A stretch of 26,105 bases of DNA from a virus: positions 1 through 26,105 of the IMG/VR virus record IMGVR_UViG_3300035670_001120; one strand, written 5' to 3'. The notes under the pieces are model-generated. The model saw only the letters and a list, made by a program, of their open reading frames with translations. It was not told where the DNA came from and made no database searches. The position numbers and the translations under genes are program-made. Shown here piece by piece: positions 1-26,105 of the stretch (positions within the stretch are counted from its first letter, which is position 1; every line of letters begins with the position of its first letter).

Positions 1-478
1 TTTCAATGTCTGAACTACTTAAATCTAGTTCATCAATTGAGTTAAAATCTAATTTATCAAAATATGGACAATGAAAATATAAATCTCCTCTACTTTCTGT
101 TATTAAATCATAATCCCATATCTTTTCAATATCTAATATATTTGTGATATGCTCTAAAATCCAATCGTTATCATAATAATCTATATTAAAGATTTCATCT
201 TGTTTTTCTACAAATTGTAACAGAGTCCCTAAATTTTCATCTTCAATATTATCATTATAACAAGATAATCTATCACTTAAGCTAAATTTATAATCGTCAT
301 AAGAGTCTAAAACCTTATAGTAATGTTTTTCATCTTGTCCATTTATTGCAAGAAGTGAAATGTCTTCTATAAATCTGTTTAAATCCACTTCATGACCATA
401 ATCATTTAATACATTTAATCTTTTATTGATTAAAGTTCCAAAATTCTCTTTAATATATGTTTTTAGTTCTGTTTTCAT
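1..478 (-). CDS. Unknown protein, C-terminus cut off by window edge
   Basis: An open frame reads leftward from the ATG at 478-476 and is still open at base 2, giving about 159 visible residues. It begins MKTELKTYIKENFGTLINK. It is acidic and rich in Asp, Tyr and Leu, with no membrane segment and no motif that I recognise. The gap to the next leftward gene upstream (stop at 513) is only about 34 bases, so it is probably the distal part of the same leftward operon. The short leader carries a small CTGAGACTGAG direct repeat on the minus strand just before the start. The absence of stops over 478 bases in such AT-rich DNA supports it being real. Function unknown. Confidence 0.7.
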   Translation of the reverse strand, partial: MKTELKTYIKENFGTLINKRLNVLNDYGHEVDLNRFIEDISLLAINGQDEKHYYKVLDSYDDYKFSLSDRLSCYNDNIEDENLGTLLQFVEKQDEIFNIDYYDNDWILEHITNILDIEKIWDYDLITESRGDLYFHCPYFDKLDFNSIDELDLSSSDIE

Positions 479-512
479 TTTTCTCAGTCTCAGTTTATTA
501 TATTTTGTTTTG

Positions 513-767
513 TTAATCTTCAGTATTATAAATACTATCTTTTAAATCTTTTCTCACATAATCCAAATATTTATTTATTTCTTCTATATTTGCTTTTAAT
601 CTGTCCATTTCTATATAAATATATTCTAGGTTTTGTTTTCCCCTTAATGATTTAAAATATTTATCCACTTCTTTTTTATGACTTAATTTAAATTTTTGGT
701 GATTTTCCATAATATGAGCTAAACTTTTTTTAATCTCCATATGAATAGTAAGTAAATCTTTGTCCAT
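513..767 (-). CDS. Small coiled-coil protein
   Basis: This is an 84-residue charged protein, MDKDLLTIHMEIKKSL onward. Hydrophobic residues are spaced in heptad fashion over residues 1-35 and 50-75, consistent with a helical hairpin or coiled coil. There are no Cys residues and no membrane segment. It sits in the leftward operon, 15 bases downstream of the stop of the 44-aa zinc-ribbon gene. The start codon follows an A-rich leader without a Shine-Dalgarno sequence. I do not recognise a family; small helical proteins of this kind are common among early viral genes. Confidence 0.65.
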   Translation of the reverse strand: MDKDLLTIHMEIKKSLAHIMENHQKFKLSHKKEVDKYFKSLRGKQNLEYIYIEMDRLKANIEEINKYLDYVRKDLKDSIYNTED

Positions 768-782
768 TTTCTATTCTGTTGT

Positions 783-917
783 TTATTCTCCTAGTTTTAT
801 AAAAATAGGATTCAATAATGTTTTTCTACAACAAGTGCAAGAAACATATTTCATTTTACTTTTAGTGACCCATTCATAATTACAAGAGCTACATTTTATT
901 TTATTTTCTTTTTCCAT
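783..917 (-). CDS. 44-residue zinc-ribbon protein
   Basis: This short frame encodes 44 residues with two Cys pairs: CSSC at residues 9-12 and CTCC at 27-30. An aromatic GYEW-like stretch (NYEW) follows the first knuckle. This is the classic layout of a minimal zinc ribbon (CxxC, about 14 residues, CxxC), as in many archaeal and phage small DNA- or RNA-binding proteins. It reads leftward between the coiled-coil gene (15 bases downstream) and the palindromic promoter region at 999-1034. The leader contains an inverted repeat at 933-950. Target and role are unknown; nucleic-acid or protein binding is an inference from the fold. Confidence 0.72.
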   Translation of the reverse strand: MEKENKIKCSSCNYEWVTKSKMKYVSCTCCRKTLLNPIFIKLGE

Positions 918-932
918 TTTTGTTTATTTTGT

Positions 933-950
933 CTACTTTTTTAAAAGTAG
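933..950 (-). other. Inverted repeat in leader of the zinc-ribbon gene
   Basis: CTACTTTT (933-940) and AAAAGTAG (943-950) are perfectly complementary with a 2-base spacer. In the leftward transcript this would form a hairpin about 16 bases before the ATG at 917. It could be a translational control hairpin, a protein operator, or chance in AT-rich DNA. Confidence 0.4.
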
Positions 951-998
951 TTGTTCTATTTTTTTATTAATTAATCACACTTATACGTTTATTATAAG

Positions 999-1034
999 TA
1001 TTTATAAGAGTAAGTATACTTATACTTATAAATA
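999..1034. promoter_or_regulatory. 36-bp near-perfect palindrome with opposed TATA boxes
   Basis: TATTTATAAG (999-1008) is the exact reverse complement of CTTATAAATA (1025-1034), and the centre TAAGTATACTTA (1011-1022) is itself a perfect 12-bp palindrome. Only two symmetric positions mismatch. Each arm is a usable archaeal TATA box, so the site could fire leftward towards the zinc-ribbon gene (start 917) and rightward towards the hairpin/T9 signal at 1100-1135. A dimeric regulator could bind the centre. Confidence 0.55.
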
Positions 1035-1055
1035 TATGCTTTTTTTTAGTTTATT

Positions 1056-1135
1056 TGTTTTAATCTTTGCTTAAATATTATTAGTTATTTTTTGTAACTA
1101 TGTAACAGTAAAAAGGTTACATCTACTTTTTTTTT
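1056..1135 (+). ncRNA. Possible small rightward RNA ending in a hairpin and T9
   Basis: The rightward TATA arm of the palindrome (TTATAAATA, from 1026) predicts a start near 1056. A 7-bp hairpin, ATGTAAC (1100-1106) with GTTACAT (1116-1122), is followed four bases later by nine T residues (1127-1135). This is a terminator-like signal on the plus strand with no rightward gene before it, which implies a short untranslated RNA of about 80 bases. It is speculative because the region is very AT-rich. Confidence 0.3.
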
Positions 1136-1194
1136 ACTAAAAGCCAAAATCAAAAAGTTTTTTTTTTATTTTCCTCAAGTCGATTTTGTACTCA

Positions 1195-1214
1195 AAAAGT
1201 GGTATGTCACTTTT
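1195..1214 (-). terminator. Leftward terminator-like hairpin
   Basis: AAAAGTG (1195-1201) pairs with CACTTTT (1208-1214) around a 6-base loop. Read leftward, the stem runs into a T5 tract. It lies 22 bases after the stop of the 40-aa leftward ORF, so it probably ends the operon that starts near 1948. Confidence 0.5.
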
Positions 1215-1235
1215 AATTATAACTTAGTGACAAAT

Positions 1236-1358
1236 TTAATCAAATTTTAAAGTTAAATCTTTAATTTTTTGGTTAATTTTCGCCTTAATATCTTGATTTT
1301 TAGTAAATTCTCTTGAAATTTCTAAATTTTGTTTAATTTTTAACATTTGATAGTTCAT
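1236..1358 (-). CDS. 40-residue hypothetical protein
   Basis: The frame starts at ATG 1358-1356 and stops at 1238-1236. The product (MNYQMLKIKQNLEISREFTK...) is Lys/Ile rich and predicted helical, without Cys or membrane segments. It lies 34 bases after the 128-aa gene in the same direction and just before a leftward terminator-like hairpin, so it would be the last gene of that small operon. At this size in AT-rich DNA it could be a chance ORF; position and strand are its main support. Confidence 0.45.
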   Translation of the reverse strand: MNYQMLKIKQNLEISREFTKNQDIKAKINQKIKDLTLKFD

Positions 1359-1392
1359 TTTTTATAGTTCTGTAATCTTTCCCCACCTGAAT

Positions 1393-1779
1393 TTAATTTT
1401 CTTCAAGTTCGCTTAATATCCAATTACTCACGCTTTCGAAAGCGTACCAACTTAATAGATTCAATAATTGTTCTTCACTGTCTACATTATTGCAACCATT
1501 AAGAGAAGCTATAAAAGACATAATATTATTAAATCCTAAGTTCTCACTATCTTCTTGTAATAAATCCCATATTTCAGTTTTAAACTTTTGATAATATTCA
1601 TTAGTATCTTTGTAATAAATTAAATGGCTAACGCTACCACTTATACAACCATGATGGCATACATCTTGTAAGTGTCCCTTAATATTATCACAATCAAGAT
1701 AATAATCAATAATATCTTGTTGTAAGGCGTTTTGAGTCTTTTTAAGAAGACTTTTTAGTTTTATTTTATCTGTTGTCAT
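1393..1779 (-). CDS. 128-aa phage-type protein (DUF7222-like signature)
   Basis: The 128-residue acidic protein carries a central stretch HHGCISGSVSHLIYYKDT (about residues 42-59), followed by a Tyr-rich helix, an acidic EIWDLLQEDSE helix and a C-terminal LLNLLSWYAFESV. From memory this order (GC-SG-V--LIYY-DT, then a WYAFE-like end) matches a widespread family of small uncharacterised phage proteins that I believe is DUF7222; I cannot verify the assignment here. Its ATG overlaps the TGA of the 42-aa membrane protein (ATGA), and an AGAGGT sequence lies about 10 bases upstream, so the two are translationally coupled. The role is unknown; it probably belongs to early accessory functions. Confidence 0.75.
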   Translation of the reverse strand: MTTDKIKLKSLLKKTQNALQQDIIDYYLDCDNIKGHLQDVCHHGCISGSVSHLIYYKDTNEYYQKFKTEIWDLLQEDSENLGFNNIMSFIASLNGCNNVDSEEQLLNLLSWYAFESVSNWILSELEEN

Positions 1780-1904
1780 TTTTTATTATACCTCTTACTA
1801 TTAATATTATATACATACTTAGGTTTACTCTGTACATATAACCCAATTATCCACCCTATGCAAAAGCATAGTACTATAAATAAATATATTGTTGTGTTGT
1901 CCAT
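1776..1904 (-). CDS. 42-residue single-span membrane protein
   Basis: The frame from ATG 1904-1902 to TGA 1778-1776 encodes 42 residues. A short polar N-terminus is followed by one hydrophobic segment at about residues 6-23 (IYLFIVLCFCIGWIIGLY) and then a basic, Tyr/Asn/Lys-rich tail, so the topology is probably N-out/C-in. Its stop overlaps the ATG of the 128-aa gene. It is the first gene of the leftward operon, behind a TATA box (1971-1979) and a structured leader. Small viral membrane proteins of this kind may act in lysis, superinfection exclusion or signalling; no family is recognised. Confidence 0.65.
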   Translation of the reverse strand: MDNTTIYLFIVLCFCIGWIIGLYVQSKPKYVYNINSKRYNKK

Positions 1905-1915
1905 TTGTTATAATT

Positions 1916-1948
1916 GAGTGATTCCTTTTCTCTGTCTCTCTCTCACTC
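1916..1948 (-). promoter_or_regulatory. 5'-terminal stem in leader of the leftward operon
   Basis: Read leftward, GAGTGA (1948-1943) pairs with TCACTC (1921-1916) around a 21-base purine-rich loop. The predicted transcription start, 31 bases from the first base of the TATA box at 1979, falls exactly on the first base of this stem. Confidence 0.4.
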
Positions 1949-1970
1949 ATAATATAACTAATACTAATAA

Positions 1971-1979
1971 CCATATAAA
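1971..1979 (-). promoter_or_regulatory. TATA box of the leftward operon
   Basis: The minus strand reads TTTATATGG from 1979 to 1971. Spacing of about 30 bases puts the start at 1948-1949 and leaves a leader of about 44 bases before the ATG at 1904. Confidence 0.5.
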
Positions 1980-2012
1980 CTTATGTTGTCATATTATAGT
2001 AATAACAAATTA

Positions 2013-2021
2013 TATATAAAT
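2013..2021 (+). promoter_or_regulatory. Possible upstream rightward TATA box
   Basis: TATATAAAT in an AT-rich run predicts a start near 2043. The following 70 bases are unusually purine- and G-rich (GGGGG at 2038-2042, then two GGGAG-type runs), and no convincing gene follows before 2195. It may be a second start for the rightward genes. Confidence 0.3.
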
Positions 2022-2165
2022 AAAAAACTTTTCATTAGGGGGTAGTAGTGACAAAATGGGAGAACTGGGAGTGAGAGTAGTCAACAAATAATTCGCAAAT
2101 CACTTTCAGCTCGTATATACTTTAAATAAAAAAACACAAAAACACTTTATAACACAACCCAAAGC

Positions 2166-2174
2166 TTTATAAAC
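2166..2174 (+). promoter_or_regulatory. TATA box of the nuclease operon
   Basis: TTTATAAAC begins 29 bases before the ATG at 2195, so the transcript is predicted to be leaderless. This fixes the start of the first rightward gene. Confidence 0.6.
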
Positions 2175-2194
2175 ATTTAAATTTAGAATAGTAT

Positions 2195-2680
2195 ATGGAA
2201 AAAGAAAAGAAATTGACTCCAGGAAGATTAAATGTAATCTTTGGAAAAAGTGGTGAGTTTTTAATTATTCACAAATTAATGGAACATAAACCCGAATATG
2301 AGATATACACACCCATATTAGATATGAATCATAGTGATTGTATAATAAGAAACCAAAAAGGAGATTATTTACGATTGCAAATAAAAACTTCTAGGGCTAG
2401 TCATAATGGAAATAAATTACATGCGGATGGTTCTATAGAAAAATATGCAAATATCCATTTAGGTGCAAATGTAGAAAATTTAAATTTTGATTATTTAGTT
2501 TGCGCAATATTAGACTTACAAAAAGAATCCTATTCTTATTATATAATTCCAAAAAAAGAAATAGAGCCATATTCTAATTGTGTGAGATTGACTATTAATC
2601 CTGTAGTATATCATAAATTCGACAATTATTTAGATTCTTGGCATTTATTAGACAATATACAAAATGGCACAAATGAATAA
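2195..2680 (+). CDS. PD-(D/E)XK-like nuclease
   Basis: The 161-aa product looks like a small PD-(D/E)XK endonuclease of the resolvase/restriction-like superfamily. It has an N-terminal helix with GKSGEFLI (about residues 17-24, candidate Glu), then a beta strand with Asp in NHSDCIIR (about 45-52), then LRLQIKTS (about 60-67), where QIK takes the place of the (D/E)xK signature. A KTS after the core strand is typical. The start is set by the TATA box 29 bases upstream. It overlaps the following ERCC4-type nuclease by 17 bases, so the two are probably co-translated and may work in viral DNA recombination, replication or host DNA degradation. The residue assignment is by eye; the specificity is unknown. 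Confidence 0.6.
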   Translation: MEKEKKLTPGRLNVIFGKSGEFLIIHKLMEHKPEYEIYTPILDMNHSDCIIRNQKGDYLRLQIKTSRASHNGNKLHADGSIEKYANIHLGANVENLNFDYLVCAILDLQKESYSYYIIPKKEIEPYSNCVRLTINPVVYHKFDNYLDSWHLLDNIQNGTNE

Positions 2681-3119
2681 ATCTCTAGTGTTGGTTGATA
2701 CTCGTGAGAAACTCGCCATACCATTCGAGAGATTCATCAAACGTAAGCTAAACGTGGGAGATTATTCTACACTTGCACTCGAGAATCGTTTTCACATAGA
2801 ACGTAAATCTGGAGCAGATTTATACGGTTCCATAATAGGCAAAAACCACGAGAGATTCCGTAAAGAATTCATAAGAGCCCAAACTAACCAGATACAAATC
2901 CATGTTATGATAGAATGTTCGGAATCTGACTTCTTGCAGAAGAAGTTCAGAGGTGCAGAGAGAATCAAGGGCAAAACAGAACCAGTCCTTAAAGCACTCC
3001 ACACTATGAGCGAGAAGTACGACTTCACATATGAGTTCTGTGGTGACCGAGATACAATGGAGCAAAGAATGCAAAGGCTTTTCTATCTTGCAGAATCTAA
3101 ATTACCGAAAACTATTTAA
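2664..3119 (+). CDS. ERCC4/XPF-family nuclease
   Basis: The 151-aa protein has the full ERCC4 nuclease signature: VDTREK at residues 11-16, VGDY at 31-34, and the catalytic HIERKSGADL at 44-53 (ERK plus the following Asp). A basic helix and an IEC strand follow. XPF/Mus81-family enzymes cut branched or flap DNA structures on one strand, so a role in viral replication forks or recombination intermediates is likely. It lacks the helix-hairpin-helix and helicase domains of cellular XPF, which is usual for stand-alone viral versions. The frame overlaps the upstream nuclease; the start could be ATG 2664 or the in-frame ATG 2673 (MNKSLVLV), which begins right before the first strand. Its base composition is less AT-rich than that of its neighbours, hinting at a different history. 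Confidence 0.88.
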   Translation: MAQMNKSLVLVDTREKLAIPFERFIKRKLNVGDYSTLALENRFHIERKSGADLYGSIIGKNHERFRKEFIRAQTNQIQIHVMIECSESDFLQKKFRGAERIKGKTEPVLKALHTMSEKYDFTYEFCGDRDTMEQRMQRLFYLAESKLPKTI

Positions 3120-3289
3120 ATTTTAAAATATTATAATTATTACTCCCTTATATTAATCTGGAGACGTCTAGAGGATTGTGCACAAATCTATTATAAGGCA
3201 AAATGTTTTATTGTTGTGGTAAAACCACCATCTTTAAGCTAGTCCATAGAGAGTAATTCTCTCTACTTTGTATAATTCTAACCAAAAAG

Positions 3290-3298
3290 TATATAAAT
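3290..3298 (+). promoter_or_regulatory. TATA box of the structured ncRNA
   Basis: TATATAAAT is preceded by the A-rich BRE-like ACCAAAAAG. A start about 29-30 bases downstream falls on the first bases of the 5' stem at 3319. Confidence 0.5.
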
Positions 3299-3318
3299 AA
3301 GGGTGTACCGTAGGTACT

Positions 3319-3519
3319 AGAAGTTAATTTCTCCGAGCCTCCTTAATCTCATCCAGATTTTAACTTCTGTAAGTATAGAATAACATTATTAATTTCCATT
3401 TGAACAATAGTTATTATTTTTGCATTGCCTATAGTTATTCAATTTAGAGTCGACATACTTCATCACCCCCTTATTTCTATACTTGCAATGCCTACGGCAC
3501 AACATTTAGTCTAATTTTT
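3319..3519 (+). ncRNA. Structured viral ncRNA with a candidate pseudoknot
   Basis: Helix 1 pairs AGAAGTTAA (3319-3327) with TTAACTTCT (3360-3368). It is extended by an adjacent hairpin AATCT/AGATT (3345-3349 with 3355-3359), leaving a 17-base pyrimidine-rich bulge that contains CCTCC. Helix 2 pairs AAGTATAGAA (3371-3380) with TTCTATACTT (3475-3484). GCATTGC (3422-3428), inside the loop of helix 2, pairs with GCAATGC (3485-3491), which directly abuts helix 2, so the two would stack as an H-type pseudoknot. A T5 tract at 3515-3519 could end the RNA. There is no ORF. All pairings are exact by eye, but only one copy exists, so there is no covariation. Confidence 0.5.
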
Positions 3520-3527
3520 CCGAAAGG

Positions 3528-3536
3528 TTTATATAG
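3528..3536 (+). promoter_or_regulatory. BRE-TATA promoter
   Basis: CGAAAGG immediately precedes TTTATATAG, a textbook archaeal BRE plus TATA box. It starts 30 bases before the ATG at 3558, predicting a leaderless mRNA. Confidence 0.7.
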
Positions 3537-3558
3537 TAGTATATACTAAATACTACTA
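3534..3558 (+). promoter_or_regulatory. Operator-like inverted repeat over the transcription start
   Basis: TAGTAGTAT (3534-3542) and ATACTACTA (3550-3558) are exact reverse complements separated by 7 bases. The repeat runs from the TATA box to the A of the start codon, the place where archaeal repressors usually block polymerase. Confidence 0.5.
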
Positions 3559-3833
3559 TGGTAAACGTAATAAGATTTTATACTTGTGCAGATTGCAATC
3601 AGAGATATGCAATGAAAGTAGGTCAGCATTTTAAAATGTTTAAAACTAATGAAGCAGCTTTAGTATGTGATGATTGTTTTTTCGAGAACAGTTCATGGAA
3701 AGAATATGAGAGGTTTGCAGACAATCAATCTACAATTAATGTATTACTGCAGACACTTTCAGTTCCAGTGGAAAAACCTAAAAAATCTAAAAAAAGAGCA
3801 AAGCAGCATGGTAAAAATTCAAAGACTAAATAA
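3558..3833 (+). CDS. Zinc-finger protein with a basic tail
   Basis: The 91-residue protein has two Cys knuckles, CADC (residues 10-13) and CDDC (37-40), spaced as in a small zinc ribbon. A helical middle follows, then a strongly basic tail from residue 73 on (KPKKSKKRAKQHGKNSK). A zinc ribbon plus basic tail suggests a nucleic-acid-binding protein, possibly a transcription regulator. The start is fixed by the BRE-TATA element 30 bases upstream. Because an operator-like inverted repeat covers its own promoter, autoregulation is plausible but unproven. Its end overlaps the next small gene by 26 bases. Confidence 0.7.
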   Translation: MVNVIRFYTCADCNQRYAMKVGQHFKMFKTNEAALVCDDCFFENSSWKEYERFADNQSTINVLLQTLSVPVEKPKKSKKRAKQHGKNSKTK

Positions 3834-3966
3834 ACAGCCACCAGTACATACTATAGCATTGACTAAAGAGGTATTGGAAAGCACTGGCTGGGTACAAGGA
3901 GATGTAATCTCTGAAACTGTAATCGAACACCAAGGAGTAAAGAAAGTACTTCTGCAAAAAGACTAA
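3808..3966 (+). CDS. 52-residue AbrB/SpoVT-like protein
   Basis: A longer open frame exists from 3667, but the upstream part overlaps the zinc-finger gene and has no sensible composition. The ATG at 3808 gives 52 residues whose core, HTIALTKEVLESTGWVQGDV (14-33), resembles the swapped-hairpin AbrB fold: a strand, a short helix ending in GW, then GDV, followed by a GVKKVLL strand. Archaeal AbrB-like proteins bind DNA as dimers and act as regulators or antitoxins. It overlaps the preceding gene by 26 bases and is followed 2 bases later by the RNA ligase. The family call is from pattern only. Confidence 0.6.
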   Translation: MVKIQRLNKQPPVHTIALTKEVLESTGWVQGDVISETVIEHQGVKKVLLQKD

Positions 3967-3968
3967 AA

Positions 3969-4580
3969 ATGAAACAATTGACACTATACCCTAAAACTGT
4001 AAGATATAAAGTAAGCGAAATTACTATCACTGAAAAATTAGATGGAAGTAATTTAGGTTTTTTCAAACTAAATGGTCAATTATTGATTGCACAAAGAAAT
4101 AATGTTTATTTTGAAAGCGAATTAGATGGCGCAGTTTCATATAAAGGTTTAAGAGATTGGTTAAACACATTTGGAGAAATATTAAAAAATGAATTATTAG
4201 AAGGTTCAGGAGTATTTGGTGAGTGGATAGGTATGGGTCAGATTAAATATGGTGATAATTTAAAGCATAAATTTTATATATTTGCAAAAGCTAACATAAA
4301 TGAAAATTTCGAGATTAGAAATCTAAATTATGAGCGAGAATTGTTAATTTATCCGTTCCAGTCTAAAAAAATACCATTTTTTATAGATATAGTTCCTGAA
4401 GTATATACAGGTAATGCAATCCTTACATTAGATTTCCTTAATCACCTGTACGAGGTTTATTGTGTTCAAGTAAGCTATAGAAAAGTAGAAGGTTTTGTGA
4501 TTAATAATAATAATACAATCCAAAAATATATAAGATATAAAGACGGTAAGTTTGAAGACCATAAAACTAAAGGTGACTAA
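3969..4580 (+). CDS. RNA ligase (Rnl2-like adenylation domain)
   Basis: The 203-aa protein carries the nucleotidyltransferase motifs of ATP-dependent RNA ligases in order. Motif I is TEKLDGSN, with the adenylated Lys at residue 23. Motif III is GVFGEWIG (81-88), motif IIIa is KFYIFAK (101-107) and motif IV is VEGFVI (173-178). Motif V lies in IQKYIRYKDGKF (184-195). It is a single adenylation domain, shorter than T4 Rnl2 (about 330 aa), and has no C-terminal domain. Phage RNA ligases repair tRNAs or other RNAs cleaved by host defence nucleases; a DNA nick-ligase role is less likely but cannot be excluded. It follows the AbrB-like gene by 2 bases and precedes the next gene by 3, so it is part of the same operon. 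Confidence 0.85.
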   Translation: MKQLTLYPKTVRYKVSEITITEKLDGSNLGFFKLNGQLLIAQRNNVYFESELDGAVSYKGLRDWLNTFGEILKNELLEGSGVFGEWIGMGQIKYGDNLKHKFYIFAKANINENFEIRNLNYERELLIYPFQSKKIPFFIDIVPEVYTGNAILTLDFLNHLYEVYCVQVSYRKVEGFVINNNNTIQKYIRYKDGKFEDHKTKGD

Positions 4581-4583
4581 AAA

Positions 4584-4982
4584 ATGAAAATAATTGATAT
4601 GGACTCTGAGGAATTCAAGAATGTTAAAGTACCAGAAGAGTTAATTCTATCAAACAATACTAATCTATTAGACATTACTCCAGAAAAGTGGAAGGAATTG
4701 GTCGAGGAGATGAATAATCCTGTAGAAGTACAAAAAGAGGTCGCAGCTAAGATGAAATTGTTCGTGGACCATCAAATGCGACAAGATATTAAGGAATATG
4801 GTAAGCTAACAGAAAGCACAAGGAAATATTTAAATGATTATACTACACTTTTATCTGATTTACATAAAAACTTACATGGTAGCAAGTTAAATACTGAGAT
4901 AAATATCGTATCGCATGCCCAAATTTCTGCAAAAATTAGACAAGCCTCAAGAATAATTGATACTAAATCCGAAGAAAAATGA
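4584..4982 (+). CDS. Helical protein of unknown function (possible small terminase)
   Basis: The 132-residue product is acidic to neutral and predicted mostly helical, for example TPEKWKELVEEM (about 32-43) and a long helix through DHQMRQDIKEYGKL. No Cys or membrane segments are seen. It is the first gene of the packaging-side block. Its position before the large terminase, its size and its helical character would suit a small terminase subunit, but the two are separated by homing endonuclease genes and other ORFs, and no helix-turn-helix is clear. Its TGA stop begins the first homing endonuclease cassette. I would annotate it as hypothetical. Confidence 0.65.
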   Translation: MKIIDMDSEEFKNVKVPEELILSNNTNLLDITPEKWKELVEEMNNPVEVQKEVAAKMKLFVDHQMRQDIKEYGKLTESTRKYLNDYTTLLSDLHKNLHGSKLNTEINIVSHAQISAKIRQASRIIDTKSEEK

Positions 4983-4987
4983 CAACA

Positions 4988-4996
4988 TTTATAAAT
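4988..4996 (+). promoter_or_regulatory. TATA box of HNH cassette 1
   Basis: TTTATAAAT begins 31 bases before the first base of the RNA element at 5019. A 10-bp palindrome AGTATATACT lies at 5002-5011. The 29 bases from TGA onward match cassette 2 (6901) perfectly before diverging. Confidence 0.65.
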
Positions 4997-5018
4997 AATC
5001 AAGTATATACTTTATTTA

Positions 5019-5056
5019 GGTGGATGCCACGAACATCTACCGTCTTTTCGTGGAAG
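5019..5056 (+). promoter_or_regulatory. Kissing-loop/pseudoknot leader, copy 1
   Basis: Helix A is GGTGGATG (5019-5026) with CATCTACC (5034-5041), including one G-U pair. Its 7-base loop CCACGAA (5027-5033) is the exact complement of TTCGTGG (5047-5053). That second strand is itself framed by CTT (5044-5046) and AAG (5054-5056), a 3-bp stem. The ATG follows at once at 5057. Copies 2 and 3 have the same layout with different sequences. Confidence 0.75.
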
Positions 5057-5614
5057 ATGGAACAAGAAAATAAAGAAATAATTCTATTCAATAATATTGA
5101 ATTCTATAAGTTAAGAGATTTTCCTAATTATTATATAAGTAAATGTGGAAAAGTATATTCTATCAAAAGAAATATAATTTTAAAAAATACTAAATTTAGC
5201 CAAGGTTATGTTATTCTAACATTAAATAAAAAAAAATATTGTGTACATAGATTAGTAGCAAAACAATTTATAGCTAATCCTGAAAATAAACCTCAAATTA
5301 ATCATATTAATGGAGTTAAACATGATAATAACGTTGAAAATCTAGAATGGTGTACTGGTTCTGAAAATATGATTCATTGTTTTAAAATAGGATTACAAAA
5401 ACCTAAAAAAACTTGGCTAGGTAAAATAGGAAAATTATGCCCTAATAGTAAAAAAGTTAATCAGTACGATTTAAATGGCAATTTTATTAAAACTTGGGAT
5501 AGTTTATCTGATGTAAAAAGAGAATTAAATATTGCTACTTCAACTATTTCTGCAGTATGTGCAAATAAGCGAGGATATAAATCTACGGGTGGATTTATTT
5601 GGAGATATAATTAA
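5057..5614 (+). CDS. NUMOD4-HNH homing endonuclease 1
   Basis: This is a free-standing homing endonuclease of 185 residues. Residues 14-60 form NUMOD4 (FPNYYISKCGKVYS). The HNH core starts with HRLVAKQFI (64-72), then NHINGVKHDN (82-91) and NLEWCT (95-100), which supply the catalytic His and metal ligands. The C-terminal 45 residues form NUMOD1, ending GGFIWRY. Such enzymes nick or cut alleles lacking the insertion so that the gene spreads by repair. The frame is open from an ATG at 4979, but that stretch contains the TATA box and the RNA element, and the alignable protein begins at ME at 5057. It is inserted between the 132-aa gene and the ORF at 5616 and is more AT-rich than the flanks. Confidence 0.88.
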   Translation: MEQENKEIILFNNIEFYKLRDFPNYYISKCGKVYSIKRNIILKNTKFSQGYVILTLNKKKYCVHRLVAKQFIANPENKPQINHINGVKHDNNVENLEWCTGSENMIHCFKIGLQKPKKTWLGKIGKLCPNSKKVNQYDLNGNFIKTWDSLSDVKRELNIATSTISAVCANKRGYKSTGGFIWRYN

Positions 5615-5615
5615 C

Positions 5616-6134
5616 ATGGCACATGTAATCATATTAGTTTATACAACTTCTTTTGTTGCAGGTAAAGATTTAGTTTATGGAGGATTACAACAGATGGAAA
5701 AAGAAATGTCTGAAAGAAAGTATCCTATGAAATTAGAAAGAGAGGGTTATTCTATCCCAGATATTGGGCATTGGGAAATGTTGGAAATAAGAATCAAGAA
5801 GGAAGCACTTCCAGACTTTGCAGCAGACTTAGGCGCAATCAATCTTAATCCTGCAAATAATAAAGTATCTCTCTGGAAGATATTTCGTGCTAAGAAGTTA
5901 AAAGATAATTGTGAAGTTAAAGATAGATACCCTGCAAGACAATTATTATTTGTTCAATGGTGTTTCAAGTGGGCAAATAAACTAGGACTAAGTCCATTCC
6001 ATCCATGCCCTGTAAGTGATAAGAAACCAGAAGCATTTGCACCTAAATCTTGGAAGTATGTAGTTATACTAGGCACTAGACCAGACCCGATTGAGTATCC
6101 TGTACACTCAAAACCGCATGAGGACACACTATGA
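5616..6134 (+). CDS. Unknown 172-aa protein
   Basis: The frame is open further upstream, but those codons overlap the homing endonuclease; the ATG at 5616, one base after that gene's stop, is the natural start. The protein is mixed alpha/beta, with WEMLEIRIKKEALPDFAADL (about 53-72), a basic KIFRAKKLKDN stretch and several Trp and Cys residues towards the C-terminus (QWCFKWANKLG, HPCPVSDKK). I recognise no family. Its stop overlaps the start of the next small ORF (ATGA), so they are coupled. As a direct neighbour of the packaging genes it may act in DNA packaging or head assembly, but this is only context. Confidence 0.7.
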   Translation: MAHVIILVYTTSFVAGKDLVYGGLQQMEKEMSERKYPMKLEREGYSIPDIGHWEMLEIRIKKEALPDFAADLGAINLNPANNKVSLWKIFRAKKLKDNCEVKDRYPARQLLFVQWCFKWANKLGLSPFHPCPVSDKKPEAFAPKSWKYVVILGTRPDPIEYPVHSKPHEDTL

Positions 6135-6259
6135 AACTTAAACTACAAAACGGACACAAGATAGAGATTATTACTCTGCAGGAAAAGAAAGAAGCTATAG
6201 ATTTTGAAAAACACATAGCTGAGTATCATCTATATAATATGATGAGGTACCAACCATGA
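6131..6259 (+). CDS. 42-residue hypothetical protein
   Basis: The short frame starts at ATG 6131, overlapping the TGA of the 172-aa gene, and ends at TGA 6257-6259, overlapping the ATG of the 215-aa gene. The product (MKLKLQNGHKIEIITLQEKK...) has two N-terminal strands and a helix with several His and Tyr residues. The ATGA overlaps on both sides and the exact fit in the gap make it very likely to be translated. No family is recognised. Confidence 0.7.
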   Translation: MKLKLQNGHKIEIITLQEKKEAIDFEKHIAEYHLYNMMRYQP

Positions 6260-6903
6260 ATAAAATATATCAAACAGAACAAACTATGTTTGTTTTTGGT
6301 GTTATGAAAGATGGCAAGAATATCTGGAAGTTGATTAAACGACCGAATAAGATTGTTTTCATAATCAATCAAGTATCAGGCGATTTCCAAGTAATTCTGG
6401 ACACAGATGAGGATATGACTGAGTTCTATACTGATAACCTGCACGGATTTACTATGACAATCTCTAACGACCCACAACAAGACCCGTATGGTGAAGTGAC
6501 TAACTTAGGATACTATTCTATGAAGTTTCATGCATTTGCAGGCTCGTTCCCAGATAAAGGTGCGTTCAGTTATCTGACTAAAGTTAAAATGATTGACGAG
6601 AAACGTCAAATCAAGTCAGCATTACTTAGATATAACTTCCCTTACAAATTCCCAAGCGATATACTAGGGCCTAATACTGCAATCTTTGATAATAATGAGT
6701 CTTACATGGTCTACAAGCTATCATTTATAGATGCAACACCAGACATGTTAGTTGTAGATAAATTAGCAATCATGGGCGAGAATGCATACTTGAGAAAAAC
6801 CATTTATGATATGAGTAATTGTGCAAACGGGTCACAAGTATTGAGTAATGTATTCGTACCTGCAGATAAGTTCAATATTGAACTGGAGAATATGTTGAAA
6901 TGA
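6256..6903 (+). CDS. Unknown 215-aa protein
   Basis: The 215-residue protein has a beta-rich N-terminal half ([32 protein letters not shown]) with many acidic and aromatic residues, and a mixed C-terminal half. No Cys clusters or membrane spans are present. I do not recognise it. It is translationally coupled to the 42-residue ORF upstream, and its TGA begins the second homing endonuclease cassette. It may be a virion or packaging-accessory protein because it is the last host-virus gene before the large terminase, but there is no direct evidence. Confidence 0.7.
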
Positions 6904-6908
6904 CAACA

Positions 6909-6917
6909 TTTATAAAT
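6909..6917 (+). promoter_or_regulatory. TATA box of HNH cassette 2
   Basis: TTTATAAAT begins 31 bases before the RNA element at 6940, the same spacing as in cassette 1. The AGTATATACT palindrome recurs at 6923-6932. Confidence 0.65.
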
Positions 6918-6939
6918 AATCAAGTATATACTATATTTA

Positions 6940-6977
6940 GAGGATTGCTACACCAGTCCTCCACTTTGTGTAGAAAG
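6940..6977 (+). promoter_or_regulatory. Kissing-loop/pseudoknot leader, copy 2
   Basis: Helix A is GAGGATTG (6940-6947) with CAGTCCTC (6954-6961), including one G-U pair. The 6-base loop CTACAC (6948-6953) is exactly complementary to GTGTAG (6968-6973). The second strand is framed by CTTT (6964-6967) and AAAG (6974-6977), a 4-bp stem. The ATG follows immediately at 6978. Compared with copy 1, both helices keep pairing although most of their bases differ. Confidence 0.75.
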
Positions 6978-7601
6978 ATGGAAGAAAAAAATAATTCTGA
7001 GATAATATTATTTGATAATATTGAATTTTATAAGATAAAAGATTTTCCTAATTATGCTGTTAGTAAATGTGGAAAAGTATTAAGTATGAATTTATACAAA
7101 AAAAAAGAATATAAATTATTGAAATCTGCATATAATCATAATAAATATTTAGGAGTAATATTATATAAAGATAAAAAAACATATAATTTTAGAATTAATA
7201 GATTAGTAGCTTTACAATTTATACCAAATCCAGAAAATAAACCTCAAGTGAATCATATTAATGGAATAAAAAATGATAATAGAGTTGAAAATTTAGAATG
7301 GAGTACATCAAGTGAAAATCATTTACATGCATTTAAAATTCTAGGAAAAAAAGCAAATAAACCTTGGTTAGGAATAAAAGGTAATAATAATCCCAGTTTT
7401 AATAAAATAGGTAAATTAAATGCTAAGAGCAAATCAGTAAATCAATATGATTTAGAAGGAAATTTTATTAAAACTTGGGAAAGTGCAAGACAAGCCGCGA
7501 TATATTTAGGGTCAAGAGATGGTTCTGCTATAATAGGTTGTTGTAAAAAAAGAAAATTAACTTTTAAAAATTATATTTGGAGATATGTGAATGAAAACTA
7601 A
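6978..7601 (+). CDS. NUMOD4-HNH homing endonuclease 2
   Basis: The 207-aa protein is a paralogue of the enzyme at 5057. NUMOD4 ([14 protein letters not shown]), the HNH core ([18 protein letters not shown], then [10 protein letters not shown] and NLEWST) and a C-terminal NUMOD1 ending in NYIWRY appear in that order. In the first motif the usual His of HRLVA is replaced by Asn (INRLVA), so catalytic competence may be altered, although NHING and the later His of ENHLHAF are kept. The upstream ATG at 6900 is rejected because the intervening codons are promoter and RNA element. Its end overlaps the terminase start at 7591, showing that the cassette is tightly fitted in front of the terminase gene. 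Confidence 0.87.
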
Positions 7602-9246
7602 ATATGAAGGACCATTTCTTAAAAAAGGAAGATATAGTGAATTAATTCCTAATCTAGTTGCAGATGGTGTAACTGAAGAGATGAACACTATTACTGAAGA
7701 AAAATTTAGGAAATGGGACGAAGTTATTGCAAAGAATTATCTTGAAGGGACCGAAGAACAAAGGAATTACGCTTATTCTTTATTACAAGATGTTACAATA
7801 TATGCTTATGCATTTTTTAGAGTTCCAGGAACATCTAATTCGATTCGTCTGCGTTCTTATCAAGACTTAATTTTAAATCATAACCATAATAGAATACTTT
7901 TTTGTGCTGCAAATCAGTGTGGCAAGTCGTATTCTTTAGCGATAAAAGCAATCCATAAAGCATTATTAAATCCAGGTAAAACTGTATTATTATTATCAAA
8001 AACCATGTCTCAATCCAAAGATTTACTTAAACAAATAAAATTAATATTGAAAAATAGTATAATGGATTATGAATATAGTATTGGTGAAATAGATAATACT
8101 ACTGAAATACATTTTACTCATTTTGAAGAAATGATAGATGATAAAGGAAAAATAATTCAAAAAGAATTGCCTTATTCAAGAATAATTTGTTCTCCTGCAT
8201 CAGAAGCAAGTTTAGGTATTCCAGCATTTTGGATAGGTTTAGATGAATATGCATTTATGGATAATCAAGCAGAATTATTATATCAAGTAATTTTGCCTAG
8301 ATTATTTCAAACTAAAGGAGATTTAATGATATTCTCTAACCCTAATGGGACTGCAAATGAATATTATAAATTATGGGTAGGAGATGTTTTCCATAAATTT
8401 AGATTTACTTTTTTAGATAATCCTGACAATACATTAAAAGAATATACTGAGAATAAACGGATTTTTCCTAGAGCAAAAGCTGAAAGTACTATGGATGCAA
8501 TTTTTTCATCAAGTGATGGAGCATTTTTTTTACCTGAAGAAGTTAGTGCTATGCAAGAACAAAGAGAATCTTATATTCCAATTATAAGTACTGAACAATT
8601 TTATATTTCTTTAGATTTTGCAAAATCTCACGATCATACTTGTAGAATAATAGGTGTACCAAAAAATAATGGAGTATATGTTCATGAAATAAAAATATAT
8701 CCTATTCAAACTCCATATAATATAATAATTGATGATTTAGTTTCTTTAATTCAAGAGATAGGGCCAGATAAATTTGCAATGATTGGATTTGATAGTAATG
8801 GTCCTGGAAATGCAATTTCAGATTGGATTAAAAAAATCAGAGAATTTGGAATACAAATTATTCCAGTTCCTTTTTCATTACAAAAAAAGAATTCGATGTA
8901 TACTATATTAAAATTACTTGCAGAAAGAAATATTAAAGGAGAATACGGTATTAAAATACCTTATACTGATGAAGGAGATTATCAATTAAAATCTTTAATG
9001 ATGAAAACTTCTACTTCTGGTAGAATGATGATTCACCATCAGAATGAAAGTGATTTTGACGATGTGCCAGATTCACTTGCTCTATTATCTTATTTAATTA
9101 TCAATCCAGAAAATCCTCCAGTATCAGTTGAGATAATTGGCCCTACAAAAAATAAAAAATATGATGATGCTTATCGACATACTTGTGGAAACATAATTTC
9201 TGCAGAAGATGATGACTGGTGTAGTTTTTGTAATTGTAAGATTTAG
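7591..9246 (+). CDS. terL: Large terminase subunit (TerL)
   Basis: The 551-aa packaging motor has an ATPase domain with Walker [10 protein letters not shown] (residues 105-113), Walker B WIGLDEY (215-221, D218 and E219) and coupling motif SNPNG (249-253). The RNase H-like nuclease domain has Asp residues at D342 (ISLDFAKS), D401 (GFDSNGPG) and the D490/D491/D494 region ([11 protein letters not shown]). It pumps DNA into proheads through the portal and cuts concatemers. Unusual is a C-terminal 22-residue tail, HTCG...WCSFCNC (530-549), with four Cys and one His that could bind zinc. The start overlaps the end of homing endonuclease 2; there is no separate promoter, so it depends on read-through from upstream. 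Confidence 0.96.
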
Positions 9247-9308
9247 TTAGTCTTATTTTCATTACCAAGTTTTTAACAACTCCGTGAGCGAATCACAAAT
9301 AAGACTAA
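9247..9308 (+). ncRNA. Three-way-junction RNA structure after terL
   Basis: A perfect 12-bp stem, TTAGTCTTATTT (9247-9258) with AAATAAGACTAA (9297-9308), begins on the base after the terL stop codon. Inside are two small hairpins: AGTT/AACT (9268-9271 with 9278-9281) and GTGA/TCAC with loop GCGAA (9284-9296), the latter abutting the main stem. It may be a terminator or a 3'-end processing or stability element. No T-run follows. Confidence 0.5.
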
Positions 9309-9349
9309 ATATAATATAATCTCTATTCTATATAAATTTTATGCAAACA

Positions 9350-9358
9350 TTTATATAC
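9350..9358 (+). promoter_or_regulatory. TATA box before the 173-aa gene
   Basis: TTTATATAC begins 33 bases before the ATG at 9383, predicting a (nearly) leaderless transcript. A GGTATATACT palindrome-like element lies at 9361-9370. Confidence 0.6.
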
Positions 9359-9382
9359 TAGGTATATACTATAATTAATATT

Positions 9383-9904
9383 ATGGCAAAAGGATTTAGA
9401 ACAGAAAAAACAAAAGAAGATATGCATCAAGCAATTAAAGATTCATTATCTGCAGAGGAAGCTCATTTTATCTCAGAACTTAGACAATATGACTCACTTA
9501 AACCAGACTCACTTGCTTGGAAGTTAGCATTACACAATGACACTTTAAGAACTAGCATTAGAAACCAGCAAGAACAAATCTTCAAGAGAATTTGGAATAT
9601 TAAAGATATTCAAAATAAGATTGATAGAGCTAACTTACAATTATCTACTAAAGAAATTTATGAGAAGATTGGAGATTCAGGAATTACTATGAACGAGGAT
9701 GAACTTAAAACATATATTGAACATATGCGTTGGGTTAAGAAAGGAGAGGTTAGAGACATTGCAAAACAACTTCTACAATTAAGAGCTAACGTAGGACATA
9801 TTGATTTACAGAGAAACATTATCATGACTGAAGAGCAATATGAAGAGTATGTACAAAAAATTATGAACGAAATCAAAGGTCTAGGACATGATATTTTCGA
9901 GTAA
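9383..9904 (+). CDS. Unknown helical protein between terminase and portal
   Basis: The 173-aa protein is almost entirely helical and charged, with probable coiled coils through residues 60-90 (RNQQEQIFKRIWNIKDIQNK) and 150-170. There are no Cys residues or membrane spans. It has its own TATA box and follows the terminase by 136 bases. The position between terL and portal, the size and the coiled-coil character fit a small terminase subunit or a portal-associated factor, but I see no DNA-binding motif. Its end overlaps the next gene (ATG 9888) by 17 bases. Confidence 0.7.
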   Translation: MAKGFRTEKTKEDMHQAIKDSLSAEEAHFISELRQYDSLKPDSLAWKLALHNDTLRTSIRNQQEQIFKRIWNIKDIQNKIDRANLQLSTKEIYEKIGDSGITMNEDELKTYIEHMRWVKKGEVRDIAKQLLQLRANVGHIDLQRNIIMTEEQYEEYVQKIMNEIKGLGHDIFE

Positions 9905-10250
9905 GAAATCTAAACCTGTAGAGAAAAGTCTTGCCGTTCCAATGGGCAAGCCAATCAAACCTGAATCAAAAATCAGTTTATTTTTTAAAAAAATAAGAAC
10001 TTTTATAAATAATAAAAGTTATAGTATTCGTATGCAGGCGAATATAATCTCTGCAGAATATCAAGTAAGGGACAAATTCATATTCCTATTAACTCTGATT
10101 ATTAATATATTAGTTACAGGATTAATTATCTGGTACTGTGTCGAATATAGAAATATATTAAGTTATGGTTTAATGGCGATAATGATTACTTATTACTTTG
10201 AAAAGATTGTAGAGATTATAAAGAAACCTTATACAGAAACTAAAAAATGA
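9888..10250 (+). CDS. Small membrane protein with possible dual start
   Basis: The 120-aa frame has a basic, Lys-rich N-terminus (1-48), then two membrane segments at about 64-84 (FIFLLTLIINILVTGLIIWY) and 90-105 (ILSYGLMAIMITYYFE), and a short basic C-terminus. Two short spans with a charged tail are holin-like, although no family is recognised. A strong TATA box at 10002-10010 begins exactly 30 bases before an in-frame ATG at 10032 (Met49), so a 72-residue form (10032-10250) would be made from a leaderless transcript. The long form would be made from the upstream message, whose gene it overlaps. Its stop overlaps the portal start (ATGA). Confidence 0.65.
   Translation: MIFSSKKSKPVEKSLAVPMGKPIKPESKISLFFKKIRTFINNKSYSIRMQANIISAEYQVRDKFIFLLTLIINILVTGLIIWYCVEYRNILSYGLMAIMITYYFEKIVEIIKKPYTETKK
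10002..10010 (+). promoter_or_regulatory. Internal TATA box inside the membrane-protein gene
   Basis: TTTATAAAT lies in the frame as FIN and begins 30 bases before the internal ATG at 10032. It is flanked by an inverted repeat, ACTTTTAT/ATAAAAGT. The same promoter string (AATAAGAACTTTTATAAATA) recurs at 17791-17810. Confidence 0.6.
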
Positions 10251-11692
10251 TTCCAGTAGCTCAATTCATGTCAAGTCGAATATCAACACAAAAAGCAGAT
10301 AATCGACCTATGTTCACTTCTCTTGCTTCAACAGCATCAGTATTACACCCTTCTAGAATAATAGAAACAAGTTATAAAGAATTCTGGCGTAAGTTCAAGA
10401 ACAGCCCAGAACTTGTTGCAACTATTAGTATCCCTATCACAGACATGTTAGGTGATAGACCTGAATGGACTAAACCTGATGGTTCTGCACTTGGTAAAAC
10501 TGAACTTAGAAGAGCTACTCAATTCTGGAGAAACCAGAGAGGGAAGGAAATATTACGTGCAATGTTGTTTGATGCATTCGTTACTGGAGATGGTTATTTA
10601 TGGAAAGGTAAAGTAACTAAGAAAGAAATCACTGCAGCACTTAAAGAAGTATTACTTAAATATCAAGGCGAGTTTAGTTCTCTGCAAATAAAAGAGTTAG
10701 AGTCTAAGATTGCAGAAGATGAGGACATCAAGAATAAGAAACAATTAGATTATGTTGCATCAAGTACTATGAGTATTCTGTACGATGAGTACGACATTTA
10801 TGGTTATGAACAAAATATAATGGATAACATGTCCAAGTTCTCAACTGACGAGATTATACATTTCAGATACTTAGCGCTTGACGGTAAAGTATATGGATTC
10901 TCACCTGTAGAGGCTTTAGCTGCAGAGATATTTTTGCTTACTACAGTTAAACAAAATATGATTTCGTTTATGGAAAATGGTGGAGCTCCAGATAAAGTAT
11001 TCACATTACCTAAAGAACTTGCAGGAAGTAAGAATCACGAATTCTTAATTGAGCAGTTAAGAAAGTATAAAAGAATCCAAAACAGACATGGTAACTTAGT
11101 ATTCACTGGTGAAATGAAGATTGAAGATTTACAAGGCAGCCCAAAAGATTTAGAGTATAAAGATTTAGCTTTGTACACTACATCTAATATTGCATTTGCA
11201 TTCGGTATCCCTATTTCTAGAATCCCGTTCTTGATTGGTAGTTCTGCTACTGGTGGAGATAGTGGAGGTTTATCTGAGAGTGGTTACTGGAACAGGATTT
11301 CAGACTTACAAGATTCATTAGAAGATTTACTTAACAGTCAATTATTTGAGGAACTTGGTTGGGCAATCAAATTCAATCGTAAATATAAAGCCGATGAAGT
11401 GAAAGAAGCACAAATCAATTCAATGAATGCTGACACATTAACTAAAATTCAATCTATCTTACAAAGTCAAGGAAAACAATTGACTATGAATAAAATTAGA
11501 GAATATTTGATGTTAAAAGAAGAAGATTTAGAGGAAAGCACTATGGAATTACAAGTAGAAAATAATACTATGGGGCAGAATCAATTATCTAACTCAGAAG
11601 TTTTAAATGAGGACGATAAAAAAAGAAAGGCTAATACTAAAAGAAACGTGGCCAATAGCAAAGGAACTCGAGAAGCCTTATGGAATCCTTAG
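10247..11692 (+). CDS. Portal protein
   Basis: The 481-aa protein matches the HK97-type portal pattern: an N-terminal arm, a helical/beta body containing MLFDAFVTGDGYLWKG (about 106-121), a central FSTDEIIHFRYLALDGKVYGFSP region with the conserved YG-SPVEAL (around 215-221), a stem helix with ENGGAPD, and the late AFGIPISRIPFLIG strand. A charged C-terminal tail follows. Twelve copies form the ring at one capsid vertex through which TerL packages DNA. The start codon overlaps the stop of the membrane protein (ATGA), and the TAG stop directly precedes the TATA box of homing endonuclease cassette 3. Confidence 0.93.
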   Translation: MIPVAQFMSSRISTQKADNRPMFTSLASTASVLHPSRIIETSYKEFWRKFKNSPELVATISIPITDMLGDRPEWTKPDGSALGKTELRRATQFWRNQRGKEILRAMLFDAFVTGDGYLWKGKVTKKEITAALKEVLLKYQGEFSSLQIKELESKIAEDEDIKNKKQLDYVASSTMSILYDEYDIYGYEQNIMDNMSKFSTDEIIHFRYLALDGKVYGFSPVEALAAEIFLLTTVKQNMISFMENGGAPDKVFTLPKELAGSKNHEFLIEQLRKYKRIQNRHGNLVFTGEMKIEDLQGSPKDLEYKDLALYTTSNIAFAFGIPISRIPFLIGSSATGGDSGGLSESGYWNRISDLQDSLEDLLNSQLFEELGWAIKFNRKYKADEVKEAQINSMNADTLTKIQSILQSQGKQLTMNKIREYLMLKEEDLEESTMELQVENNTMGQNQLSNSEVLNEDDKKRKANTKRNVANSKGTREALWNP

Positions 11693-11693
11693 A

Positions 11694-11702
11694 TTTATAA
11701 AT
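11694..11702 (+). promoter_or_regulatory. TATA box of HNH cassette 3
   Basis: TTTATAAAT follows the portal stop by one base and begins 30 bases before the RNA element at 11724. The downstream stretch to the RNA element has lost the AGTATATACT palindrome seen in cassettes 1 and 2. Confidence 0.65.
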
Positions 11703-11723
11703 AATTAAATATATATAAAATTA

Positions 11724-11765
11724 ATGAGAGATACTCGACCTATCTCTCATCTTTGGTCGAGAAAG
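11724..11765 (+). promoter_or_regulatory. Kissing-loop/pseudoknot leader, copy 3
   Basis: Helix A is a perfect 10 bp: ATGAGAGATA (11724-11733) with TATCTCTCAT (11741-11750). The 7-base loop CTCGACC (11734-11740) is the exact complement of GGTCGAG (11755-11761). The latter is framed by CTTT (11751-11754) and AAAG (11762-11765). The ATG follows at 11766. No helix sequence is shared with copies 1 or 2; the layout and the CTTT/AAAG frame are. Confidence 0.78.
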
Positions 11766-12338
11766 ATGAAACAAGAAGAAATTATTCTATTTGAAAACAT
11801 TGAGTTTTACAAGTTAAAAGATTATCCTAATTATGCATTAGCTAAAACGGGAGAATTGTTAAGTTTAAGATATTTAAATTCTAATAAATTAAAAATATTA
11901 AAACCTTTAAAATCAAGTAAATATATGGAGTATGCTATAGGTAAATCTTACCATAAAACAATCCATAGGTTACTTGCAGAAACTTTTATTCCTAATCCAG
12001 ATAATAAACCTTGTGTTAATCATATAGATGGAAATAAGTTAAATAATACTGTAGATAATTTAGAATGGTGCACTTATTCTGAAAATCATTTGCACGCATA
12101 TAAAAATAATTTGATGAAAGCTCCTTGGAAAAATAAAAAAGGAAAAGATTTCCCTTTAAGTAAAAAAGTAGACCAATACGATAAAAAAGGTAATTTTATC
12201 AGAACTTGGGATAGCATTGCAGATGTCGAAAGAGAATTAAAATTAGAAAGTTCTTCAATAAGTTTATGTTGTAGAAATATTTCTTATAAATCAGTAGGTA
12301 ATTATGTTTGGAAGTATAATTCTCCACAAGATTTATAA
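11766..12338 (+). CDS. NUMOD4-HNH homing endonuclease 3
   Basis: The 190-aa paralogue has NUMOD4 (YPNYALAKTGELLSL), an HNH core (IHRLLAETFIPNPDNKP, NHIDGNKLNN, NLEWCT, ENHLHAY) and NUMOD1 (VDQYDKKGNFIRTWDS to VWKYN). All expected catalytic His and Asn positions are present. An in-frame ATG at 11724 exists, but it lies inside the 10-bp RNA stem, so 11766 is preferred. It is inserted between the portal and the protease-capsid genes, and its last codons contain the TATA boxes of the next gene. It probably homes into this intergenic site in related viruses. Confidence 0.88.
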   Translation: MKQEEIILFENIEFYKLKDYPNYALAKTGELLSLRYLNSNKLKILKPLKSSKYMEYAIGKSYHKTIHRLLAETFIPNPDNKPCVNHIDGNKLNNTVDNLEWCTYSENHLHAYKNNLMKAPWKNKKGKDFPLSKKVDQYDKKGNFIRTWDSIADVERELKLESSSISLCCRNISYKSVGNYVWKYNSPQDL

Positions 12339-12348
12339 ATTTATAAAT
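12332..12348 (+). promoter_or_regulatory. Tandem overlapping TATA boxes before the protease-capsid gene
   Basis: Two copies of TTTATAAAT share one T (12332-12340 and 12340-12348). Starts about 30 bases downstream fall at the ATG at 12365 and the in-frame ATG at 12374, so either Met could be used leaderlessly. Confidence 0.6.
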
Positions 12349-12364
12349 TCATTGTATATGTGAG

Positions 12365-14377
12365 ATGACCTCAATGGAACAAAAAATCTGTATAAAATCC
12401 TTAGAATTTAAAGAAGATACTAAACTTTACGAGGGAATTATTGCTACATCTCATCTTGATAGAGGAAGAGATATATTGTCAAGAAAAGCACTAGAACAAA
12501 TCACAGCTTATATTAATAAGACTACGCAAGTAGGTGATGACATGGGTGCTTATAGACTTGTATCTTTAAGCCATGATTGGATTAAAGAGAACAATCCTGA
12601 ACTTGATGCTGTTGGTTACTTGTTACCTACGGCTGAAGTTATACAGCTAGAAGATGGACATTTCGGTGTGAAAGTTCAGATGAAACTAAATGAGTATTAT
12701 AGAGGAGATATGTCTCACGAAGAGATTAAACAACGAATAGAAGATGGATTTTTTGGAGGATTCTCTATTGAATACAGTACAGATGATAGACATTGCAAAT
12801 CAATTAGAATTGACAATGAACCTGCAAGATTTATAGACGAGCTTACAGGCTATGGTGGTACTGCTATTGCAAAGAGTAGAATGCAAATGAATCCTTATGC
12901 AGTAATGTATAAAGAAATTGAATTACAAATGGAATCCAAATCAAGCGATGTAGTTAATGAAACTCAAACAAAAGAAGAAGTTATCGTTGAAACAAAATTA
13001 GAAGAAACTGTGGTAGAAACTAGCACTGTTGAATCTAAGATTGAAGAAATGATTGCTCAACCTGCAACAGAAATAGCTCAAAAAGAGCAAAATTTTATAA
13101 ATAATAAAGTTGAAGGTTTATCTGTTAAGGAACTTTTGCAATCACAAGAGTTTAAAGAAGCAGTTCTTAACGAATTGAAAGTTGAAAAAAAAGTACTTAA
13201 AGTAAAAGAAGAAAAAATGGAGAATAAAATGAATATCTCAATTAAAGAAATGTCTGAAGCTCTAGAAGCTAAAGAATTTAATAAAGTTAAATATAACTCT
13301 GCTGCAAGTTTATACTTCAAAGAATCAGGAGTAGAAGGCGCATTAAGAGGTACAGGTATCCCTTTACACACGACATTAGATGTTAAATGTAATGGAACTA
13401 AAATTGAAATTGCAAACAAATTACAATTCAAAGATACACTAAACCAAGATTCAAACGCTTCAACATACACACAAAACAGTGTAGAATTTGCTGATGTATT
13501 TGTTCCAGGTCTAGTAGACACATTCAACAACCAAACTAACTTATTCGGTGCTCTAAGAAAAGTAGACAACATTGAAGGTTCAAATAAATACGGTTGGAGA
13601 ATTGGAACTTCACAACAAACTTCATTAGCTGTAGACCCAGATGATTCAAGTGTAAATAAAAAATACATGAATAAATTAAAATTACAAACACCAATTAAAG
13701 AATACAGACTTGGAGTTAGTGTGTCAGATTTCACATTAGTTCACTCAAGAGCTGCTGTTGGTGATTTATTCAGAATCGAAGTTGAAAAAGCTATGAGAGA
13801 TGTTATGAAAGACATTAACAAAGACCTATTCACTGAACAAGCTGACGGTACAGGAAACAAACTATTAGGTTTAGAAGCTGTTGCTGATTCTGCAGGTAAT
13901 ACTACTCTGTACGGATTAACAAGAAGTACTGCTAATAGATTAGCTCCAGACTCTGCAACTGACACATACGAAGCAGTTGGTGGTGCACTAACTACAGCTC
14001 TAATCAGAGGTGCAGCTAGAAAAGTTGAAGTTGAAGGCGCTCTAAGAAGTAACTTAAGAATTGTTTGTAATCCTGCAGTAAGAGATAAACTGTTCGAGTT
14101 AATGGACGACAATCAAAGATTCAATGGTTCAGCAGCAATGTTTGGATTCACTGGTCAAACTTCATACGATGGTATTCCTATGATTGTAGACTCAGATGCT
14201 CAAAGCGATGCATTATTCATTATTGATGACGAATCATACTACATTGTTGTATCAAGAGCACCACAAGTAATCGGTCTTGCTAAAGTAGGAGCAGCAGAAG
14301 AAGCATACGTAAGCGTATACTTAGCAGCTGTTTACGAACAACCAAGAAGAATTCACATGTTGGATACTTTATCATAA
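12365..14377 (+). CDS. Fused prohead protease and major capsid protein
   Basis: The 670-aa polyprotein joins two head genes. Residues 10-190 are an HK97-type prohead protease: IIATSHLDRGRDILS (25-39), the catalytic His in SLSHDW (H70) and the catalytic Ser in GGFSIEYS (S134). Residues 190-285 form a Glu/Val/Thr-rich, helical, scaffold-like linker. Residues 285-670 are an HK97-fold capsid protein, with an N-arm, VEFADVFVPGLVDTF, SNKYGWRIG and a C-terminal VSRAPQVIGL-type domain. Self-cleavage should release the capsid subunit from the scaffold. An internal TATA box at 13094 and in-frame ATGs at 13217 and 13229 could give extra capsid protein alone. A terminator-like palindrome follows the gene. 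Confidence 0.92.
   Translation: MTSMEQKICIKSLEFKEDTKLYEGIIATSHLDRGRDILSRKALEQITAYINKTTQVGDDMGAYRLVSLSHDWIKENNPELDAVGYLLPTAEVIQLEDGHFGVKVQMKLNEYYRGDMSHEEIKQRIEDGFFGGFSIEYSTDDRHCKSIRIDNEPARFIDELTGYGGTAIAKSRMQMNPYAVMYKEIELQMESKSSDVVNETQTKEEVIVETKLEETVVETSTVESKIEEMIAQPATEIAQKEQNFINNKVEGLSVKELLQSQEFKEAVLNELKVEKKVLKVKEEKMENKMNISIKEMSEALEAKEFNKVKYNSAASLYFKESGVEGALRGTGIPLHTTLDVKCNGTKIEIANKLQFKDTLNQDSNASTYTQNSVEFADVFVPGLVDTFNNQTNLFGALRKVDNIEGSNKYGWRIGTSQQTSLAVDPDDSSVNKKYMNKLKLQTPIKEYRLGVSVSDFTLVHSRAAVGDLFRIEVEKAMRDVMKDINKDLFTEQADGTGNKLLGLEAVADSAGNTTLYGLTRSTANRLAPDSATDTYEAVGGALTTALIRGAARKVEVEGALRSNLRIVCNPAVRDKLFELMDDNQRFNGSAAMFGFTGQTSYDGIPMIVDSDAQSDALFIIDDESYYIVVSRAPQVIGLAKVGAAEEAYVSVYLAAVYEQPRRIHMLDTLS
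13094..13102 (+). promoter_or_regulatory. Internal TATA box upstream of the capsid part
   Basis: TTTATAAAT, followed by AATAAA, is read in frame as FINNK. The predicted start at about 13124 leaves a leader of about 93 bases before ATG 13217 (Met285), near the beginning of the capsid domain. There is no start codon at the predicted start, so this is weaker than the other internal promoters. Confidence 0.4.
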
Positions 14378-14384
14378 GTATCTT

Positions 14385-14402
14385 TTACTTTTTAAAAAGT
14401 AA
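14385..14402 (+). terminator. Palindrome after the capsid gene
   Basis: TTACTTTTT (14385-14393) and AAAAAGTAA (14394-14402) form a perfect 18-bp palindrome 7 bases after the capsid stop. It contains T-runs and probably serves as an archaeal terminator or 3'-end signal. Confidence 0.45.
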
Positions 14403-14414
14403 CAAAATTTAAAT

Positions 14415-15050
14415 ATGACTATGAGATACTATAACCAAACTCCTGAACATATTGAAAAACAAATTGTTGATTTATATGTTAATGGGAAATATGGTTCTGT
14501 CACGATTAGTCAAAAATTAGATATAACTAAAAGAACAGTATTAACTGTACTTAATAGATACAATATTCCGAGAAGAAATCATAAAGAAGCATTAAAATTG
14601 CTACATGAAACAGGATTTCAAGTATGGAATAAAGATATCAAAGCCCCTCAAATTAGTAAAGCTAAATTTGGAAAAAAAAGACCTGACTTAATTGGAAATA
14701 CTTTTAGTAAAGGTAAAAGATTAGGTCATACGACTGGGTTTAAAAAAGGTCAAATTCCTTGGAATAAAAATATTAAAACTAATATAAAACCTTGGAATTA
14801 TATTGATGGTTTGAGTAACCACAAATATGGACCTGATTGGAATGAAGTAAGAAAACAAGTATTAATTAGAGATAATTTAACTTGTCAATCTTGTGGAGTT
14901 CAATATGTTCGTTTAGATGTTCACCATATAATACCTTTCAGATATGGTGGAAAAAATACTCTTGACAATTTAATTACAGTTTGTAGAAATTGTCATATGA
15001 GAATTGAAAGGAAAACACAAAAAATAATAAATAAAAAATGGCAGCAGTAG
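14415..15050 (+). CDS. HTH-NUMOD3-HNH homing endonuclease 4
   Basis: The 211-aa protein is a different class from the other three. It has an N-terminal helix-turn-helix (about residues 10-52), a run of NUMOD3-like Lys/Gly/Phe repeats (about 68-118, with KFGKKRPDLIG and GFKKGQIPWNK), and a C-terminal zinc-stabilised HNH: CQSC (157-160), DVHHIIP (168-174), NTLDNL (181-186) and CRNCH (190-194). It is thus a His-Cys/HNH nuclease with DNA-binding repeats. It lacks the kissing-loop leader. The start could be ATG 14415 or ATG 14421. Its C-terminus overlaps the start of the 90-aa gene by 13 bases, so the insertion sits right at that gene's 5' end. Confidence 0.87.
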   Translation: MTMRYYNQTPEHIEKQIVDLYVNGKYGSVTISQKLDITKRTVLTVLNRYNIPRRNHKEALKLLHETGFQVWNKDIKAPQISKAKFGKKRPDLIGNTFSKGKRLGHTTGFKKGQIPWNKNIKTNIKPWNYIDGLSNHKYGPDWNEVRKQVLIRDNLTCQSCGVQYVRLDVHHIIPFRYGGKNTLDNLITVCRNCHMRIERKTQKIINKKWQQ

Positions 15051-15310
15051 ATTATGTTTCAGGTACAGAAGTTGAGAATACATTAACTTCCACAAGAACA
15101 ATAAAGACATGGGTTTCCCCATCAACAATGGACTCAGCAGACACAGTTGTAGTTCCAACAATCACAGGTAAAACAGTTAGAATTATTTCAGCAAGAGATA
15201 ATACTACAGGTGATGCAATTACTTGCACAGTTTCAAGTTATACACTTACACTTGACGCTGCAGGTGGAACTACTGACCACGTTTACGTAGTTCAATACAT
15301 GTACGTATAA
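15038..15310 (+). CDS. Small beta-rich virion protein (possible head decoration)
   Basis: The 90-aa protein is Thr/Val/Ser-rich and predicted nearly all beta: TRTIKTWVSPSTMDSADTVV, then TVRIISARDNTTGD, then a YVVQYMYV end. It follows the capsid gene, interrupted only by a homing endonuclease, the usual place for a decoration or capsid-stabilising protein. It is followed immediately by an intrinsic-type terminator, as is the tail tube gene, suggesting high-level expression. The family is not recognised. Confidence 0.7.
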   Translation: MAAVDYVSGTEVENTLTSTRTIKTWVSPSTMDSADTVVVPTITGKTVRIISARDNTTGDAITCTVSSYTLTLDAAGGTTDHVYVVQYMYV

Positions 15311-15330
15311 ATAGGTTAAACCTATTTTTT
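15309..15330 (+). terminator. Hairpin-T6 terminator
   Basis: AAATAGG (15309-15315) pairs with CCTATTT (15321-15327), and the T-run extends to 15330. It overlaps the stop codon of the 90-aa gene. Confidence 0.65.
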
Positions 15331-15344
15331 AATTATTCTATAAA

Positions 15345-15557
15345 ATGGCATACATTGCAAAAGTTAATATTGGTGATTTTAAAAAAGGAGATGTTGTACC
15401 TGACGAACTAGCAGTAGTTTGGGCTACAATGTACAAAGAATCTCCTGTTGAAAAATCCGAAGAGTCAAAGGCTAAAGTTTCTATTCCTGAAGTTAAATCT
15501 GAAGAAGTAGAGAAAGTAGTAGCAAAACCTGCTAAAAAGAAAGGTTTGTTTGGATAA
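15345..15557 (+). CDS. Small protein with Lys/Glu-rich tail
   Basis: The 70-aa product has a compact N-terminus (MAYIAKVNIGDFKKGDVVPD) resembling a small SH3-like beta unit, a short helix, and a low-complexity tail of alternating Lys, Glu, Val and Pro ending in KKKGLFG. A similar small gene with a charged Lys-rich tail occurs at 20057 before the tail tube, so both may be accessory head-tail proteins. The start follows an AT-rich leader 14 bases after the terminator. No function is recognised. Confidence 0.65.
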   Translation: MAYIAKVNIGDFKKGDVVPDELAVVWATMYKESPVEKSEESKAKVSIPEVKSEEVEKVVAKPAKKKGLFG

Positions 15558-15558
15558 A

Positions 15559-15567
15559 TTTATAAAT
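15559..15567 (+). promoter_or_regulatory. TATA box before the 138-aa gene
   Basis: TTTATAAAT overlaps the end of the preceding gene and begins 23 and 29 bases before the ATGs at 15582 and 15588. By the spacing rule seen elsewhere, ATG 15588 would be the leaderless start. Confidence 0.55.
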
Positions 15568-15581
15568 TCTAAACTTTTATA

Positions 15582-15998
15582 ATGAGTATGGCTAGAGGAC
15601 ATACAGCATTATCACCATTGATTAATTCTCCACAAGATATTACAACTGATTGGGCAGATTTAGGAACAATCCATGATTGTTTTGGGTTCACAGTAATAGG
15701 TTTATACTTGAGATTAGATATTAACAGCTCACAGGATTTTAGAGTACGTGTAATAGGTAGGAAGTCTGAAACAGATTCAGTAGATTATTTAATACCTTAT
15801 AGATTAGAAACTATCGAGAATTCTTGGGTTAAATATGGTGAATATACTGAAGTAGACGTTGATGAAGATAAGAATATGCTTTTATTTTTTCATATTGAAG
15901 GAGTTTTACCTTTCTTTAAAATCCAAATCCAAGGTGGGTTTGTTGGAGTAACACCAGCACAAATTACTGAAGCACACTACATATTAGGTACTAGATAA
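15582..15998 (+). CDS. Probable minor virion protein, beta-sandwich-like
   Basis: The 138-aa protein is beta-rich: TVIGLYLRLDINSSQDFRVR, then YLIPYRLETIENSW, then MLLFFHIEGVLPFFKIQIQG. This alternation of strands with a final IQIQGG is common in phage capsid-fibre or decoration proteins. The next gene starts 1 base after its stop. TATA spacing favours the second Met (15588, MARGHTAL). No specific family is recognised; a virion surface role is an inference from context. Confidence 0.65.
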   Translation: MSMARGHTALSPLINSPQDITTDWADLGTIHDCFGFTVIGLYLRLDINSSQDFRVRVIGRKSETDSVDYLIPYRLETIENSWVKYGEYTEVDVDEDKNMLLFFHIEGVLPFFKIQIQGGFVGVTPAQITEAHYILGTR

Positions 15999-15999
15999 A

Positions 16000-17340
16000 A
16001 TGGTGCAAGAATCAGAACACCAGATTGCAAATGAAGAACATAGAACAAGTATAAATGCCAAAGCAGTTACTATGGTAAGTGGTGATAATGGTTCAAGTAT
16101 AAGTCTAATGAACCCATTACCTGTGGGATTTGGAGATAGTGCTAATATAGATGCATTTAGTAGACTTAGAGTATCACAACCTACAAACTTATTTTCTGTG
16201 TCAGCACAATATGGTGCAGTTACTGTTCAAATGGAGAGGGGTGCAACAGGTACAGGTATAGTTCCTACGCATGATGCAAATACGAGATTATGTGTCCTTA
16301 GTTGTACTGCAGGTTCAGGTACATCATTTATGCAATCATATAAGTATATCCCATATCAGCCAGCCAAGTCTCACGAGATTGCAGTTACGTTTGTGTGTGG
16401 TGCTGCAGTTGCTGGAGCAGTATTTGAAGCAGGATATTTCGATACTTATAATGGAATATTTTTCAGACAGAATGGAACTTCAGGATTACAAGTAGTTAGA
16501 AGAACATCTACTTCAGGTTCTGTTGTGGATAATGCTGTAAACCAAGCAGACTGGAACATAGATAAATTAGACGGTACAGGTAGAAGTGGATTGACATTAG
16601 ATATTACAAAAGCACAAATCCTATTCATCGACCTGCAATTCTTAGGCATGGGTAGAGTTAGATGTGGATTTGATATTGATGGTGTTCTATATTATTTCCA
16701 TGAATTTAAAAATGCAAATAATTTAGATGTACCTTATATGCAATCAGGAACATTACCTCTCCAAATCTTAGTAACTGCAACATCTACAGCAACCACTAAA
16801 ACAAGTTATTTTAAATGTGCAGCAGTTCATAGTGAAGGTGGTTTTGAAGAAGATAGAGCATATCAATTATCAACACCAGATGTAAGTGCAACAGCTGGAA
16901 ATGGCACTAGAGCACATATTGTATCAATCAGACCTAAAACGACATATAATGGGATAATAAATCGTGAAGATTTAGTATTAGGTCCTATTTCTATGCTTGT
17001 GACAGGAAATTCTCCAGTTTATTGGGAATTATTAATAGGTGGAACATTTAGTGTTGCTCCAACATGGGCAGACATAAATACAGCAAGTTCGGCATTTGAG
17101 TATGGAACAGGAGGAACATTTTCAGGACTTGGTACAGGAGGTATAGTTATTGCAAGTGGTTATGTTGCTGCAAGTGCGCAACAAAAAGAAGCATTATCTG
17201 CAGACATTACAAGTAAGTATGCTTGTGCATTAAACAGGGCTGGCGCACAAATAGCAACAGGAACATTCACTTTAGTTGCAACAGGAATTGGTGCAGCATC
17301 TGCTATGCGTGCAGCAATTAACTTTAAGGAGATAAGATAG
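16000..17340 (+). CDS. Virion structural protein (446 aa)
   Basis: The N-terminal region contains DAFSRLRVSQPTNLF (about residues 51-65), a signature I associate with phage structural proteins that start DAFGRLRVS-P. It is followed by long beta-rich, Gly/Thr/Ala-rich stretches with a jelly-roll or lectin-like middle (GIFFRQNGTSGLQVV, WNIDKLDGTGRSG) and a C-terminal Ala-rich beta region. It is probably a head-surface fibre or decoration protein, because it sits between the capsid and connector genes. It has no membrane span. It follows the previous gene by 1 base and precedes the next by 3. Confidence 0.72.
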   Translation: MVQESEHQIANEEHRTSINAKAVTMVSGDNGSSISLMNPLPVGFGDSANIDAFSRLRVSQPTNLFSVSAQYGAVTVQMERGATGTGIVPTHDANTRLCVLSCTAGSGTSFMQSYKYIPYQPAKSHEIAVTFVCGAAVAGAVFEAGYFDTYNGIFFRQNGTSGLQVVRRTSTSGSVVDNAVNQADWNIDKLDGTGRSGLTLDITKAQILFIDLQFLGMGRVRCGFDIDGVLYYFHEFKNANNLDVPYMQSGTLPLQILVTATSTATTKTSYFKCAAVHSEGGFEEDRAYQLSTPDVSATAGNGTRAHIVSIRPKTTYNGIINREDLVLGPISMLVTGNSPVYWELLIGGTFSVAPTWADINTASSAFEYGTGGTFSGLGTGGIVIASGYVAASAQQKEALSADITSKYACALNRAGAQIATGTFTLVATGIGAASAMRAAINFKEIR

Positions 17341-17343
17341 AAA

Positions 17344-17580
17344 ATGAGCGAACTAGAAAGTTTATTATGTAGAATGGCAGCACACGAGCTGGACTTAGGT
17401 CCAGAATGTAAAGGACACATGGCAATGCTTGACGAAGAAGCAATGGTTGGTACGTTTTGTGATATTAAACTATTACCTAAATATTGCGAAATGTATGAAT
17501 GGGTAGGAGATAGACAGTTTAAATGTAAATATGCAACTAAAAATATGTTAAATGTATATTGCTTATATGGTAAACAATGA
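17344..17580 (+). CDS. Cys-containing small protein
   Basis: The 78-aa protein has five spaced Cys residues (9, 22, 39, 48, 61; one more near the C-terminus at 73), an acidic N-terminus and a Tyr-rich C-terminus. The Cys residues do not form a classic CxxC knuckle, so a zinc site is uncertain. It is translated from the shared head operon and overlaps the next gene by up to 29 bases. No family is recognised. Confidence 0.6.
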   Translation: MSELESLLCRMAAHELDLGPECKGHMAMLDEEAMVGTFCDIKLLPKYCEMYEWVGDRQFKCKYATKNMLNVYCLYGKQ

Positions 17581-17821
17581 AAATCTTGAAAAATTACTCC
17601 AAAAGTCTGCACGATTACTATCTTGGTATGAATGTAACAAAACGTCTTATTTTCAAACTTATTTTAATAAACATTTTGCTATTGTTCGTAGTAATGGTTA
17701 TTTTGTTTGCTGTGAACAAATGGATACTAATACCGTAGAAGTATATTTTCGTGCAATAAATAATCCAGTTTATAGAACTTGTGGTGAAAAAATAAGAACT
17801 TTTATAAATAACAAAAACTAA
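17552..17821 (+). CDS. Unknown small protein ending in a promoter sequence
   Basis: The 89-residue frame starts at ATG 17552, or more likely at ATG 17567 (MVNNENLEKLL), which gives a smaller overlap. It contains an amphipathic helix (LEKLLQKSARLLSWY), a mixed strand region NGYFVCCEQMDTNTVEVYF and a C-terminal EKIRTFINNKN. The last residues are encoded by a TATA box (17801-17809), so the C-terminus is probably shaped by the promoter rather than by protein function. No function is recognised. Confidence 0.6.
   Translation: MYIAYMVNNENLEKLLQKSARLLSWYECNKTSYFQTYFNKHFAIVRSNGYFVCCEQMDTNTVEVYFRAINNPVYRTCGEKIRTFINNKN
17801..17809 (+). promoter_or_regulatory. TATA box in the end of the preceding gene
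   Basis: TTTATAAAT begins 32 bases before the ATG at 17833. The surrounding sequence from 17790 to 17810 repeats the internal promoter at 9991-10011 almost base for base. Confidence 0.6.
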
Positions 17822-17832
17822 AACATATTAAA

Positions 17833-17892
17833 ATGGTAAAAAAACTTTTTTACAAAATTAAGAAATTCTTCAGGAGATTATTTAGAAAGTAA
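17833..17892 (+). CDS. 19-residue cationic amphipathic peptide
   Basis: The frame ATG 17833 to TAA 17890-17892 encodes MVKKLFYKIKKFFRRLFRK. It has nine Lys/Arg and eight hydrophobic residues, with the periodicity of an amphipathic helix. It sits exactly 32 bases after the start of a strong TATA box and one base before the next gene, filling the only gap between two genes. The composition is that of membrane-active or nucleic-acid-binding peptides. It may be a lysis, antimicrobial-like or DNA-condensing peptide. A chance ORF cannot be excluded at this length. Confidence 0.5.
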   Translation: MVKKLFYKIKKFFRRLFRK

Positions 17893-17893
17893 A

Positions 17894-18991
17894 ATGGCAT
17901 ACATAACTACAACTCAATTAGCTGAAGTATTACAGATAAAAGCAAATGTTCCAGGCTGGGATATTGGAAGTTCTCCTACAAAAGAAGAAGTAGGTACTGG
18001 AAATAATACAACTTTAGTATTTTACTTGGACCAGAAAAACATACTATCAAGTAGTTACACTTTGTATTATGGTGCTACTGAACCTACAGCAACTGCATTA
18101 ACTGAAACTACACACTACACTTTAGATTTAACTAAAGGAATGGTTACTTTAACTACTGCAGGTAGAACATTAATTTCAACTAATAAAATCTATGCAGAGT
18201 ATTCTTATATCACTAATGGTATGAGCGATTTACAATTATCTACAGTTATTGCACGAGCAGAAGATAGAGTGAATAAAGGAACTAATACTATGTTCACTGA
18301 CGGTACTGCAACTAATCCTGACTATCCTGTACGAGTAGACGTTCTACCTTCCCAGGGAGAATATAATAGAGCTTACTTTACTAAGAAGAGACCAGTAATT
18401 GATGTTGTTGTAGCACTTGGTACAGATATATCAGCAGCAGCAACTTCGATTGATTTAGAGACTGGAGATGGCGCTAAATTACCTACGAGTGGTTCAATTG
18501 TAATTGGTTCAGAAATAATTAGTTATACTGGGATAGGTACTGATACTTTAACTGGTTGTGTTAGAGGTGAGCTTGGTTCTACTGCTGCAACACATACTAC
18601 TGCAGACGAGATACATACAACTATTGTTAGAGTGTCTGAAACTTATCAAGGTACTGCAGTTAGTTATAGTGTTCTTGCTTGGGACTCTGGATACTTTGCT
18701 GATGAAGATACTGGAAAGGTTTATATATATAAAGATACAGATGTAGATAGCATCACTGCTGACATACCTAATAGGTTTGAGGTAACTTACTATTATGGTT
18801 ATGATGAAGTTCCTGAAGACATTAAAAGATTAACACTATTATATGCAATTCAAATGTTGTTTAATGATACTATTAGTAAATCTTTAATTGGTGGAAAGAA
18901 CGAATTTAATCCAGAGATGTTAAACCCTAATGCTGACGAGATTAAAGAAATCTTGGACAAGTATAGAGTTTTAGACATGGGAAACACATAG
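17894..18991 (+). CDS. Head-tail connector with inserted beta domain
   Basis: The 365-aa protein starts with MAYITTTQLAEVLQI, a pattern of gp6/gp15-type adaptor proteins. It ends with VPEDIKRLTLLYAIQMLFND (about 310-329) followed by NADEIKEILDKYR, the helical core of such connectors. Between these are two beta-rich inserts rich in Thr and Gly (about 35-110 and 175-290), making it about three times the normal size. It should bind under the portal and connect it with the tail neck. A TATA-like run at 18722-18733 lies inside the frame, with no ATG at the proper distance. Confidence 0.75.
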   Translation: MAYITTTQLAEVLQIKANVPGWDIGSSPTKEEVGTGNNTTLVFYLDQKNILSSSYTLYYGATEPTATALTETTHYTLDLTKGMVTLTTAGRTLISTNKIYAEYSYITNGMSDLQLSTVIARAEDRVNKGTNTMFTDGTATNPDYPVRVDVLPSQGEYNRAYFTKKRPVIDVVVALGTDISAAATSIDLETGDGAKLPTSGSIVIGSEIISYTGIGTDTLTGCVRGELGSTAATHTTADEIHTTIVRVSETYQGTAVSYSVLAWDSGYFADEDTGKVYIYKDTDVDSITADIPNRFEVTYYYGYDEVPEDIKRLTLLYAIQMLFNDTISKSLIGGKNEFNPEMLNPNADEIKEILDKYRVLDMGNT

Positions 18992-19041
18992 AGATATGCT
19001 TGAGGGTATATTTTCTAAACTTTATCTGAGGATAACAAAAA

Positions 19042-19566
19042 ATGGTAGCAACACGAATCAACTATAGTAATATTCTAAGCCAGGCTTGGGAAAACATTTA
19101 CGATATTGTAAATAATAAGAGTTATGTCGCTGACCCTACAACTTCTTCAGCAGAGTTTAGGAAATGGGTATACTCAAGATTCCCAGACGTGAAGGCTAAT
19201 GATTTCAAAGGCTATCCATTTATTGTTATTCATCCTGCAAATGTAGAATTCTTAGATAATGCTAATTCTTTAGATAATGTATCTAAGATGATTGAATGGT
19301 CAGTTGATATTGATATTTACGCAAGTGATAGACAATATAATGGTAGAGGTCTAGATGGGAACGGTAGGGCTTATGTTACTGCAATCTCTGATGATATTAT
19401 CCAAACATTCAATACTATTGCCGTACGTAATACTTTGAAGGCTAATAATATCCAGTTTGCAAAAGTAAATTCTACTGGTAATGATGTTGATGATTTGAAT
19501 AATGAACGTATTTATGTTCAGTCCTTCACATTAACATTCAGAACTAAGATGAATGTGACTGCATAA
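19042..19566 (+). CDS. Tail completion/terminator-like protein
   Basis: The 174-aa protein has a short helix, then GYPFIVIHPANVEFLDN (about 57-73), then an alternating beta region MIEWSVDIDIYASDRQ (about 83-98), a helix and a final strand VQSFTLTFRTKMN. This fits the alpha/beta fold of tail terminator proteins (gpU-like), which cap the tail tube and join it to the head. The position between the connector and the gp10-like gene agrees. A GAGG sequence lies 11 bases upstream of the start. The next ATG follows its stop immediately. Confidence 0.65.
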   Translation: MVATRINYSNILSQAWENIYDIVNNKSYVADPTTSSAEFRKWVYSRFPDVKANDFKGYPFIVIHPANVEFLDNANSLDNVSKMIEWSVDIDIYASDRQYNGRGLDGNGRAYVTAISDDIIQTFNTIAVRNTLKANNIQFAKVNSTGNDVDDLNNERIYVQSFTLTFRTKMNVTA

Positions 19567-20064
19567 ATGGTAATTACTATTAGTATTCGTAACTTAAATG
19601 ACTTAAAAAAAGTAGACACTAGACTTAAGTATATGTCTACTGCAATGAGAAAAGTAAGCCATAAAGTTATGAGTAGATGGGGCCCAGTATTAGTTAGAGA
19701 TTTGAAAGCATCTGCTTCAAGAAATACCTTCGAAGGTGACTTACAAAAGAACGGTATTAATTGGGTACAGAAACCACACTCTGGTGAATTACATATGAGT
19801 CTTGCTGGTATCTACCTTGATAGTATGAACCCTCATTGGGTTAATATTCAAAGGAATAGACCAAAATTACTTAGATGGGCTAGAAGAGCACAGAATACTA
19901 ATATTAAGAAAGCAGCTAATGCTATTGCTGCAGGTAGAAGACAGAAGTATGGTATCTTTGTAAAGAAACACCCGTTCATTAATGCAGGATATAGACTTGC
20001 AAGACCTAAACTGACTAGAATGTTAAAAGCAGAAATGGATAAAGTAACAAAGAAAAATGTATAA
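19567..20064 (+). CDS. HK97 gp10-like neck protein
   Basis: The 165-aa basic protein begins MVITISIRNLNDLKKVDTRL, the usual start of the HK97 gp10 family, followed by a long basic helix, a WVNIQRNRPKLLRWARR middle and a C-terminal helix after HPFINAGYRLARPKL (about 138-152), which is the family's conserved P-hairpin-helix end. It functions in head-tail joining. It starts directly after the preceding stop and overlaps the next small gene by 8 bases. Confidence 0.75.
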   Translation: MVITISIRNLNDLKKVDTRLKYMSTAMRKVSHKVMSRWGPVLVRDLKASASRNTFEGDLQKNGINWVQKPHSGELHMSLAGIYLDSMNPHWVNIQRNRPKLLRWARRAQNTNIKKAANAIAAGRRQKYGIFVKKHPFINAGYRLARPKLTRMLKAEMDKVTKKNV

Positions 20065-20269
20065 AGTAACTAATAAAACTAAAGACCCAAGAAAGTTAAG
20101 AATCAATGGTGCAGACATCATAGTTGGTCCAGGTTCTTATATCTTGACTTCCAAACCATTAGTGTCTAATGATATTTGGGAAGTGAAACTAAACGAAGAG
20201 CAAATTGAACAGATTGTGGAACTTCCAAAAGAAGAACCTAAAAAACAAAATAGAGGTAAAAAGAAATAA
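20057..20269 (+). CDS. Small protein with Lys-rich tail before the tail tube
   Basis: The 70-aa product has a beta-rich core (KLRINGADIIVGPGSYILTS, about 13-32) and a charged C-terminal tail ending in KKQNRGKKK. It overlaps the gp10-like gene by 8 bases and ends 6 bases before the tail tube. The architecture is like that of the 70-aa gene at 15345. Small proteins of this kind in the neck region are often minor virion or assembly factors; no family is recognised. Confidence 0.65.
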   Translation: MYKVTNKTKDPRKLRINGADIIVGPGSYILTSKPLVSNDIWEVKLNEEQIEQIVELPKEEPKKQNRGKKK

Positions 20270-20275
20270 TAAAAA

Positions 20276-20887
20276 ATGGTAGCTGACCCAGTTAGTGACG
20301 CATGGATGGAAACTTGCTTAATTGCTATTGCCAAAGAAGGTAGTAGTGATGTTCAATTTGCAGGTTTAACAGAGACAGTAGACTTTGACATTGGAGATAA
20401 AGATGTTGAAGGAGTAGCATTAGTTAGTGGTGGTAGAGTAATGAAATGGAATCCACAAGCTGATACATCAATTACATTTGAGGCATACCCACTTGAAGCA
20501 GGTACAGCATCAGGTACAACTGGTACAGGATTCTTTGATTTATTAAGTACTGCTGATACAAGCGGTCCACTTAGAATCACGAACGACCATACTAGAAACA
20601 AGTACAGAGTTTTATGTCTATGGACTAATGACTCAACAGCAACTACAGCTCAAAGTGCAACAGCAGCTAATGCTTCTGCAATGAGACTAGGATTTGCTAA
20701 TGTACACTTCACATCAGTTAAACCTTCATTCACTGACGGTGTTTTAAAATACACTATTGTTGGTAAATGTGGTCCGTTTGATAAATCAAACAGCGCTAAC
20801 TTAATGATGGAAAGTTGTGCAGGAGCTACAAGCACAGATATATTACCTGCAATTGCAGCATATACAAGTTCAAACAAATTTGGATAA
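20276..20887 (+). CDS. Major tail tube protein
   Basis: The 203-aa protein has the tail tube pattern of archaeal and bacterial siphoviruses: DIGDKDVEGVALVSGGRVMK (about 38-57), TSITFEAYPLEAG (about 64-76), a variable loop, then FANVHFTSVKPSFTDGVLKY (about 141-160) and a final strand. It polymerises into the tail tube. It is followed by a strong hairpin-T5 terminator overlapping its stop codon, consistent with high expression, and precedes the chaperone-position and tape measure genes. Confidence 0.88.
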   Translation: MVADPVSDAWMETCLIAIAKEGSSDVQFAGLTETVDFDIGDKDVEGVALVSGGRVMKWNPQADTSITFEAYPLEAGTASGTTGTGFFDLLSTADTSGPLRITNDHTRNKYRVLCLWTNDSTATTAQSATAANASAMRLGFANVHFTSVKPSFTDGVLKYTIVGKCGPFDKSNSANLMMESCAGATSTDILPAIAAYTSSNKFG

Positions 20888-20908
20888 AATAGTTTAATAA
20901 CTATTTTT
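20887..20908 (+). terminator. Hairpin-T5 terminator after the tail tube gene
   Basis: AAATAGTT (20887-20894) pairs with AACTATTT (20899-20906) around TAAT, with the T-run ending at 20908. It begins on the last base of the stop codon. Confidence 0.7.
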
Positions 20909-20920
20909 CTATAATAAACA

Positions 20921-21247
20921 ATGGAAGAGAGAGATAACATAAATAAAATTTTAAATAAAATAACAAGGAATCAAGATAGTTTACATATATCTAGAGTACC
21001 TAAGAAAGATAGAGATAAATTCATAGAACTTGCAAATGAGGAATTCGCAGGAGATTATGGTATGTGTCTTAAATATTTGTTAGGAGGACTTTTGGATAGT
21101 AATCAAAGAATGTTATTAGACGAGATTGAAGACCTAAATGAGAGATTAACTCAGTTAGAAGCAAGAGTATCTTCCTCTGCAAGTAAAGAAACTTCTGAAG
21201 ATAAAAAAACAATTAAAACCGTAAATGGTAAGGAAATTAAAAGATGA
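20921..21247 (+). CDS. Small helical protein with archaeal-type motif
   Basis: The 108-aa protein has ISRVPKKDRDKFIELANEEF (about 23-42) followed by AGDYGMCLKYLL, a motif I recall from many small archaeal and viral proteins with a possible ribbon-helix-helix-like fold. A coiled coil (LLDEIEDLNERLTQLEARV, about 65-83) and a charged tail follow. It sits between tail tube and tape measure, so it may be a tail assembly factor or a DNA-binding regulator. Its stop overlaps the next start (ATGA). Confidence 0.6.
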   Translation: MEERDNINKILNKITRNQDSLHISRVPKKDRDKFIELANEEFAGDYGMCLKYLLGGLLDSNQRMLLDEIEDLNERLTQLEARVSSSASKETSEDKKTIKTVNGKEIKR

Positions 21248-21645
21248 GCAATAAACTAAATTTAGAAAAACTATACATTAAAGAAAAGACATACAAAGTA
21301 CCAAGAAATCCTGTAGAAGGTCAGGAACAAATTGAACTAACATTCAAACCTATCCCAATCACAAGTCCAGTGTTTAGTAAGTTCAGTCAAATGAATGATA
21401 CTACTGATATGGATAAAGTTATTTCTGCAATGAAACCTATTATTGCATTATCTCTTGACATTGATGAAGCTGCAGTAGATAGACTTGATTTAGGTTTGAT
21501 TATGGAACTGTTCGAGATTATTTCAGAGGTTAATAACTTCCCTAAAGCTGAGAAGGAATCCAAACCAGATATAACTAAATTTATTAAAGATAAACAAGAA
21601 CTTGCAAAGAATAAAGATTTGACTGCAAGTATAAAGAATGTCTAA
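21244..21645 (+). CDS. Putative tail assembly chaperone, first part
   Basis: The 133-aa protein lies where the gpG-like chaperone is encoded, between tail tube and tape measure. It has IELTFKPIPITSPVFSKFSQ (about 29-48), an ALSLDIDEAAVDRLDLGLIMELFEII region (about 68-93) and a Lys-rich C-terminal helix. Proteins of this type hold the tape measure before tube polymerisation. It overlaps the next gene by 8 bases in another frame. The assignment rests on position and size, with partial support from its helical second half. Confidence 0.6.
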   Translation: MSNKLNLEKLYIKEKTYKVPRNPVEGQEQIELTFKPIPITSPVFSKFSQMNDTTDMDKVISAMKPIIALSLDIDEAAVDRLDLGLIMELFEIISEVNNFPKAEKESKPDITKFIKDKQELAKNKDLTASIKNV

Positions 21646-21961
21646 GGACAAACTTGGTAATTTAGCAAATAGAGTTTTAGGTAAGGAGACTGAACTTAGA
21701 ACTCAAACGTCAGACTTAACTCCAATCGTTAATCTGATGAAACAAATAGGTCTTGCAGGAGATATAGTAGGACGAGAGTTTGAAGTATATAATCCTGAAG
21801 GACAACTCCAGTTCATAGTTAAACAAAAACCTATCGGACTTAACCAGATAAATATCTTGTTAGAAGAGCTTGACATATTGAATAGACTTGAAGCAGAGCA
21901 AACAGAAAATGAGCAAAAAAAACATAAGGTTTATAATAAGGGAAAACCAAGGAGTAGATAG
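21638..21961 (+). CDS. Putative tail assembly chaperone, second part
   Basis: The 107-aa basic protein follows in the +1 frame with its own ATG, 8 bases before the upstream stop. It has a helical LTPIVNLMKQIGLAGDIVG segment (about 27-45), GQLQFIVKQKPI (about 55-66) and a coiled coil ending in a Lys-rich tail. By position it could be the second tail chaperone. In many siphoviruses this is made by frameshifting; here the frame is closed two codons upstream of the ATG, so reinitiation is more likely. The gene ends 9 bases before the tape measure. Confidence 0.6.
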   Translation: MSKDKLGNLANRVLGKETELRTQTSDLTPIVNLMKQIGLAGDIVGREFEVYNPEGQLQFIVKQKPIGLNQINILLEELDILNRLEAEQTENEQKKHKVYNKGKPRSR

Positions 21962-21970
21962 GATATAAAA

Positions 21971-23377
21971 ATGGATAGTGAACAGAAAAGAATTTTATTG
22001 AAATTTGAAACAACTTATCAAAAAGGAGGTCTTGAAGCATTACAAAAAAAAATGCTCCAATTAAGATTAGACACTGCTCGTTCAGTACAAGCTCAAGATA
22101 AGATTCTTTTATCTTCAGTTATGCAACAAAAAAGGGCATTTGAAAGACAACAAGAATCTATAAAAAAACAAAACGAAACTTTAAGAAAGCAAAATGAAGC
22201 CTTTTCTGATGCTACAGGGTATAGTGGAAGATTTGCTAAACAATTAAATGCTATTCAAGCTGCATCTAAAAAATTATTAATGCCAATGCTTGGTGTGATG
22301 TTTTTTGGAATGGCTATGCGTTCAATGTTTATTCAATTATTTAATCCTGTAATGGAAGCATTTGGAGTATTTGATTTATTTCAAGCAATGTTATTGGTAT
22401 TATTTTTACCTGTAATGGAAATGATATTTCCTTATCTATTGAAATTTGCTGAATTTTTTATGAATTTACCTGAACCTGTTCAAAAAGTAATAGGGATACT
22501 TGCAATAGTAGGTATAGTGTTAGGTACTATTTTAACAGTAGGAGGAGCAATAGCAATAGCAGTTATGGCTATGGTTGCAGCTTTGACTGCATTAGGAACT
22601 ACTGCTACTGCTGCAGGCGCATTTTTATCTGCAATGTTTGCACCATTTATAGCAATTTTAGCTGCAGCTATTCTTGCTTGGATAGTATTTAGACAAGCAT
22701 TTGAAGAAAACTTTTTAGGTATCCAAACTTTTGTACAAATGATTTGGGATGGTATCTCTAATATATTCTCAGGAGCAATACAAATTATCAAAGGACTTTG
22801 GAGTATACTTGTAGGGTTATTTACTGGAGATTTAACTAAAATTAAAGAGGGATTTTTCTCAATCTTTAGTGGTATTTGGAATATGTTGAAAGGATTTGTT
22901 CAATTAGTTATAGGATTATTTGCAACCTTAGGACTTACTCTATTGAAATTCATAATGAATATAGGTAGTATTGGAGCACAGATGGCAAGAGCATTAGTGG
23001 ATGGAATTAAATCTGGTTGGTCTTGGTTAAAAGATGCATTCTTAGGATGGATTCCTTCATTATCTGCAGTTAAAAATTATATCTTAAGTAAGTTTGGAAT
23101 TGGTAGAGGAAGTAAAGATTCTGGAAGTTCTAGTAAGAGTACTTCATCACCTAAGAAATTTAATGATATGATTTGGAGACCAGGTTCTGATCCAGTATCT
23201 ATCAGCCCACAAGATACATTAGTTGCAACTAAAGGTGGTCCAGCTGGTGGAGGAAGTTCACAAGTAATCAATGCTACATATAATGTATCAGTTTCAGATA
23301 AAGCAGAATTCCAAAGAATGCTTGACGAGAACAATAGAAGATTAATGGATGATTTAAGAAGAATTACGAGGGCATAA
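21971..23377 (+). CDS. Tape measure protein (short)
   Basis: The 468-aa protein has an N-terminal coiled coil (about residues 20-80, Gln/Lys-rich), a hydrophobic centre with several potential membrane-inserting segments between 100 and 240 (MLGVMFFGMAMRSMFIQLF, AILAIVG-type and Ala-rich runs), a repeat-like amphipathic section (IWDGISNIFSGAIQIIKGLW, then IFSGIWNMLKGFV) and a Ser/Gly/Lys-rich linker before a short C-terminal domain. It fits the tape measure pattern and place. At roughly 0.15 nm per residue it predicts a tail of about 70 nm. Confidence 0.88.
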   Translation: MDSEQKRILLKFETTYQKGGLEALQKKMLQLRLDTARSVQAQDKILLSSVMQQKRAFERQQESIKKQNETLRKQNEAFSDATGYSGRFAKQLNAIQAASKKLLMPMLGVMFFGMAMRSMFIQLFNPVMEAFGVFDLFQAMLLVLFLPVMEMIFPYLLKFAEFFMNLPEPVQKVIGILAIVGIVLGTILTVGGAIAIAVMAMVAALTALGTTATAAGAFLSAMFAPFIAILAAAILAWIVFRQAFEENFLGIQTFVQMIWDGISNIFSGAIQIIKGLWSILVGLFTGDLTKIKEGFFSIFSGIWNMLKGFVQLVIGLFATLGLTLLKFIMNIGSIGAQMARALVDGIKSGWSWLKDAFLGWIPSLSAVKNYILSKFGIGRGSKDSGSSSKSTSSPKKFNDMIWRPGSDPVSISPQDTLVATKGGPAGGGSSQVINATYNVSVSDKAEFQRMLDENNRRLMDDLRRITRA

Positions 23378-23379
23378 AA

Positions 23380-23769
23380 ATGACAGAATATAGTGAAGCA
23401 ACAATAAATGATGCAATACTTGATAGTGGTGGTGTAAACCAAATCACTATTTATTGTGAAAAGATAGATGTGACTAGAAATAAAATTCTTACTATAGTTA
23501 AAACTCCTTCTACTGGTACTATTAAGGAAACTAAAGTTCTAGATTTACTTAGGTCAGAAAAGAGAATAACTATTAATGGGTTTATTAATTCTGCAGACAA
23601 GACTAAACTTAGCAATATATTTGAAACTAAAGGACCTACAAACTTAAATTATGATGGGACTACAGATAAAGTTAATATTGAGAGATATAGTTTATCTAAA
23701 GATGCATCAGGTCAAGATGAGAGACAATTAATGATTACCTTTGTAGTAGGTGCAGATTTGACAGGATAA
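23380..23769 (+). CDS. Distal tail/baseplate protein
   Basis: The 129-aa protein is beta-rich, with LDLLRSEKRITINGFINS (about 54-71) followed by ADKTKLSNIFETKGPTNLNY (about 72-91) and a final RQLMITFVVGADL strand. This layout (a strand, a KT-L helix, then a loop with a flat beta strand) is common in small distal tail proteins directly after the tape measure. It probably joins tube and hub. It starts 2 bases after the tape measure stop. Confidence 0.68.
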   Translation: MTEYSEATINDAILDSGGVNQITIYCEKIDVTRNKILTIVKTPSTGTIKETKVLDLLRSEKRITINGFINSADKTKLSNIFETKGPTNLNYDGTTDKVNIERYSLSKDASGQDERQLMITFVVGADLTG

Positions 23770-23770
23770 A

Positions 23771-25309
23771 ATGGTATTAGTGAATTTACAAACACCTAAT
23801 AGTACTTTAGGTTATGATGATGTTAATGATTGGAGTGTTGAATATTCTGATGATAAAGAGATAGATAAAGCATCATTTGTTATTGGTGAAGAGATTGCAA
23901 TTAATCCTGGGAATGAAATTAAATTCTATGATGATGATGACGTTTTACAATTTGCAGGTATATGTAAAGAGAGAAATCCTTTATCTGGAGACCAAGTAGG
24001 TTTGGTAGAATTAATCTGTTATACTTATGATATTGAACTTACTGAACAAACAGTGACAGAAGTATTCCAATCAATAGCGCTTGAAACTTTTATACAAAAT
24101 ATAGTAGAAGGATACTCATCATTAACTTTTGCAACTACTTTATCTACAGGAATTACAATTGATTATTATCTTGCAGATAGAAAATATGCTTGGGACGTGA
24201 TTAAAGATATTTTAGATAGAAGTCCAGACTTAACTTACCAAATAAATTATACTACTAAAGTATTTAATCTAATTCAAAGAGGGGGCACATTATCTTCAAT
24301 CACTTTAGAGAATGGGGTTAATTGTGTTTTTGAAACTGGCTGGAAAGCTACAAGTGATAAACAAGTAACTAAACTTAATTTGATTGGTGGTAAGGAAACT
24401 AGAAACGGATTTAGTGAATCTTTTTCTGGGACTGGCGCTCAAACTGATTTTACTACAACCCATATTTTTAATAATATTAAAGTGGTTGTGGGTGGGGTTG
24501 AAAAGACTTTACAAGTAACAGGACAAAATACTGGAGATTTTACTGTAGTACCTAAAGATAAAATTATTACTTTCTTATCTGCACCTGTAAGTGGTACAGA
24601 TAATATTATTGCAACTTACGATTATGAAATTCCAATTGATTTAACTGGAGTTGAAGCAGACTATTCTCTTGTAGCACAATATGGTACAATAGAAAAAAGT
24701 ATCGTTAGAAATCATTTAAAATCTACCGATGATGCTATTGATTATGCTTATGAATATGTTAATAGGTGGGCCAGACCAGTTTATAGTAATAAAGCTAGAA
24801 TCGTTTCTACTTTAGATGCAAGTCAAGTTAAACCAGGAGATAAAATATATGTTATCGATTCATTACATACAATTGAAGGAGTCACAATTGCAGATTATTA
24901 TTTAATCTCTGCAGTTTACTTCACATTAGATGGATTAGAAATCGAAGTAGGTGAGCCTAGAAGTGAAGTTGTAGATTTCATTAAAGAACTTAAATATGAA
25001 ATTCAACAATTAGAACAGAATAATATTAATGTATCTATTTCAAATAAAGTTCAGACTGTTTCTAATTCTGCAACAATTACTTACACTACCCAAATAGTGT
25101 CTCTAACTCGTAGAACTTGGAATGCTGATACGTTTTATTTACTTGAAGATGGCGCAGCTGCTAGAAACCAAATGTTAGACTCTGGACTTGGTCCGATTAT
25201 GCGAGATACTGGAGGTTATACTGACGAGCCACTAACCACAACTTATTTAACTACAGAAAGTGATGATATATTAACAACCGAGAGTGGAGACATATTACTT
25301 GTAGAATAA
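23771..25309 (+). CDS. Baseplate hub / tail protein (late-control D-like)
   Basis: The 512-aa protein has the N-terminal hub fold, VEYSDDKEIDKASFVIGEEI (about 24-43) and GNEIKFYDDDDVLQFAGICK (about 48-67). It continues with a region typical of gp27/gp44-type hub proteins (YAWDVIKDILDRSPDLTYQI, about 138-157), a beta insert with SGTGAQTDFTTTHIFN, and a coiled coil at about 405-420 (IKELKYEIQQLEQNNINVSI). The C-terminus carries a tandem motif, LTTESDDI then LTTESGDILLVE, a repeat frequent at the ends of phage tail proteins. It is the central hub on which fibres attach. Confidence 0.8.
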   Translation: MVLVNLQTPNSTLGYDDVNDWSVEYSDDKEIDKASFVIGEEIAINPGNEIKFYDDDDVLQFAGICKERNPLSGDQVGLVELICYTYDIELTEQTVTEVFQSIALETFIQNIVEGYSSLTFATTLSTGITIDYYLADRKYAWDVIKDILDRSPDLTYQINYTTKVFNLIQRGGTLSSITLENGVNCVFETGWKATSDKQVTKLNLIGGKETRNGFSESFSGTGAQTDFTTTHIFNNIKVVVGGVEKTLQVTGQNTGDFTVVPKDKIITFLSAPVSGTDNIIATYDYEIPIDLTGVEADYSLVAQYGTIEKSIVRNHLKSTDDAIDYAYEYVNRWARPVYSNKARIVSTLDASQVKPGDKIYVIDSLHTIEGVTIADYYLISAVYFTLDGLEIEVGEPRSEVVDFIKELKYEIQQLEQNNINVSISNKVQTVSNSATITYTTQIVSLTRRTWNADTFYLLEDGAAARNQMLDSGLGPIMRDTGGYTDEPLTTTYLTTESDDILTTESGDILLVE

Positions 25310-25311
25310 AA

Positions 25312-25674
25312 ATGATTACAACTTTTATTTTAGGAAATACAGCAACAGACGTTATAGCAGGCTTAGACACTAATATAACTCATATTGGAGTAGGTACAGA
25401 CACTACTACTCCAGTTGAAGCTGATACAGTGCTTGGAGCAGAAGTGGACAGGAATGCAGAATATACTTCCACACTTAGTAGTAATCAATTCAAATCACAA
25501 CTTAGACTTGATACTACTGATGCTAATGGGTATACTTTAGCAGAGATTGGGATGTTTAATGCTGCAACTACAGGCACTATGTATACGCATAATCTAATCT
25601 CTGCATTTGCAAAGACTGCAAGTAAGAAAGCGATTTATATTAACGTGATTACTATAAGTGTGACACAAACTTAA
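25312..25674 (+). CDS. Baseplate or fibre-associated protein
   Basis: The 120-aa protein is Thr-rich and beta-rich: NITHIGVGTDTTTPVEADT (about 21-39), VLGAEVDRNAEYTS, then GYTLAEIGMFNAATTGTMYT (about 73-92) and KKAIYINVITISVTQT at the end. The GYTLAEIG(M/L)F pattern is typical of phage tail fibre-associated proteins with a beta core. It lies between hub and fibre genes. The start is 2 bases after the hub stop. Confidence 0.7.
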   Translation: MITTFILGNTATDVIAGLDTNITHIGVGTDTTTPVEADTVLGAEVDRNAEYTSTLSSNQFKSQLRLDTTDANGYTLAEIGMFNAATTGTMYTHNLISAFAKTASKKAIYINVITISVTQT

Positions 25675-25703
25675 TAAATAACAAAGGTTATAATCAATAT
25701 AAA

Positions 25704-25708
25704 GAGGT
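25704..25708 (+). promoter_or_regulatory. Shine-Dalgarno sequence before the ATC start
   Basis: GAGGT lies 8 bases upstream of the ATC at 25717, ideal spacing for initiation there and the main argument for a start at this non-ATG codon. Confidence 0.45.
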
Positions 25709-25716
25709 AATAAAAA

Positions 25717-26105
25717 ATCGTAAACACAAAAATTACAGAATTAACGGAGGAGACATCTATTGCTACTACAGATATACTTGCAGTAGTGGATATGTCTGTT
25801 TCTGCAACAAGAAAAGCGACTGTAGCCAATATCTTTGCTGGTGCAGGAGGAATTACTGCTTCAAGTAGTTCTACTTTAACAAATAAATCTATTAGTCTTG
25901 GAAGTAATACATTAACTGCTACTTCAGCACAATTAGCAACAGCAGTGACTGATGAAACAGGTTCAGGTAGTTTAGTGTTTGCAACAAGCCCTACACTGAC
26001 AACACCAAATGTAACTGGTTTGACAACTATAACTCAAGCAAGTGATGCTGGAAGTTTAACTATAAATAGTTCAGCAACTACACAATATGCTCTCCAAGTA
26101 AATGC
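25717..26105 (+). CDS. Tail fibre protein, N-terminal part (window edge), no ATG start
   Basis: An open frame runs from the TAATAA stops at 25708-25713 to the window end. The product, IVNTKITELTEETSIATTDI onward, has the usual phage tail fibre N-terminus (ITELTE...TDILAVVDMS) followed by Thr/Ser/Gly-rich beta repeats (NKSISLGSNTLTATSAQLAT). The first in-frame ATG is at 25792 and would delete the conserved N-terminus. The codon in the natural place is ATC (25717), with Val next, after a Shine-Dalgarno. It is either a true ATC start, a point-mutated ATG, or a sequencing error (ATG to ATC). Confidence 0.7.
   Translation, partial: MVNTKITELTEETSIATTDILAVVDMSVSATRKATVANIFAGAGGITASSSSTLTNKSISLGSNTLTATSAQLATAVTDETGSGSLVFATSPTLTTPNVTGLTTITQASDAGSLTINSSATTQYALQVN

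What the first reader, a model, noticed from the sequence alone, without database searches (positions are those of the whole stretch)
5019..11768. Covarying two-hairpin kissing-loop/pseudoknot RNA directly before the AUG of three homing endonuclease genes
At 5019-5056, 6940-6977 and 11724-11765 the same layout recurs: an 8-10-bp hairpin whose entire 6-7-base loop is complementary to a second 6-7-base segment, itself framed by CTT(T) and AAA(G), then AUG with no spacer. Helix A: GGTGGATG/CATCTACC, GAGGATTG/CAGTCCTC, ATGAGAGATA/TATCTCTCAT. Loop pairing: CCACGAA/TTCGTGG, CTACAC/GTGTAG, CTCGACC/GGTCGAG. All pair perfectly apart from one G-U in each of the first two A helices, while the sequences differ almost totally. 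That is compensatory change in two helices across three copies. I know of no described RNA family with this form; it may be a translational switch or stability cap for HNH homing genes.
Basis: partly seen in the sequence, partly recalled or inferred. Interest (0 to 1): 0.93.

Follow-up and report, generated by a model that had tools for sequence, protein, structure and literature searches.

The report
Folded leader RNAs on homing-endonuclease genes
A virus, probably of archaea, carries three selfish DNA-cutting genes whose messages each appear to start with a small knotted RNA fold; the three folds differ in sequence but keep the same shape, which points to a built-in brake or switch on making the enzyme.

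Summary
In front of three HNH homing-endonuclease genes (ORFs from 5057, 6978, 11766) lie three ~40-nt elements. Each has an 8-10-bp hairpin (H1) whose whole 6-7-nt loop is complementary to a segment 4-6 nt downstream, then AUG. All 46 pairs form (44 Watson-Crick, 2 G.U). Of 15 pairs aligned across copies, 12 change on both sides and none breaks. The strict layout occurs at these three starts and nowhere else on the + strand; 0.013 are expected. The downstream segment is also the loop of a second hairpin (H2) that pairs with the start codon (in copy 3 only by opening H1's base). Literal kissing of both intact hairpins in one molecule is sterically excluded; a tight H-type pseudoknot and an H1+H2 form exclude each other. 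Best reading: a 5'-terminal, probably bistable translational brake, like the RBS-hiding hairpins of phage T4 homing endonucleases. Function is inferred. No further copy was found in viral contigs or 523 archaeal genomes; the evidence rests on three paralogues in one virus.

The parts
4988..4995 (+). TATA box TTTATAAA of copy 1, 31 nt before the H1 base
   Evidence: sequence; spacing as for leaderless genes of the virus
5019..5041 (+). Copy 1 hairpin H1: GGTGGATG-(CCACGAA)-CATCTACC, 8 bp, one G.U
5047..5053 (+). Copy 1 segment S2' TTCGTGG, complementary to the whole H1 loop 5027-5033
5040..5060 (+). Copy 1 hairpin H2: CCGTCTT/AAGATGG around S2', includes the AUG at 5057-5059
5057..5614 (+). Homing endonuclease 1 (HNH_3 + NUMOD1); in-frame upstream starts ATG 5024 and ATG 4979
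6909..6916 (+). TATA box TTTATAAA of copy 2, 31 nt before the H1 base
6940..6961 (+). Copy 2 hairpin H1: GAGGATTG-(CTACAC)-CAGTCCTC, 8 bp, one G.U
6968..6973 (+). Copy 2 segment S2' GTGTAG, complementary to the whole H1 loop 6948-6953
6961..6981 (+). Copy 2 hairpin H2: CCACTTT/AAAG(A)TGG around S2', includes UG of the AUG at 6978
6978..7601 (+). Homing endonuclease 2 (HNH_3 + NUMOD1); in-frame upstream starts TTG 6945 and ATG 6900
11694..11701 (+). TATA box TTTATAAA of copy 3, 30 nt before the H1 base
11724..11750 (+). Copy 3 hairpin H1: ATGAGAGATA-(CTCGACC)-TATCTCTCAT, 10 bp; begins with an in-frame AUG
11755..11761 (+). Copy 3 segment S2' GGTCGAG, complementary to the whole H1 loop 11734-11740
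11747..11769 (+). Copy 3 alternative hairpin H2: TCATCTTT/AAAGATGA around S2', includes the AUG at 11766; its TCAT is shared with the base of H1
11766..12338 (+). Homing endonuclease 3 (HNH_3 + NUMOD1); in-frame upstream start ATG 11724

Best explanation
The element is the folded 5' leader of the homing-endonuclease mRNAs of one virus, probably archaeal, and it acts as a translational brake or switch in cis. Transcription from a TATA promoter starts at the base of H1, so H1 buries the 5' end, which in this virus is normally left free for leaderless initiation. The start codon, which has no Shine-Dalgarno sequence, lies next to or inside a second helix, H2. The segment forming H2's loop (S2') can instead pair with the H1 loop as a tight H-type pseudoknot, which opens H2 and leaves AAAG-AUG single-stranded. 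H1+H2 (start blocked) and H1+S2 (start more open) exclude each other, giving a two-state leader that keeps expression low or conditional. Shown by sequence: the pairings, their compensatory changes, the position at the predicted 5' end, H2 overlapping the AUG. Inferred: the transcript start, the direction of the switch, the trigger (the endonuclease itself, a viral RNA-binding protein, or the ribosome) and the benefit (timing or damping of a DNA-cutting enzyme).
For: Three sites versus 0.013 expected, all at homing-gene starts. 12 of 15 pairs change on both sides, none broken. The elements are still ~60% identical and so look homologous rather than unrelated. Both non-Watson-Crick pairs are G.U, as RNA allows. 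TTTATA-to-H1 distance 31, 31 and 30 nt, against 29-33 nt from TTTATA to ATG for genes of the same virus that look leaderless; promoters of the same kind with a leaderless ATG occur in genomes of the Nanoarchaeota group. The 40 nt before these three AUGs fold at about -11 kcal/mol, the strongest of 34 starts in the window; next is -8.6. The AUG is paired in H2-type hairpins in the minimum-energy folds of copies 1 and 2. H1 survives in longer read-through transcripts. Geometry permits the pseudoknot if S2 keeps 5-6 bp and, in copies 1 and 3, 1-2 basal H1 pairs open. Precedent: hairpins hide the RBS of I-TevI, I-TevII, I-TevIII, segB and mobE in T-even-type phages (PMC2988022).
Against: Three paralogues in one record; no independent copy found. 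Start-codon occlusion itself is not exceptional: mean unpaired probability 0.17-0.39, inside the range of other starts in this virus. In copy 3 the full 10-bp H1 and the full 8-bp H2 compete for the same TCAT, so H2 is weak there. An in-frame start lies in the 5' strand of H1 in all three copies (ATG 5024, TTG 6945, ATG 11724), so part or all of the leader could be coding. Pseudoknot energy was not computed. No transcript or probing data.
Confidence: 0.55

Rival explanations
1. 5'-end stability structure: the 5'-terminal hairpin or pseudoknot protects the mRNA against 5'-to-3' exonucleases and has no regulatory role in translation.
For: H1 sits at the predicted extreme 5' end in all copies; only fold, not sequence, is kept.
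Against: A plain hairpin would serve; it does not explain the exact complementarity of the whole loop or why AUG follows without spacer inside H2.
Confidence: 0.15
2. DNA operator: the interleaved inverted repeats are a repressor site at the transcription start, perhaps bound by the homing enzyme itself, as I-TevI represses its own promoter.
For: I-TevI binds an operator resembling its homing site and represses its own late promoter (PMC2988022); the repeats lie at the predicted start site.
Against: Half-sites are contiguous as in a hairpin and its loop; the only two imperfect pairs are both G.U (about 1 in 36 if mismatches were random; inference); no similarity to the insertion junctions was evident by eye.
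Confidence: 0.12
3. Loop-loop pairing between molecules: two copies of one mRNA dimerise through H1-H2 kissing, or the leader pairs with an antisense RNA; each gene has its own loop code.
For: Both loops are wholly complementary, the wrong shape for intact kissing in cis but possible in trans; the three loop codes hardly cross-pair (own -5.8 to -10.7, cross +0.5 to -2.9 kcal/mol).
Against: Needs high local mRNA concentration; no antisense transcript known; a cis pseudoknot explains the same pairing.
Confidence: 0.08
4. Coding N-terminal extension: leaderless or near-leaderless initiation at ATG 5024, TTG 6945 and ATG 11724 makes the element part of the protein, with the RNA fold tuning that initiation or a by-product.
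For: All three upstream starts are in frame and open; copy 3's AUG stands at the leaderless distance from TATA; copies 1 and 2 also have ATGA overlaps with the upstream stop codons at 4979 and 6900.
Against: Encoded peptides [22 protein letters not shown] and MRDTRPISHLWSRK are barely alike, while base pairing is kept; relatives start close to the domain core without such an extension.
Confidence: 0.1

Closest known systems
RNA hairpins that sequester the RBS of T-even phage homing endonucleases (I-TevI, I-TevII, I-TevIII, segB, mobE)
   Same: Structured leader directly at the start of homing-endonuclease genes; start site occluded; copies 1 and 2 also share the stop/start (ATGA) overlap with the upstream gene, as mobE's UAAUGA does (PMC2988022).
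   Different: There one hairpin hides a Shine-Dalgarno sequence on upstream transcripts and is absent from the late transcript. Here there is no SD, the fold sits at the 5' end of the gene's own transcript, and a second, pseudoknot pairing is conserved.
Bacteriophage T4 gene 32 mRNA pseudoknot (translational operator)
   Same: 5'-terminal pseudoknot of a viral mRNA ahead of the initiation region, diverging in sequence between phages (PMC535899).
   Different: Gene 32's pseudoknot lies upstream of a less structured >40-nt operator and binds gp32; here the fold abuts the AUG, and no protein partner is known.
preQ1-I-type small H-type pseudoknots near the start site
   Same: Minimal hairpin whose loop pairs with nucleotides just downstream, next to the initiation region (from general knowledge; not tested beyond Rfam).
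   Different: No Rfam match on the elements even at a loose threshold; no conserved ligand pocket, the paired sequences vary freely.

Membership tests
HNH homing endonuclease of the I-HmuI kind (HNH_3 + NUMOD1), for the genes | HNH_3 nuclease domain | tested here: met
   All three above the gathering score; profile matches I-HmuI 1u3e chain M, E 5e-12
HNH homing endonuclease of the I-HmuI kind (HNH_3 + NUMOD1), for the genes | NUMOD1 DNA-binding module | tested here: met
   Above the cut-off in all three when copy 3 is read from ATG 11724; 22.7 bits against 22.8 from ATG 11766
   Sub-threshold in copies 1 and 2 (17.1 and 16.4 bits against 23.4), absent in copy 3
T4-type homing-endonuclease RBS-sequestering hairpin | Shine-Dalgarno sequence hidden in a hairpin | tested here: not met
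   No SD-like sequence upstream of the three AUGs; the AUG itself is in H2
T4-type homing-endonuclease RBS-sequestering hairpin | Late promoter placed so that late transcripts lack the hairpin | tested here: not met
   TATA-to-H1 spacing puts the predicted start at the base of H1, so the gene's own transcript keeps the fold
H-type RNA pseudoknot | Hairpin loop pairs with a downstream single strand, both helices conserved by compensatory change | tested here: met
   12 of 15 pairs changed on both sides, 0 broken; three copies only
H-type RNA pseudoknot | Loops long enough to cross the grooves | tested here: inconclusive
   Ideal A-RNA geometry needs L1 of 1-2 nt and L3 of about 6 nt; observed L1 0, L3 4-6; feasible only with fraying of end pairs
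H-type RNA pseudoknot | Formation in solution | not testable with these tools
   needs chemical probing
Intramolecular kissing-loop complex | Both hairpin stems intact while the loops pair | tested here: not met
   53-59 A to bridge against 7-21 A of linker
Any described RNA family (Rfam 15) | Covariance-model match | tested here: not met
   None at gathering; none overlapping the elements at E <= 5

The most novel reading that the evidence does not exclude
A previously undescribed class of 5'-terminal bistable mRNA leader for selfish nuclease genes in an archaeal virus, in which a hairpin loop and the loop of a start-codon hairpin carry a gene-specific complementary code, so that the state of the leader (pseudoknot, occluded start, or mRNA dimer) sets endonuclease output and keeps the three paralogues from cross-talking.
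Probability: 0.2. Interest if true: 0.8.

Novelty: new variant of a known kind. Interest (0 to 1): 0.58.

Why it matters
Structured leaders that hold back homing endonucleases are described for T-even-type bacteriophages. A conserved, compensatorily changing leader at the very 5' end of homing-gene mRNAs in a virus with leaderless, TATA-type expression would suggest that restraint of these selfish enzymes by RNA structure also arose under archaeal-type translation, by a different design: hiding the 5' end and the AUG rather than a Shine-Dalgarno sequence. It gives a ~40-nt, three-variant system that can be tested directly with compensatory mutants.

Tried and rejected
Rfam at gathering and loose thresholds: nothing on the elements. 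L079:1088 looked similar but lies before an unrelated ORF. Viruses related by the structural protein at 16000: 31 contigs, no copy. Archaeal homing-gene relatives in 371 genomes of the Nanoarchaeota group, 393 of the Methanosarcina group and 152 of the Methanobrevibacter group: relatives exist, none with the element. Covariance model R1: only the three training copies at 89-97 bits; next in the window 20.9; in 371 + 152 archaeal genomes only 30-35-bit matches, several of them leaderless-type promoters, none with the full layout. R1 holds H1, H2 and the promoter, not S2, and copy 2's H1 is shifted by one in its alignment, so it is a weak probe. Terminase and capsid searches found no relatives. 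HNH-linked ribozymes or guide RNAs were considered and dropped: the element is ~40 nt and nothing in Rfam matches. My first groove assignment was swapped and is corrected; the end-to-end kissing distance is not affected.

Full report
What is there. The window is a whole IMG/VR record of 26,105 nt with terminase, portal, SU10-like capsid and tail genes. Three homing-endonuclease genes with HNH_3 and NUMOD1 domains, 55-57% identical to copy 1 and related to I-HmuI, sit between structural genes. In front of each is a ~40-nt element: hairpin H1 (8, 8, 10 bp), whose whole loop (7, 6, 7 nt) is complementary to a segment S2' that starts 4-6 nt after H1, then AAG/AAAG and AUG.

Is it more than chance? 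Yes. The strict layout occurs at exactly these three places on the + strand against 0.013 expected in shuffles, and per-leader shuffles pass about once in 50,000-200,000. The three elements keep about 60% identity with gaps, near the top of the shuffled range, so they look homologous, yet 12 of 15 pairs aligned in more than one copy are changed on both sides and none is broken. The alignment behind that tally is my own structure-based one, which leans towards the structure; the chance test does not depend on it. The two non-Watson-Crick pairs are both G.U.

Where it sits. TTTATA begins 31, 31 and 30 nt before the H1 base. In the same virus the genes that look leaderless have TTTATA 29-33 nt before ATG (2195, 3558, 9383, 12365). 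Promoters of this type with a leaderless ATG occur in genomes of the Nanoarchaeota group (L255, L346, L349), although the 22-nt promoter pattern also matches many bacterial contigs. The simplest reading is an archaeal virus whose homing-gene mRNAs begin with H1 itself. The host is inferred, not shown. Copy 3's H1 even begins with an in-frame AUG at the leaderless position; copies 1 and 2 have in-frame ATG 5024 and TTG 6945 in the 5' strand of H1. In copies 1 and 2 an ATG overlaps the stop codon of the gene upstream (ATGA), so coupled translation of read-through transcripts is another possible route.

Second hairpin. S2' is also the loop of H2, whose stem covers the start codon: CCGUCUU/AAGAUGG, CCACUUU/AAAG(A)UGG, UCAUCUUU/AAAGAUGA. 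In copies 1 and 2 the minimum-energy fold is H1 plus a start-codon hairpin of the H2 type; in copy 3 the full H2 needs the base of H1 to open. The 40 nt before these AUGs are the most strongly folded of 34 starts examined, but the start codons are not unusually occluded compared with other genes of this virus.

Geometry. With 0-2 nt between the hairpins, H1 and H2 cannot both stay intact while their loops pair: about 53-59 A would have to be bridged by 7-21 A of linker. The H-type pseudoknot H1+S2 needs 1-2 unpaired loop nucleotides on the 5' side and an L3 of about 6 nt. It is feasible if S2 keeps 5-6 bp and, in copies 1 and 3, one or two basal H1 pairs open (the L1/L3 columns are swapped, corrected). 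So the leader has two mutually exclusive states in cis, or pairs in trans. The three loop codes hardly cross-pair.

Function. The most likely role is a cis-acting translational brake or switch on a DNA-cutting selfish gene. The direct parallel is the RBS-sequestering hairpins of homing endonucleases in T-even-type phages (PMC2988022). The T4/RB69 gene 32 pseudoknot is a parallel for a sequence-diverging 5' viral operator (PMC535899). It fails two defining features of the T4 homing-gene device: there is no Shine-Dalgarno sequence to hide, and the gene's own promoter does not exclude the fold. It therefore works like it, but is not a member. Trigger and direction of the switch are inference.

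Spread. No further copy was found in the relatives and collections searched. The N-terminal segment EIILFxNIEFYKLKDFPNY found no close relative in genome or viral collections beyond two partial matches. The claim rests on three paralogues in one genome.

Noticed in passing
window 4979-5018 and 6900-6939: The 40-nt promoter blocks of copies 1 and 2 differ at one position (39/40), while the genes behind them are only ~57% identical in protein, suggesting recent exchange or strong constraint on the block.
   Followed up: partly
window 14415-15050: A fourth HNH gene (PF01844 type) of another family sits after the capsid gene and lacks the folded leader.
   Followed up: partly
window 2664-3119 and 3969-4580: ERCC4-type nuclease and an RNA ligase encoded by the virus.
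   Followed up: no
window 16000-17340: Virion structural protein of PHROG 1645, related to proteins of cyanophages and HMO-2011, although the virus's promoters look archaeal.
   Followed up: partly
L079:1088-1135: A 10-bp hairpin whose 8-nt loop is wholly complementary to a segment 6 nt downstream, just before an ORF start (GGGGTGGCTG TCCTTAAC CAGCCACCCC ACCAGC GTTAAGGA AAGAGAATG); same topology, unrelated gene.
   Followed up: partly
L226:10258 and L227:10259: Two related contigs share a 9-10-bp hairpin with loop CGTCAG, part of which can pair with a downstream TGATG; no covariation.
   Followed up: no
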